From Proteocatella sphenisci DSM 23131 (GTDB taxonomy: Bacteria; Bacillota; Clostridia; Peptostreptococcales; Filifactoraceae): DNA of 60,177 nucleotides. Below, piece after piece: positions 1 to 60,177 of the stretch. The notes beneath the pieces are model-generated. The model was not told where the DNA came from, did not search any database, and saw only the letters and a program-made list of their open reading frames with translations. Each line of letters starts with the position of its first letter. Position 1 is the stretch's first letter. The stretch spans positions 1 to 60,177 of the forward strand of contig NZ_AUID01000018.1 in assembly GCF_000423525.1 (NCBI RefSeq), written 5' to 3'. Made by a program: the position numbers and the translations under genes.

Positions 1-13
1 TTTTTTTTGCATT

Positions 14-40
14 AAAAAAAGCGAACTAGTCGCTTTTTTC
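14..40. terminator. Bidirectional intrinsic terminator
   Basis: A-run 14-20, stem GCGA/TCGC around an ACTAG loop, then a T-run to 39. The hairpin is flanked by A's on the left and T's on the right, so it can end transcription from either side. It is the natural end of the leftward ribU transcript. Confidence 0.75.
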
Positions 41-43
41 TTT

Positions 44-73
44 GGGGGCTATTTCCCGACAGCCCCTTTTTTT
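44..73 (+). terminator. Rho-independent terminator of an upstream rightward gene
   Basis: GGGGCT (45-50) pairs with AGCCCC (61-66) and is followed by seven T's. There is no matching A-run on the left, so it works rightward, for a gene outside the window. Confidence 0.75.
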
Positions 74-87
74 GATTTATACAATCT

Positions 88-693
88 TTACTTAAATACC
101 GGAGATACTTTCTTATATATAAGAATTGTAACTATACTCACTGCTATCCCTTTGAATATATTAAAGGGCACTATGCCATAGAGTACGAGCGTAGGTAAAT
201 CATGAATAAGGGGAGTTATCATGCTTCCCATTGCAATTATAGCTTCTACGGGCATTATCTTTGAGTAAAATGGAAGTAGTACAAAAAGATTGAAAAATGC
301 ACCTGCTACTGTCATAGCTACAATTCCTGCTAGGCACCCTATTATAGCTCCTTTTTTGTTATGATGAATCTTGTAAAGATAACTTGCTACAAACACATAT
401 GAAGCTCCTACTATAAAGTTTCCCAGTTCTCCTACCCCTCCTGTTGATGTCTTTGTTATGAGGTGTATGAGATTTTTTATAAGCTGAATCAATACTCCAG
501 CAAGTGGAGATATGGCGAAGCCTCCTATTAATGCAGGGATATCTGAAAAATCCAGCTTTAGAAATGCAGGAAATATTGGAATTGGAAATTCCAGGAACAT
601 TATGATGTATGCAATTGCTGACAGCATACCTATTTTTACAACTGATTTGGTTTCCATTCTGGCACCTTTTTTTAATTCAATTCTGTTTTCCAT
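88..693 (-). CDS. ribU: Riboflavin ECF transporter S component (RibU family)
   Basis: Substrate-binding membrane subunit of an energy-coupling factor transporter for riboflavin; it works with a shared EcfA/A'/T module that is not in this window. The 201-residue protein is almost entirely hydrophobic, with about five or six membrane segments. After the first helix it has the family-like stretch FPAFLKLDFSDIPALIGGF, followed by a loop and a long second half of helices. Start: AAGGAG lies 7 nt before the ATG at 693. The assignment is strengthened by a complete FMN riboswitch and attenuator in its leader, which makes riboflavin the expected substrate. It is a single-gene unit ending at the terminator at 14-40. 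Confidence 0.9.
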   Translation of the reverse strand: MENRIELKKGARMETKSVVKIGMLSAIAYIIMFLEFPIPIFPAFLKLDFSDIPALIGGFAISPLAGVLIQLIKNLIHLITKTSTGGVGELGNFIVGASYVFVASYLYKIHHNKKGAIIGCLAGIVAMTVAGAFFNLFVLLPFYSKIMPVEAIIAMGSMITPLIHDLPTLVLYGIVPFNIFKGIAVSIVTILIYKKVSPVFK

Positions 694-756
694 TTTTATT
701 CTCCTTATTATTAAAATATAATTTTAATAATGTCTGAGGGTAATAAAATTATGAGT

Positions 757-783
757 AAAAAAAACCAGGTGAATATCACCTGG
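757..783 (-). terminator. Riboswitch-controlled attenuator of ribU
   Basis: On the minus strand CCAGGTGA/TCACCTGG forms an 8-bp stem directly followed by eight U's (A-run 757-764 on the plus strand). It lies between the FMN riboswitch and the ribU start, so FMN binding is expected to cause premature termination. A second near-perfect inverted repeat (809-821 with 826-838, 12 of 13 pairs) sits between aptamer and terminator and may take part in the switch. Confidence 0.85.
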
Positions 784-854
784 GGTTAATTGTCTATACC
801 AGTCATTAGTTTTAATGTAATTAAAATTACATCAAAACCTCAGTTCTGCTAACA

Positions 855-961
855 ATCTTCTCTCATCCAGACTTTACTGTCGGTACTTGAATTTCACAAG
901 TTCAACCAATTACGGTTCGCGGACTTTACCGCCGGTAGGGAATCTCACCCTGCCCCGAAGA
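855..961 (-). promoter_or_regulatory. FMN riboswitch (RFN element)
   Basis: Read on the minus strand this is a canonical RFN aptamer: a 5' CTTCGGGGCAGGGTG segment, the ACCGGCGGT / AGTCCGCGA block, TTGGTTGAACTTG, then the CCGACAGTAAAGTCTGG and ATGAGAGAAGAT segments closing the P1 helix. All conserved blocks are present in order. It leads into the attenuator at 757-783 and then ribU, so control is by transcription termination. Confidence 0.97.
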
Positions 962-975
962 CATATTTCTCTTTC

Positions 976-1004
976 ATTATAGTACATTGTTATAAATTTG
1001 TAAA
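976..1004 (-). promoter_or_regulatory. Sigma-A promoter of ribU
   Basis: On the minus strand TTTACA (1004-999), a 17-nt spacer and TATAAT (981-976). It sits directly upstream of the FMN aptamer. Confidence 0.75.
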
Positions 1005-1033
1005 TACCATTGTCTACATTATTATTTTTTTTA

Positions 1034-2359
1034 TTATTCATTCCTTAAACTTTCAAGGGCACTCAGGTTCATTGCTCTTTTTGCAGGAAGATATCCTGCA
1101 AGAACTCCAATACTGGTAGAAAATGCGAGAGTTGATAGTGCAAGCCAAATTGGAATTATAGATATGGCTGATCCTCCCATCCCCATAGACTCCCCAAATG
1201 CAGATCCAAGAAAGGCATTTAATACCGTTGAAAGGCCATAGCTGAGAATCAGACCTATTGTCCCACCGAGGAATCCAATAAAGGCAGCTTCAAAAAGGAA
1301 GAGATATTTAATATCTCTTATATTTGCTCCTATCACTTTCATTATGCCTATTTCTTTGGTTCTTTCGTAAATTGACATTATCATTGTATTTGATATTCCA
1401 AGGGCTGCCACCAGCATAGATACAGCTCCTATGCCTCCAAGCACTGCCTGTATCATGCCTGATGTTTTTTTCATTTCATCGAGCATATCATTGAGGCTAA
1501 AGCTTTGCAATCCCATGTCTTTTATCTGTGCCGAAATTTCTTTAACCTTGTCTATATCTTCTACATAAACTTTGGCATTTGTGTATTCCTTTTTTTTACT
1601 CTGATAATTTCCCTGAGCCTTCATAGTTTCTTCATTTATTTTCTTGACGGTTTCTATATTCATATATGCAGTATAGCTTGTATCATCATTCTCGTTTTCA
1701 AGTATTCCAATACCCTGAGCGTCATATATTGGATAATCTACCTTTTCACCGCCTGAAATGTCACTGTTACTTCTCTCTCCATAATTTTGATCAGCTGTAA
1801 GTTTTATCCTGTTAGACATAACGTTTACAGGTGGCTCTCCTGAGTCATTGTATCCCCCCGAGTTGGAATAAGGATTATAAAACCACATGGGTACGTTCCT
1901 TCCAAAAAGAATTGCATTTTTGTCATTCCCTTTAAGATTTCGACCCTCTTTAAGTTTATATCCAAATTTTTCAAAAACATCTGGATCCACCCCTGTTACG
2001 TTTACTCCTGCTACAAATTTTCCTATACCTACCTTAAGATAGATTGATTCCATAGGGGTTACTGCCGTTACCGATTTAAACGATCCTATTTCAGCTATAG
2101 CCTTGTCATCGAGCTTGGCCTGTTTTTGATTTCCACCTGAGTCCATCACCATACCGCCACCAGCATATATATCTATAGTGTGGAGATTTCCAAAACTCTT
2201 TATCTGTTCTTCAAAACTGGAGCTTAATCCTATTCCAAGTGATACCATCACTGTTATTGCACATGTTCCAATTATAACTCCCGTTATAGCAAGAATACTT
2301 CTGGTTTTTCTTCTGAGAAGGTTTTTTAACCCCATGACCATAAGGTCTGTGAAATTCAT
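1034..2359 (-). CDS. MacB/FtsX-type ABC transporter permease
   Basis: Integral membrane subunit of a MacB-like ABC system. The 441-residue protein starts with NLLRRKTRSILAITGVIIG (first membrane helix, near residues 15-45), then a large extracytoplasmic domain (about 50-310), then three C-terminal helices of the FtsX fold (about 310-440), ending LPAKRAMNLSALESLRNE. The extracytoplasmic domain has a Gly/Ser/Asn-rich insert near 150-205. It is the last gene of an operon after the ATPase and the CARDB-like protein; only 12 nt separate it from the latter. MacB-type transporters usually do mechanical work or export rather than classic import; the substrate is unknown. Confidence 0.88.
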   Translation of the reverse strand: MNFTDLMVMGLKNLLRRKTRSILAITGVIIGTCAITVMVSLGIGLSSSFEEQIKSFGNLHTIDIYAGGGMVMDSGGNQKQAKLDDKAIAEIGSFKSVTAVTPMESIYLKVGIGKFVAGVNVTGVDPDVFEKFGYKLKEGRNLKGNDKNAILFGRNVPMWFYNPYSNSGGYNDSGEPPVNVMSNRIKLTADQNYGERSNSDISGGEKVDYPIYDAQGIGILENENDDTSYTAYMNIETVKKINEETMKAQGNYQSKKKEYTNAKVYVEDIDKVKEISAQIKDMGLQSFSLNDMLDEMKKTSGMIQAVLGGIGAVSMLVAALGISNTMIMSIYERTKEIGIMKVIGANIRDIKYLFLFEAAFIGFLGGTIGLILSYGLSTVLNAFLGSAFGESMGMGGSAISIIPIWLALSTLAFSTSIGVLAGYLPAKRAMNLSALESLRNE

Positions 2360-2371
2360 ATTGTAACCCCC

Positions 2372-4357
2372 TTATATTTCTATATCCAGACTGTCATCCA
2401 TCTTTTTCTTTTTGCGCTTTTTGTAAATTATAAATGCTCCTGCTGCAAGAAGTGCTGCTACAATTCCATATTTTATATACTTGCTGTTTGTATTTTCTGG
2501 TATCATTTCTCCGTCGTCAGGCATGTCTATAACTGGCATTTCCTGTGCTATAAAGCTAAATGGCTTTTCTATTTTACTTTCTTCTCCTGCCGCATTTTCA
2601 AATGTAAATATAACCTTACCTTCTACAGGACCCTGGTTAATCGGAATTATGCTCAGATCATAATATTCATTTTTTCCTGCTTCAAAGTTTCCTACAAATG
2701 TTGCTGGCGACTGAGAAAAATCTATGTTAGTCCCTTCTGCAGTTACTCTTAAGTTAGAAAGTGCCGTTTTTCCCATATTATAGTACTGGACTGAAACCGA
2801 ACTCTGCTGTCCTACATACAATTCTGAGGGTTGGCCTATATCATCTATTACAAGTCTCAGATCCTGAACAAGTGGTATTGATATGTTATCCTTTGCACTT
2901 ATAGGGTTTCCGTCTTTGTCTTCATAGGTCATATCAACCGATATAGATACTGTCTTTTGAGGTGCGTCTGGTTTGCTGGTGAGTGTTATTGTCTTTGTAG
3001 CAGTACCACCTGGAGATATGGAGTCTATAAAAAACGAATTGCTTGAGTTTACAGGTATAAATATTCCTTCGTCTGCACTCAGAGATACCTTTATATTGCT
3101 TATGCTCTGATTTTTGTTTGTGTTTTTAAGGGTTATTCCCAGGTTAAATGCTTTGTTTGCTTCAACAACTTTTGCCCCATAGTCATAATTGCTTATCATA
3201 AGCTGAGGTACTGTCTTTGAGCTTGTGTCTCCTTTTACATATATACCTGTATATTGGCTGATTGATTTAGGTTCTTTGTCTGAGGTCTCTACTGTTATTT
3301 TAATTGGATAGTTTTTTGCTTCAGTATTTGAAGCCGAGAACATTGTAACGCTGTAGCTCTTGACTTCTCCAGGAGCAAAATTTGAGACAAATATATTCTT
3401 TGTTTTGTTTACTACAGGCGCTGTTGGCTCTAAAGTAACTTTTATGTTCTTTAGCTCTGATGATCCAGTGTTAGATACTTTAAAATCCACTTTAAAATCC
3501 TTGCCTGGAGCAATTTCCTGAGGGCCTTTTACATTGCTTATCTCAAGGCTGTCTGTATCTGATGTCCCACCTATTACTGTAATATACTCTGTTTTTGTAA
3601 ATACTGCCTCTTTTCCATTAGGGTCATTACCCTTTACTGTAAAAGTAAATGGTATGTTGCCTCCCTCATAGCTGTCTTCTATATATATAGGAAAGACTGC
3701 TGTTTTTTCTGAATTGCTCATTGAAATCGATCCAAGTCTTATTTCTGTTGGAGAGTCTTTAAGACTCATACCTTCACCAAGCGCTCCTATTGATGCTGTA
3801 AGATCAAGTAGCGGCGAGTTTCCTCTGTTTATTATTGTAAGACTTAATTCATTTGTTTTCCCGCTTACCAGTGCCCCACTAGACGCTTTGACTGTAAGTG
3901 CCATCTGAGGATTATAGTTTATGCCAGGCTCAGGATCTATTATTTCATTTACTGTTGCCAGATATATGCTCGCTTCAGTTTTGCCTATCTCGCCTCCTGC
4001 ATCAGTAACTGTAACTGGCATCTTATATACCTTTTCAAGGTTGAGTCCAGTAACATTGATAATCCACTGCGCCGTTTTTTTAACTCCGGGGTCCATATCT
4101 CCAACGGTGACTTCCTCATCGCTGTAAGGCGAATATGTCAGTTCCCCTGCTCCAAGTTTAGCCTTTACTCCTCTGAGCGTTTCGCCTGTAGTGTTTTCTA
4201 TTTCCACTATCAAAGTTGCTTTGGTATCGCCCTCCGAGGCAATTGAACCTTTTGTCTGTTTTACACTGACTTTAGTATATGCATAAGCAACGGAATAAAT
4301 CCCTGTTGTCATGGCAAGCATAAGAGTCAATATAAGGGATAATATTCTCTTTTTCAT
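2372..4357 (-). CDS. Membrane-anchored CARDB/S-layer-like (COG1361-type) protein
   Basis: A large exported protein of about 661 residues. From the ATG at 4357 (AAAGGA just upstream; the in-frame TTG at 4372 lacks a site) it has a signal peptide, several repeated beta-sandwich modules with phrases such as LTIINRGNSPL, FKVSNTGSSELKNIKV and VQYYNMGKTAL (typical of CARDB/NEW3-like adhesion or scaffold domains), then one C-terminal membrane helix (YGIVAALLAAGAFIIY) and a lysine-rich cytoplasmic tail. It sits between the ATPase and permease genes of one operon, so it is probably an extracellular partner of the transporter. The exact function is not known. Confidence 0.8.
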   Translation of the reverse strand: MKKRILSLILTLMLAMTTGIYSVAYAYTKVSVKQTKGSIASEGDTKATLIVEIENTTGETLRGVKAKLGAGELTYSPYSDEEVTVGDMDPGVKKTAQWIINVTGLNLEKVYKMPVTVTDAGGEIGKTEASIYLATVNEIIDPEPGINYNPQMALTVKASSGALVSGKTNELSLTIINRGNSPLLDLTASIGALGEGMSLKDSPTEIRLGSISMSNSEKTAVFPIYIEDSYEGGNIPFTFTVKGNDPNGKEAVFTKTEYITVIGGTSDTDSLEISNVKGPQEIAPGKDFKVDFKVSNTGSSELKNIKVTLEPTAPVVNKTKNIFVSNFAPGEVKSYSVTMFSASNTEAKNYPIKITVETSDKEPKSISQYTGIYVKGDTSSKTVPQLMISNYDYGAKVVEANKAFNLGITLKNTNKNQSISNIKVSLSADEGIFIPVNSSNSFFIDSISPGGTATKTITLTSKPDAPQKTVSISVDMTYEDKDGNPISAKDNISIPLVQDLRLVIDDIGQPSELYVGQQSSVSVQYYNMGKTALSNLRVTAEGTNIDFSQSPATFVGNFEAGKNEYYDLSIIPINQGPVEGKVIFTFENAAGEESKIEKPFSFIAQEMPVIDMPDDGEMIPENTNSKYIKYGIVAALLAAGAFIIYKKRKKKKMDDSLDIEI

Positions 4358-4380
4358 GTTAATTCCTTTCAAATAATTTT

Positions 4381-5130
4381 CTAATTTTCAAGTTTTTTCG
4401 TATCTCCCAGAACATCTTCAGTCTGAGGAGTCCTTATATTTTCATTTTTTTCTATGCTTAATATGTTTCCATCTTGAATTGTAACTATTCGATCTGCATA
4501 CTCTGCTATGGTACTGTCATGACTGACTATTATAAGTGTCTGATTATTTGACTTTACCTTGTCGAGCATTATCTTCATTATTACTTCTGTAGTTTTTGTA
4601 TCCAGGTTGCCTGTAGGCTCATCCGCAAAGATAATCTTGGGTTCTACAACAAGGGCTCTTGCAATACCTACCCTCTGCTGCTGACCCCCACTCATCTGAC
4701 TGGGCTTTCTTTCTTCATAGCCCTTTAATCCTACTTCTTCAATGGATCTTAGTGTTCTTTTTATTCTCTCTTTTTTATCCATACCTCGCAAAATCAGAGG
4801 ATATGATACGTTCTCAAGTGTCGTCAGCATTGGCAAAAGGTTGTAAGACTGAAATATAAATCCTATATTTTTCTGTCTGAACATAGTCACCTGTTCTTCG
4901 TTTAGTTTATGAAGTGGTACTCCTCCTATTATTATTTCACCTTTTGTAGGTTTTTCGAGTCCTGCAACCATATTTAAAAAAGTTGATTTCCCTGATCCTG
5001 ATTTACCCAGAAAACACACTACCTCACCTCTGTATATATCCAGACTTATATCATCCAGGGCTACTACTTTTTCATCTCCCATTCGGTATACTTTTCTTAC
5101 ATGCTTTACTTCTATAAGTGGTTTATTTAT
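4381..5130 (-). CDS. ABC transporter ATP-binding protein (LolD/MacB type)
   Basis: ATPase of the MacB-like system with the permease two genes downstream. It has Walker A GKSGSGKST, Q-loop FQSYNLLP, signature MSGGQQQRVGIARALV, Walker B IIFADEPTGNLD and the switch His in IIVSHD. Start choice: a perfect AGGAGG (5144-5139) lies 8 nt before an ATA codon at 5130, and the reading from there (INKPLIEVKHV) matches where this family normally begins. The first in-frame ATG is at 5193, has no ribosome site and would add 21 atypical residues (rich in Asn, Cys, Lys). I therefore place the start at the ATA; if that is wrong the gene runs to 5193. Confidence 0.9.
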   Translation of the reverse strand: MNKPLIEVKHVRKVYRMGDEKVVALDDISLDIYRGEVVCFLGKSGSGKSTFLNMVAGLEKPTKGEIIIGGVPLHKLNEEQVTMFRQKNIGFIFQSYNLLPMLTTLENVSYPLILRGMDKKERIKRTLRSIEEVGLKGYEERKPSQMSGGQQQRVGIARALVVEPKIIFADEPTGNLDTKTTEVIMKIMLDKVKSNNQTLIIVSHDSTIAEYADRIVTIQDGNILSIEKNENIRTPQTEDVLGDTKKLEN

Positions 5131-5357
5131 GCTAATCCCCTCCTTTGGTTTGTAGCATTTGAATTTTGATTCACAACGATTATTATACATCATAAGTATT
5201 CTTATTTCTTTACAAAAATATTAAGCTTTCTAAGTACTATCTTTAATTTTTAGACGTTTTTATTTAAATTGAGACTTATACCCCACTATTATGGGTAATA
5301 TAATAGTATGAGCATAATTATTATATTCAATCTTTTATCTGAATCGAGGTGGTTTAC

Positions 5358-6056
5358 ATGAAAATTACTGATAAATCTATCCATATTGTAGATATTGCGG
5401 AGAATATAGACCAGGAGTTTGTAAAAATCCTTAAAAATAAAGGCTTCTATGTTAAAACGTTCCATAGCCAGGATGAATTTCTAAGTGATTTCAATAAAAA
5501 TGACGCAGGATTTATAATAATAAATGTCTCTCATTCTGATATCCAGGTATTCAATCTTTGTTCTGTAATTAGAATAAAAAGTACTGTCCCTGTAATTATA
5601 ATATCTGAAAAAACTCTTGATAATGATCTTGTAACTGCAATTAATATGGGATGTGATGAATATATTGTCAAGCCAGTATCTTCAAATGAACTTGTTGCCA
5701 GGGTAAACTCCATTCTAAGAAGAATAGAGTTCGAAAATGAGAAGAATTGCGAATGTATGTACTATTTTGGAGATATAGTCATAAATCTAAGACGTCATGA
5801 AGCTATATCTGGTTCTGAGATTTTGCATCTTACTAATAAGGAGTTTGAAGTTCTTCTTTATCTTATAGATAAAAGCGATGAGGTAGCCAGCAGAAATGAA
5901 ATGCTTAGTAATATATGGGGCTTTCCTTCTGATCTTATTGAGACAAGAGCAATTGATGACTGTATTAAACGTCTTAGGAAAAAACTTGCTCAATCTGAAT
6001 CAAATGTCAAAATAGAAACCGTGCGTGGACATGGTTTTAAAATAACTGTAAAATAA
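5358..6056 (+). CDS. OmpR-type response regulator with degenerate receiver
   Basis: A transcription regulator with an N-terminal receiver-like domain (about 1-120) and a C-terminal winged helix (about 135-232; LTNKEFEVLLYLIDK and VRGHGFKITVK are typical OmpR/PhoB blocks). The ATG at 5358 is preceded by GAGGTGG; the in-frame GTG at 5349 overlaps that site. The receiver looks inactive: where the phosphoacceptor Asp is expected the sequence is FIIINVSHSD (Asn), and the acidic pair is reduced to IVDIAE. The KPV lysine is kept. No histidine kinase gene is nearby. It is divergent from the ABC operon and may control it without phosphorylation. Confidence 0.85.
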   Translation: MKITDKSIHIVDIAENIDQEFVKILKNKGFYVKTFHSQDEFLSDFNKNDAGFIIINVSHSDIQVFNLCSVIRIKSTVPVIIISEKTLDNDLVTAINMGCDEYIVKPVSSNELVARVNSILRRIEFENEKNCECMYYFGDIVINLRRHEAISGSEILHLTNKEFEVLLYLIDKSDEVASRNEMLSNIWGFPSDLIETRAIDDCIKRLRKKLAQSESNVKIETVRGHGFKITVK

Positions 6057-6079
6057 TCATCTTTAACAGTGGGCGCACT

Positions 6080-6123
6080 AAAAAACAACCCTGCACTAAT
6101 AATAGCTGCCGGGTTGTTTTTTT
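6080..6123. terminator. Bidirectional terminator
   Basis: AAAAAACAACCC pairs with GGGTTGTTTTTTT around a 19-nt loop. It separates the convergent response-regulator gene and the YtvI-like gene and can serve both. Confidence 0.85.
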
Positions 6124-7225
6124 ATTTAAATATCTTGATTTTTCCGCTGTCATTTAGATTTTTGAGAATTATTATAATTATAGGCATTATAAAAAGTCCC
6201 AGAAAACCAAAAATTTTCACTCCAGTAAACATGCATATGAGCATTACTACCGGATGGAGCCCTACCTGGTTTCCAACTACCTTTGGCTCTATTATGTTTC
6301 TTACTACAAGTACTATTATATATGTTATGATCAGACCTATAGCAAATGTCACATTCCCTTTTATGAGCTGTGTCAGTGCCCATGGAAACAAGATTCCTCC
6401 CACTCCTAAAACAGGGATTATATCAAGAACGGCTATCAAGGCTGCAATGGTAAATGCTTTTTCTACCCCAAGTATCAAAAATCCTATGCTAAGTTCTACG
6501 AAAGTAACTCCTATTATTATTCCATAGGCTTTACAGAATTTTAAAAGAGTCTGCAAAGTATATGTTTTAATATCCATAAGGAGATGATCCGCTTTTTTTG
6601 AAAGCTGCCTTCTTAGGAATTTTGATATAAGATCATAATCTATAGCAAAATAAAAAGATGAAATTATTGAAAATACAAGCTTTACAAAAAATGAAGGTAC
6701 GGAGGAAAGCATATTTGTAATAAGACCAACCGTTCCAGAGGATATAGAAGTTATTATATTTCCAAGAGATGTTGAAAAACTTTTAATAATATCATTAAGA
6801 CCCTGGCCTGCACTTTGGTCTAGTTTACTGAACCAGTAAACTAAAAATTCAAAACCCGAATATATAGAGGGCTCTATACTGCTTTTGTAAATGTCTGGAA
6901 GTTTTGCAAAAACATCTCTTGTATTTACAAAAAGTTTTACAGAAACTAATCCTATAAGTACTCCAATAGTTGCATAGAAAACAAGTACCACCAGCCCTGC
7001 AAGCAGCTTTTTGTTGATGGGTATTTTACTTTCAATTTTTTTTATTACAGGCTTTAGCATACTTGCTATAATGAAACCTATGATAAAGGGCAACATCCAC
7101 TCTAAACCATATTTTAGTGCCAAAAAAGCAATTGCAGATATTGCTAGATAATAAATTATATTTATTATGAATGCCCGTTTTCTCTCTGTATTGTTTTTGT
7201 TGGTATTTTTATCAATAGTATCCAT
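6122..7225 (-). CDS. AI-2E family / YtvI-like membrane protein
   Basis: A polytopic membrane protein of 367 residues in the AI-2E transporter (PerM) family. Seven to eight hydrophobic helices are visible. The C-terminal half has the family-like run ALIAVLDIIPVLGVGGILFPWAL and the later GLHPVVMLICMFTGVKIFGFLGLFIMP region (split here for description only). The closest named relatives I recognise are YtvI proteins of spore formers, which would fit a Clostridia host, but sporulation cannot be shown here. It is the last gene of a leftward run, 15 nt after the DUF362 gene. Substrate unknown. Confidence 0.8.
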   Translation of the reverse strand: MDTIDKNTNKNNTERKRAFIINIIYYLAISAIAFLALKYGLEWMLPFIIGFIIASMLKPVIKKIESKIPINKKLLAGLVVLVFYATIGVLIGLVSVKLFVNTRDVFAKLPDIYKSSIEPSIYSGFEFLVYWFSKLDQSAGQGLNDIIKSFSTSLGNIITSISSGTVGLITNMLSSVPSFFVKLVFSIISSFYFAIDYDLISKFLRRQLSKKADHLLMDIKTYTLQTLLKFCKAYGIIIGVTFVELSIGFLILGVEKAFTIAALIAVLDIIPVLGVGGILFPWALTQLIKGNVTFAIGLIITYIIVLVVRNIIEPKVVGNQVGLHPVVMLICMFTGVKIFGFLGLFIMPIIIIILKNLNDSGKIKIFK

Positions 7226-7240
7226 TTAACACCTTCTTTT

Positions 7241-8335
7241 TTAGAAAATATTTTTTCCAGTATGAATGTTTATAAGCTCATAACTTTGTGTTCCCATGCC
7301 CATTTCTTCAGCATAGTCTATTATTGCATCTCCATTTACTCCGCTATGTGCTTCTTTGAATACATCTTTACCTGCAGACTCTGTTATAAGGTCCAGGCAG
7401 GCTCTTTCGAGTGCAACCGGGTCTTTACTGGCAAGTACTCCAATATCATTTGCTATTGGTCTTCCTGACCATCCTGCACAATCACAAAGTGGAGTTATGT
7501 TCATAACAAAGGTTATGTATCCAACTTTTCCTTTTTTGTTAGAAACTGCTCCGTATGCATACTCTGCCATTTTTTCAAGAAATATGTTGCTGTCTGTAGC
7601 CCATTGATCTGATATGGCCCTTACTGGACATACTACTATGCATTCCCCGCATCCATAACATACTTGACTGTCTATTACTGCTTTCTTTTCAACCATAGAA
7701 ATTGCCTTTGTCTGGCATATTGAAACGCATTTTCTGCATCCTATACATTTTTCAGGATCTACCTGAGGTTTTATGTCAGAATGCTGCATCTGTTTCCCAG
7801 GAGCTGTAGCGCAACCCATGGCAAGATTTTTCATTACTCCTCCAAAGCCAGCCATTTCATGTCCTTTGAAATGCGATATAACTATCATTGAATCTGAATT
7901 GTAAATTTCTCCGCCAATCTTGACTTCTTTAAAGTGCTTTTTGTTTATCTCTACGTTTTCAGAATTTCTGCTATACATTCCATCTGCTATTATTATTGGC
8001 GCTCCTACTACAGAATATGCAAATCCATTTTCTATGGCAGTCTGGATATGATCTACACAATTTGTTCTGGACCCTGAATAAAGGGTATTGGTGTCTGTAA
8101 GAAATGGCTTTCCGCCTGATTCTTTTATTTTGTCAACGATCTGCCTTACATTCACAGGATTAAGGAAGGTTACATTTCCTTTTTCTCCAAAATGAAGCTT
8201 TACTGCCACCTGGTCATTTTCAGATATTATATCTGAAAATCCAGCCTTGTCAAAAAGTTTTTTAAGATTTGCCGACATGTTATTATTTTTTGAAGTTGCA
8301 TACAAATCACTGAAATACACTTTTGATTTTTCCAT
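7241..8335 (-). CDS. DUF362 protein with two 4Fe-4S clusters
   Basis: An iron-sulfur protein of 364 residues. The DUF362 core occupies about 1-190 and 245-360 and carries ISHFKGHEMAGFGGVMKN and the basic/acidic residues usual in the family. A bacterial ferredoxin insert holds two complete motifs: Cys 197, 200, 203, 207 and Cys 226, 229, 232, 236. Such proteins are common in anaerobes and are presumed to pass electrons, but their partners are not defined. The ATG follows GAGGAG. It sits in a leftward run between the coiled-coil/HTH gene and the YtvI-like gene. Confidence 0.88.
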   Translation of the reverse strand: MEKSKVYFSDLYATSKNNNMSANLKKLFDKAGFSDIISENDQVAVKLHFGEKGNVTFLNPVNVRQIVDKIKESGGKPFLTDTNTLYSGSRTNCVDHIQTAIENGFAYSVVGAPIIIADGMYSRNSENVEINKKHFKEVKIGGEIYNSDSMIVISHFKGHEMAGFGGVMKNLAMGCATAPGKQMQHSDIKPQVDPEKCIGCRKCVSICQTKAISMVEKKAVIDSQVCYGCGECIVVCPVRAISDQWATDSNIFLEKMAEYAYGAVSNKKGKVGYITFVMNITPLCDCAGWSGRPIANDIGVLASKDPVALERACLDLITESAGKDVFKEAHSGVNGDAIIDYAEEMGMGTQSYELINIHTGKNIF

Positions 8336-8388
8336 TTTATCTCCTCACATTCTTCTTTATAATTTCATATAATTAATTTGAAATTAAA

Positions 8389-8979
8389 TTAAATTGAATT
8401 TTTGTACCTTGTGAAAACGTATTTGACTTCTTTTATACCCCATTGCCTGTCTTTAAATTCCAGATTCAGTAAATCTACAATTTCTGTATATTCTTTTCCT
8501 GAGTTTTTAAGTTCTAATATCCTGTCAATCTGCTGCTGATTATATTTCTTTTTTCTTCCCGCACCTCTTTCATTTTTAACAGATGCCGTTTTAGTCTTAT
8601 CCATTATTTCAATATATTTTTCAAGACTTGTGTTAACTTCTTCTAGTCTGAGACTTTCCTTTTCAAGATTTTCATATGATTCCAAAAGCCTGTCTACATG
8701 TTTTTGCAGTTCTGAAAATTTATTTTCTATTTTAAGTGTTATATTTTTTTGAAGCCTGATTTCTTCTTCATATCTTATTTTTTCGTTTTCTTTATCCTCT
8801 ATATATTTGTTATATTTCTCAACCAGTACATTGTGTTTTTCTACAACTTGCTGAGAAAAACCATTGATTTCATTGTATTTTTCTACAAGTATATTATAAT
8901 TCTCTATTATATTATTATTGTCTATATGGCTCAGTTTTTTATTTTCTTTCTTTCTTCCCAAATCTTTTACAAAATCCAT
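8389..8979 (-). CDS. Coiled-coil protein with C-terminal resolvase-like HTH
   Basis: No named family recognised. Residues about 15-130 are charged heptad-like sequence (repeats of NILVEKYN and HNVLVEKYNKY, then ELQKHVDRLLESYENLEKESLRLEEV in pieces), predicting a long coiled coil. Residues about 138-196 begin GAGRKKKYNQQQIDRILELK and then GKEYTEIVDLLN, the pattern of the helix-turn-helix at the end of serine resolvases, but there is no catalytic domain. It is probably a DNA-binding, self-associating protein. It lies 13 nt after the PHP gene and is strongly AT-rich and Lys/Glu/Asn-rich. Confidence 0.65.
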   Translation of the reverse strand: MDFVKDLGRKKENKKLSHIDNNNIIENYNILVEKYNEINGFSQQVVEKHNVLVEKYNKYIEDKENEKIRYEEEIRLQKNITLKIENKFSELQKHVDRLLESYENLEKESLRLEEVNTSLEKYIEIMDKTKTASVKNERGAGRKKKYNQQQIDRILELKNSGKEYTEIVDLLNLEFKDRQWGIKEVKYVFTRYKNSI

Positions 8980-8992
8980 TTTTCCTCCATAA

Positions 8993-9811
8993 TTACTGAA
9001 ATATTATATGAGCACTATGCTCACAGAGATATTCCCCTATATTTACATCTCTTTTTGAATATATCCCATGATAGTCACTGCCACCTGTAAGAATAAGCCC
9101 ATATTTTAAAGCTTTTTCTGTTATTTGCTTTTTGTATTCTTCGCTGTTGGATACATGATTAAGTTCAAGACCATCAAGTCCTTCTTTTACCAGCTCATCC
9201 ACTATATAAAGATTATCCTGCTGACCAGGGTGAGCTATGACGCTATAGCCTCCTGAATCTTTTACTGCTCTTAGAGCCTTTCTTATATCGATGTATTCCA
9301 TATTATGTTGACACTTTCCTCCATTTTTGAAAAGAGTTTCGTTTATATGAGGAAACATAGCTTCCGTCTGGCCAGTTTTGTACAATACATCAAATATGTG
9401 CTGCTTGAATATATATCCTCTTGAGAATTCATAAAGCTGCTCATAGCTTATATCATAACCTAAGGCTCCCAGCTCTTTTATCTGTCTCCTGGCTTTTTCG
9501 TTTCTCTGCTCTATCATTGGGCCACAAAGCCTGTTTATAATATCATCTTCTTTTATATTGTATCCAAGAAGATGTATCTTTTTTCCAGTATTAGGGTCTA
9601 TTGCTGATATCTCAATAGATTTAACTGTTTTTATACCTGATAATGTGGTTTTAGTGTGAATTTCATCGTAACCCCTAAAGGTATCGTGGTCTGTGACAGC
9701 TATGTGTGACAGCTCTTTTTGCTCTGCCATGGATATAATAGTGTCTATGTCATCGTACCCATCAGAATTTCTTGTGTGAATATGGCTGTCTGATTTAAAT
9801 ATTTTCTTCAC
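8993..9811 (-). CDS. PHP-domain phosphoesterase
   Basis: A polymerase-and-histidinol-phosphatase family metal hydrolase of 272 residues. Metal-binding motifs are visible in order: DSHIHTRNSDG at the N-terminus, VTDHDTF near 40, a central His in SVIAHPGQ, and GGSDYHG near the C-terminus. The closest characterised group hydrolyses 3',5'-nucleoside bisphosphates or 5'-phosphates of short oligonucleotides; the exact substrate is inferred only from family. It begins with GTG at 9811, inside the last 17 nt of tadA, so translation of the two is probably coupled. Confidence 0.85.
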   Translation of the reverse strand: MKKIFKSDSHIHTRNSDGYDDIDTIISMAEQKELSHIAVTDHDTFRGYDEIHTKTTLSGIKTVKSIEISAIDPNTGKKIHLLGYNIKEDDIINRLCGPMIEQRNEKARRQIKELGALGYDISYEQLYEFSRGYIFKQHIFDVLYKTGQTEAMFPHINETLFKNGGKCQHNMEYIDIRKALRAVKDSGGYSVIAHPGQQDNLYIVDELVKEGLDGLELNHVSNSEEYKKQITEKALKYGLILTGGSDYHGIYSKRDVNIGEYLCEHSAHIIFQ

Positions 9812-10268
9812 TTTTTTTCTTATCCTTTTTTATCCTCAGATTTTTGAAAAATCTGCTTAGTATATATGAACAGGCTTTGCTTTCTTCTATTATAAGCATA
9901 TTATCGCCTGGAATCAGTTCTTCTGATATTATTGGTACCTTACTTATGGCTCCTCCTCTTACCGGATCAAGTGCACCTATGTGGATATTTTTTATCCTGG
10001 CATGGAGTATTGCGCCTGTGCACATTATGCATGGTTCAAGAGTTATATAAATATTACTGCCTGTAAGTCTCCAGCTTCCTATATTTTTGCAAGCTTCTTC
10101 AATAGCTATTATTTCTGCATGCCCTGTTGCCAATTTAGACTTTTCCACAAGGTTATGGCCTCGCCCTATTATTTCACCGTCTTTTTCAATTATGCATCCA
10201 ACCGGTACTTCTCCCTGTTTATAAGCCTTTAGCGCCTCTGAAAAAGCGGCTCTCATATATTTATTCAT
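9795..10268 (-). CDS. tadA: tRNA-specific adenosine deaminase
   Basis: Converts A34 to inosine in tRNA-Arg(ACG). The cytidine-deaminase-fold zinc motifs are complete: HAE (His50-Ala-Glu52) and PCIMC (Cys80, Cys83), counted from the ATG at 10268. That ATG follows AAGGA; a GTG five codons upstream (10283) is an alternative. The Lys-rich tail after about residue 140 (IKKDKKKSEENI) is longer than usual and overlaps the start of the next gene. Upstream, between this gene and prfB, lies a cluster of three perfect DnaA boxes. Confidence 0.93.
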   Translation of the reverse strand: MNKYMRAAFSEALKAYKQGEVPVGCIIEKDGEIIGRGHNLVEKSKLATGHAEIIAIEEACKNIGSWRLTGSNIYITLEPCIMCTGAILHARIKNIHIGALDPVRGGAISKVPIISEELIPGDNMLIIEESKACSYILSRFFKNLRIKKDKKKSEENI

Positions 10269-10304
10269 AATTTCCTTTTTCACTTTTGTGTATAAAATTC
10301 CGAC

Positions 10305-10347
10305 TTATCCACATTATCCACAGATTGTTTTCTCAAACTGTGGATAA
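10305..10347. promoter_or_regulatory. Cluster of three perfect DnaA boxes outside oriC
   Basis: TTATCCACA at 10305-10313 is directly abutted by TTATCCACA at 10314-10322, and an inverted copy (TGTGGATAA) lies at 10339-10347. The second and third boxes also form a 12-bp inverted repeat (CATTATCCACAG / CTGTGGATAATG). There is no T-run after it, so it is not an obvious terminator. It is about 20 kb from dnaA, between prfB and tadA, and resembles a DnaA-titration or DnaA-regulated site. Confidence 0.8.
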
Positions 10348-10358
10348 TGTGACACTTG

Positions 10359-11457
10359 TTACATTTTTTGATTTCTTAGATATGCAAGTATAAATGGCAT
10401 TATGTTTCCATCCATTACGCTATTTACATTTCCTGATTCTTCTGCGGTCCTATGATCTTTTACAAGGGTATAGGGCTGAAAAACATAGGATCTTATCTGG
10501 CTTCCCCATCCTATCTGCGAATACTCTCCCTGAAGATCTTCTATCTTGTCTTTATGTTCTTGTTTCTTTAGATCTATTAATTTAGCCATCAGCATCTTCA
10601 TGCATACATCTTTGTTTATTAGCTGGGACCTTTCATTTTGACACTGCACTACTATTCCTGTGGGCTGGTGGGTTATTCTTACAGCTGAGTCTGTCTTATT
10701 AACATGTTGACCCCCAGCACCTCCTGATCTGTATGTGTCTATCTTAAGGTCTGAGGTATTTATATCTATATTTACGGTATCATCAAGCTCAGGTATTACA
10801 TCTACGGATGCAAATGAAGTGTGTCTTTTCCCTGAAGAGTCAAACTGTGACATCCTCACCAGGCGGTGAACACCTTTTTCTGATTTTAAAAATCCATATG
10901 CATTTTTTCCTGATATCCTAAGGGTAACTGATTTTATGCCAGCTTCTGGGTCTTGATTGTAATCAAGCTCTTTTACCTTGAATTTCATTTCCTGTGCAAA
11001 TCTGGTATACATCCTAAGGAGCATCTTTGCCCAGTCTTGTGCATCAAGTCCCCCACTTCCGGCATGTATGGAAAGTATCGCGTTGCTATTGTCATGTTCC
11101 TGATCGAGCATGGTTTCAAGCTTGAGCTCTTCTATTTTTTCATGTATGGTTTGAAGTTCTTTTTCCAGTTCTTTTTCCATTGACTCGTCTTCTTGAGCCA
11201 TCTCAAAGAGAACCTCAAGGTCGAGAACACCTGTTTGTGCGTCCTCGTAGTCCTCAAGTACTTCTTCTATCTCTTTATTTCTTTTGACTTGTTTCTGGCT
11301 GCCCTCAAGGTCTTCCCAAAAACTCTGATACTGCATCTGATTATCAATTATATCTTTTTCTTTCAAAAGTCTTTCTATGTCAAAGTGACACCTTTATTTC
11401 GCTGAGGGATTCTTGTATTTTTTCCATCTTAATCTTATGTTCTGCATAATTTAGCAT
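10359..11457 (-). CDS. prfB: Peptide chain release factor 2, with programmed +1 frameshift
   Basis: Terminates translation at UGA and UAA. The main frame (10359-11379) holds the RF2 domains with GGQ motif RSGGAGGQHVNK and the SQFDSSGKRHTSF block. The first 25 codons are in another frame, from ATG 11457 (MLNYAEHKIKMEKIQ...), where GGAAAGGA at the end of secA gives the ribosome site. They end at CTT TGA C (11385-11379), the classic RF2 slip site, preceded by the SD-like AAAGGTG. After the +1 shift the protein continues SL-DIERLLKEKD. The gene is intact; the in-frame stop is regulatory. It lies 6 nt after secA, hence a secA-prfB operon. Confidence 0.95.
11379..11395 (-). promoter_or_regulatory. 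RF2 programmed frameshift signal
   Basis: On the minus strand AAAGGTG precedes TCA CTT TGA C. The ribosome slips from CTT to TTG... +1 when RF2 is scarce, skipping the T of TGA at 11382. The internal Shine-Dalgarno-like AAGGTG is weaker than the usual AGGGGG. Confidence 0.9.
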
Positions 11458-11463
11458 ATTTTA

Positions 11464-14160
11464 CTAATCCTTTCCACAGCATTTTTTGTATTTTTTCCCA
11501 CTTCCACAAGGACACTCTTCATTTCTTCCAACTACCTTGTCTGTTTTTTTAGGTGTTGAGCTTTTTTCTTCAAGAGAATTTTCAAAACCTTCTTTTATTT
11601 TGTCCAGATCTACTACTGCTTTTCTTTGGATCTGTACTTGTTGTTTTTCTTCTTCTTTTTGAATCTGGAAACTCATAAGGTATTTTACAGTTTCTTCTTT
11701 TATGCTTTCCGTCATAGCGTCAAACATATCAAAACCTTCTATCTGGTAGGCTCTTACAGGGTCTTCTTGTCCTATTGCTCTAAGACCCATTCCCTGTCTT
11801 AACTGATCCATAGAATCTATGTGGTCCATCCATTTTGAATCTACTACCTGAAGCAGTATTACTCTTTCAAGCTCTCTAAATTCTTCTTCTGGAAGCATGG
11901 ATTCTTTCATTTCATAGATTTTACGAGCCATGTCTTTTATAAGCGTTTTCATTCTTGGGTTGTCTATATTTGATATTTCTTCTTCTATATTTATGTCTGC
12001 TGCAAACTGCTGATTGATTTTTTCTTTAAGTCCTTTAATATCCCACTCTTCCTGATAGGTTTTTTCAGAACAGAATTTGTCTACAATGTCATCTGCAAGC
12101 GCATCTATCATCTCTAATATTTCAGGTTTTATATTCTCGCCTTCAAGTACACGTTTTCTTTCTGCATAGATTATTTCTCTTTGCTTGTTCATTACGTCGT
12201 CATACTGAAGTACACTCTTTCTGATAGAGAAGTTCTTTCCTTCGACTTTCTTTTGAGCACTTTCTATGGATTTTGAAAGCATCTTGTGCTCTATTGCATC
12301 TTCTTCTTCCATTCCAAGTTTTTCTACAACTCCTTGTATTCTCTCGCTTCCAAATAGCCTCATAAGTTCGTCTTCAAGGGATATAAAGAATCTTGTAGTT
12401 CCTGGGTCTCCTTGTCGTCCGGCACGACCTCTCAGCTGGTTGTCTATACGTCTTGACTCATGTCTTTCTGTACCTAATATAAAGAGTCCTCCTGCAGATA
12501 TTACTTTTACCTGTTCTTCTTTGAGCTCAAGTTTCTTTTGAGCAAGTATTTCCTGATAGACTTTTCTTGCTTCTTTTATTTCTTCGTCATCAGTTGCACT
12601 GAATCCACTCGCCTCAGCTATAAGATGTTCTTCGTATTCACGTTTTTTCATTTCTTTAACAGTAAGAATTTCAGGATTACCTCCAAGGATTATATCGGTT
12701 CCTCTTCCTGCCATGTTTGTAGCTATTGTAACTGCCTCGTATCTACCTGCCTGAGCTACTATATCCGCTTCTTTTTCATGGTTTTTTGCATTCAGTACCT
12801 CATGCTTTACGCCTTTTCTTTTAAGCATCTCTGAAAGCATTTCTGAAGTTTCTATGGAGATAGTTCCTATAAGAATAGGCTGTCCTGTCTTGTGTACTTC
12901 TGCTACATGCTCGACTACTGCCCTGAATTTAGATTCTACATTCTTGTATACCGCATCATCCATATCGTTTCTCTGTGTCGGCTTGTTTGTTGGAATCTGA
13001 ACTACATCCATCTTATATATTGATCTGAATTCATCTTCTTCGGTTTTTGCTGTTCCTGTCATACCTGAAAGTTTTTTGTACATTCTGAAGTAATTCTGGA
13101 AAGTTATAGTTGCAAGTGTCTTTGATTCTCTTTGTATCTTAAGGCCTTCTTTTGCCTCTATAGCCTGGTGAAGTCCCTCAGAGTATCTTCTTCCAAACAT
13201 AAGCCTGCCTGTAAATTCGTCAACTATAACAATTTCTCCATCTTTTATAACATAATCCACATCAAGTCTCATCAGTGTGTTTGCTCTAAGGGCCTGTCCT
13301 ATATGATGATATACCTCTATGTTAGCTATGTCTGTCATACTATCCACTCCAAAGAATTTTTCAGCTTTTTCGAGGCCTTCATCTGTAAGTGAAGATGCGT
13401 TGTCTTTTTCATTCACTATATAGTCTTCTTCTAATTTAAGCAGCTGTATAAAGCTGTTAGCAGTTGTGTAAAGTGATGTTGACTTGTCTCCGGCACCAGA
13501 TATTATAAGTGGAGTTCTCGCCTCATCTACAAGTATAGAGTCGACCTCATCTACTATGGCATAGTTAAGTGGTCTTTGGACTCTCTGGTTTTCGAATATT
13601 ACCATGTTGTCTCTCAGATAGTCAAAACCATATTCATTGTTTGTTCCATATGTTATGTCAGCCCTGTATGCCGCTCTTCTTTGTTCATTAGTAATACCGT
13701 GAACTATTACTCCTGTTGTAAGTCCCATAAAGTTGTAGAGCTTACCCATCCATTCACAGTCTCTCTTTGCAAGATAATCGTTGACTGTAACTACGTGTAC
13801 ACCTTTTCCTTCAAGGGCATTGAGGTATACAGCAAGAGTTGCCACAAGAGTCTTTCCTTCTCCTGTTCTCATCTCAGCTATCCTTCCGCTGTTGAGTACC
13901 ATACCTCCCATGAGCTGTACGTCATAATGTCTCATTCCAAGCGATCTCTTTGCACCTTCTCTGCACGCAGCAAAAGCTTCTTCAAGTATATCGTCTACTG
14001 TTTCCCCATTTTGAAGTCTATTTTTAAATTCAGGAGTCATTGCCTTTAGCTCGCTGTCTGTCATGGCTTCAAATCTGCTCTCTAAAGCATTTATTTTTTG
14101 AGCACAAGCTTCAAGTTTTTTAATTTCTCTCTTTGATAGTATATTGTCTAATAATCCCAA
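11464..14160 (-). CDS. secA: Protein translocase ATPase SecA
   Basis: Motor of the Sec export pathway at the cytoplasmic membrane. The 898-residue protein has Walker [14 protein letters not shown]-like [16 protein letters not shown], the motif [10 protein letters not shown] and [11 protein letters not shown] of the second helicase lobe, the scaffold and wing domains, and the C-terminal zinc-binding SEC-C motif [13 protein letters not shown]. Translation starts at a TTG (14160) preceded by AAAGAGGT. It is the first gene of the run secA-prfB-tadA. The upstream 200 nt hold a parS site and the divergent YjiH promoter. Confidence 0.98.
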
Positions 14161-14267
14161 AGTATTTACCTCTTTCTATATTATGAAATTTATAATTAAT
14201 TTTATCACATATTTGGCATTTTTTCTCGTTTTTTTACAGTATTTTTTCATTTTATTGACAATTAAAA

Positions 14268-14283
14268 TGTTTCACGTGAAACA
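14268..14283. promoter_or_regulatory. parS centromere site
   Basis: The 16-bp palindrome TGTTTCACGTGAAACA matches the ParB/Spo0J binding consensus TGTTNCACGTGAAACA. It lies between the divergent secA and YjiH genes, about 17 kb from oriC. No parA or parB gene is present in the window. I found no second copy. Confidence 0.92.
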
Positions 14284-14297
14284 TTTTTCTCTGGTTT

Positions 14298-14326
14298 TTG
14301 ATTTTGATTATTTTTTATGTTATAAT
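14298..14326 (+). promoter_or_regulatory. Sigma-A promoter of the YjiH-like gene
   Basis: TTGATT (14298-14303), 17-nt spacer, TATAAT (14321-14326). The parS palindrome ends 15 nt upstream of the -35 box, so ParB bound there could affect this promoter. Confidence 0.7.
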
Positions 14327-14408
14327 TATTATAAGAATGTCATAGGTATCAGGTAAAAAGCATTATTTGTTAAATTATTCATTAACTAAAAGAAATGGAG
14401 AGTTTATT

Positions 14409-15803
14409 ATGAAAGAAGCTGTAATACCCAAACCTGTCGTCGTCTCGTGCGATGAACCTGTCTTAAAAAAACCATATTGGAAGTGTCTTTTGAAGTTTTT
14501 ATTTGCATCTGGCCTTGGCATTACCATATTTTTTGTTCCCATAAAAGGACGTCTTCTTTTTGAAATAATCTATAAAGATTTTTTTCTTGAAATGATACTT
14601 GGAAATATGGTTCAGCCACTTATAACCCTTTGCCCACTTATAATGTTGTCCGGGTACATATATTCAAATTATCTCTGTAAAAGCGATAATGCCGTAAAGA
14701 GATTTTTTGGAGAAGATACTAAATTTCACTTTGTACTCTATCTTTTAGGTTCCATATTCGCTCTCATGTACTATTTCCAGTTTGGATGGGAATTTGCCTA
14801 CAGCGAAAAAACCGGTGGAGTAATGATTGGCGAAACCCTTAATTTTACAATAAGCATAGTCCCAGTTGCAGGTGCTGTACTACCACTCCTGGCAGGGTAT
14901 GGGCTTTTAGAAGCCATAGGTGCTTTTTTGGAACCTTTTATGAGACCTGTGTTTCGAGTTCCTGGAAAAAGTGCTTTGGATACCATTGCTTCCATAGTAG
15001 GTGCTGCCGTAGTTGGAATAATGTTCACGGCCTCACTCTACAAAGAAAAACATTACACAGTTAAAGAAGCTTTTTTTATCTCATCCAGTTTCAGCCTTAA
15101 TTCTGTTGGCTATTGTGCGTTCCTTATAGGTTATGTCGGACTACTGGAAGATTTTGGTATGATCTTCCTGCTTTACTGCCTTGTAACATATTCAGTTGCA
15201 GCAATAGTATGTCGCATACCACCTATATCAAAGTACCCTGATGTATATTCAGATGGTTCTGTTCAAACCACGGAGATGAGAAAAGAAAATCTTCATTTAA
15301 ACCTTGCACAGGTTAAAAAAGGATTCAGTAATGCCCTTATAAAAGCAGATAGCTCACCAAACTTGGTGCCTGAAATGGCAAAAGGATTCATTGATGGCTG
15401 CCTTATAACACTAAAAGTAATACCTATGGTAATAACAATAGGTATTGCAGGACTAGCCATAAGTGAGTTTACTCCAATTATAAAGATACTTAGTATTCCT
15501 TTTACGCCATTTATCTCTATGCTTGGAATTCCTGATGCCTCTATTGCTACTCAGGCTATACTCGTTGGAGGGATAGACCTTTTTCTTCCTTCTATACTTA
15601 TATCTGGCTCACAGTATGCAGGAACAAGGTTCTTTGTCCTTATGGTATCACTTGTTCAGGTACTTTATATTACAGAGACCATGCTTCCAATCATATTTTT
15701 TGGAATACCAGCAAAACTAAAGGACATTCTTACTCTATGGGTTCTAAGGACCCTTATAGCTATACCTATAGTTGCCGTTCTCACCCATATACTTTATCTT
15801 TAA
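14409..15803 (+). CDS. YjiH family nucleoside-recognition (Gate) membrane protein
   Basis: A polytopic membrane protein of about 464 residues with two Gate (nucleoside recognition) domains: the first around 125-260 (GGVMIGETLNF, SALDTIASIVGAAVVGIMF), the second around 330-460 (ITIGIAGLAISEF, GGIDLFLPSILISGSQYAGT). YjiH proteins are putative transporters, with no firm substrate. The ATG at 14409 is preceded by GGAG; an in-frame start at 14367 would add 14 residues without a site. It is single, with its own promoter and terminator, and divergent from secA. Confidence 0.82.
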   Translation: MKEAVIPKPVVVSCDEPVLKKPYWKCLLKFLFASGLGITIFFVPIKGRLLFEIIYKDFFLEMILGNMVQPLITLCPLIMLSGYIYSNYLCKSDNAVKRFFGEDTKFHFVLYLLGSIFALMYYFQFGWEFAYSEKTGGVMIGETLNFTISIVPVAGAVLPLLAGYGLLEAIGAFLEPFMRPVFRVPGKSALDTIASIVGAAVVGIMFTASLYKEKHYTVKEAFFISSSFSLNSVGYCAFLIGYVGLLEDFGMIFLLYCLVTYSVAAIVCRIPPISKYPDVYSDGSVQTTEMRKENLHLNLAQVKKGFSNALIKADSSPNLVPEMAKGFIDGCLITLKVIPMVITIGIAGLAISEFTPIIKILSIPFTPFISMLGIPDASIATQAILVGGIDLFLPSILISGSQYAGTRFFVLMVSLVQVLYITETMLPIIFFGIPAKLKDILTLWVLRTLIAIPIVAVLTHILYL

Positions 15804-15826
15804 GTACATGATACCTTTGACTTTTA

Positions 15827-15872
15827 AAAATCCGGTTGGAATCTCATGATTCTGCCGGATTTTATTTTTTTT
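15827..15872. terminator. Bidirectional terminator
   Basis: AAAATCCGG (15827-15835) pairs with CCGGATTTT (15855-15863), followed by a T-rich run. It separates the convergent YjiH-like and Crp/Fnr genes. Confidence 0.8.
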
Positions 15873-15875
15873 GTT

Positions 15876-16550
15876 TTATATTATTGTTATATCCCTTCCT
15901 TTAACTTGTATTATCCCGTCTTCTTGCATTCTTGAAATTTCTCTGCTCATAGAACTCCTGTCTGTGCAAATATAGTCTGCAAGATCAGTCTTGCTAAAAG
16001 CGAGTCTTATTTTTCTTGATTTTCCCTGCAAATTCATTTCCATCAAAAAATAAGCCATAAGCTTTTCTCTGATAGTCCTTTTAGAAAGTATATCTATTTT
16101 TTTATTCAGCTCCGTATTTTTTACTGCGATTATCTTCATCATGTTAACAATCATCCGGGAGTGAAAAACACATGAATTTGAACACATATTCATCATTTTA
16201 CCGTATTGTATAAAAAGTATTTTTGTACTTTCTTTTGAAGTAACTCTTACCGGACTTATGTGTATTCCAGCCGCTTCAAAAGTTTCAGCAAAAAGCTGGT
16301 TTTTTTTAGGTTCTGCTATTATATTTATATTCCCCAGTAAATCCGTCTTACTTATTTGAATGCTTCCCCTTAGTATTATTCCTATCCCCGGTATTGGCTC
16401 ATTCTCTCTTATTACTGTTTCTTTTTTTTCATAGTTTTTTACAAAAGCATTAAGGCAAACCAGGATATTTTCAATATCTTCAGAGCTAATGCCTTCAAAA
16501 AGTCTGTTATTCATTAAAAGTGGTATGTATTCAAGGTGATTTTTTGTCAT
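15876..16550 (-). CDS. Crp/Fnr family transcription regulator
   Basis: 224 residues: an N-terminal cyclic-nucleotide-binding-type beta barrel (about 15-120; FEGISSEDIENIL and GIILRGSIQIS), a dimer helix, and a C-terminal winged helix whose recognition region is TDRSSMSREISRMQEDG. It has no N-terminal Cys cluster as in FNR, so an Fe-S sensor there is unlikely. The ATG at 16550 has AGGAG 7 nt upstream; the first ATG (16556) overlaps that site. It is divergent from the polyferredoxin gene. This pairing recurs in Clostridia at redox or nitrosative-stress loci, so those are plausible signals. A palindrome at 16583-16598 is a likely autoregulatory operator. Confidence 0.87.
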   Translation of the reverse strand: MTKNHLEYIPLLMNNRLFEGISSEDIENILVCLNAFVKNYEKKETVIRENEPIPGIGIILRGSIQISKTDLLGNINIIAEPKKNQLFAETFEAAGIHISPVRVTSKESTKILFIQYGKMMNMCSNSCVFHSRMIVNMMKIIAVKNTELNKKIDILSKRTIREKLMAYFLMEMNLQGKSRKIRLAFSKTDLADYICTDRSSMSREISRMQEDGIIQVKGRDITII

Positions 16551-16582
16551 AAGCATTCTCCTTGTATTATTTTTTGGATTTT

Positions 16583-16598
16583 TGTTGCATATGCAACA
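16583..16598. promoter_or_regulatory. Perfect 16-bp palindrome, probable Crp/Fnr operator
   Basis: TGTTGCATATGCAACA reads the same on both strands. It is 33 nt upstream of the Crp/Fnr start, the usual size and symmetry for this regulator class. Confidence 0.65.
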
Positions 16599-16679
16599 TC
16601 GGTTTTTTGTTTTTTATTGTATCATAAATATATAAGATTACAAACACAAATAATGATAATAATATATATTTATATATAA

Positions 16680-16696
16680 GTGGACGTGACGTCCAC
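16680..16696. promoter_or_regulatory. Inverted repeat upstream of the ferredoxin gene
   Basis: GTGGACGT-G-ACGTCCAC: 8-bp perfect arms around one base, 20 nt before the ferredoxin ATG and 10 nt before its AGGAGG. Its sequence differs from the palindrome at 16583-16598, so it could be a second operator or a hairpin in the 5' leader. Confidence 0.55.
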
Positions 16697-16716
16697 CTTT
16701 AATCCAGGAGGATAAA

Positions 16717-17463
16717 ATGATAAGAAAAGTTATAAAAATTAACGAAGAAAAATGTGTTGGATGTGGACTTTGTGCAAATGCATGTCATGAGGGTGCTATT
16801 GCTATAATAGATAAAAAAGCTAAACTTCTCAGAGATGATTACTGTGATGGTTTAGGAAATTGCCTTCCAGTCTGTCCTACAAATGCAATTACTTTTGAAG
16901 AAAGAGAAGCTGCACAGTACAATAAAGAAATAGCTCCTAAAAGAGTTGCAGCAAAAGAATCTCCAGATTCTCACAGTCAAGAATGCGGATGTGCGGGGTC
17001 TCAGGCAAAGGCAATATCTCGATCTTCGATACTTTCCGCACCTAAAGCTGCAAAATCTGCTCCTTCTTATGATAATTCAGGTGCCGCTTCCTCGGATTCC
17101 CAGTTAAGGCAGTGGCCGGTTCAGATAAAACTGCTTCCTGTAAATGCCCCTTATTTTGAAAATGCAAACCTTCTGATTGCGGCTGACTGTACAGCCTACG
17201 CTTATGGAGATTTTCATAATAAATTTATAAAGAACAGAATAACAGTTATAGGATGTCCAAAACTTGATGAAGGAGACTATACAGAAAAACTGACAGCTAT
17301 CATAAGAGAAAATAATATAAAAAGTGTAACTATAGTAAGAATGGAGGTTCCATGCTGTGGCGGAATTGAAAAAGCAGCTGTAAGCGCTCTAAAAGAAAGT
17401 GGAAAATTTATTCCATGGCAAATATTTACTATATCTTCTGACGGAAGAATACTCGAGAATTAA
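16717..17463 (+). CDS. 4Fe-4S ferredoxin-domain protein with Cys-rich C-terminal domain
   Basis: 248 residues. The N-terminus is a ferredoxin domain: first motif complete (Cys 13, 16, 19, 23); the second is CDGLGNCLPVC with Cys 43, 49, 53, three cysteines instead of four, a pattern I associate with this family. A Ser/Ala-rich linker with CGCAG follows (about 85-130), then a domain with ADCTAYAYGDFHNKF, GCPKLDE and VPCCGGIEKA, probably binding another metal centre. AGGAGG precedes the ATG. It is divergent from the Crp/Fnr gene, which is its likely regulator; the hybrid-cluster protein gene that I associate with such pairs is not here. Confidence 0.82.
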   Translation: MIRKVIKINEEKCVGCGLCANACHEGAIAIIDKKAKLLRDDYCDGLGNCLPVCPTNAITFEEREAAQYNKEIAPKRVAAKESPDSHSQECGCAGSQAKAISRSSILSAPKAAKSAPSYDNSGAASSDSQLRQWPVQIKLLPVNAPYFENANLLIAADCTAYAYGDFHNKFIKNRITVIGCPKLDEGDYTEKLTAIIRENNIKSVTIVRMEVPCCGGIEKAAVSALKESGKFIPWQIFTISSDGRILEN

Positions 17464-17479
17464 TTTATTATTGACACTG

Positions 17480-17514
17480 CTCTGCCTTGTGAAAAATCAC
17501 AGGCAGAGTTTTTT
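17480..17514 (+). terminator. Rho-independent terminator
   Basis: CTCTGCCTTGTGA pairs with TCACAGGCAGAG and six T's follow. It ends the ferredoxin transcript. Confidence 0.9.
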
Positions 17515-17620
17515 GTATAGCTTTGAAAATTTTTAGTCCAATATATATTTTATAGATCCTTAAAATATGTTACAATGACAGTAGAAAATAATAACTATTT
17601 TAGATTTTTTAGGAGTTTTT

Positions 17621-17812
17621 ATGAAAAATATAATAAATATAAATCTTACAAAAACAGACTTCAGTGAAGCCAGTGAACTTATTGAAGGAAACAAAGATCT
17701 TTTTAAACCAAACAATGATATGATGATAGTCCTTTCAAATGATTCTGAAATTCTTGTCATGCCAAGAAAAGATAAGATAATACTTCAGACAAAGGCATCT
17801 CTTGAATTTTAA
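17621..17812 (+). CDS. Small hypothetical protein (63 aa)
   Basis: No family recognised. The protein is soluble and mixed in charge, without signal peptide or membrane segment: residues 1-20 are polar, followed by NDMMIVLSNDSEILVMPRKD, which looks like two beta strands. AGGAG sits 6 nt before the ATG, and a terminator directly follows, overlapping the stop, so it looks like a real stand-alone gene rather than a chance frame. Function unknown. Confidence 0.65.
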   Translation: MKNIININLTKTDFSEASELIEGNKDLFKPNNDMMIVLSNDSEILVMPRKDKIILQTKASLEF

Positions 17813-17844
17813 CTGTTGCTCTTAACGTAACAGTTTTTATTTTA
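17811..17844 (+). terminator. Terminator of the 63-aa gene
   Basis: AACTGTT (17811-17817) pairs with AACAGTT (17829-17835), followed by TTTATTTT. Confidence 0.75.
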
Positions 17845-17864
17845 CTGAAGGGTGGTTTATTTGT

Positions 17865-19094
17865 ATGAAAATACTTAATATAACAGCTCAAAAACCTTTT
17901 TATACCGGCAGTGGTGTATATTTAAGCGAACTTATAAAAGCATTTGAAAAGATGGGTCATTCTCAAGCTATTGTGTGCGGTATAAGCAACCTCCAAGAGT
18001 CCAAATTAATAAATAATATTAATGCTAAGGCCTATCCAGTAATTTACAATACTGATGAAATTCCTTTTGAAATACCAGGCATGAGCGATGAAATGCCATA
18101 TTCTAGTACAAGATATAAAGATATGAGCGAAAAGGATTTTGAACTCTTTAAAAATGCTTATATAAAAAGAATATCTGCTGCAGTCAGTGATTTTGAACCA
18201 GACCTTATAATATGCCATCATCTTTATTTGCTTACCGGTATAACAGCTGAATATTTTAGTGAATACAAGGTTGTAGGAGTATGCCACGGAACATGCCTCA
18301 GGCAGCTGAAGAGCCACTATTTATACAACGACAAAACTATAAATTCACTTAGAAAACTAAGTAAAATATATGCTCTTCACGATTATCAGCAAAATGAAAT
18401 AATAAATCTTCTGGGACAAGATATTTCAGAAAAACTGGAAATAATAGGAACTGGCTATAACCCTGATATCTTTACTTTAGAATCTAATGATAACAATATA
18501 GATAATGAAGTTCTGAAAATAATCTATGCCGGCAAGATTTCAAGAAAAAAAGGCCTTGTAGAGCTTATCCATGCACTTTCATCTATAGATCCTCAAGACA
18601 TAGGCTACAAGTCAATAAAACTAAGCCTTGCTGGTGGAAATGGCAGTTTATATGATGTAGCTCACATAAAAGAAGCTGCCTCTGATTCGCCTCATAAAGT
18701 GAAGTTTCTTGGTATATTAAACCATGACCAGCTTTCAAAAGAATTTAACAGATCAGACCTGTTTGTCCTTCCTTCATTCTATGAAGGTCTTCCCCTTGTT
18801 GTTATTGAAGCTATAGCATGCGGACTTCATGCCGTTACAACAGCTACTCCAGGGCTTAGAGACTGGATTGAGGGCAATATTAAAAATTCTCCTGTAGAAT
18901 ATGTAGAGCTTCCTCTTATGAAAAATATGGATGAACCTGTAGAAAGTGAGCTTCCTTCTTTTGAAGCAAGACTTGCTGATTCTATCAAAAATTCAGTAAT
19001 AAAAAACAAAATTATGCAAAAAAGAAAATGTAAAGTAGACATGAGCAGATTTACCTGGGCTCATGTAGCTGATAAAATAATAAAAGAGCCCTAA
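17865..19094 (+). CDS. Glycosyltransferase family 4 (GT-B) protein
   Basis: 409 residues with the two Rossmann-like lobes of GT-B enzymes. N-lobe: TGSGVYLSELIKAFEKMGH (glycine-rich acceptor loop). C-lobe: IIYAGKISRKKGLVELIHAL and the nucleotide-sugar motif SFYEGLPLVVIEAIACG, which contains the conserved E-x7-E. It has no membrane segment, so it works at the cytoplasmic face of the membrane or in the cytosol. Donor and acceptor cannot be read from sequence. It is not in a polysaccharide cluster, stands alone and ends in a terminator shared with the convergent PHP gene. Confidence 0.85.
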   Translation: MKILNITAQKPFYTGSGVYLSELIKAFEKMGHSQAIVCGISNLQESKLINNINAKAYPVIYNTDEIPFEIPGMSDEMPYSSTRYKDMSEKDFELFKNAYIKRISAAVSDFEPDLIICHHLYLLTGITAEYFSEYKVVGVCHGTCLRQLKSHYLYNDKTINSLRKLSKIYALHDYQQNEIINLLGQDISEKLEIIGTGYNPDIFTLESNDNNIDNEVLKIIYAGKISRKKGLVELIHALSSIDPQDIGYKSIKLSLAGGNGSLYDVAHIKEAASDSPHKVKFLGILNHDQLSKEFNRSDLFVLPSFYEGLPLVVIEAIACGLHAVTTATPGLRDWIEGNIKNSPVEYVELPLMKNMDEPVESELPSFEARLADSIKNSVIKNKIMQKRKCKVDMSRFTWAHVADKIIKEP

Positions 19095-19107
19095 TGAGGC
19101 TCTTTTA
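19082..19107. terminator. Bidirectional terminator overlapping two gene ends
   Basis: AAAAGAGCC pairs with GGCTCTTTT around CTAATGA. It contains the stop codon of the glycosyltransferase gene and reaches the stop of the convergent PHP gene. Confidence 0.88.
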
Positions 19108-19728
19108 TCCATTTTCTACCATAAGATATTCTCTTCTTATTTCAGGCATGCATCTTCCATTTTTTATTGCTTCTGCAAGTTCAGATACAGTACTTATTTT
19201 TTCAAAAAATCTTGTAGCATATTTTCCAATCTGCATTACACTGTGAGCGTCACTTGCTCCAAAAGGTGCAAGCCCTAATTGTGTACAGTATCTCATTGCA
19301 ATATCATTTGCCTCTGAAGAGGTACTTCCATTTAGGACTTCTATGCCCGAGAGTCCTTTTAATGTCTTTAGATTTTCACCAAGTCCTCTGTTGTTATTCC
19401 TGAATGGATGGGCAGCTATGCATACTCCTCCTTCAGACTTTACATAATCTATAAATTCCTGAGCAGGAAGCTTTTCTTTTTCTGGTAGCTTATTTATCCC
19501 AAATACAAGTATATCCCCTTCTTCAGTAAGATATTCTGCACCTACAAAAATAGGAAAACCTGTTTTTTTTGAATACATGTCCGCATATTCCCTCAGACCC
19601 ATGCTTTCGTGATCTGTTATACATACTCCATCGAGTCCAATATTTTTGGCTTTTTCAACAATTTCTTCAAGGGACATAAAACTGTCAGAAGAATTTCTCA
19701 TTTCATGAACGTGCATATCTATAAGCAT
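19105..19728 (-). CDS. PHP-domain protein (short form)
   Basis: A second PHP-family metal hydrolase, 207 residues. Metal motifs: MLIDMHVHEMRNSSDSF at the start, ITDHESMG near 38, a Glu in VGAEYL, IAAHPFR near 110 and GASDAHS near 160. It is shorter than the PHP protein at 8993-9811 and only remotely similar. The ATG follows AAGGAG. It probably hydrolyses a small phosphoester; the substrate is unknown. It lies alone, convergent with the glycosyltransferase. Confidence 0.82.
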   Translation of the reverse strand: MLIDMHVHEMRNSSDSFMSLEEIVEKAKNIGLDGVCITDHESMGLREYADMYSKKTGFPIFVGAEYLTEEGDILVFGINKLPEKEKLPAQEFIDYVKSEGGVCIAAHPFRNNNRGLGENLKTLKGLSGIEVLNGSTSSEANDIAMRYCTQLGLAPFGASDAHSVMQIGKYATRFFEKISTVSELAEAIKNGRCMPEIRREYLMVENG

Positions 19729-20076
19729 AAAAGGTCTCCTTTTTTAATATTACTTATCCCTCTTAATTATATTATGATGATGATTAATTTTCCAATTGAT
19801 AATAATAATAGATATTATAGATTTTATTTATACATATTCAAACAAAAAAATAGAGTTCAGTTTATTTAAACCAAACACCTATTTTTTCTTATACTATGTT
19901 TCTTTAACAAAAATCCATGATGTCAGAATCGGATAAATATATATCTTAAACCCCCCAGTTTAATCAATTGCATCTAAATCCCCATATATGATGTCTTTTT
20001 TCATGTATATTATATTAAAGAAAGTTTTTAAACTTATTATTAGTTTAACATTTAAAAATGATTTTTGTTTAATTTT
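19729..20076. other. AT-rich intergenic region with an orphan terminator-like hairpin
   Basis: No credible reading frame. An interrupted hairpin with A-run on the left and T-run on the right occupies 19845-19887 (AAAAAATAG / CTATTTTTT, inner GTTT/AAAC), yet no annotated gene ends there: the PHP gene starts at 19728 going left, and the SigB operon is already terminated at 20122-20155. It could end a small RNA. A short hairpin TTAAAC-CCCCCA-GTTTAA follows at 19947-19964. Confidence 0.4.
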
Positions 20077-20117
20077 ATGAAATAAGCACTTTTAATTATG
20101 AAATACGCACTTTTAAT
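20077..20117. repeat. Tandem 20-bp direct repeat, two copies
   Basis: Copies at 20077-20096 and 20098-20117 (ATGAAATAaGCACTTTTAAT and the same with C in place of the lower-case a), period 21 bp. It lies just beyond the SigB-operon terminator. Function unknown; two turns of helix apart, it could be a protein-binding site. Confidence 0.7.
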
Positions 20118-20121
20118 CGAT

Positions 20122-20155
20122 AAAAAACAGCTCTACTATCAAAAAGCTGTTTTTT
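20122..20155. terminator. Terminator of the sigB operon
   Basis: AAAAAACAGCT (20122-20132) pairs with AGCTGTTTTTT (20145-20155). It is effective leftward, for sigB. Confidence 0.85.
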
Positions 20156-20177
20156 ATCCGATCCTATAATTCTGCTC

Positions 20178-20981
20178 TTATAATTCAACTGTCTTTTTAT
20201 ATTCTTCTTTGAGTTTTGCCAGAATCTTTTTTTCTATCCTGGATATTGTCATTTGTGAAAGATCTAATTCTCTGGCTATTGCCACTTGAGTCTTACCCTT
20301 GTAAAATCTTCCTATAAGTATTTTTTTCTCAACTTCATTCAAATTTTCCATAAATCTTTCTATAAAATCACGATTTTCTATATTATTAAAATTCTCATCT
20401 TCTTTTCCAAGTATTTCAATAAAGCTCATCTCTGAATCTCTGTCTTTATTTTCTTTGAGCAGGTCTAGACTCCTTATAGAAAATAACTGAGAAGCTTCTA
20501 TGGCTTCTAGTACTTCTTCTGGTGTACAGTTAAGATAATTTGCAATATCTTCAATTTTGGGTACCGCTCCCATCTCCTGCTCCAGTTTATTTCTTGTTTC
20601 ATTTATCTTCATTGAAAGCTCTTGCGTCTTTCTTGGAACTTTTATAGCCCACCCTTTATCACGGAAGTGTCTTTTTATTTCTCCTATTATAGTGGGTGTG
20701 GCAAAACTTGAAAACTCGAAACCCTTGCTGACATCGAATCTTTCGACCGCAAGAATAAGTGCCAGAGAAGCTACCTGGAATATATCCTCAAATTCTATTC
20801 CTCTTCCTACGTATTTTTTTGCCAGAAGCTCTGCAATATATAAATTTCTGTTGACAATCTCATTTCTGATTTCCCGACATTTATCTTTTTCGTAAGCATT
20901 AAAAAGCTCTTTGGTACTTTGGTTTGAATATTTTTCGTTTTTAAAAAGTTCTATATTTTTTCTTACAGAACTATTATACAA
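20178..20981 (-). CDS. sigB: SigB/SigF-family RNA polymerase sigma factor
   Basis: An alternative sigma factor of 267 residues. Region 2: YVGRGIEFEDIFQVASLALILAVERFD in pieces, then FATPTIIGEIKRHFRDKGW (core binding and -10 recognition). Region 3: KVPRKTQELSMKINETR. Region 4: ARELDLSQMTISRIEKKIL (-35 recognition helix). It starts at a TTG directly after the rsbW stop codon, with GGGAGA 9 nt upstream. It lies downstream of rsbV-rsbW, its anti-anti-sigma and anti-sigma partners, and behind a SigB-like promoter. General stress sigma B is favoured over the sporulation factor SigF by this promoter and by the YtxH/DUF948 genes, but the split is not certain. Confidence 0.9.
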   Translation of the reverse strand: MYNSSVRKNIELFKNEKYSNQSTKELFNAYEKDKCREIRNEIVNRNLYIAELLAKKYVGRGIEFEDIFQVASLALILAVERFDVSKGFEFSSFATPTIIGEIKRHFRDKGWAIKVPRKTQELSMKINETRNKLEQEMGAVPKIEDIANYLNCTPEEVLEAIEASQLFSIRSLDLLKENKDRDSEMSFIEILGKEDENFNNIENRDFIERFMENLNEVEKKILIGRFYKGKTQVAIARELDLSQMTISRIEKKILAKLKEEYKKTVEL

Positions 20982-21404
20982 TTATTCATCTCTCCCTATA
21001 ATTTTCTTCATATAAATTATTGTACCATTTTCTTCCTCAGATATTACTTTGACATCATCCATCAATGTCTTTATTATATATATTCCCAGTCCTCCGCAAG
21101 ACCTGTTTTCATCGAAAATAGGATCTTTAATTTCTTCGGAATTACAACCTTTGCCTTTGTCTTCTACCTGGACCTCTATAAAATCTTCTCCCGATGAAAA
21201 ATAAAGGTCAAAAGTTTCTACATCTGAATATTTTATTACATTTGAACATGCCTCTGAAACTGCAATTTTAACATCTTCTATTTCTTCTATGTTAAATCCT
21301 ATGTGGTTGGCTATGGAGGATGCCGTCATTCTGATTACCGATATTAATTTAGGTTCCGTAGGCAAAGTCATCTTTATTATATTTTTCTGACTGTGGTTTA
21401 TCAT
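20982..21404 (-). CDS. rsbW: Anti-sigma factor serine kinase (RsbW/SpoIIAB type)
   Basis: 140 residues of the GHKL ATPase fold. N-box VSEACSNVIKYSD, G1 region EVQVEDKGKGCN and G2 region CGGLGIYIIKTLMDDV are intact. It would hold the sigma factor inactive and phosphorylate the anti-anti-sigma factor on Ser58. The ATG overlaps the rsbV stop (ATGA), so the two are translationally coupled, keeping their ratio fixed. GGAGG is at the usual distance. Confidence 0.92.
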   Translation of the reverse strand: MINHSQKNIIKMTLPTEPKLISVIRMTASSIANHIGFNIEEIEDVKIAVSEACSNVIKYSDVETFDLYFSSGEDFIEVQVEDKGKGCNSEEIKDPIFDENRSCGGLGIYIIKTLMDDVKVISEEENGTIIYMKKIIGRDE

Positions 21405-21724
21405 GAATTATCTCCTCCCAGATTGAACATTTCTTCCATGCATGTTATTTTAAAAATCTTTCTCACATTTACTTTGGTGTTGATTATTGTAATTTTTTTA
21501 TTTTTTAGTTTTTGTTCTTTATATAGCTTTACTAATATTCCAAGACCTGTAGAATCTATGAATTTTACATTCTCCATATCAATAAGTATATCTTTGTTTT
21601 CCTTAAGCATTTTTTCCAGCTTAGGCTCAAGCACTTCTATGGTGTTGAGATCTATCTCTCCTGAAATCTTAAGTTTGATGCAATCGTCATCCATATCTAT
21701 GCTTGCTTCAATAAATTTGCTCAT
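21401..21724 (-). CDS. rsbV: Anti-sigma factor antagonist (RsbV/SpoIIAA type, STAS)
   Basis: 107-residue STAS domain. The regulatory serine is Ser58 in VKFIDSTGLGILVKLY. Unphosphorylated, it would bind RsbW and free the sigma factor. No PP2C phosphatase (RsbU/RsbP/SpoIIE) is in the window, so the activating signal comes from elsewhere. Confidence 0.92.
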   Translation of the reverse strand: MSKFIEASIDMDDDCIKLKISGEIDLNTIEVLEPKLEKMLKENKDILIDMENVKFIDSTGLGILVKLYKEQKLKNKKITIINTKVNVRKIFKITCMEEMFNLGGDNS

Positions 21725-21726
21725 GA

Positions 21727-22029
21727 TTACTGTTTTTCTCCTTCTTCTGATTCTTCTTTATAAGTATTTTTGCTTCTCACTGCTTTTACAACTTCGGTGG
21801 CAATAGAAACAACAGATGTTACTTTTGCTGCATTGTTTGTTATGGTGTCCAGATTTTCTGTTATTGCTGCAGAATGATCTATAATGTTCTCAATCTCACC
21901 TTTTTTTTCAAGACTTATTCTTGTAATACTCTTAAGTGTCATGCCTGCATCTCTTAGCATCATACCTGCACATATACAAAGTATAAGTACCCCTATTCCG
22001 CCCAAAAGAATTCCAACTTCCCAAATCAT
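21727..22029 (-). CDS. DUF948 membrane-anchored protein
   Basis: About 100 residues: one N-terminal membrane helix (VGILLGGIGVLILCICAGMML) followed by an amphipathic, coiled-coil-like cytoplasmic part (about 30-85) and a charged tail KEESEEGEKQ. This is the layout of DUF948 general-stress proteins (YtxG type). The ATG at 22029 has GAGGGAGA 7 nt upstream; an in-frame GTG at 22035 overlaps that site. It sits second in the SigB operon, 2 nt before rsbV. Confidence 0.8.
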   Translation of the reverse strand: MIWEVGILLGGIGVLILCICAGMMLRDAGMTLKSITRISLEKKGEIENIIDHSAAITENLDTITNNAAKVTSVVSIATEVVKAVRSKNTYKEESEEGEKQ

Positions 22030-22061
22030 AGTCACTCTCCCTCGATAATTATTTTGGGTAA

Positions 22062-22367
22062 CTAAATACCTTCATCCTCTTTTGTGTCGAATTTTTTTTC
22101 ATAGTAGTCAGGAGTATCGTATTTAATTATTTCATCTTTTTTTACAGCATTATCTACTGCATCTTTGATTGTCTCGATATACTCATCTTTATTTTCGATT
22201 ATATCAACAGCCTTTTCTTTGAGCTGTTCTGCAACTTCTGAAATTTCATTCCTGAGCTCAGATCCAGTTTTTTGAGCAAGCAGCATTCCTGCAGCTACTC
22301 CAATAGAGGTTCCAAGTACAAATACACCAATTTTTGAATCTGATCCATTTTTTTTGTTTTTTGACAT
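22062..22367 (-). CDS. YtxH-like general stress protein
   Basis: About 101 residues. A glycine-rich N-terminal membrane segment (VFVLGTSIGVAAGMLLAQKTG, residues about 15-35) typical of YtxH proteins, then a charged amphipathic helix. GGAGGT precedes the ATG at 22367. First gene of the operon YtxH-DUF948-rsbV-rsbW-sigB. In Bacillus the ytxG-ytxH-ytxJ genes are sigma-B targets; having the YtxH and YtxG types fused to the sigB operon itself fits a shared stress regulon. Confidence 0.82.
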   Translation of the reverse strand: MSKNKKNGSDSKIGVFVLGTSIGVAAGMLLAQKTGSELRNEISEVAEQLKEKAVDIIENKDEYIETIKDAVDNAVKKDEIIKYDTPDYYEKKFDTKEDEGI

Positions 22368-22404
22368 AAATAATACCTCCAAATTTTATCTCACATGAGA
22401 TAGT

Positions 22405-22430
22405 ATACCCTCTATATTTGATAAATAAAC
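22405..22430 (-). promoter_or_regulatory. SigB-type promoter of the sigB operon
   Basis: On the minus strand GTTTAT (22430-22425), a 14-nt spacer and GGGTAT (22410-22405). This matches the Bacillus sigma-B consensus GTTTAA-N12-14-GGGTAT in sequence and spacing, and lies about 40 nt before the YtxH ATG. It indicates positive autoregulation. Confidence 0.8.
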
Positions 22431-22460
22431 TTATTTGTTTGTTTTTATTTTAAATTACTG

Positions 22461-22502
22461 ATAAATGCTCTGATTTATTCTTTCTTAAATCAGAGCATTT
22501 AT
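22461..22502. terminator. Terminator after gyrA
   Basis: A long hairpin: ATAAATGCTCTGATTTA pairs with TAAATCAGAGCATTTAT around eight bases. It separates gyrA from the sigB operon. Confidence 0.8.
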
Positions 22503-22514
22503 CAAATCTTTTAT

Positions 22515-24971
22515 TTATTCTTGTGTTTCTTCAATTTCTATTCCTTCTAATTCTTCGCTTGCTTCAATTCTTTCAAATGAAACTATTTTAGAATCTAATG
22601 ATTTCATAAGCTTAACACCTTTTGTAACTCTGCTGAGTTTAGGAATTTGCTTAACTTCCATTCTTATCATAGTACCGTCTGAATTTATGATCATTATCTG
22701 ATCTTCTTCTCCTACAAGCCTTGCTCCTGAAATCTGACCAGTCTGACTAGATACGTTGTAGGTCTTTACTCCCTTACCGCCTCTGGTCTGTATTTTATAT
22801 TCCTCTATGCCTGTACGTTTTCCATATCCATTTTCGGTTATTACAAGCAGGCATTTGTCTTCTTCTACAACTTCCATAGAAATTATATTGTCAGTCTTTG
22901 AAATATTCATAGCTTTTACTCCCATGGTATTTCTTCCGGTCTGTCTTATCTGTGATTCTTCAAATGCTATGGCTTTTCCTTCTCTTGTTGTAACTATTAT
23001 GCGTTCATCGCCTTTAGTTATTCTTGCACTTATAAGTTCATCGTCTTCTTTCAGGGTTATGGCTATAAGCCCATTTCTCTGACTTTTTCTGAACAGAGCA
23101 AGTTCTGTCTTCTTGATTATTCCGTTTTTAGTGCACATAACAAGATTTTCATTATCTGCTGAACCTTTTACGGCAATGATTGAATTTATTTTCTCATCTT
23201 TTTCTATAGGTATGAGATTTACTATATTTGTACCCTTGGCAGTTCTTGAACTCTGAGGTATTTTATATGCAGGAATTCTGTACATTCTACCCATGTTTGT
23301 AAGGAATACTATTTTTGCATGATTGCTTGTTACAAGCATTTTTTCTGCAAAATCTTCTTCTCTTGTAGTCATGGAAGCTATACCTTTTCCTCCTCTTTTT
23401 TGAGATTTATATGTGTCTACAGGAACTCTTTTTACATATCCAAAATGTGTAAGAGTTATTGCGACTTCTTCATCATCTATCATGTCTATATCTTCAATGT
23501 CATCTTCTTGATCAAGGATTTCTGTTCTTCTTGCATCTCCATATTTTTCTTTAACTTCAAGTATTTCTGTTTTCACTATTCCAAGAAGTAAATTTCTGTC
23601 TGCAAGTACACCTTTGAAATATGTTATCCTTTCATTGAGAACTTTAAATTCTTCTTCGAGTTTTTCTTTTTCAAGTCCCTGAAGTCTTCTAAGTCTCATA
23701 TCCATGATCGCCTGAGCTTGAATTTCTGTAAGTTCAAATCTCTTTATAAGTCTTTCCTGTGCATCTTCGTATGCACTTCTTATTATGGCTATTACTTCAT
23801 CTATGTTGTCTATCGCTATAAGAAGTCCCTCTATTATGTGGGCTCTGTTTAAGGCTTTATTAAGCTCGAATTTTGTACGTCTTGTTACTACTTCTTCCTG
23901 ATGATCCAGATAATGTCTGAGCATCTGGTCAAGACTAAGTACTTTTGGCTCTCCATCAACTATAGCAAGCATTATTATTGAATATGTCTGCTGCAGCTGT
24001 GAATATTTGTAGAGATTGTTTAAAAGCACATGAGCATTTACATCTTTTTTTGTTTCTATAACTATTCTTATACCTTTTCTATTACTCTCATCTCTAAGGT
24101 CTGTAATTCCTTCAACTCTTTTTTCTTTAACAAGATCTGCTATTTTTTCAACCAGCTTTGACTTGTTCACCTGATATGGTATTTCTGTGACTATTATCTG
24201 GCTCTTACCATTGCTCATTTCTTCTATTTCAGCCTTGGCTCTTTGCGTAACTTTTCCTCGTCCTGTCCTGTAAGCCTGATTCATGAGTGTTTTTCCATAT
24301 ATCATTGCTCCTGTTGGAAAGTCAGGTCCCTTTACGTGCTTCATTAAATCCTCAACACTAGCGTCTTCATTATCTATGAGCTCTACTACAGCGTCTATAA
24401 CTTCTGAAAGGTTGTGTGGGGGTATAGATGTAGCCATTCCTACAGCTATACCGTTTGACCCATTTACAAGAAGGTTTGGATATCTTGAAGGCAATACTCT
24501 GGGCTCTTTTATTCTTTCATCAAAGTTGGGCATAAAGTCTACTGTATCTTTATCAAGATCTTTCAGCATCTCAACTGCCATCTTGGTCATTTTTGCCTCT
24601 GTATAACGCATTGCTGCTGCTGAGTCCCCATCTATTGATCCAAAGTTACCCTGACCATCTACCAGAGGATATCTTATTGAGAATTTTTGCGCCATTTTTA
24701 CCATGGCCTCATAAACAGCTGAGTCTCCATGTGGGTGATACTTACCGAGTACATCTCCGACTACGGTAGCTGATTTTCTGTAAGGTTTTTCCGGTGTAAG
24801 GCCCTGCTCTGACATAGAAAAAAGAATTCTTCTGTGTACAGGTTTAAGACCATCTCTTACGTCAGGAAGTGCTCTTCCCACTATTACGCTCATAGAATAA
24901 TCTATATAAGATTTTTCCATCTCATCTTTAATATCTATATCTATGGTTTTATCAAATTGATTTGTTTCCAT
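22515..24971 (-). CDS. gyrA: DNA gyrase subunit A
   Basis: DNA breakage-reunion subunit of gyrase. The 818-residue protein has catalytic Tyr123 ([11 protein letters not shown]), the quinolone-target region [10 protein letters not shown] with Ser84 and Glu88 (wild-type-like), and a C-terminal beta-pinwheel containing the GyrA box KRGGKG ([12 protein letters not shown]). A short acidic tail ([12 protein letters not shown]) ends the protein. It is 33 nt downstream of gyrB in the replication-gene operon. Confidence 0.98.
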
Positions 24972-25004
24972 TTCTGCTCCTTTGTCTATAACTATGAAAG
25001 AATA

Positions 25005-28074
<3,070 letters not shown>

Positions 28075-28099
28075 ATAATTACCCTGTCTTTTATTTTAA

Positions 28100-28306
28100 C
28101 TACAGAATCTGAAATTTTTTGTTGTCCACTTCTATTATATCTCCGCTTCTGAGTTTTTTTCCTCTTTGCGTTTCAACTTCTCCGTTAACCTTTACTTCCT
28201 CAGAAAATACCATTATTTTTGCCTGTCCGCCACTTCCTGCTACATCGACCATTTTAAGAAACTGATCAAGTTTTATAAATTCTGTATCAATCTTTATTTT
28301 TTCCAT
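28100..28306 (-). CDS. rlbA: S4-domain RNA-binding protein (RlbA/YaaA)
   Basis: A 68-residue protein consisting of one S4 RNA-binding domain: FIKLDQFLKMVDVAGSGGQ, KVNGEVETQRGKKLRSGD. It is always found between dnaN and recF in Firmicutes and is thought to bind ribosomal RNA; the role is not firmly known. The ATG is preceded by AGAGGAA. Confidence 0.9.
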   Translation of the reverse strand: MEKIKIDTEFIKLDQFLKMVDVAGSGGQAKIMVFSEEVKVNGEVETQRGKKLRSGDIIEVDNKKFQIL

Positions 28307-28417
28307 AAGATTCCTCTTTTCAAATTTATATTAATTTGTATATTTTAATAGATTTATCTGTATACATATCCTCATATATTATAACATATTTTTTAACTGT
28401 GTGCGTTTTTTTATATA

Positions 28418-28451
28418 ATAAAACCACGTTGTATGCTAAACGTGGTTTTAT
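28418..28451. other. Inverted repeat between dnaN and rlbA
   Basis: ATAAAACCACGTT (28418-28430) is complementary to AACGTGGTTTTAT (28439-28451). The flanking T-run is weak on both sides, so a processing or weak termination site in the dnaN-rlbA transcript is more likely than a strong terminator. Confidence 0.6.
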
Positions 28452-28507
28452 ATCATTTATGGTTTAGTTTGAGTTTTTTGTATATTTTTTGCCCTAGAAG
28501 CATATTC

Positions 28508-29599
28508 TTATAGTCTTACGGGAAGAAGAAGGTATGTATAATCTTCATCTGACTCTGGATTTATTACACAAGGACTTAGATTGGTATTAAAATTCATATA
28601 TATATATTCTTCATCAAGGTTTTTGAGACAGTCAAGGAAGTATTTTATGTTAAATGCTATCTCAAGATCTTTTCCCTGCTGGTTTACTGGTATGTCCTCT
28701 TCAAGATTTCCTATTTCACTGTTCTTTGCACTTACTACTACAGTGTCATCTGATATAACCAGTTTTACAAGATTGTTATTAGAAACCAGCATTGCTCTTT
28801 CCAAAGAAGAAATAAACTCATGATTGTTTATCTTGATTTTAGTCATGAACTCTTTTGGAATTATCTGCTTGTAGTTGAGAAATTCACCTTCTAGTACTCT
28901 TGAGTTTATTATGGTGTTGTCTATTACAAATGAAACGTTTCTTTCTTCAAATAATATCCTTAAATCACAATTTTCATTTGAAGAAAGTTTAGTTACTTCC
29001 TGAAGTGTTTTTACGGGGACTACTACCTTTTTTTCTCCTAAGTTATAATTAGTTGGTATTCTTTTAATTGCAAGTCTGAAACCATCTATAGAAACCATGC
29101 TTATTGAGTTACTGTCTATTTCTATAAGCGAACCGGTAAGAACTCCTTTGGTTTCATCTTGTGAAGCTGCAAAATGAGTTTTTCTTACCATATCTGAAAA
29201 AAGCTTCATATCTATTTTCTCATAACGATCATTTTCAAACTCTTCAACTTGAGGAAACTGATTATTTATCATAGATTTTATATTAAATTTAGTCTTACTT
29301 GTAGATATTTTAACAACATTATTGTCATTTACTGATATTGTTATTTTTTCATCAGGAAGTTTTCTTACTATGTCTGAAAGAATTTTTCCTTCTATTATTG
29401 CAATCCCACTTTCTGATACTTCTGCTTGAACTCTGGTTTTAACACCTATCTCAAGGTTATTTGAAGTAAGTGTTATATGATCGTCTTCAGCTTCTATATA
29501 TATTCCTTTGAGTATTTCCATAATATTTTTACTTGAGATCCCTTTAAGTGCTATTGAAAGTGCGTTTTGAAACTGTTTTTGTTCTATAGAAAATTTCAT
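28508..29599 (-). CDS. dnaN: DNA polymerase III beta subunit (sliding clamp)
   Basis: Ring-shaped processivity factor; three repeats of the clamp fold over 363 residues, ending in YLLLPVRL, the usual Firmicute C-terminus. The ATG at 29599 has GAGGGAG upstream; an in-frame TTG at 29614 would overlap that site. It is transcribed from dnaA, across the intergenic origin element at 29615-29792. Confidence 0.97.
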   Translation of the reverse strand: MKFSIEQKQFQNALSIALKGISSKNIMEILKGIYIEAEDDHITLTSNNLEIGVKTRVQAEVSESGIAIIEGKILSDIVRKLPDEKITISVNDNNVVKISTSKTKFNIKSMINNQFPQVEEFENDRYEKIDMKLFSDMVRKTHFAASQDETKGVLTGSLIEIDSNSISMVSIDGFRLAIKRIPTNYNLGEKKVVVPVKTLQEVTKLSSNENCDLRILFEERNVSFVIDNTIINSRVLEGEFLNYKQIIPKEFMTKIKINNHEFISSLERAMLVSNNNLVKLVISDDTVVVSAKNSEIGNLEEDIPVNQQGKDLEIAFNIKYFLDCLKNLDEEYIYMNFNTNLSPCVINPESDEDYTYLLLPVRL

Positions 29600-29792
29600 A
29601 TTTTTCTCCCTCAAATATAAATATAATAATGTAAATATTATTAACAGTAGTAGTAGTAGGGCCTGTGAATTTGTGGATAAGTGCTTGACTTAATTCTGGA
29701 GGAACATCTACAGCTATTAATAAGTCTGTGGATAAAAAACGCTTTTTTCAGGCTGTTTTGTGGATAAAAAAACGATAAAAAGACCTGTTTTT
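29600..29792. promoter_or_regulatory. dnaA-dnaN intergenic origin element (DnaA boxes, GC patch, DnaA-trio)
   Basis: Three perfect DnaA boxes, all TGTGGATAA on the plus strand: 29672-29680, 29727-29735, 29759-29767; a weak box TGTGAATTT at 29664-29672. Immediately left are GGGCCTG and then four TAG triplets (29648-29659), preceded by CAG and TAA; beyond them is an AT-rich stretch (29605-29645). Box, GC-rich patch, TAG-trio and AT-rich DNA in this order and strand match the basal unwinding system described for Bacillus oriC, so strand opening probably begins here. Confidence 0.8.
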
Positions 29793-31112
29793 TTAGTTAT
29801 TTTTTATATCGTTAATTATATTTTCTATTTTATCTTTCAAGTCTTTGTTCTTTTTTAGATCAGTGCTTATTTTATCATGTGCATGCATGACAGTTGTGTG
29901 GTCTTTGCCTCCAAAGCTTTCTCCAATTTTTGGAAGTGACAGGTCCGTAAGTTCACGACTCAGATACATTGCAACTTGTCTTGGAAATGCAATCTCTCTT
30001 GTTCTCTTTTTAAGATTAAAGTCAGAAATCTTTATGCTGTAGTACTGAGAGACTTTTTCTTTTATAAGGTCGACGTTAATTTCTTTGTTTACCTTACCGC
30101 TTATGAGATCCTTAAGCGCCTCACATGCCAGTTCATATGTGATCTCTTTATTGGTAAGATCAGCATATGCGAAAATTCTTATAAGAGCTCCCTCGAGTTC
30201 TCTTATGTTGGATTTTATATTTTTTGCTATATGAATAGTGACTTCATCAGGAACGTGTTTGTTTTCTTCCTGAGCCTTCTTTCTAAGTATGGCAATCCTG
30301 GTCTCATAGTCGGGTGATTGTATATCAGCAATAAGACCCATTTCAAATCTTGATCTTAATCTGTCTTCAAGTGTAGGTATTTCTTTTGGAGGCCTGTCAC
30401 TTGATATGATTATTTGTTTATTTGCATTGTGAAGAGCATTAAAAGTATGGAAAAATTCTTCCTGTGTACTTTCTTTTCCTGCTATAAATTGAATATCGTC
30501 TACAAGAAGGACGTCGACATTTCGGTATTTATTTCTGAAAGCCTCATTCTTGTCATCTTTTATTGAGTTTATAAGTTCATTTGTAAAATTTTCTGATGAA
30601 AGGTAGAGTACTTTTGCGTTTGAGTTCTGATTGAGTATATAGTGACCTATAGCGTGCATAAGGTGAGTTTTACCAAGTCCAACACCACCATATATAAATA
30701 ATGGATTGTATGCTTTTGCAGGAGACTCTGCAACAGCGACGCATGCAGCATGTGCAAATCGGTTACTGTTACCTATTACAAAACTGTCAAAGGTATTTTT
30801 AGGGTTGAGGTTGCTGCTTATAATTTTTTCTTTCTGGACCTCATTCTTGTTTGTTACGGGTATTTCTTCCAGAGAAGTTATAACGGTTATATTTATCGAT
30901 TTTCCTGCTATATCCTGGGCAAGAGATTCCAGTTTCTGTCTGTGATTGTTATCTATGACTTCCTTTATAAAAGGAAGTTTGGTAAATAAAATCAGTTCAG
31001 TTTCCCTCAGTGTAACGGGTTCGAGCTTGCTGAAAAAGGAATCAAAGAAAGTTTCTGACACTGTTGCCTTGAGCCTTTCTATTATTTTCTCCCATAGTGC
31101 ATAAGCATCCAT
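29793..31112 (-). CDS. dnaA: Chromosomal replication initiator DnaA
   Basis: 439 residues with the four usual domains: I (about 1-90), a short linker II, the AAA+ domain III (Walker [18 protein letters not shown], Walker [13 protein letters not shown], sensor region [18 protein letters not shown]) and domain IV with signature [15 protein letters not shown] for DnaA-box recognition. GGAGG precedes the ATG. It is first in the replication operon; its promoter at 31176-31204 is followed by two DnaA boxes, giving autoregulation. Confidence 0.98.
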
Positions 31113-31585
31113 TATTAACCTCCATATATAATATTAACAACTTATCAACAAAAAATGTGGATAAGTTATAGAGTAATTATAGCAAATAATTCATGTTAAG
31201 TAAAACAGAATAAATAAAATAAATTAAGAATATTCCTGTGGACTAATAATAAACTAATTTTTTTTAAAATTTTATAAACAGGCTGTTGATAAAATTTATA
31301 GATAAAAAATAATATTTTAAGTGTTGATTTTTAAGAAAAAAGTTATATTTTACACAGAATTTATAATTATCAAATTACTTATCCACAAAGTTATTAACAG
31401 GTGTGGATAAGTGTATAAAAAGATATTAACATACAGGGGAAAAAACTGTGAAAAAAGTCATAAAAATTTATAATAGAATTTCTTAAGAGTTTATCAACAG
31501 GTTGTTATTAACTAATACACAGCAAAAAATGCATATATATATTGTTTTTAAAACAAAAAATCAATCCTCTGGAATCAAGAAAAGC
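31113..31585. promoter_or_regulatory. oriC: DnaA-box region upstream of dnaA
   Basis: Non-coding and very AT-rich. Perfect DnaA boxes: 31156-31164 (minus), 31379-31387 (plus), 31402-31410 (minus). One-mismatch boxes: TTATCAACA 31142-31150 and 31491-31499, TTATTAACA 31391-31399, TGTTGATAA 31284-31292. Gene orientation switches across this segment. Together with the dnaA-dnaN element it forms a bipartite origin. Confidence 0.92.
31176..31204 (-). promoter_or_regulatory. dnaA promoter
   Basis: On the minus strand TTTACT (31204-31199), 17-nt spacer, TATAAT (31181-31176). The DnaA boxes at 31156-31164 and 31142-31150 lie just after the expected start site, so DnaA can repress its own gene. Confidence 0.75.
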
Positions 31586-31614
31586 TTGACATAGTCGGCT
31601 CTAGAATATATAAT
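31586..31614 (+). promoter_or_regulatory. Consensus sigma-A promoter of rpmH
   Basis: TTGACA (31586-31591), 17-nt spacer, TATAAT (31609-31614): both hexamers and spacing are perfect. Confidence 0.92.
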
Positions 31615-31689
31615 GTTTTTTATGATATGCGTAAATAGAGACAGTCTCTATCAATAGAATATGTGCAATATGAAAGGCGGGTGGAAAAA

Positions 31690-31824
31690 ATGAAAAGAAC
31701 TTATCAACCAAAGACAAGACAAAGAAAAAGAGAGCATGGTTTTAGAAAAAGAATGGGCTCATCAAATGGTCAAAACATACTAAAAAGAAGAAGAGCAAAA
31801 GGAAGAAAAAGACTATCTGCATAA
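31690..31824 (+). CDS. rpmH: 50S ribosomal protein L34
   Basis: 44 residues: [20 protein letters not shown] then [20 protein letters not shown] and RLSA. This is a full-length, highly conserved L34. AAGGCGGG precedes the ATG. It is first in the rightward unit rpmH-rnpA-yidD-yidC-jag. Confidence 0.98.
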
Positions 31825-31827
31825 TAT

Positions 31828-31856
31828 AAGGGCCGCGTGATGTTGTGGCCTTTTTT
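31828..31856 (+). terminator. Terminator/attenuator between rpmH and rnpA
   Basis: GGCCGC pairs with GTGGCC around a short loop, followed by TTTTTT. It probably lowers expression of rnpA relative to rpmH, since no separate strong rnpA promoter is visible. Confidence 0.75.
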
Positions 31857-31882
31857 GTTATATATTTAGTCAGAGGTATAAA

Positions 31883-32245
31883 ATGAACTTTTCAAGATTA
31901 AAAAAAGATTCTGACTTTAAGAGGGTATATAATAAAGGAAAATCTTATGGGTGCAAGAATTTAGTTCTGTATTACTTGCCTAATGGAACAGATGAATTTA
32001 GAGTTGGTTTTTCGATTTCTAAAAAAGTTGGAAAAGCAATAGTAAGAAACAGGATTAGAAGATATCTCAAAGAAAGTCTGAAATTTTATAATCCACAGGG
32101 AAATGGTCTGGATATGATATTCATAGGAAGAGTTGCAGCCAATGAATCTGATTTTCATGATGTAAAAAAATCTGTGGGGTATCTGTTTAAGAAAACAGGT
32201 TTAAAAATATATGAAAAAAACAATAACAAAAGTACTAATCTATAG
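31883..32245 (+). CDS. rnpA: Ribonuclease P protein component
   Basis: Protein subunit that helps the RNase P RNA trim the 5' ends of tRNA precursors. 120 residues, with the RNR signature in [16 protein letters not shown] and the N-terminal [18 protein letters not shown] block. The ATG follows AGAGGT. Its last 35 nt overlap yidD. Confidence 0.96.
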
Positions 32246-32435
32246 TATAGAGCTTTATCAAAAATTCATATCTCCTCTCAAAAGAGTCCCAACATGTAGG
32301 TTTTACCCCACATGTTCGAGTTATGCCCTCGAAGCAGTAAAAAAACATGGACCCTTTAAGGGAAGTTATATGGCATTAAAACGCATATTAAAATGTCATC
32401 CATTTCATGATGGAGGATATGATCCTGTTCCATAA
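32211..32435 (+). CDS. yidD: Membrane protein insertion efficiency factor YidD
   Basis: 74 residues with the conserved Cys-rich block [20 protein letters not shown] and [14 protein letters not shown] at the end. It aids YidC-dependent insertion. It begins inside the 3' end of rnpA, in another frame, so translation is coupled. Confidence 0.95.
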
Positions 32436-32462
32436 TGTAACAATTTAGTCAAGGAGGAAGAT

Positions 32463-33161
32463 TTGTCAACAATACTAGGTTTTTTATTAAAATTCATTTA
32501 TCAGGTAGTTGGCCATTACGGTCTGGCTATTATAGTATTTACTATAGTTGTTAAGATGTGTCTGTTGCCACTTACTGCAGCGCAGAACAAATCTATGTCT
32601 TCTATGCAGGAAATACAACCAAAGATGGATGAAATAAAAAAGAAATATCCTGACAACAAAGATAAACAGAACCAGCTTATCATGGAGTTATATCAGCAGC
32701 ACAAGGTAAATCCAATGATGGGATGTCTGCCAATTCTAATACAGTTTCCCATACTCATAGGATTGTTTAATGTACTTCGTGAACCGGTAAAATACGTATT
32801 CTCAACGCAAGCAGCGTATACAGCTGCGGACACAGGGTTTTTATGGATAAAATCTATGGCTACTCCAGACGTTATAGCTATTGCGGGGATTTCAATACCA
32901 TTTATACTTCCTGTACTAGCTGCAATTTCAACATTCTTTGAGTCATATATGATGCAAAAGGGACAGCCAAAAAACCCTACTACATCAATTATGCTTTATA
33001 TGATGCCAGTAATGATACTTGTATGGGGAGTTAGTTTTCCAGCGGGACTTTCACTTTATTGGGCAGTATCAAATATATTCTCTATAATACAAAGAAGAGT
33101 TACCGCATACATGAAGAAGAATAAAGAGACAGCTAAAGGTGGCTCTAAGGGGGCTAAATAA
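32463..33161 (+). CDS. yidC: Membrane protein insertase YidC
   Basis: 232 residues, the short Gram-positive form with five membrane segments (starting VGHYGLAIIVFTIVVKMCLL; the hydrophilic groove arginine/lysine region follows). The sequence KMDEIKKKYPDNKDKQNQLIMELYQQH is the cytoplasmic hairpin, here given in the family-typical order. It starts with TTG at 32463 after AAGGAGGA. It lacks the lipobox seen in Bacillus SpoIIIJ. Its stop overlaps the jag start (TAATG). Confidence 0.94.
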   Translation: MSTILGFLLKFIYQVVGHYGLAIIVFTIVVKMCLLPLTAAQNKSMSSMQEIQPKMDEIKKKYPDNKDKQNQLIMELYQQHKVNPMMGCLPILIQFPILIGLFNVLREPVKYVFSTQAAYTAADTGFLWIKSMATPDVIAIAGISIPFILPVLAAISTFFESYMMQKGQPKNPTTSIMLYMMPVMILVWGVSFPAGLSLYWAVSNIFSIIQRRVTAYMKKNKETAKGGSKGAK

Positions 33162-33898
33162 TGAATTATGTAGAAATAGTTGGAAAAACAAGAGAAGAAG
33201 CAGTCGAAAAAGCTCTTTTGGAGCTGAATGCAAAGATTGAAGATGTAACAATTGACGTAGAAGAGCAGAAACCCAAAGGATTTTTTGGATTTTTGGCTAA
33301 AAAAGAATTGAGAGTAAAAGTTACTCTTAAAGAAACTAAAAAAACAGATGAAGATCTTGAAGATTTTAGTTTCGCATCAAAAGGATTTTCGCTTGAAGAT
33401 GATAAAAAAGATGATTCAAAAATTCTAAAAGAATCTGTAATAGACGAAAATTCAAAGGAAATGGCAAAGAAATTTTTAGAAGATATATTCACTACACTGG
33501 AAATAAATGCTGAAATAAATATCAGTGAAAATGAAGGATGTCTTTGTATAGGTGTAACAGGTGATGAAGCCTCAAGGCTTATAGGAAGAAGAGGAGAATC
33601 TCTGGATTCGCTTCAGATGCTCACTGGGCTTGCAGTTAACAGAGACAGAGACAAATATGTCAAGGTGCTTCTGGATATAGAAAATTACAGAGCAAAGAGG
33701 GAAGAATCACTCATAAAGTATGCAAACAAGATGGCAAGGCAATCTGCAAAGCAGCGCAGAGTAATCAAGCTCGAGCCTATGAATCCATACGAGAGAAGAA
33801 TAATTCACTCGGCACTTCAGTCAGACAGATATGTAAAGACCTACAGCGAAGGAAAAGATCCTTACAGAAAAATAGTAATAGAACCAAAGTATAAATAA
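33161..33898 (+). CDS. jag: RNA-binding protein Jag (KhpB)
   Basis: 245 residues: Jag N-terminal domain (about 1-50; VEIVGKTREEAVEKALLEL), an acidic linker, KH domain with LIGRRGESLDSLQMLTG, and R3H domain (LEPMNPYERRIIHSALQSD). It binds RNA with KhpA and affects cell division and envelope in Firmicutes. It is the last gene of the rpmH unit: a strong hairpin follows and mnmE/mnmG do not. Confidence 0.93.
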   Translation: MNYVEIVGKTREEAVEKALLELNAKIEDVTIDVEEQKPKGFFGFLAKKELRVKVTLKETKKTDEDLEDFSFASKGFSLEDDKKDDSKILKESVIDENSKEMAKKFLEDIFTTLEINAEINISENEGCLCIGVTGDEASRLIGRRGESLDSLQMLTGLAVNRDRDKYVKVLLDIENYRAKREESLIKYANKMARQSAKQRRVIKLEPMNPYERRIIHSALQSDRYVKTYSEGKDPYRKIVIEPKYK

Positions 33899-33902
33899 CA
33901 TT

Positions 33903-33954
33903 AATTAAAGAATAGCTGAAGTATATGTATACTTCGGTTATTCTTTAATTTTTT
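33903..33954 (+). terminator. Terminator after jag
   Basis: A long stem: TTAAAGAATAGCTGAAGTA with its complement ending GGTTATTCTTTAA, then AATTTTTT. It closes the rpmH-jag unit. Confidence 0.88.
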
Positions 33955-33966
33955 GAGGAGCTAATT

Positions 33967-35379
33967 ATGATTTCAAAAACAGATGAATTAGAAAAAAGAA
34001 GTAATAGCAAAAGTTTGAACCCTATGGAAAATGAAAAAATATCAAAACTTCTTATCAAATTTGCAATTCCCAGTGTAGTATCCATGGTGGTAAATGCACT
34101 TTACAATATAGTAGATCAGATATTTATAGGTCAGGGTGTAGGTTATCTTGGTAATGCGGCAACAAATGTTGCTTTTCCTTTTGTAACAATAACTATGGCT
34201 ATATCACTCATGACAGCAAATGGAGCTGCAGCGCTTTACAGCCTCAAGCTTGGCAGCAATGAAAGAGAAAGTGCATCAGATACAATAGGTAATGCAGTAA
34301 GCATAATGATAATAGCAGGGATTACTTTATTTTTATCAGGAATGATGTTTTTCAAACCACTTTTAAAGATATTTGGGGCTACTGAGGCTGTGATGCCATA
34401 TGCGGTTGAGTATACAAGAATTATAATAATCGGCCTTCCCTTTGTGGTTGTAAGTACTGGATTAAATGCTTTGATAAGGGCTGATGGAAGTCCCAAATAT
34501 TCTATGTACTCAATGCTTTCGGGTGCTCTTATAAATATTATACTAGACCCTCTTTTCATATTTGTGTTTGATATGGGAGTTGGAGGAGCTGCAATAGCAA
34601 CTATAATTGGTCAATTTGCAGCTATGATCCTGAGTCTTAGATATCTGGGAATGTTTAAGAACGTGATAATAAAAAAAGAGATATTCAGAATAAAAAAAGA
34701 GACAGCAGCAAAAATATTTTCATTTGGAGCATCAAGTTTTGTAACACAAATGTCTATAACCCTGGTACAGATAACTATAAACAACACAATAAGACATTTT
34801 GGATCTATGTCAGTATATGGAACAGACATACCACTTTCAGTGATTGGTATAGTTATGAAAGTAAACATGCTTGTAACTTCTGTAATACTTGGTATAGCCA
34901 TAGGTTCACAACCAATATGGGGATATAATTATGGAGCCCAGAGGTTTGACAGAGTAAAAAAAACATACAGGTTGTCTATAGCGTCAGCATCAGTATTTTC
35001 AATTACTGGATTTCTTGTATTTCAAATTTTCACACCTCAGGTTGTGAGTATATTTGGTTCAGAGAGTCAGTTATATAATGAATTCGCAGTAAAAGCCTTT
35101 AGAGTCTTTCTTTCAGGTATATTTGTCCTGGGATTTCAGATAACCTCATCAATATACTTTCAGGCTATTGGAAAACCTGTAAAATCAGCCTTTCTTTCAC
35201 TTTTAAGGCAGGTACTTCTGCTTGCTCCGCTCGTTGTTATACTCCCATACTTGTATGGATTAGATGGTCTTTTATATGCAGGTCCAATTGCAGATATAAC
35301 ATCAGCAGTGATAACAGTATTTTTTATATCATATGAAATGAAAAAGATGAACAAAATGCAGCAGGGGAAGATTGCTTAA
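33967..35379 (+). CDS. MATE family multidrug/cation efflux transporter
   Basis: 470 residues with twelve predicted membrane helices in two halves; ALYNIVDQIFIGQGVGYLGN near the start and the PIWGYNYGAQRFDRVKKTYR region between halves are typical of NorM/MepA-like MATE exporters (Na+ or H+ driven). GAGGAG precedes the ATG. The gene stands alone between two terminators. Substrate not predictable. Confidence 0.9.
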   Translation: MISKTDELEKRSNSKSLNPMENEKISKLLIKFAIPSVVSMVVNALYNIVDQIFIGQGVGYLGNAATNVAFPFVTITMAISLMTANGAAALYSLKLGSNERESASDTIGNAVSIMIIAGITLFLSGMMFFKPLLKIFGATEAVMPYAVEYTRIIIIGLPFVVVSTGLNALIRADGSPKYSMYSMLSGALINIILDPLFIFVFDMGVGGAAIATIIGQFAAMILSLRYLGMFKNVIIKKEIFRIKKETAAKIFSFGASSFVTQMSITLVQITINNTIRHFGSMSVYGTDIPLSVIGIVMKVNMLVTSVILGIAIGSQPIWGYNYGAQRFDRVKKTYRLSIASASVFSITGFLVFQIFTPQVVSIFGSESQLYNEFAVKAFRVFLSGIFVLGFQITSSIYFQAIGKPVKSAFLSLLRQVLLLAPLVVILPYLYGLDGLLYAGPIADITSAVITVFFISYEMKKMNKMQQGKIA

Positions 35380-35401
35380 ATTAAAAAAATCTTATAAAAA
35401 T

Positions 35402-35437
35402 AAAAAATACCAGGCAATTACATGCTCTGGTATTTTT
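35402..35437. terminator. Bidirectional terminator
   Basis: AAAAAATACCAG pairs with CTGGTATTTTT. It lies between the convergent MATE gene and the lipoprotein gene. Confidence 0.85.
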
Positions 35438-35443
35438 GGATAT

Positions 35444-35944
35444 TTATGAGATAAACTCTAATGTAAACCCATTTATGGTTTCGCCATTCATTGATAACAT
35501 AGTTATTCTTATATCTTCTTTAACAAATTTAAATTTTGATTCACCATCATTAACAAACCCATGTTCAGAAAGAATTTTTGCACCTTCAGTACATTTTATT
35601 CCAATTTGCATTGAATAAACAGTATACTCAGGATTCTTGAAGGTAATCCTTTTTACGCTCATCTTATCAATGTCTATTCCCAGATTAAGATTTAAATCAG
35701 AATATTCATATTCATAACCTATTATGCAGGGGCTCTTTTCAAAATTGGCTCCAATTAAATCAAGAACTGATTTTTCTTTCATCCCCAGCTGCATTCCGGC
35801 AATGCTGACATTGCTGTTTATAGTTTCGGCAGTTTCAGAAAGTTCTGGCCCAGAATTGCAGCCGGACAATAAGAAAATGCTCATTGTAAATATAAATGTC
35901 AAAAAAAGAGAATTTCTTTTATTTTTCTGTTGCATATCCGGCAT
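35444..35944 (-). CDS. Small lipoprotein, function unknown
   Basis: 166 residues. Signal peptide and lipobox FLLSGC (lipid-carrying Cys at about 29), then a soluble domain of about 130 residues with IAGMQLGMKEKSVLDLIG, reminiscent of SmpA/BLIP-like folds (Gly-Met-turn then LxG), but I cannot name the family. The start lies inside the 3' end of the rhodanese gene: ATG at 35944 or 35935. The two lipoproteins are therefore translationally coupled and probably work in one place at the outer face of the membrane. Confidence 0.72.
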   Translation of the reverse strand: MPDMQQKNKRNSLFLTFIFTMSIFLLSGCNSGPELSETAETINSNVSIAGMQLGMKEKSVLDLIGANFEKSPCIIGYEYEYSDLNLNLGIDIDKMSVKRITFKNPEYTVYSMQIGIKCTEGAKILSEHGFVNDGESKFKFVKEDIRITMLSMNGETINGFTLEFIS

Positions 35945-36452
35945 TCTCCCACGCTATTATTCCGCCTGGACATCTGTAAACATTATTATATCCTAATTCT
36001 TTGGCAATAACTGCTCCAACATCACTTCTTTCACATGCAACAAAACCACAGTAAACAACTACGGGAATATCCTTGTTAGTACCTAAAAGTGAAGTAAAAG
36101 CTTCTTTTTGTTCCGCGGTTACATCTGCCATACCTGTTTTTGGGAGTTCAGCATTTAAAGCTCCGGGGATACGTCCTTTTGCATAGCTGTCTGCAGGCAT
36201 AGTATCAATTATAATCATTTCTTTACCCTCAGTAGTCCAGGTATTCAACTCCTCTGTACCTATAAGCTCATAGCCACCATCATTTACTGTGTTAACAAGC
36301 TTCATGGAAGCCTTCTCTATAGCAACTTCATTTCCATCAACAGAAGTTCCTACAGAATTTAATGTAGCAGAAGCGTCATTTCCACTGCTGCATCCAGCCA
36401 GAACGGCTGCAGATAACGTAAGTACCATCAATAATGTTAAAAATCTTTTCAT
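35919..36452 (-). CDS. Rhodanese-like lipoprotein
   Basis: 177 residues. Lipobox VLAGC (Cys21) anchors it outside the cell membrane. The rhodanese domain (about 62-175) has the catalytic Cys135 in VVYCGFVACERSD and the structural RIPGALNAE and YRCPGGIIAWENAGY blocks. The active loop is CGFVAC, with a second Cys that might form a disulfide. An extracellular sulfurtransferase would fit sulfur or redox handling at the surface, but no partner enzyme is nearby. Confidence 0.87.
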   Translation of the reverse strand: MKRFLTLLMVLTLSAAVLAGCSSGNDASATLNSVGTSVDGNEVAIEKASMKLVNTVNDGGYELIGTEELNTWTTEGKEMIIIDTMPADSYAKGRIPGALNAELPKTGMADVTAEQKEAFTSLLGTNKDIPVVVYCGFVACERSDVGAVIAKELGYNNVYRCPGGIIAWENAGYATEK

Positions 36453-36713
36453 GAATTTTTCCTCCCTGATTTATATAAAATATCCATTTAAATTGTAACA
36501 TAAAAATAATTAACAAATTAATAGAAAAAGCCTATGGTTATGATACAAAATGGTTATATCAAAAATTCATAAATGTAGACCAATAGTTTATATCTTTTAT
36601 GGAAAAACAATTAAAATCCAAATAAACTGAAAAATAAAACGTTTTGATAAACTGTATATAAATATAATGGTGGCATGAATAAGCTTATTCTTATGATAAA
36701 GGAAAGGTGTTTT
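36453..36713. other. Intergenic region with divergent promoters expected
   Basis: It separates the leftward rhodanese gene from the rightward M20 gene. I see an AT-rich stretch, an imperfect direct repeat of ATGGTTATGATACAAAATGG type near 36533-36560, and a -10-like TATAAT at about 36660, without a convincing -35. No gene seen. Confidence 0.4.
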
Positions 36714-37916
36714 ATGAAAAATATAATAGAAAAACAAAATCTGAATAACCTGCTTTCCACCCTCATAAAGATACCGAGTCCATATTTTGAAGAAGAAAAA
36801 ATAATGGAGTATGCCTGCAGTTGGCTTAAACAAAGAAATGTTCCCGCGCAGATTCACCGTTATCACGAAAAAGAAATAACTAATTTCGAGGGAATGAATG
36901 TAATAGGAACGATTGACAGTGGAAAAGAAGGACCGGTTATATATTTTAATGGACATCTTGATACAGTAAGGCTTTGCAGTGGTTGGACACAGCCACCTTA
37001 TGATGCAGTTGTAAAAGATGGAAATATGTACGGAGTTGGCGCGCTGGATATGAAAAGCGGATGCGCAATTATAATGGAGGTGCTGGCTGAATTTGTAAAA
37101 AATGTATCTGATTTCAGAGGAAAGATAATTTATAATCTGGTTTCTGATGAAGAAGGACCGTTTGGGCTGGGGACTACATATTTGATAAATGATAAAAAAA
37201 TCCAAATGGCAGATCTTGCTATAATTACAGAGCCAAGTGCAGGGTTTGCTAGGGTAAAATCTCCATCGATATCACTCGGAGCAAGGGGTGGATACAACTA
37301 CAAGGTGAAACTTTATGGAAAATCATCACACGCAGCGGCGCCAGAGCTTGGAATAAATGCACTTCTTGATGCAGCAAAGCTCGCATGTGAGCTTGAAAAA
37401 ACGGAGATGAAAGAAGATGAAAAACTTGGAAAAGGTTCACACTGCCTCATAGGCATGAGTGGAGGAGGGCAGTCTTGCAGTGTTCCTGATTATGCAGAGA
37501 TAGAAGTTTTCAGGCATATAGTAAGAGGCGAAGGCATAGATACTATAAAAGAAGAAATACATGAGGCAGCCAAAAGAGCAGATCTGACCAGCAAGTATAA
37601 GATAGAGCTCAGGAGCTCTCCTGCAGAAAATTTTGATGGTGGCTTTGAGCCTTATGTGATTGATGAAAATAATAAATATTTAGATATGCTAAAAAAATCA
37701 ATAAACAAGGTTTGCGGTGAGGATGCCAGTATAACGTATTTCAAAAGCATGGGAGATTTTAATTATATCGGAGGAAAACTTTCAATTCCAACGGTTATAT
37801 TCGGGCCAGAAGGAGAAAATTATCATGGAAGTGATGAGTATGTAAATCTCGACTCTGTTTGGGAAACCGCCCAGAGTATATATGATTTTCTTGTATGTAC
37901 ACTTTCACAAGACTAG
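36714..37916 (+). CDS. M20 family metallohydrolase (YgeY/ArgE-DapE-like)
   Basis: 400 residues from the ATG at 36714 (GGAAAGGTG upstream). Zinc ligands of the M20 fold: His81 and Asp83 in FNGHLDTV, Asp112 in ALDMKSG, catalytic Glu146 and metal ligand Glu147 in VSDEEGP, C-terminal His in NYHGSDEYV. Members remove acyl or amino-acid groups from peptides and ureido compounds. The sequence resembles YgeY-type hydrolases of anaerobic purine/amino-acid catabolism, but that sub-assignment is only a guess. It starts a run M20-RocB-amidohydrolase-BTAD-AGCS. Confidence 0.85.
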   Translation: MKNIIEKQNLNNLLSTLIKIPSPYFEEEKIMEYACSWLKQRNVPAQIHRYHEKEITNFEGMNVIGTIDSGKEGPVIYFNGHLDTVRLCSGWTQPPYDAVVKDGNMYGVGALDMKSGCAIIMEVLAEFVKNVSDFRGKIIYNLVSDEEGPFGLGTTYLINDKKIQMADLAIITEPSAGFARVKSPSISLGARGGYNYKVKLYGKSSHAAAPELGINALLDAAKLACELEKTEMKEDEKLGKGSHCLIGMSGGGQSCSVPDYAEIEVFRHIVRGEGIDTIKEEIHEAAKRADLTSKYKIELRSSPAENFDGGFEPYVIDENNKYLDMLKKSINKVCGEDASITYFKSMGDFNYIGGKLSIPTVIFGPEGENYHGSDEYVNLDSVWETAQSIYDFLVCTLSQD

Positions 37917-37937
37917 TTAATGAAGAGGAGAATTCAC

Positions 37938-39584
37938 ATGAATATGTCAAGAAGTAAGAGAATAGAAGAGATTGCAGTAGCTTTAACAGAGCAGCTAAGC
38001 GTTGCTGAAACTACAGGAGAACTGGATGCCCTTAAAAAGATGCACGAGATATTTTCAGATATGACCTATTACAAAAACAATCCTGAAGATCTTAGAACTA
38101 TTGAAGTCCCAGGTGATAAATGGGGAAGAAAGAGTCTCATGGCTCTAATGCGTGGAAAGAAATCAGACAATAAAAAAACTGTTGTAATGATAGGACATAT
38201 AGACACGGTAGGAATTTCAGATTATGGCTCATTAAAAGACTATGCGAATAAGCCTTATGAGCTGACTGAGAAATTTAAGGAGATAGACCTTCCTGAAGAA
38301 GTAAAAAAAGATCTGGAATCGGGAGAATATCTTTTTGGAAGAGGTCTTTTTGATATGAAAACAGGGGACGCCATAATTATGTCCATTATGGAAGAAATTT
38401 CACAAGATATAGAAAATTTTTCAGGAAATCTAATATTTTGCGCGGTATGTGATGAAGAAGCAAACAGTGCAGGCATGCTTTCATGTGTACCAGAGCTTGT
38501 TAAAATTCAAGAAAATGAAGGACTTGAATTTACTGCACTGCTTGATACAGACTACATGACCTCTGAGTACGAGGGTGATGAGAACAAGTATGTTTATATA
38601 GGTACGGTAGGAAAAATCATGCCATCATTTTATATAGTAGGAAAAGAGACACATGTTGGAGAATCCTTTAAAGGGATAGATCCAAACCAGATATCGGCAT
38701 CTATTATAAATAGAATAAACCTTAATGTGGAGTATTGTGACACCGTTGAAGGAGAAGTATCTCTGCCACCTATAACACTAAAGAGTAAGGACCTTAAGCC
38801 TGAATATTCATGCCAGATAGCCAAGACAGCATGCCTTTATTTCAACTATGCAACGCAGAGCTCCACTCCTGATGAAGTAATGGTGAAGATGAAAAAAGCT
38901 GCCAAGGATTCATTTCAATATACTGTAGACAGTCTCAATAACCAGTATGAAGCTTACTGCAAAATGGCTTCCAGAGATTATAAAAAATTGCCATGGGAAG
39001 CAAGATCATTTTCATATGAAGAGCTTTATTCAATGGTAAAACTGGAAATGGGTCAGGAGCTTGAAACAAAATTAAACGAATATATAAATGAACTTATTGA
39101 AAAGGAAGAATTTGACACAAGAGACAAGACTATGAAGATAGTAGAATTTGTTCACAGCTTGTGGTCGGACAGAAATCCGGCAGTAATAGTATACTTCACG
39201 CCTCCTTATTATCCTCATGTATATGTTGAGGGAAAAACAGAAAAAGAAATAAATCTTTTAAATGCAGTTGCAGATGCGGTAGAAAAAACCAAGACAGACT
39301 ACAAAGTAGTCTACAAGAAATTCTTCCCTTATATTTCAGATCTGAGCTATGGTTCGGCGCCCAAAGATCCTGTTATAATATCAGGTATTAAAAACAATAT
39401 GCCTGGATTTGGAAAGACCTATGATCTTCCCCTTGAAGACATGCAAAAGCTGGATCTTCCGGTATTAGACATTGGAAGTTTTGGAAAGGATGCTCACAAA
39501 TTTACAGAGAGAATTGAAAAAAAATACTCCTTTGAAGTAGCGCCAGAGCTTGTAGAAAGAACAATAATGAATTTACTGAAATAA
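37938..39584 (+). CDS. rocB: RocB-like M20 peptidase
   Basis: 548 residues from the ATG at 37938 (GAGGAG upstream), the length of arginine-utilisation protein RocB. Metal-site motifs: VMIGHIDTVG, GRGLFDMKTGDAI, CDEEANSAGM. A long middle domain with GKETHVGESFKGIDPNQ (a dimerisation-like insert of M20 enzymes) and a C-terminal PVLDIGSFGKDAHKFTERI containing the last His. The genetic partners of RocB in Bacillus serve arginine/ornithine use; the exact reaction is not known. It is 21 nt after the preceding M20 gene. Confidence 0.87.
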   Translation: MNMSRSKRIEEIAVALTEQLSVAETTGELDALKKMHEIFSDMTYYKNNPEDLRTIEVPGDKWGRKSLMALMRGKKSDNKKTVVMIGHIDTVGISDYGSLKDYANKPYELTEKFKEIDLPEEVKKDLESGEYLFGRGLFDMKTGDAIIMSIMEEISQDIENFSGNLIFCAVCDEEANSAGMLSCVPELVKIQENEGLEFTALLDTDYMTSEYEGDENKYVYIGTVGKIMPSFYIVGKETHVGESFKGIDPNQISASIINRINLNVEYCDTVEGEVSLPPITLKSKDLKPEYSCQIAKTACLYFNYATQSSTPDEVMVKMKKAAKDSFQYTVDSLNNQYEAYCKMASRDYKKLPWEARSFSYEELYSMVKLEMGQELETKLNEYINELIEKEEFDTRDKTMKIVEFVHSLWSDRNPAVIVYFTPPYYPHVYVEGKTEKEINLLNAVADAVEKTKTDYKVVYKKFFPYISDLSYGSAPKDPVIISGIKNNMPGFGKTYDLPLEDMQKLDLPVLDIGSFGKDAHKFTERIEKKYSFEVAPELVERTIMNLLK

Positions 39585-39596
39585 TTCAGCTCAAAG

Positions 39597-39635
39597 ATGG
39601 TTTCATTCTATTACAGGGTGAAACCATATTTTTTG
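39597..39635 (+). terminator. Terminator after rocB
   Basis: ATGGTTTCA pairs with TGAAACCAT, then ATTTTTTG. It separates the two M20 genes from the amidohydrolase-BTAD pair. Confidence 0.8.
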
Positions 39636-39706
39636 TTGTAGGAAAACATGGACAAAATGGGTAGATATGAGATAATTGAAAAAATGCACAAAGAAATGGT
39701 GGGAGA

Positions 39707-41236
39707 ATGGAAAATAAGATATTGCTTTACAATGGAAGTTTTAAAAGATTTGGAAATCAGCCATATAATTGGCTGGGAATAACAAATGGAATAATAACAG
39801 ATGCAGGTTATTCAGATACCTATAGTAGATGTATAGATGAATACACAGAAAAAGAAGATTTAGGAGGACAGCTGGTACTACCAGGATTTTATGACTGTCA
39901 TGCTCATTTTGTTCAGACAGCTACAAAATATATAAGCCTGGATTTAAATGGATGTAAAGATTATACAGATATAAAAAACAAGATTGAAGACTGGATAATT
40001 AAAAACCCAAAGACAAGTATAATAAGGGCCTTTGGACTTGAAGTATCAGATCTGGAAGAAGGATCTTATCCCACAAGAAAAATCCTTGATGGATTTACAA
40101 GAGATTATTCCATATGGATAAACAGCCGTGATTTTCACTGCAGTATGTTAAATACAAGAGCCATCCATGAACTCAAAGTACCTCTTACCATGGAGGGGAT
40201 GGAGTACTATGATAATGGAACGCCTTCAGGAAGAATATATGGCAAGGTAAATGCACTGACAAGAAAAAAAATCATACAGAGCTACACTTCCTCCGAGAGA
40301 TACAAATCAATAGTTGAACTCTCTCAAAAAATAATAAAAAAAGGAGTTACCCGTATACATGTAATGGAAGGGGGCTTTGAATTTTATGAAAATGACGCTG
40401 AGGATATGAACACTTATAAGGACAAGCTTCCAGTGGACATAAAACTTTTTTACAGCACAATAGATTTTGATAAGGTAGAAGAAATGGAGCTTGATTTTAT
40501 AGGAGGAGATGTATATCTAGATGGATCATTCACCTCTAAAAGTGCTGCAATAACTGATAATTATCAAGGACTGGACACTAATGGCGAACTTTATTTCACG
40601 CAGGAGGAAATAAAGGAATTCATATTAAAAAGTTATGAAAAAAACCTTAATACCACCATGCATGCAGTAGGAGAAAGGGCGCTTGAATGCCTTATATGTG
40701 CACATGAATATGCTGCATCAAAATATCCTCTAAGCAGGCTTAGACACAGAGTAGAGCATGCCGAGCTTTCTTCTGATTCACAGATAGATAGAGCCTCTAA
40801 ACTGGGACTTATATTTTCCATGCAGCCGGCATATGAATATATGTATGGCGGACCAGGAAGGATGTATGAATCCAGACTTGGACAGAGGTACAAAAATACC
40901 AATCAGTTCAGGAAGCTCATAGACAAAGGAATAATAATTTGTGGGGGTTCAGACAGCGACCTTACACCAATAGACCCACTTCTGGGCATACACTCAGCAG
41001 TGAACCATCCGGTAGCTGAAAATGCAGTATCAGTGGAAGAAGCAGTAAAGTTTTTCACATTAAATGCAGCCTTCTCAGTAAAAGAAGAATCTAAAAAAGG
41101 CAGTATAGAAATAGGGAAAACGGCAGACCTTGTTATACTCGACAAAGACATATTTGAGATTGACCCAGAAACAATAATTTCTGCAAAAGTAGCAGCTACA
41201 ATAAAAAATGGATTTATCCTATACAGAAATTTTTAG
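39707..41236 (+). CDS. YtcJ-like amidohydrolase (metal-dependent)
   Basis: 509 residues of the amidohydrolase superfamily (amidohydrolase_3). Metal-site residues: LPGFYDCHAHF (HxH), HAVGERALECL, HRVEHAELS, and the late Asp in GGSDSDLTPIDPL. N- and C-terminal beta sandwich present. Members deacylate or deaminate small amides such as N-formyl or N-acyl amino acids; the substrate is unknown. GGTGGGAG precedes the ATG. It is 11 nt before the BTAD regulator gene, suggesting a two-gene unit. Confidence 0.85.
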   Translation: MENKILLYNGSFKRFGNQPYNWLGITNGIITDAGYSDTYSRCIDEYTEKEDLGGQLVLPGFYDCHAHFVQTATKYISLDLNGCKDYTDIKNKIEDWIIKNPKTSIIRAFGLEVSDLEEGSYPTRKILDGFTRDYSIWINSRDFHCSMLNTRAIHELKVPLTMEGMEYYDNGTPSGRIYGKVNALTRKKIIQSYTSSERYKSIVELSQKIIKKGVTRIHVMEGGFEFYENDAEDMNTYKDKLPVDIKLFYSTIDFDKVEEMELDFIGGDVYLDGSFTSKSAAITDNYQGLDTNGELYFTQEEIKEFILKSYEKNLNTTMHAVGERALECLICAHEYAASKYPLSRLRHRVEHAELSSDSQIDRASKLGLIFSMQPAYEYMYGGPGRMYESRLGQRYKNTNQFRKLIDKGIIICGGSDSDLTPIDPLLGIHSAVNHPVAENAVSVEEAVKFFTLNAAFSVKEESKKGSIEIGKTADLVILDKDIFEIDPETIISAKVAATIKNGFILYRNF

Positions 41237-41247
41237 AAGGAGAAAAA

Positions 41248-42417
41248 ATGGATATGTTAAATATCAAATTGATGGGAAGTTTTTCTATAAATCATGGAAA
41301 AGAAGAACTTCTCTCAAAACTAAGTTCAAAATCAGCAGCTATAATAGCCATACTTATTTGTAATGACAACAATAAGATGGCAAGAGACAAACTCTCGTCG
41401 ACTTTATGGGCAGACAGCTTCGAAACATCAAACTACAATTTAAGATATAATCTTTGGAATATAAAAAAAGTAATTCCCAGTGATGAATCAGGAAATGAAT
41501 TTATAGTGAGTACAAAAGAGTACTGTTTTATAAATCCAAAGTATATATTTGAATGCGATCTCAAAGTATTAGAAGATATAGATGCACAGGAAATAGATAA
41601 AGAAAACCCTAAAACAATAGACAAACTTATTTATGCAAGAGAACATATCAAGGGAGATTTTTTGGATCAGTTTTATATAAAAGACAGCGACGATTTTAAT
41701 GAATGGGTACTTTTTCAAAGGGCCAGATATCAAAAAAAATATATACAGTCTCTTAATTCGCTTTTGGACTATTATACAAATGAAGGTATATATGAAAAGG
41801 CGATTGAAATACTTGAAGATATTCTCAGGGTAAATCCCTATGAGGAAGAAGCCTCTTTCAGGCTTATGAAGCTCCATATAGAAAAGAACGAAAGGCACCT
41901 TGCAATAATCCAGTACAGAAAATGTTACAATACACTAAGGCAAGAACTAAATATATCTCCACAGAAAAAAATAAGAGATTTATATATGACACTTGTAGAT
42001 TCAGAAGCAGAATCAGATAAGACTCGTAAAGAGAATGTTGTCATTAGAATAAATGAATATGCAGATCCAGGCTGTGAATATATACTGATGAGTGAGCTAT
42101 CAGAGAGACTATTGGAGATATCCAAAAGAAATCAGATAGGTGGAGCCTGCAAAAGATACTGGATGGATATATCAGAAATACAGCCAAGAGTCCTGGATTA
42201 CATAGAAATGGATTACAAGATAACGACCATCAAGGACATAAGGCTTTATAATTCCCTCAAGAACATACTTTCTTATCTTTCTAATGAAAAAAACATTCAA
42301 ATACTTGTAGCAAACCATGAAAAAATAGACTGTAAATCCAGGCAATTTCTGGGAATAGTGGAAAATAGTAATGTGGCATCGGTTCAATATCTGGAATACA
42401 GCAACGTTATAGTTTAA
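41248..42417 (+). CDS. BTAD (SARP-like) transcription regulator with unknown C-terminal domain
   Basis: 389 residues. N-terminus is a winged-helix-like DNA-binding domain (about 1-95; LNIKLMGSFSINHGKEEL... RYNLWNIKKVIP) followed by the bacterial transcriptional activation domain with tetratricopeptide helices (about 120-255; YEKAIEILEDILRVNPYEEEA). The C-terminal 130 residues match no family I recognise and no Walker motifs are seen. It is thus not an AfsR-type ATPase. It lies just after the amidohydrolase and before the AGCS symporter and is the natural regulator of this catabolic cluster. AGAAGGAG precedes the ATG. Confidence 0.78.
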   Translation: MDMLNIKLMGSFSINHGKEELLSKLSSKSAAIIAILICNDNNKMARDKLSSTLWADSFETSNYNLRYNLWNIKKVIPSDESGNEFIVSTKEYCFINPKYIFECDLKVLEDIDAQEIDKENPKTIDKLIYAREHIKGDFLDQFYIKDSDDFNEWVLFQRARYQKKYIQSLNSLLDYYTNEGIYEKAIEILEDILRVNPYEEEASFRLMKLHIEKNERHLAIIQYRKCYNTLRQELNISPQKKIRDLYMTLVDSEAESDKTRKENVVIRINEYADPGCEYILMSELSERLLEISKRNQIGGACKRYWMDISEIQPRVLDYIEMDYKITTIKDIRLYNSLKNILSYLSNEKNIQILVANHEKIDCKSRQFLGIVENSNVASVQYLEYSNVIV

Positions 42418-42570
42418 ATTTTGTTTAAATATTAAAAAGAGAAAGAGGATAAATTCAGAAAATTGTTTTTATTTAGCATTATTCAAACATTATAAAAACG
42501 GGTAAATAATATAATAGACTTAGTTATCATTTATACGTTTATTTATTATAAGAAACAGGAGGTAATGTGT

Positions 42571-43965
42571 ATGAGTGCAATAGCAAATGTACTTGTCAGT
42601 TTTTCAAACTGGATGTGGGGAACTCCCATGCTGCTTCTTTTGGCAGGTGGAGGAATTTATCTTACAATAAGACTTGGTTTCTTTCAGTTTGTGCATCTTG
42701 GATACATATGGAAGCAGACTTTTGGAAAGATGTTCCATAAATCTGATGACAAAGATGCCATATCGCCATTTCAGGCAGCGACGGCAGCCCTTGCGTCTAC
42801 AATAGGGGCATCCAACATAGTTGGAGTTCCGGTTGCTATAGCTTTTGGAGGACCGGGAGCAGTATTTTGGATGTGGGTAATAGCACTTATAGGTTCGGCT
42901 TCAAAATTCTCAGAAATCGTACTTGGTATAAAATACAGAGAAAAAAATGAAGCAGGAGAATATGCCGGAGGACCTACGTATTATCTGGCAAAAGGATTTA
43001 AAAACAAGAAACTTGGTAAATTTTTAGGTATGTGGTTTGCTTTCTTTCTTATGATAGAGCTTATACCTTCTGTAGCAACTCAGGCAGTATCAGCAGTTCA
43101 AACAGCAGGAACCATAGGGATTCCGCCTCTGGTTACTGGTATAGGAATGGCAATTATAGTATTTATAGTTGTATTTGGCGGAATCAAAAGAATCACTCAG
43201 GTAACTGAAAAACTGGTTCCACTTATGGCACTCGTTTACATTGCGGGAGCGCTTATTATAATATTTGCAAATATCACAGCACTTCCAGGCGTAATAGCTC
43301 TTATATTCAAGAGTGCTTTTAGTCCAGTTGCAGCAACTGGTGGTTTTGCCGGTTCATCAGTAGCCTTAGCGCTTAGATGGGGAGCTGCAAGAGGAACATA
43401 CTCAAATGAGGCTGGAATGGGTACAGCGCCTATAGCTCATGCTACGGCTGAGACAGACCATCCTGTTCGTCAGGCTTTCTGGGGTATATTTGAGATAACA
43501 GTAGATACACTTATGGTTTGTTCAGTAACAGCATTTGTGGTTCTTATAACTGGAATGTGGGAAACTGTACCTTCAGCTGAAGCAGCTTCTATACCAGCGC
43601 TCGCGTTTGGTCAGATGTTTGGGCCTGCAGGAGGAATAATAGTTACAGTATCCATACTCTTATTCGTTCTTTCAACAGTTATAGTACTTGTATTCTACGG
43701 AGAAAAACAGGCGGAATTTCTGTTTGGATACAAATTTGCAAAAGCTTGGAAATATGTATATGTAGTTTCAATACTTCTTGGAGTATTTGGTGGTATAGAA
43801 TTCCTTTACCAGTTCCTTGACTTCTTCCTTGCAATGATAATTCTACCTAACATGCTTGCACTTATCGTTATGAGCAAAGAAGTAGTAGAGCTTAAGGATG
43901 AATTCTTTACAAGTGAAAAATATTATCTTAAGGATATAAAAAAAGATTCAAAAAAAGCTAAATAA
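42571..43965 (+). CDS. AGCS family alanine/glycine:cation symporter
   Basis: 464 residues with about ten membrane helices. Family signatures: FQAATAALASTIGASNIVGV, YFKGGPTYYL-type AGGPTYYLAKGF, RGTYSNEAGMGTAPIAHATA. It imports alanine, glycine or a similar small amino acid with Na+ or H+. AGGAGGT is 7 nt before the ATG at 42571; an ATG at 42565 overlaps that site. It follows the BTAD gene by 153 nt with its own AT-rich upstream region. Confidence 0.93.
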   Translation: MSAIANVLVSFSNWMWGTPMLLLLAGGGIYLTIRLGFFQFVHLGYIWKQTFGKMFHKSDDKDAISPFQAATAALASTIGASNIVGVPVAIAFGGPGAVFWMWVIALIGSASKFSEIVLGIKYREKNEAGEYAGGPTYYLAKGFKNKKLGKFLGMWFAFFLMIELIPSVATQAVSAVQTAGTIGIPPLVTGIGMAIIVFIVVFGGIKRITQVTEKLVPLMALVYIAGALIIIFANITALPGVIALIFKSAFSPVAATGGFAGSSVALALRWGAARGTYSNEAGMGTAPIAHATAETDHPVRQAFWGIFEITVDTLMVCSVTAFVVLITGMWETVPSAEAASIPALAFGQMFGPAGGIIVTVSILLFVLSTVIVLVFYGEKQAEFLFGYKFAKAWKYVYVVSILLGVFGGIEFLYQFLDFFLAMIILPNMLALIVMSKEVVELKDEFFTSEKYYLKDIKKDSKKAK

Positions 43966-44004
43966 ATAGTAAAATTATAAATAAACACCACACCCCTCAA
44001 ATAG

Positions 44005-44043
44005 AAAAACAGGTCAAAGGATTAAATTCCAGGCCTGTTTTTT
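44005..44043 (+). terminator. Terminator after the AGCS gene
   Basis: AAAACAGG pairs with CCTGTTTTTT around a long loop that may itself form a small hairpin. Confidence 0.7.
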
Positions 44044-44147
44044 ACTTCGTTAGAATTATATTTTCAAAATAAGATATATATAATCAAATATGGATATATA
44101 TATACTAATGAATATATTGAAAATATATCAATAATGGGGGGTATTAA

Positions 44148-46280
44148 ATGAAATCAGGGGAAATTATTAAAGAAAAAGAAAGACTCATGGCAAATCAGAA
44201 CTACTGTATAGAACTTTGTGACAAAATGTTTAATATTACACAATTTGAAATCATAAAAATACTGGAAGATCTTGTTGAATTTTCAAGAAAAAACAAACTT
44301 GATTTTGCACATCCATGGTTTTTATATAAGATGGGATGCTGTTTTTACAGATGCTCAGATATAGAAAAATCGATAGATCTGCTTGAAGAATCATATGTAA
44401 TTTTTGAAGACAATAATGATACAAGAGGGATGTTAAATACATCCGTAGCCCTCATATCTGTATATTCATGTTGTTTTAATTTTGAAAAAGCAGTTGAAAT
44501 AAGTCTGAGAACCATGGATTTTGCTACAGAAATAAAAGATTACGAAGCATTGAGCGTATTGAAAGCTGATATTGTTGGTATGTATATAGATATGGAGGAT
44601 TATGAACAGGCCATATACATATCTCAAGAACTTGAGAGCATGTCATACGTAGGCAGTATGAGCAATGATTTTATAATAAATCTTAACAGGGCCATATGTG
44701 AGAGACATAATGAAAATACTGTAGAAGCTCAAAAGTACCTTGAAAGAGCGGAAGTTTTATTAAATGAAAAAAACAATGCCTTAAGATACATGTTGCTTCA
44801 AGAAAAAGCTAATCTTATGAAATTAAGAGGAATGTATCATGAAGCTGCTATAGTTTATGAAGAAGCTGCAAATCTCGCTGAAAGATATGGTTTTACCTTA
44901 GACCAGGCCGAAGTATTGTTGGACTGGATGGATATGGATATAAGACGGCGAAGATATGAATCTGCGGGCAACAAGGCGGAAGAAATTATCTCTCTGATTG
45001 GAAATAATAAAAATTGCAAACTAAAAAGAAAGCTCTATTTTCAGATGAGTACTGTGTTCAAGGCGCTTGGAAATTCGCAAAAGGCTCTTTTTTATCTTGA
45101 AAAGTACATGGAAAAAGACAAAAAAATATCAGAAGCACTCAAGTCTCCCAATATGAAGGAACTTGAACTTAAAAGAGCAACGGATAAGGCTCAGATATAC
45201 ATGACCCTGTGTATACAAAAGGACCAGCTTTATGATTCATTGGGAAGGATAATGTCAAGTCTTAATGAAGAAGGAATATTCGCAGTCATAGCACAAGAAA
45301 TACAAAATATATGCAATCCAGATATTATTCAGATTGTAAGTTATGATGAGTCTGACTCAAATTATGAATATAAGATATCTTTTGAAAAAGGAAAAAATAT
45401 GAAGGTGGAAAACCTATCCGTGGAAAGTAATACTTTTTCAGGATACTGCATAAGAAATGATCGCGAGATCTTTATAAATAATATGGAAAATGAATATTCA
45501 AGATATATAAGTAATTTTGATGATTATATAGAAAATGTAAGTAAGCTTCAGACTGGGTCAGATGCAGAGTCATCAGAACATATTCCTCAGTCTGCAATAT
45601 TTGTTCCGGTAAGATTCAGGGGAAAAGTAAGAGGAGTTATAAGTGTTCAGTCTTTTTCAAAAGACGCATTTACTCCTGAAGATCTGAGTTTTCTAAAAGT
45701 AATAGCAGAATATTCAGGAATAGCACTGAATAATGCATCAAACTATAAAAAACTCGAGAATTCGGCAAATTATGATTTTCTTACAAGTCTTATGACTAGA
45801 AGCTCCATTTTAAAAACAGGAAAAGAAATCTATGATGAGGTAAATAATAACAGGTCAAGTGATGGATTGTTTATACTTATGATAGACATAGATGATTTTA
45901 AAAAAGTAAATGATAACTATGGTCATACTGTGGGAGATATAGTAATTAAAAAGGTAGCTGATATAATAAGCTACTCAGTAAGATCAAATGATAAGGCGGG
46001 AAGATATGGGGGAGAAGAATTTATTGTTCTTATGAATGATGCAAGAAGACAAGTTGCGATTGAAGTTGCTCAGAGGATAAGAAGTAATATAAAAAATAAT
46101 TCACAAACTACTATAAGACCAGGAATAGAAATAAATGTTACTGTAAGTGTGGGTATATCAGGGACTATATTAAGAGAAAAAACTATTGATCAGCTTATAG
46201 AAGAAGCAGACATAGCTCTTTACAAGGCTAAATCAGAAGGCAAGGATAAAGTGGCAGAATTTATTAATGAACACGAATAA
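44148..46280 (+). CDS. Diguanylate cyclase with TPR and GAF domains
   Basis: 710 residues, cytoplasmic. Residues about 45-340 form tetratricopeptide repeats (LAERYGFTLDQAEVLLDWMD, KALGNSQKALFYLEKYMEKD). About 365-530 is a GAF domain (SAIFVPVRFRGKVRGVISVQ). About 545-705 is a GGDEF cyclase with intact active motif RYGGEEF (near 618-624) and the substrate-binding MIDIDDFKKVNDNYGH. There is no clear RxxD inhibitory site in the ten residues before it. It would make c-di-GMP in response to a ligand or partner sensed by the GAF/TPR part. It is monocistronic between terminators. Confidence 0.88.
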   Translation: MKSGEIIKEKERLMANQNYCIELCDKMFNITQFEIIKILEDLVEFSRKNKLDFAHPWFLYKMGCCFYRCSDIEKSIDLLEESYVIFEDNNDTRGMLNTSVALISVYSCCFNFEKAVEISLRTMDFATEIKDYEALSVLKADIVGMYIDMEDYEQAIYISQELESMSYVGSMSNDFIINLNRAICERHNENTVEAQKYLERAEVLLNEKNNALRYMLLQEKANLMKLRGMYHEAAIVYEEAANLAERYGFTLDQAEVLLDWMDMDIRRRRYESAGNKAEEIISLIGNNKNCKLKRKLYFQMSTVFKALGNSQKALFYLEKYMEKDKKISEALKSPNMKELELKRATDKAQIYMTLCIQKDQLYDSLGRIMSSLNEEGIFAVIAQEIQNICNPDIIQIVSYDESDSNYEYKISFEKGKNMKVENLSVESNTFSGYCIRNDREIFINNMENEYSRYISNFDDYIENVSKLQTGSDAESSEHIPQSAIFVPVRFRGKVRGVISVQSFSKDAFTPEDLSFLKVIAEYSGIALNNASNYKKLENSANYDFLTSLMTRSSILKTGKEIYDEVNNNRSSDGLFILMIDIDDFKKVNDNYGHTVGDIVIKKVADIISYSVRSNDKAGRYGGEEFIVLMNDARRQVAIEVAQRIRSNIKNNSQTTIRPGIEINVTVSVGISGTILREKTIDQLIEEADIALYKAKSEGKDKVAEFINEHE

Positions 46281-46284
46281 TTTT

Positions 46285-46330
46285 AAAAAAACCACAGAAA
46301 AATTTGTTTTTAATTTTTCTGTGGTTTTTT
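46285..46330. terminator. Bidirectional terminator
   Basis: AAAAAAACCACAGAAAAATT pairs with AATTTTTCTGTGGTTTTTT. It separates the convergent cyclase gene and PTS enzyme I gene. Confidence 0.9.
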
Positions 46331-46338
46331 ATATTTTC

Positions 46339-48054
46339 CTATAAAGGATTTTCAGATATGGAATTTTGGGCTATAAAGAATTTAATATCATCGGATGTCT
46401 TTATTTTGAGAACTTTTTCAGACATCAAGCGCATTTTTTCATAAGAGAGTCTCGAAATAAGTTTTCTTGCTCTTAGCATAGAGCTTGCACTCATAGAAAA
46501 TTCATCAAGACCCATTCCTAGATAAAGCGGAATAAGACGACTGTCGCCAGCAGTTTCTCCACACATTCCACACCATATCCCGTTATCGTGTGCTACATCT
46601 ATAACATTTTTTATAAGTCTCAGTACTGCCGGATTGAATGGATTGTAGAGTCCTGCTATTTTTTCGTTCATCCTGTCAACTGCGCAGGTGTATTGTATAA
46701 GATCGTTTGTGCCAATGCTGAAAAAATCGACTTCATCGGCTATAAGATCAGCAGCGATTGCAGCTGAAGGAATTTCAATCATAATGCCTTTTTCAAATTC
46801 AGAGCAGTATTTTATGCCTTCTGCATCAAGTTCTTGTATGCACTCTTCAAGTATGAGATTTGCAGCTCTTACTTCTTCGACACATGATATCATGGGATAC
46901 ATTATTCGAAGCTTCCCATATATACTGGCTCTGAGCAGAGCCCTCAGCTGTACTTTGAAAATTTCTGGTCTGTCTAGAAAAATCCTCATTGCGCGGTATC
47001 CAAGAAAGGGATTAGCTTCTTCTGGTATACTAAGATATGGAAGATTTTTGTCACCCCCTATATCAAGTGTACGTATTATTACAGGCCTGTTTCCCATGGT
47101 TTCAAGCACTATTTTGTAGGCTTCAAACTGTTCGTCTTCACTGGGAAAGCCGGCTCTGTCCATGTAAAGAAACTCTGTACGGTAAAGCCCTATGCCTTCA
47201 GCTCCGTATTCGTCTGCTCTTTTTGCATCTGAAGGAATTCCTATATTTGCACATATTTGCACTCTGTGCCCATCTGCGGAAATAGAACTGTGATCTTTGA
47301 ATATGCACAGCAGATCTTTTTCTTTTTGAAGCTGTAAATTTTTTTTAGAGTATTTTTGTATGGTCTTAGGGTCTGGATTTATAATTATAGTGCCCTCTGC
47401 TCCATCAAAACATAAAGTATCGCCGTCTTGAACGAGTGAGCTTATATTTCCAAGTCCAAGTACTGCGGGTATTTCAAGGGATCTGGCCATAATTGCTGCA
47501 TGAGATGTCCTTCCCCCTATGTCTGTAAGAAAGCCAAGTACCAGATTTTTTTTCATCTGAGCAGTATCTGAAGGAGTGATATCATGTGCCACTATGACAA
47601 CGGGTTCTTTTATAGAGCGAAGAGAATGGATCTCTCTTCCAAGCATATTCATGATAAGCCTGTAGCCTATATCTGTTATATCTTCTGAACGTTCCTTCAT
47701 ATATTCATTTTTCATTCCTCGAAACATATCTGCAAAAAATCGAATTGTTTCATCGGCTGCGGATACTGCATCTTGCTTACCCTCTTCTATTTTAAGTCTG
47801 ATTTCATTTAGAAATTCAATATCTTCAAGCATCATTATATGGGAGTCAAGAATCTTGATCATTTCAGGATCTGAATCAGACTGTATATTTTTAAGTTGAA
47901 ATATGGATTTTTCTATGGCATCTTCAAGAACTTTAATATGAGGCTTAATCTCTGAGTCTGAAATTACAGTTCTCATTATAACGGGGATTTCTTTTTTTAG
48001 AAGAAGCACTTTACCAATTGCGATCCCATCGGAAGCGGCTATACCTGTCATCAT
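46339..48054 (-). CDS. ptsI: PTS phosphoenolpyruvate-protein phosphotransferase (enzyme I)
   Basis: First enzyme of the sugar phosphotransferase system: it moves phosphate from PEP to HPr. 571 residues: N-domain with helical HPr-binding part, swivel domain with phospho-His185 in GGRTSHAAIMARS, C-domain TIM barrel with RTEFLYMDR, IGTNDLIQYT and the catalytic Cys region WCGMCGETAGD. AAGGAGAT precedes the ATG. Unlike most loci, no ptsH, crh or enzyme II is adjacent, so HPr must be encoded elsewhere. Confidence 0.95.
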   Translation of the reverse strand: MMTGIAASDGIAIGKVLLLKKEIPVIMRTVISDSEIKPHIKVLEDAIEKSIFQLKNIQSDSDPEMIKILDSHIMMLEDIEFLNEIRLKIEEGKQDAVSAADETIRFFADMFRGMKNEYMKERSEDITDIGYRLIMNMLGREIHSLRSIKEPVVIVAHDITPSDTAQMKKNLVLGFLTDIGGRTSHAAIMARSLEIPAVLGLGNISSLVQDGDTLCFDGAEGTIIINPDPKTIQKYSKKNLQLQKEKDLLCIFKDHSSISADGHRVQICANIGIPSDAKRADEYGAEGIGLYRTEFLYMDRAGFPSEDEQFEAYKIVLETMGNRPVIIRTLDIGGDKNLPYLSIPEEANPFLGYRAMRIFLDRPEIFKVQLRALLRASIYGKLRIMYPMISCVEEVRAANLILEECIQELDAEGIKYCSEFEKGIMIEIPSAAIAADLIADEVDFFSIGTNDLIQYTCAVDRMNEKIAGLYNPFNPAVLRLIKNVIDVAHDNGIWCGMCGETAGDSRLIPLYLGMGLDEFSMSASSMLRARKLISRLSYEKMRLMSEKVLKIKTSDDIKFFIAQNSISENPL

Positions 48055-48168
48055 ATATTATCTCCTTAATTTTACAACTTTTGTGAAACTATATTACTAT
48101 TATTTTAAAGTAAAAATACCATTTAAACAATGTTTTTTTGAGATATAGACAGTAAACGATTTCCTTGT

Positions 48169-48197
48169 TTGACAACAGCTAGCACTGAGGATATAAT
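48169..48197 (+). promoter_or_regulatory. Perfect sigma-A promoter of the FAD oxidoreductase gene
   Basis: TTGACA (48169-48174), 17-nt spacer, TATAAT (48192-48197). A full consensus match is strong for this genome and suggests high or simple constitutive expression. Confidence 0.92.
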
Positions 48198-48240
48198 GTA
48201 AAAGTTGTAGTAAAGCAAAAATCAAACAAATGGAGGGAAC

Positions 48241-50082
48241 ATGAAAGCCTATAAAAAAAGAATACTGATTGTCATGCTTGCAATGCTTGCACTGGTCAGT
48301 GGAATTTTTGAAATGCATACATTGGATACATATGCGAATGAAAGGACGAAAAACTACGATGTTGTAGTTTTTGGAAGTGATCCTGAGGGGGTTGCTGCGG
48401 CATCTAGTGCAGCAAAAAATGGACTAAAGACACTTATGGTAGATTTTGGAAGGCAAGTGCCTGGAGGCCTGTACACCTTGGGGTGGCTTAATATGATCGA
48501 TTTCAATTATGCTCCTGATAATGAGAACAGCATATTTGATACAAGATTTTATCCCGAAAATTACTTAAATCATGGTATATTTGACAGATTCTGTAAGCTT
48601 ATTGGGAAAAGAAAAGCATTTGATATAAATGCAGCAAGAAGAGCTTTTGAGACCATATTATCTGAAAGTGGGGCAGAAGTTGTCTTTACCGATGACAATT
48701 CTTTTGATTATATATATGACAGTAAATCAAAGCTTTCTCAAATCACACTCAATAAAGATACAAATCCGGAGCATATCAGTGCAAAGGTAGTTATAGATTG
48801 TACTCCAAATGCTGATATAGCTATGAGAGCAGGAGCAAAATTTCTTGAGGGTAAAGAAGACCTGGGACTAAAAAACCAATATCAGGCAACCACGCTTGTC
48901 TTCAAGATAGATGGACTTGACTGGGACAAGGTAAAAGAAAATCTTAACTATGATGATGATCCTAACACCGGAGCCAGCGGAACCAGTGCCTGGGGATACG
49001 AAGAGATGTTCAACTGCCCGGTAGATAATCCAAAGATGCAGATGAGAGGACTCAATCTGGGACTTCAAGACGATGGAACGGTTCTTATAAATGCTTTTCA
49101 GATTTTTGATATGGACCCTTACGATAAGGAAGCAGATGAGCAGATAAGGCTCCAAGCCAGGGAAAGAATCCAAAAAGATGTAGTGCCATATATGAGAAAC
49201 AATCTCAAAGGCTTTGAAAACATCAACTTTGTAGATGTAGCTCCAGAGTTTTACTTTAGAGAGACAAGGCATCTCATAGCAAAGGAAACCCTTACGGCTG
49301 AGGCAGTATTTGATAACAGCTTTCCAAAGAACTTTATTGCTTCTGGAAGCTATCCCATAGATATTCAGGCAAAGAAAAAAGGTGATTCTGGAACAATACT
49401 TTCAGGAACCAGGCCATATGGAATAAGTGCGGGAATGATGATACCAGAACATGCAGATGGAATATTTGTACCCAGCAAATGTGCAGGGTTTGATTCGGTG
49501 GCATTTGGAAGTGCTCGTACTGTACCAGTGCTTATGGGTATGGGAGAAGCAGCTGGAGTAATGTCAAAGGTCATAATAGACAATAACATAGGTGTATCAG
49601 AAATATCTGGAAATGATAAACTTCTTCTTATGACCAGAAACATGCTCTTTGATCAGGGAGTAAGGCTGGTAGAATATCAAAACAGCAACCCGGTTGAAGG
49701 CAGTTATGCAAAAGAACAGATAAAATATCTAAGGAGCAGAGCGCTTCTTAGTATGAATTATGATAACAATTACAGACTTGAAGAAAAAGCTTCATATAAA
49801 AGTCTTGAAAGCATGCTCTATCTTCTTGAGAACAATTCTATAAACAAAATGGACAGGAGTTTTCTCTCAGATATAGAAAAAGATTCATACATTACTATTG
49901 AAGACATGATGAATATAGCAAACAAGACTATGAAGCGTGATTTCACAAGCGTTGAAGGGCTCAAAAATGCTTATATAATAAGTGAATCTGCCTACAAAGA
50001 AATCAGAGATAAAGAAGAATTGATCAATGAAGATATGTACTGTATAATGGCAGGTATTGTAAAAAAAGCACCAAAAAAATAA
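48241..50082 (+). CDS. Exported FAD-dependent oxidoreductase
   Basis: 613 residues. An N-terminal signal peptide (about 1-32: KKRILIVMLAMLALVSGIF...) precedes the FAD-binding Rossmann motif YDVVVFGSDPEGVAAASSAA and GLYTLGWLNM, then the body of an FAD_oxidored fold (EFYFRETRHLIAKE; second FAD contact KCAGFDSVAFGSARTVPVLMG). An alpha-helical domain of about 130 residues ends the protein. It has no lipobox and no C-terminal anchor, so it is probably released or held at the surface. Electron partner and substrate unknown. GGAGGG precedes the ATG. Confidence 0.83.
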   Translation: MKAYKKRILIVMLAMLALVSGIFEMHTLDTYANERTKNYDVVVFGSDPEGVAAASSAAKNGLKTLMVDFGRQVPGGLYTLGWLNMIDFNYAPDNENSIFDTRFYPENYLNHGIFDRFCKLIGKRKAFDINAARRAFETILSESGAEVVFTDDNSFDYIYDSKSKLSQITLNKDTNPEHISAKVVIDCTPNADIAMRAGAKFLEGKEDLGLKNQYQATTLVFKIDGLDWDKVKENLNYDDDPNTGASGTSAWGYEEMFNCPVDNPKMQMRGLNLGLQDDGTVLINAFQIFDMDPYDKEADEQIRLQARERIQKDVVPYMRNNLKGFENINFVDVAPEFYFRETRHLIAKETLTAEAVFDNSFPKNFIASGSYPIDIQAKKKGDSGTILSGTRPYGISAGMMIPEHADGIFVPSKCAGFDSVAFGSARTVPVLMGMGEAAGVMSKVIIDNNIGVSEISGNDKLLLMTRNMLFDQGVRLVEYQNSNPVEGSYAKEQIKYLRSRALLSMNYDNNYRLEEKASYKSLESMLYLLENNSINKMDRSFLSDIEKDSYITIEDMMNIANKTMKRDFTSVEGLKNAYIISESAYKEIRDKEELINEDMYCIMAGIVKKAPKK

Positions 50083-50083
50083 G

Positions 50084-50130
50084 AAAGATACCGGCGCGGG
50101 AAGTTATTCCTCTACCGGTATCTTTGTTTT
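50084..50130 (+). terminator. Terminator after the FAD oxidoreductase gene
   Basis: AAAGATACCGG pairs with CCGGTATCTTT, then TGTTTT. Confidence 0.85.
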
Positions 50131-50153
50131 AAAAGTATTATTTTTTGTAAATA

Positions 50154-51200
50154 TTATTTTTCAGCTTTTACAGCATTTTCAAGCAGAAAATTCAGGACCT
50201 TGTCATAGAGTGCCTGTTTTTTAAGCAAGTCTTTTCCATACTGGGCTACAAGTTCATCAGATGTTGGAAAACCAAAAGCTCTTGTATATTTGTTAATAGC
50301 AGCATCATATTCCTCATCGCTTACTTTGATTTTTTCGGCTTTTGAGACAGCAAGCATAACAAGCTCTTCTGATACTGTTGATTCAGCTCTTTTTTTGGCA
50401 TCTTCTTGAAACTCTTCAGGAGTCATCTGCAGGTATGTGCTTAGAAACTCTTCTGTTGTAACTCCGTACTGAACAGCTGTTTCTTCTATGTCTTTGTTCA
50501 TTGCGTCAATATATTCCTGTGTCTGATCTAGAGGATATTTTACAACTTCAGAAGAAGAAACGACCATTCCAAGAAGAGTAAGCTTGTCTGCATAGTCTGC
50601 TTCTGATTGGAGAGAAGCCTTTATATCTGCCTTATAGTCTTCTATAGTGTCAAAATTTGAATTTTTGCTTACAAACTCTTCATTGAGCTCAGAAACTATT
50701 TCTTCTTTTATGGAGTTTACTTTAACTTTGAAAACTACGGCTTTGCCTGCAAGGTCTGGGCTGCCATAATCTTCAGGGAAAGATATATCAATATCTACAT
50801 TTTCTCCTGAATTAACACCTATAAGCTTGGCTTCAAATCCAGGTATAAATGTGTCAGAACCTATTTTAAGGTCATAGCCTTTAGCGCTTCCGCCTTCAAA
50901 TGCGGTTCCATCGAGAAGCCCTTCGTAATCTATATTAGCAATATCGCCATTTTGGATAGGTCTGTCTTTGATGACATTCAAAGTAGGACTGCTGGCAAGT
51001 ATGGCTGATATTTCCGATTCAACTTCAATATCAGTTACTTCAACTGACATAGGAGTATATTTAAGACCCTTATATTCACCCAGCTTTATATATTGGTCTA
51101 TATTTTTAGTTGTTGCAGTCTCAGCAGACCCGGAGCACCCCGCAAGCAACATTAGTGATGCCAGAGTAAGTGATAGAAACTTTAATTTACTTTTTTTCAT
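50154..51200 (-). CDS. Trigger-factor-like peptidyl-prolyl isomerase lipoprotein
   Basis: 348 residues. Lipobox LMLLAGC (Cys about 22) anchors it outside. The body has the FKBP domain (about 78-160: NGDIANIDYEGLLDGTAFEGGSA) and the helical arms of trigger factor (about 165-345: KADIKASLQSEADYADKL, PEEFQEDAKKRAESTVSEEL), but it lacks the N-terminal ribosome-binding domain of cytosolic Tig. This is the design of an extracellular foldase like PrsA, built from trigger factor instead of parvulin. AAGGA precedes the ATG. Single gene. Confidence 0.83.
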   Translation of the reverse strand: MKKSKLKFLSLTLASLMLLAGCSGSAETATTKNIDQYIKLGEYKGLKYTPMSVEVTDIEVESEISAILASSPTLNVIKDRPIQNGDIANIDYEGLLDGTAFEGGSAKGYDLKIGSDTFIPGFEAKLIGVNSGENVDIDISFPEDYGSPDLAGKAVVFKVKVNSIKEEIVSELNEEFVSKNSNFDTIEDYKADIKASLQSEADYADKLTLLGMVVSSSEVVKYPLDQTQEYIDAMNKDIEETAVQYGVTTEEFLSTYLQMTPEEFQEDAKKRAESTVSEELVMLAVSKAEKIKVSDEEYDAAINKYTRAFGFPTSDELVAQYGKDLLKKQALYDKVLNFLLENAVKAEK

Positions 51201-51305
51201 TTTTAATCCTTTCGTTTTACAAAATATGGTATTTTTTACTTATTGAAACAAGACAATATTATAATTTTAACATAGAAATGTGGAAAATGGAAAGGATTTA
51301 CCTAT

Positions 51306-53612
51306 CTAAAGATCCTCATGCAAAACAATATCTAAAAATATGTCAACTATTTCCGGGTCAAACTGCAGTCCTGAATTATCCATGATTTCCTTTACAGCTT
51401 CATCTTTTGAGAGCTTTGTTCTGTAAGGGCTATTGCATGTCATAGCGGTGTAGGCATCTGTTATTGCCAGTATTCTCGATAAAAGTGGGATTTCATGCCC
51501 TTTATGATTGCGGGGATAACCGCTCCCATCCCATTTTTCATGGTGTGAAAGTATATAAATAGCTATGGAAGAATACTCTTCTTGAGACTTCATTATCTGA
51601 TAGCCTGCTTCGGAGTGTCTCTGTACAAGGTCGTATTCTTCAAGTGTAAGGCCTCTTTTTTTGTTGAGCAGCTGTGGGGAAATTATGATCTTGCCTATAT
51701 CATGATAGCGAGCTGCAATCTCGAGATTAGACAACTGGTCTTGTGAAAAATTCATGGCGGTTCCTATTTTTTTTGAGAGTTCTACCATAGCACTTGTCTG
51801 CTCTATTTCATTTTTATATTTTTTAAATAAATTGTCTACGATACGCTCAAAAGTCATTTTTCTCATGTTTTTGCCTGAGCTTATCTTGTTACTATACATA
51901 TTGTTTTCAGCTATATTCATTATCTCATCTACATTTTGATCAGGAGATGTTTTTGAGCTGCATCCAACTGCTAAAGACACTACTACATTATTAAGATTTT
52001 CTCTAGCTGCGGAATTGCTAATCCTGTCCATAATGAGTCTGGCCTGTTCGATGTCAGTTTTTGGAAGTATGGCTGCAAATTCATCCCCTCCAAGCCTGGC
52101 TACTATATCATCGTTTCGACATTCTTTTTTTATTACATCTGCAATTTTTTTCAGAAGCTGATCTCCCATTTCATGACCAAATGCGTCATTTGTTAACTTT
52201 AGTCCATTAACATCCATAAGAATAAAAGATATAGGAAGATTTCTCAGGGTATCAAGCCTTAAGAGTTCTTCTTCAAAAAATCTTCTGTTGTACAGCTTGG
52301 TAAGATGGTCATGAAAGCTCAAATATTCAGCTTGTTTTTGTATATTTCGTTCGCTGGTGGCATCTCTTATGACTATAACGGCTCCTTTTTTTTGCATTTT
52401 TTTGTTTTTAACAGCGGAAGCGCTATATTGGACAGGAATTTCACGTCCGTCTCTACTGATAAGAGACAAATTGCCTGAAACCTTTTCAGGCAATCCTGTC
52501 CTGATTACATTATCAACGGTATTTTCATATGGTTTTTTTGAATCACTGTCTATAAAATTAAAGATAGACTTTATAGGTCTTCCCTGAGCTTCTTTGTAAG
52601 ATATTCCACAGAGCTTCTCTGCGGCTTCGTTCATGAGTATTATATTTTCATCCACGTCCACTGATACAACCCCATCTGCTATTGATAAAAGAGTTGTGCG
52701 AAAGATTTCCTTTTTGAGATATACAGAATCTTCCATTTCTTTTCTCAGCATAATTGAAAGCAGGAGCTGGCTAAAATTCTGAAGGAGATTATGCTCAAGG
52801 CTGGAGTAGAGGTGTGTATTCTTGATTGAGTTAAATCCGGCAAATCCATAGAGTTTATGATCGTATATGATGGGAACAGCAATAAGACTTTTTATTTCAT
52901 CAAGCCTAAGATGCTTTCTTTCCTTAATATACTCGAGGTCAGTTTCTCCGTTTACAAAAAGTGGATTTCCACTTATATGGCGCTCCACCCACTCAGGGAT
53001 AAGATCCAGAGAAATTTCCAAAAGTGTATTGATTCTAGGAGCTGTACCTTCTGAGCACCATTCATAGATATTTGAACAGATATTACGGTCAAAGTCATAA
53101 CGAAAAATATAAACCCGGTCTGCTTCAATAGTATTCCCAAGTTTTTCAAGAGAATCAGAAATAGCCTGATCTATATTTTCGGTCTTTACGTTAACAAAGT
53201 CCCTGGATATTTCGTAAAGAAGCTCCTGAATATCACTTTGTTTTTTGATATGTTCACTTATATCTGTAAAGAAGGTTATAAAGTAGTTTTTTTCAGGTGA
53301 ATAAGCATTTACAGTGAACCACCTTCCAAGGACACCAGAATACTGCTGAAATTCTTTTTCACCCCCATTAAGAGCTATGTTTCCATAAAATGAGATCCAG
53401 TCAAAAGAGTCTTTTTTTATATAGGGAAGGATTTCACTTATTCTTTTTCCATGTATATCAGAAATTTTAAGACCTGTATATACTTCAAAGGCGGCATTGG
53501 CTTCAATAAGAATATAGTCACATGGTTGTCCTTTAGAATTGCAGATTATCTCATGAAGGGCATAGCCAACTGGAGATTTATCTATTATTTTTTTGTATGA
53601 AATATTTAACAT
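51306..53612 (-). CDS. PAS-GAF-PAS-GGDEF-HD-GYP c-di-GMP signalling protein
   Basis: 768 residues, no membrane helix. Order: PAS (about 8-120), GAF (about 145-280), PAS (about 305-420), GGDEF (about 440-590, active motif RLGGDEF near 505 intact, substrate-binding LMDVNGLKLTNDAFGH), then HD-GYP (about 590-765: AARYHDIGKIIISPQLL, RHSEAGYQIM, LSHHEKWDGSGYP). It can in principle both make and break c-di-GMP. The last 30 residues look complete. No operon partner. GGAGAT precedes the ATG. Confidence 0.9.
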   Translation of the reverse strand: MLNISYKKIIDKSPVGYALHEIICNSKGQPCDYILIEANAAFEVYTGLKISDIHGKRISEILPYIKKDSFDWISFYGNIALNGGEKEFQQYSGVLGRWFTVNAYSPEKNYFITFFTDISEHIKKQSDIQELLYEISRDFVNVKTENIDQAISDSLEKLGNTIEADRVYIFRYDFDRNICSNIYEWCSEGTAPRINTLLEISLDLIPEWVERHISGNPLFVNGETDLEYIKERKHLRLDEIKSLIAVPIIYDHKLYGFAGFNSIKNTHLYSSLEHNLLQNFSQLLLSIMLRKEMEDSVYLKKEIFRTTLLSIADGVVSVDVDENIILMNEAAEKLCGISYKEAQGRPIKSIFNFIDSDSKKPYENTVDNVIRTGLPEKVSGNLSLISRDGREIPVQYSASAVKNKKMQKKGAVIVIRDATSERNIQKQAEYLSFHDHLTKLYNRRFFEEELLRLDTLRNLPISFILMDVNGLKLTNDAFGHEMGDQLLKKIADVIKKECRNDDIVARLGGDEFAAILPKTDIEQARLIMDRISNSAARENLNNVVVSLAVGCSSKTSPDQNVDEIMNIAENNMYSNKISSGKNMRKMTFERIVDNLFKKYKNEIEQTSAMVELSKKIGTAMNFSQDQLSNLEIAARYHDIGKIIISPQLLNKKRGLTLEEYDLVQRHSEAGYQIMKSQEEYSSIAIYILSHHEKWDGSGYPRNHKGHEIPLLSRILAITDAYTAMTCNSPYRTKLSKDEAVKEIMDNSGLQFDPEIVDIFLDIVLHEDL

Positions 53613-53655
53613 GAGATTATCTCCTATAAATACAAAGTAAAGTAAAATTGCTATG

Positions 53656-56265
53656 TCAGTTTTTTATTAATCCCGCAAATTTGGCAGCTTCCATAACAAC
53701 TATAGGAACAAGAGACAGAAGCATGGATATGGCATAAAGAAATGGTGAAAGTACTGTAAGGCCAAAGAATATTCGCAGTGGAGTAAAAACCACTATGACC
53801 ATTAAAAAAATAGATATAGATGATGCGATATTAAGATTTTTACTGCTAAAGACACCAGTCTTAAATAAAGATTTTTCTGAGCGAATATTAAAAGCCTGTG
53901 ATATCTGAGACAGTGCAAGCACGAGGAAGGCCATTGTACGCCCTGATTCAATGCTAGTGGTTGTCTTAGATCCATACCAAAATGCAAATAAAGTTAAAAT
54001 AGCTAACATAAGTCCTTGAAGAAGCACCCTTATTAAAGAAGATTTTGTAAAAAATCCTTCATGAGGAGACCTTGGCTTTAGCTTCATAATCTCAGGATCG
54101 GTTTTTTCCATTCCAAGGGCTATTGCCGGGAAACTATCTGTAACCAGATTTATCCATAAAAGCTGTGTAGAAAGCAGAGGGCTCGTTCTCCACAGGACCA
54201 TTGCAATGAATACAGAAAAAACTTCACCTATATTTGTACCAATAAGAAATATCACAACCTTTTTGATATTTTCGTATATTCCACGTCCCTCGCGCACAGC
54301 CTCTACTATAGTGGCAAAATTGTCATCTGTAAGTATTATATCCGAAGCCTCCTTGGCAACATCTGTGCCTGTGATGCCCATGGCGCACCCAATATCTGCA
54401 GCTTTTAGTGCAGGAGCATCATTTACCCCATCACCTGTCATAGACACCACATCACCTCTTTTTTGCCATGCTTTTATTATACGGAGCTTGTCTCTTGGGG
54501 AAACACGGGCATAAACAGATATATCAGCTACCATAGAATCGAGTTCCTCGTCAGAAAGGGACTCCATCTGGGATCCGGTAAGGGTAAGGTCATCTTTTTC
54601 AAGTATACCAAGTTCCCCCGCTATGGCAGAAGCAGTTGAAAGATGATCACCAGTTATCATGACCGGTTTTATGCCTGCATTCCTGCAAACCTCTACAGCT
54701 GCCTTTACTTCTGGCCTTGGAGGGTCAGTCATTCCAATGAGACCAAGAAAGATAAGTCCATTTTCTATATTTTCAGAACTAAGTTCGTCAGGGAGTGAAT
54801 CAATTTCTTTGTATGCCACCGCTATTACGCGAAGAGCATCACTGGTCATGGCATCATTCATATCCGAAGAAAACTCATGCTCTCTTTGTATACATCTGGT
54901 GATAAGATTATCATAAGCTCCTTTTGTAATAACTATATTTTTGTCAGACATCTTGTTTATAGTGGTCATGAGCTTGCGGTCAGAATCAAAGGGAATTTCA
55001 GCCAGCCTTGGATTTTCAGCTTCAATTATATTTTTTATAATGCCCTTATCGTAAGCAGATGCGACGATTGCAGTTTCTGTGGGGTCACCTATGTGCTTAA
55101 CTGTATCACCTTCATAAACCATAGTGGAGTTGCAGCAAAGTGATGCAAACTTAAGGAGTTTAAGGAGTTCTTCACTTTCATTTTTGTCTATTTCAAAAAG
55201 TGAATCAGAGCCCGCTGTAAAAGCACTGACCACAGTCATCTTATTTTGTGTAAGGGTGCCGGTCTTGTCTGAGCATATTACAGAAGCACTTCCAAGTGTT
55301 TCAACAGCAGGAAGATGCCTTATTATAGCGTTTTGTTTAACCATACGCTGGACACCCAGTGAGAGGACAACTGTAACTATGGCCGGAAGTCCTTCAGGTA
55401 TAGCAGATACTGCAAGTGACACAGATATCATAAAAATATCCATTAAAGGAATCCCATCTAAAAGCCCGGTTATAAAAATTATTATACAGGATATAATTGC
55501 AATTATGCCAAGATATTTTCCCAAATTTGAAAGCCTTTTTTGAAGAGGAGTAAGAGTATCATCTTCACCTGCAAGCAGGTCTGCAATTTTACCCATTTCT
55601 GTATTCATACCAGTAGCTGTAACAAGGGCTTTAGCAGTACCTCCTGTTATACTGCATCCTGAAAAAACCATGTTAATCATATCGCTTGCAGTTGCATCTG
55701 GACCTGGGATAAAAGCTGTATCTTTTTCTGAAGGAACAGACTCTCCAGTAAGGGCTGATTCATCAGAACGAAGAGAAGAAGCCATAATAAGCCTGGCATC
55801 TGCGGGAACAATATCGCCAGCTTCAAGTATTATTATATCCCCAGGAACAAGCAATGAAGCATCGATAATTGATTGAGAAGCATCTCTTATGACTCTGGCA
55901 TTTTTTGAAGAAAGAGTCTTAAGGGCAGCGAGTGCTTTTTCGGCCCTTCCTTCTTGTACAACGCCTGCCGTAGCATTGAGTACTACTATGAGAAGTATAA
56001 GTACAGGTTCAAACAAGCCAGATGAGTCAAGACTTTTAATAGATATTGCAAAAGATATAGCCGCAGCTACAAGTAAAGTTATTATCATAATATCCTTAAA
56101 CTGATTTGCAAATCTTTGGAAATATGATTTATTTTTTTTAGTTTTAAGGACATTTTTCCCGTATTCGTTGAGGCGATTTGCAGCAGAACTACTATCAAGG
56201 CCCTTGTCTGGATCGCTGGCAAGGGCTGTGAGAAGATTGTCTAAAGGAGTACTATTAGGGTTCAA
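53656..56265 (-). CDS. Calcium-transporting P-type ATPase
   Basis: P2-type ATPase of about 869 residues: ten membrane helices, TGES loop (ALTGESVPSEKD), phosphorylation site Asp in CSDKTGTLTQNKM, hinge TGDGVNDAPALKAADIG, and membrane ion-binding residues IPEGLPAIVTVVLS (helix 4) and NLVTDSFPAIALG (helix 6). These are those of SERCA/PMCA-like Ca2+ pumps. Start: a TTG at 56265 preceded by GGAAAGGCGG gives the usual N-terminus (LNPNSTPLDNLL); an ATG at 56337 would add 24 residues and has no ribosome site. Confidence 0.9.
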   Translation of the reverse strand: MNPNSTPLDNLLTALASDPDKGLDSSSAANRLNEYGKNVLKTKKNKSYFQRFANQFKDIMIITLLVAAAISFAISIKSLDSSGLFEPVLILLIVVLNATAGVVQEGRAEKALAALKTLSSKNARVIRDASQSIIDASLLVPGDIIILEAGDIVPADARLIMASSLRSDESALTGESVPSEKDTAFIPGPDATASDMINMVFSGCSITGGTAKALVTATGMNTEMGKIADLLAGEDDTLTPLQKRLSNLGKYLGIIAIISCIIIFITGLLDGIPLMDIFMISVSLAVSAIPEGLPAIVTVVLSLGVQRMVKQNAIIRHLPAVETLGSASVICSDKTGTLTQNKMTVVSAFTAGSDSLFEIDKNESEELLKLLKFASLCCNSTMVYEGDTVKHIGDPTETAIVASAYDKGIIKNIIEAENPRLAEIPFDSDRKLMTTINKMSDKNIVITKGAYDNLITRCIQREHEFSSDMNDAMTSDALRVIAVAYKEIDSLPDELSSENIENGLIFLGLIGMTDPPRPEVKAAVEVCRNAGIKPVMITGDHLSTASAIAGELGILEKDDLTLTGSQMESLSDEELDSMVADISVYARVSPRDKLRIIKAWQKRGDVVSMTGDGVNDAPALKAADIGCAMGITGTDVAKEASDIILTDDNFATIVEAVREGRGIYENIKKVVIFLIGTNIGEVFSVFIAMVLWRTSPLLSTQLLWINLVTDSFPAIALGMEKTDPEIMKLKPRSPHEGFFTKSSLIRVLLQGLMLAILTLFAFWYGSKTTTSIESGRTMAFLVLALSQISQAFNIRSEKSLFKTGVFSSKNLNIASSISIFLMVIVVFTPLRIFFGLTVLSPFLYAISMLLSLVPIVVMEAAKFAGLIKN

Positions 56266-56347
56266 ATCAGGCCGCCTTTCCTTAAATAATAAAACATTTA
56301 TTAAATTTATACCCCTTTTATAACATAAATACGACATTTATGGACAT

Positions 56348-56399
56348 AAAAAAAGAGCAACTTCAGATTAAAATCACGTGGATTTTTGAAGCACTCTTT
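56348..56399 (-). terminator. Terminator of the 116-aa gene
   Basis: On the minus strand an interrupted stem (AAAGAG.. CTTCA.. / ..TGAAG.. CTCTTT) ends in a run of seven U's (A-run 56348-56354). It contains CACGTG, but the flanks do not match parS. Confidence 0.7.
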
Positions 56400-56416
56400 A
56401 AATATCTCAAATAGTA

Positions 56417-56767
56417 TTAGATATTTAGTTTTTTTGCAGCTAACTTTTCTGCAGCTTTCTTTTTGAGAGCAGCTTTTTTTAGTGCTGCTTTTTCTAACGC
56501 CATTTTCTCAGCGTCACGAAGACGTTCAAGTTCTTTTTCGATGCGCTCTTTGGAAATCTCCTTATGTAGCTCACCGAGTTTTTTTGAAACATATTCCTGA
56601 CTTTCGGGGTTACACATTTTTAGATAGCTTTCAAAAGCTTCGGGATATGAAAATTTCTTTTCACCTGTATCTTCATCAAATTCGACTTTTATTATGTTAC
56701 CCGAGTTTGAAGTAATCCGACCGATTCCAAATTGAGAATGCTGCACCTTTTCATCTATAAGATTCAT
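56417..56767 (-). CDS. Small protein with CarD/UvrD-tail-like N-terminal motif
   Basis: 116 residues. The N-terminal 45 residues carry VQHSQFGIGRITSNSGNIIK then VEFDEDTGEKKFSY; the pattern V-x-H-x-x-F-G-x-G-x-I followed by I-x-V-x-F is that of the tudor-like fold found in CarD-type proteins and at the ends of UvrD-like helicases, which can bind RNA polymerase or DNA. The remaining 70 residues are highly charged Lys/Ala/Glu helix (LKKAALKKKAAEKLAAKK). AAGGAGGTGA is directly upstream. It is preceded by a leader hairpin with a U-run. Role inferred only. Confidence 0.65.
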   Translation of the reverse strand: MNLIDEKVQHSQFGIGRITSNSGNIIKVEFDEDTGEKKFSYPEAFESYLKMCNPESQEYVSKKLGELHKEISKERIEKELERLRDAEKMALEKAALKKAALKKKAAEKLAAKKLNI

Positions 56768-56790
56768 GGGTTCACCTCCTTATTATAAAA

Positions 56791-56852
56791 AGCATACAAA
56801 AAAGTGTTTTTTCAGCCAGATTGTGCTGAAAAAACACCGGGTCGTATATGCT
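56791..56852 (-). promoter_or_regulatory. Structured leader with terminator-like hairpin upstream of the 116-aa gene
   Basis: On the minus strand GTGTTTTTTCAGC (56837-56825) pairs with GCTGAAAAAACAC (56816-56804) and is followed by six U's (56803-56798), 31 nt before the start codon. Outside it AGCATA (56852-56847) can pair with TATGCT (56796-56791). A TATACT -10 box at 56880-56875 would start a transcript just before it. It may be an attenuator for the gene or a terminator of the upstream trpP unit. Confidence 0.6.
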
Positions 56853-56973
56853 CTTGCAAACTGTTTATATTAATAGTATAGCATAAATTTTCAAAAAATG
56901 ACAGTTTAAAAAAATGTATTAAAGCTTATATAATATAAGGGCGGTACAATACAGGCGTTTTGCCTCCAAAAGT

Positions 56974-57501
56974 CTATGCGTATGTTTTTATTGAAGAAAA
57001 TGCTTTGTATATTATTACTGAAACAAAGGTATTTGCAATTGCTGTTGGAATAACCACTGTTACAAAAAGAGCAGAAAAAGGAGCGGGCAGTCCAAACATC
57101 AAAAGCGCAGATCCAAGAAATATGACACCACTTACTATAGTTCCCAAAAGGCTTAGAAGAGCAGTGAATATATGTTTTCCTTTTTCATCAACAAAGATGG
57201 ACGAGAAAATACGAATCATAAGATAAATAAATATAGCAGATGAGACCTTATCTATAATTGAAGGAATCTGCCCCCCAGGGAAGCCTGTAGTCATTGCAGC
57301 TATAATGCCAGCGACAAAACCAGTTACTACAGTGTTTTTCAAATCAGGATTTATGATAATTGCAATGAACATACATGCAAGCATAAAATCAGGCTTGATG
57401 CCGAAAAACAGAGGCGGAGTTATTGCGTGAAGAACAAATCCGATACCTAAAAGTACCGCTGAGAGAACTAGATTTCTGGTTGTAAAATTTGAATTTTTCA
57501 T
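56974..57501 (-). CDS. trpP: Tryptophan ECF transporter S component (TrpP family)
   Basis: Membrane protein of about 175 residues with five to six helices. Sequence blocks are those of Bacillus TrpP: LHAITPPLFFGIKPDFMLACM and MTTGFPGGQIPSIIDKVSSA (shown in parts). It would import tryptophan. The start is the ATG at 57501, 9 nt after AAGGG; the first ATG (57510) overlaps that site. A T-box with a UGG specifier in its leader supports tryptophan as the ligand. Confidence 0.87.
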   Translation of the reverse strand: MKNSNFTTRNLVLSAVLLGIGFVLHAITPPLFFGIKPDFMLACMFIAIIINPDLKNTVVTGFVAGIIAAMTTGFPGGQIPSIIDKVSSAIFIYLMIRIFSSIFVDEKGKHIFTALLSLLGTIVSGVIFLGSALLMFGLPAPFSALFVTVVIPTAIANTFVSVIIYKAFSSIKTYA

Positions 57502-57577
57502 AATAGACATCCCTTCTTCGCTTCCTGCGAAATAAATAATTTTTTAGATTTGTTAATTCGGAAATAAGCAGGAAAAC

Positions 57578-57950
57578 AAAAAAACCGCCCAACGTACATA
57601 CTTCCCCCTTTATAAGGAGCAAATAGAACATTTGCGGTGCCATCCTTGTTAATACTTTACTGCCAATCTAATCCAGAAAACTCTGTCAGAGACTTGTGTA
57701 TCAAAAAACCCCAATTCAAAGAATCGGGGTATGCAAGTCGAATAGATATGTAAAGCATTATCTTATTTCAGGTACAGACATACCCTACCTCTATAACGTG
57801 AGGACCACGTCTTCAGCTAATAATCACAACAGACTTTCGCCGAGAATCTCATAGACCCATTCGCTTAAACTACACTGCCAGGTTTCACCAACCCCCGGCT
57901 CTCTGAAAGCTTTATTTAAGTTACTTACTTCTAATCAAAGACTTTATATT
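57578..57950 (-). promoter_or_regulatory. T-box leader (tryptophan specifier)
   Basis: On the minus strand, in order: distal Stem I AGAGAGCCGGGGGTTGGTGA, specifier-loop candidate GCGAATGGGTC (UGG at 57859-57857, followed by a purine), Stem II-like CACGTTATAGAGG, a hairpin CCCCGATTC..GAATTGGGG with U-run (57729-57703), T-box core AAGGATGGCACCGC (57648-57634), and the terminator ending GGGCGGTTTTTTT (57590-57578). Uncharged tRNA-Trp would allow readthrough into trpP. Confidence 0.93.
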
Positions 57951-57977
57951 GATTTAAACCAATATTAACGCTAAAAT
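57949..57977 (+). promoter_or_regulatory. Promoter of nnr
   Basis: TTGATT (57949-57954), 17-nt spacer, TAAAAT (57972-57977). It overlaps the divergent T-box promoter, so the two may compete. Confidence 0.6.
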
Positions 57978-57990
57978 GATAATATGTCAA
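57962..57990 (-). promoter_or_regulatory. Promoter of the T-box/trpP unit
   Basis: On the minus strand TTGACA (57990-57985), 17-nt spacer, TAATAT (57967-57962), starting the transcript at about 57955, just before T-box Stem I. Confidence 0.8.
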
Positions 57991-58009
57991 GACTTTTTGG
58001 AGGAAAAAC

Positions 58010-59599
58010 ATGAAAATTATGAATAAAGAAGAAATGCATCAGGCAGACAGGTATACAATGGATAAAATAGGCATACCAGGATATGCCCTCATGGAATGTG
58101 CAGCCCAAGCTATGATTACAGAAATAGAACAATACATAATAGAAACATTTCATGAATTTAAAGCAGAAAATGTTACAAAATTGCATGCGCCCTCATTAAC
58201 AATCCTGTGTGGGAGTGGCAATAATGGGGGAGACGGACTTGTGCTTGCAAGGAGATTGCATGGAAGAAACTTAAGACCAAAGGTATGGATGTGCGCTTCG
58301 CCTGCTAAAATAAAAAACCAGGCACTGACAGCTATGAAGGCATTTGTAAACTCAGGCTTTACATTAAATGAATTCAGCCATAATAACCTGGAAGAATTAA
58401 AAAAGACCATAGAAAAATCAGACTATATAATAGATGCCTTGCTTGGAACAGGAAGCATAGGTCTTGCAGAAGAGCCATACAGAACCATCATAGAGATGGT
58501 AAACAACTCTCCAGCAAAAGTAATATCTATAGACATTCCAAGTGGAAGTGACCCAGATTGTGCAGACAACCCCTGCAGCATAAGGTCAGATCTGACTCTG
58601 AGCGTACAATTTCCCAAAATAGGAGCCTACCTTCATCCTGGAGCTCAGAACTATGGAAAATTAAAAATAATAGACGCAGGGATAAGGCAAGAAACAGAAA
58701 AAAGTAAGCCAGGCACATATCTATGGGACAAGAGTATGCATGAAGCTTATAAAACTCAAGAATTGATATCACATCAAGACGATTATAAGGGAAAAAATGG
58801 TAGAGCAGTAATAATTGGAGGAAGTAAGAATATGACAGGAGCCCCTCTTATGTCAGCCATGGCATGTGCACGTTCAGGGGCGGGTCTGATATCACTGGCA
58901 ATAATAAGAGACAGTAGAATAAGTGCTCAAATCTTGATTCCAGAAAGTATGTATCTTGATTGTAAAGAATCACAAGGGGCCCTTACAGATGTAGAAATTC
59001 CGGAAAACACAGATTTAGTAGCAGTTGGAATGGGAATGGGAAGAAATCAGAATTCAAAATATCTTATAGACAAACTTTTAAAATCAGAATACAATCTTTT
59101 GATTGATGGAGATGGCCTGCATTTTCTTAAAGACATTAAAGAGTCACTTATCAGTAGAAAAGGAATTACAGTACTGACTCCTCATATGGGAGAAATGGCC
59201 GGGCTGTGCTCAAAGGATATAGACTATGTAAGAAGAAACAGATTTGACTTATCTCGAAATTTTGCTGTAAAATATAAAGTATATTTAGTACTGAAGGGAC
59301 CAAATACAATAACAAGCTGTCCTGATGGCACACAGTATGTAAACCAAAGTGGAAACGAAGGTCTTGCAAAAGGCGGATCGGGAGATATACTCGCAGGAAT
59401 GATAGGAGGAAGATTGGCTAGAATAAGCAAAAAAATGCATATATATAAGGAAGCAAAAGAAAAATGCAATATAAATACTATCACAGGCAGGGTTATAGCT
59501 GATACAGTCTATTGTCATGGAAGAGCATCAGATGAATTAATTGAAGGCGGAAAGAATATATTCAACATGATCCCAACAGATATTATAAAAATGATATAA
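58010..59599 (+). CDS. nnr: Bifunctional NAD(P)HX epimerase / dehydratase
   Basis: Repairs hydrated NAD(P)H. 529 residues: N-terminal YjeF/AIBP epimerase domain (about 1-225; ILCGSGNNGGDGLVLARRLH, IDIPSGSDPD) and C-terminal ribokinase-like dehydratase (about 250-525; VIIGGSKNMTGAPLMSAMA, TVLTPHMGEMA, GNEGLAKGGSGDILAGMIGG with the catalytic Asp). Both halves look complete. GGAGG is 6 nt before the ATG. It stands alone before the rRNA operon. Confidence 0.95.
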   Translation: MKIMNKEEMHQADRYTMDKIGIPGYALMECAAQAMITEIEQYIIETFHEFKAENVTKLHAPSLTILCGSGNNGGDGLVLARRLHGRNLRPKVWMCASPAKIKNQALTAMKAFVNSGFTLNEFSHNNLEELKKTIEKSDYIIDALLGTGSIGLAEEPYRTIIEMVNNSPAKVISIDIPSGSDPDCADNPCSIRSDLTLSVQFPKIGAYLHPGAQNYGKLKIIDAGIRQETEKSKPGTYLWDKSMHEAYKTQELISHQDDYKGKNGRAVIIGGSKNMTGAPLMSAMACARSGAGLISLAIIRDSRISAQILIPESMYLDCKESQGALTDVEIPENTDLVAVGMGMGRNQNSKYLIDKLLKSEYNLLIDGDGLHFLKDIKESLISRKGITVLTPHMGEMAGLCSKDIDYVRRNRFDLSRNFAVKYKVYLVLKGPNTITSCPDGTQYVNQSGNEGLAKGGSGDILAGMIGGRLARISKKMHIYKEAKEKCNINTITGRVIADTVYCHGRASDELIEGGKNIFNMIPTDIIKMI

Positions 59600-60006
59600 T
59601 TTTTTAAATGTTTTTTTATAGGATATAGTTCGGAAAAATACACAAAAAATGACACAAGAGACAAAAAAGAAAGAATAATACTCCATTAAAACGAATTATT
59701 TTCATTGTATACAAAATAATATTCAAATATGAAAATTGTCTCAAAAAAAATATGAAAATTAATGTTGACTTTTATAGTAAATCTTAGTATACTAATAAAG
59801 TCGCCAAAACACAGCAACAACAACACAAACAAAACAAGATAGAGCGGCGCAACATGAACCTTGAAAACTAAACAGCAGAATATACAAACCATTTATAGAT
59901 GTGAGCCGCAAGGCAATCATCTACAAAAAGAAACAAACCGTAATTTCAATTAATTGAGATAACAAAAATAGATATGTCGGATGTTTAATCCGGCCAGTCA
60001 AACATT
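59600..60006 (+). other. rRNA operon promoter and leader
   Basis: No gene. AT-rich upstream DNA (59600-59764), then the promoter, then a leader with ACCTTGAAAACTAAACAGC (59850-59868), a sequence common in pre-16S leaders of Firmicutes and near the antitermination region. Then a stretch with paired blocks that flank 16S processing. Confidence 0.75.
59765..59793 (+). promoter_or_regulatory. rRNA operon promoter
   Basis: TTGACT (59765-59770), 17-nt spacer, TATACT (59788-59793). It is followed by a leader of about 210 nt before 16S. Confidence 0.8.

Positions 60007-60177
<171 letters not shown>

Follow-up and report, generated by a model that had tools for sequence, protein, structure and literature searches.

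A compact cluster of DnaA boxes between prfB and a tadA-like gene, 20.8 kb from dnaA, in Proteocatella sphenisci

In bacteria like B. subtilis, the control that limits initiation to once per cycle is still partly open. B. subtilis is described as having neither Hda nor SeqA, datA or DARS (PMC13220808). It carries six DnaA-box clusters outside oriC, and cells without them are reported to initiate early (PMC5295017; PMC13220808). A strong role of such clusters has been doubted (PMC5295017), and a roughly 10-fold excess of DnaA gave no over-initiation (PMC13220808). The eight strongest DnaA regions hold 4-12 sites each (PMC4447404, Table 1). The genes next to strong regions (ywcI/vpr, gcp/ydiF, trmE, ywlC, sda, yydA) have no theme in common, and several B. 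subtilis genes are apparently repressed directly by DnaA (PMC4447404). E. coli is equipped differently. Its datA is about 1 kb long, has five boxes and needs IHF (PMC5295017), whilst in the cores of DARS1 and DARS2 box I opposes boxes II and III (PMC5742627; PMC8682772). For E. coli DnaA the preferred target is a pair of boxes separated by 2-3 bp, and altered spacing disrupts binding (PMC11317965).

We analysed a stretch of 60,177 nucleotides from P. sphenisci DSM 23131, referred to below as the window. Between prfB and a tadA-like gene, positions 10305-10347 hold three exact TTATCCACA boxes: box A (10339-10347, minus strand), box B (10314-10322, plus strand) and box C (10305-10313, plus strand). 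Boxes B and C abut, B being the inner member, and box A faces the pair across 16 bp, exactly as the first-pass annotation had described. A fourth box, not part of that annotation, lies 9 bp from box C: box D (10287-10295, minus strand) reads TTATACACA and fits the looser motif TTATNCACA. Read in the tadA direction, the order is thus A forward, 16 bp, B reverse, 0 bp, C reverse, 9 bp, D forward, and the three exact boxes and one TTATNCACA box together span 61 bp (10287-10347). Our preferred reading, to which we give a probability of roughly 0.6, is that 10287-10347 is a real four-box DnaA-box cluster near oriC, which would act as a DnaA sink delaying re-initiation and perhaps also as a roadblock for tadA.

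In having several consensus boxes within a short stretch outside oriC, more than chance would place there, the site resembles the B. subtilis clusters. The differences from these lie in its gene neighbourhood, its layout of an abutting pair facing a third box, and its number of boxes, this predicted site having four that fit the consensus. It is also like the E. coli DARS core in being intergenic and in opposing a single box (A) to two tandem ones (B and C). On this ground the site could be a DARS-like element, in which facing boxes set DnaA head to head and alter its nucleotide state, moving active DnaA up or down; the facing-box offset of 25 bp, against 14 in DARS, is about one helical turn more. 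Both DARS cores of E. coli MG1655 (L165, L166) have box offsets of 14 and 12 bp, however, whereas ours are 25 and 9 bp, corresponding to gaps of 16 and 0 bp against 5 and 3 bp. The DARS cores also come from a proteobacterium, which the present host is not, and B. subtilis is among the bacteria described as lacking both datA and DARS. Because the spacing differs, we did not file the site as a DARS, and we consider a DARS-like action very unlikely.

Two same-direction boxes side by side also recall the E. coli double DnaA box, but B and C are 0 bp apart and not 2-3 bp. With datA the site would share a proposed lowering of active or free DnaA; datA spreads five boxes over about 1 kb, against four boxes in 61 bp here. 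Since neither the DARS spacing nor the double-box spacing fits, we group the site with the B. subtilis DnaA-box clusters, with an unusually compact layout. The first-pass annotation had compared it with both the B. subtilis clusters and datA/DARS. Exact boxes, conservation in the genus, proximity to oriC and a recurring layout make the former comparison the best supported, whilst the latter held for topology only.

Nine exact TTATCCACA boxes occur in the window, where shuffles predict 0.77. In line with the earlier statement that the remaining perfect boxes sit in the origin regions, the other six all lie at 29672-31410, on both sides of dnaA (29793-31112; TIGR00362, E 5.1e-171) and before dnaN. 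The cluster is 20.8 kb from the dnaA start, close to the 20 kb given before, and the nearest exact box of oriC is 19.3 kb away. It had been judged as dense as the box groups of oriC; its exact boxes are in fact spaced closer than those. The genome that holds the window (G000; 2.41 Mb in 45 contigs, exact-box list complete) has 50 exact boxes, compared with 16 for a reversed-motif control. A genome scan of the kind the first-pass annotation had proposed found the window cluster to be the only exact triple within 43 bp outside oriC, and in G000 no place other than the cluster and oriC has exact facing boxes at a distance of 8-35 bp. When 44 boxes were placed at random, three starts fell within 34 bp in 3 of 200,000 trials, and an abutting same-strand pair arose in a fraction of 4.7e-4. 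With the looser TTATNCACA, at least one further triple was found among the matches listed, which reach contig 17 (G000:C3:155057-155088; L167 3058-3089). It contains no TTATCCACA and is probably due to chance, as it sits inside a 301-aa open frame.

Conservation was assessed within the genus against the one other species in the search (G001, locus L044). There prfB, the four boxes and tadA stand in identical order with equal box spacing, boxes A, B and C lying at 113-121, 138-146 and 147-155 of L044 and box D at 165. All 36 box bases are identical to those of the window; elsewhere in the intergenic stretch identity is 36 of 56 columns, with gaps scored as non-identical (Fisher 1.2e-5). The genes tadA, PHP and the 196-aa gene agree at 78 of 154 fourfold sites, taking codons whose first two bases match. 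Since the box bases are kept in full whilst silent sites have largely changed, the boxes look to be under selection in the genus, as judged from this single two-species comparison.

Beyond the genus, the place is not kept. All three genomes of genus g2 (G002, G006, G009) retain the order secA-prfB-tadA-PHP, with prfB and tadA overlapping by one base or standing one base apart, and none of the three has boxes between the two genes. The prfB-tadA place of the cluster is thus genus-specific. The nine genomes from other genera of the family lack exact boxes within 1.5 kb of prfB, with boxes one base off scattered there; the exact-box lists behind this are complete for G000 and nine other genomes of the family and hold 26 of 29 boxes for G006. 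The comparison in relatives suggested by the first-pass annotation therefore gave a divided answer, with retention in one species of the genus and absence from the place in other genera. Retention in relatives was an expectation of our own and stands outside the published definition of a B. subtilis-type cluster.

As the block is missing in g2, it must have been gained or lost, which would suit a chance cluster or the remnant of an invading repeat, and the chance-like TTATNCACA triple described above points the same way. Such an origin is nonetheless extremely unlikely given the rarity of the arrangement in random placements, the retention of the boxes in G001 and the lack of a second exact facing pair outside oriC in G000. 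A phage or plasmid origin was likewise dropped, the best matches covering about 20-34 bases at E 0.2-0.8.

We also checked whether the layout recurs elsewhere. Of the 393 genomes of the order, four (G000, G001, G007 and G198) have the exact three-box pattern, defined as an abutting pair, a gap of 8-30 bp and a facing box, and none has its reversed control. G198 belongs to another family and carries the layout immediately past the end of gyrA; the gap is again 16 bp and the spacer unrelated. In G005, G008 and G007, which represent two other genera, two abutting pairs face each other across 17 bp, and the site overlaps an acetyltransferase gene, homologous among the three, at its 3' end. Of the four boxes, two in G005, three in G008 and one in G007 differ from TTATCCACA by one base. 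The distance to dnaA is 22.5 kb in G005, 20.2 kb in G008 and 298 kb in G007. An Acetoanaerobium noterae record has the G005 form between a dnaB-acetyltransferase stretch and purA (genes named by profile search and tblastn), 22.5 kb before the record start, where the dnaA match begins; its acetyltransferase is 99% identical to that of G005.

Acetyltransferase homology was taken from best tblastn hits. G003 has boxes at the end of the acetyltransferase gene with a different spacing. No exact box lies within 450 bp of the best homologue in G000, G001, G004 or G010; in G004 a single one-off box falls in this range, and in the g2 genomes the homologues are weak. At loci L141, L142, L144 and L139, from two genera, a homologous GNAT acetyltransferase gene has DnaA boxes over its last codons, and gene and boxes stay together at differing distances from dnaA.

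A search of 391 genomes of the class for the abutting 18-mer alone gave 64 places in 58 genomes; its reversed control occurred in none of the 391. Besides the window we inspected 20 of these 64 loci, none of which has a dnaA or dnaN match within at most 1.5 kb on each side (L135 ends at a contig edge). At three of the 20 (L131, L132, L136) the 18-mer falls within a single long open frame. Neighbouring genes were looked up at nine of the 20 and include dnaB, spo0A, rho and tsaD, which corresponds to gcp of B. subtilis. The 3' side of gcp in B. subtilis carries a strong DnaA region (PMC4447404). A literature search with the terms tried matched no work on clostridial DnaA-box clusters, although such work may exist.

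One account of this recurrence is that Clostridia possess a compact DnaA element of their own, in which two abutting boxes face one or two others across 16-17 bp. It would have arisen or moved repeatedly, in many cases ending up some 20 kb from oriC, and would form a head-to-head DnaA complex that alters DnaA activity, as a functional counterpart of datA or DARS in bacteria not known to have either. We regard this account as doubtful. The recurrence also has a practical side: a small site of fixed layout, kept in the genus and repeated 20-22 kb from dnaA in some relatives, offers a minimal DNA for tests of DnaA binding, titration and nucleotide exchange, and the layout can be searched for in other Clostridia.

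The neighbours named in the first-pass annotation were upheld, at different levels of certainty. prfB (release factor 2; main frame 10359-11366, minus strand) matches TIGR00020 at 481.6 bits, above its cut-off. The tadA-like deaminase gene (9795-10283, minus strand) has PRK10860 as its best match but scores below the cut-off (115.9 against 150 bits). Its likeliest start is the ATG at 10268, which, with the bases preceding it, is kept in L044. Upstream of prfB stands secA, and past tadA follow a PHP-type gene, a 196-aa gene that had no family match in the profile search, and a ferredoxin-like gene. At 11330-11475 on the minus strand, prfB has the release-factor-2 frameshift site of other bacteria, CTTTGA (at 11385), ahead of its main frame.

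It had further been proposed that DnaA tunes transcription of prfB and tadA. For prfB this is unlikely because the boxes come after its stop codon, and it was dropped as a target; for tadA it is possible. Taken as the main function, transcription control would mean that DnaA bound between the two genes blocks or tunes tadA and the genes after it, in step with the DnaA level, and that any titration is incidental. The cluster is 11 bp from the prfB stop codon on one side and 18 bp from the tadA ATG on the other. The genes abut or overlap in g2, which suggests that prfB and tadA form one transcription unit, and the B. subtilis genes apparently repressed by DnaA provide a precedent. Against this, a scan of the tadA strand from 10284 to 10358 gave no sigma-70-type promoter-like site, so tuning of tadA would need a roadblock. 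In relatives the layout stands beside other genes (gyrA, acetyltransferase), and tadA is in our judgement an odd target for replication control. As the main function of the site, transcription control is on the whole unlikely.

Three of the four boxes take part in an inverted repeat (10310-10351). Its arms, 10310-10327 and 10334-10351, are 94% complementary, and the repeat takes in the whole of A and B together with the inner part of C. In the tadA sense it folds as a stable hairpin (-25.8 kcal/mol, z -5.64), and the G001 hairpin reaches -25.6 despite changes in the outer part of its left arm. The Acetoanaerobium and G007 sites also fold well, at -31.7 and -27.7. The site could thus be an RNA element, that is, a hairpin in the prfB-tadA transcript serving as a terminator, an attenuator or a processing or stability stem, with the likeness to DnaA boxes secondary. 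A precedent lies in the same genome. At G000:C8:75930-75956 (L168 2931-2957), two facing TTATGCACA boxes form a stem with a T run directly after it, and are more likely a terminator than a DnaA site. This shows that facing TTATNCACA boxes can belong to an ordinary terminator and calls for caution with the cluster.

Several results speak against such an element at the cluster itself. A stem is present there but no T run follows it, and the terminator scan gave no terminator-like site at the cluster, where Rfam had no family either. Full conservation extends to box D and the outer half of box C, neither of which is part of the stem. The restriction of exact facing boxes in G000 to the cluster and oriC also fits poorly with a hairpin as the primary feature, as does the G198 site, which folds differently and involves its outer box. 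An RNA element is accordingly improbable.

How, then, would a DnaA sink work at this place? Alignments of the G000 DnaA to PDB chains 1j1v, which holds a DnaA box, and 8btg, from B. subtilis, cover its DNA-binding domain, and on this basis binding of the consensus would be expected. DnaA would load on abutting boxes B and C and on facing box A to give a compact complex. Lying about 20 kb from the origin, the cluster would be copied very soon after initiation, and the DnaA-holding sites would then double at once and lower free DnaA, which would delay a second initiation. The same complex, inside the apparent prfB-tadA transcription unit, might slow reading into tadA as a side effect or a second use; a roadblock for tadA and a DnaA sink are mutually compatible. 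DnaA binding, titration and any effect on tadA are predictions made from sequence.

Beside the 4-12 sites of the B. subtilis regions, four boxes may make only a small sink. Also weighing against the DnaA sink are that conservation comes from one species pair, that the place is lost beyond the genus, that the G007 site is so far from dnaA, that a hairpin is kept in G001, and that titration is itself disputed for the B. subtilis clusters. The 0-bp spacing of B and C counts against DnaA binding as well, because E. coli DnaA is sensitive to the spacing of its paired boxes.

Most of the family genomes from other genera have close exact box pairs elsewhere than at oriC. In G000 and G001 a second box pair outside oriC, with a spacing of 39 bp in both, lies between recR and an L-serine dehydratase beta gene with similar flanks (L114 6413-6530, G000:C5:56436-56483; L109 2066-2200). 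A string of boxes (L113 4800-4829, L108 2542-2571, L111 5349-5369) has an offset of 21 in G000 and G001 and of 12 in G002, with a near-box between or before its boxes. It stands upstream of an adenosylcobalamin-dependent ribonucleotide reductase gene in G000 and G002 and of a HAD-family gene in G001. In genus g4, tadA lies apart from prfB and is flanked on both sides by DnaA boxes (L086, G004:C118, 119-1856 and 4315-4426), and the same locus has another box group after a second acetyltransferase gene. Elsewhere in the window, we found an FMN riboswitch at 851-966 and a T-box leader at 57612-57947, both on the minus strand, and at 60007-60177 on the plus strand the start of a 16S rRNA gene, ended by the contig edge.
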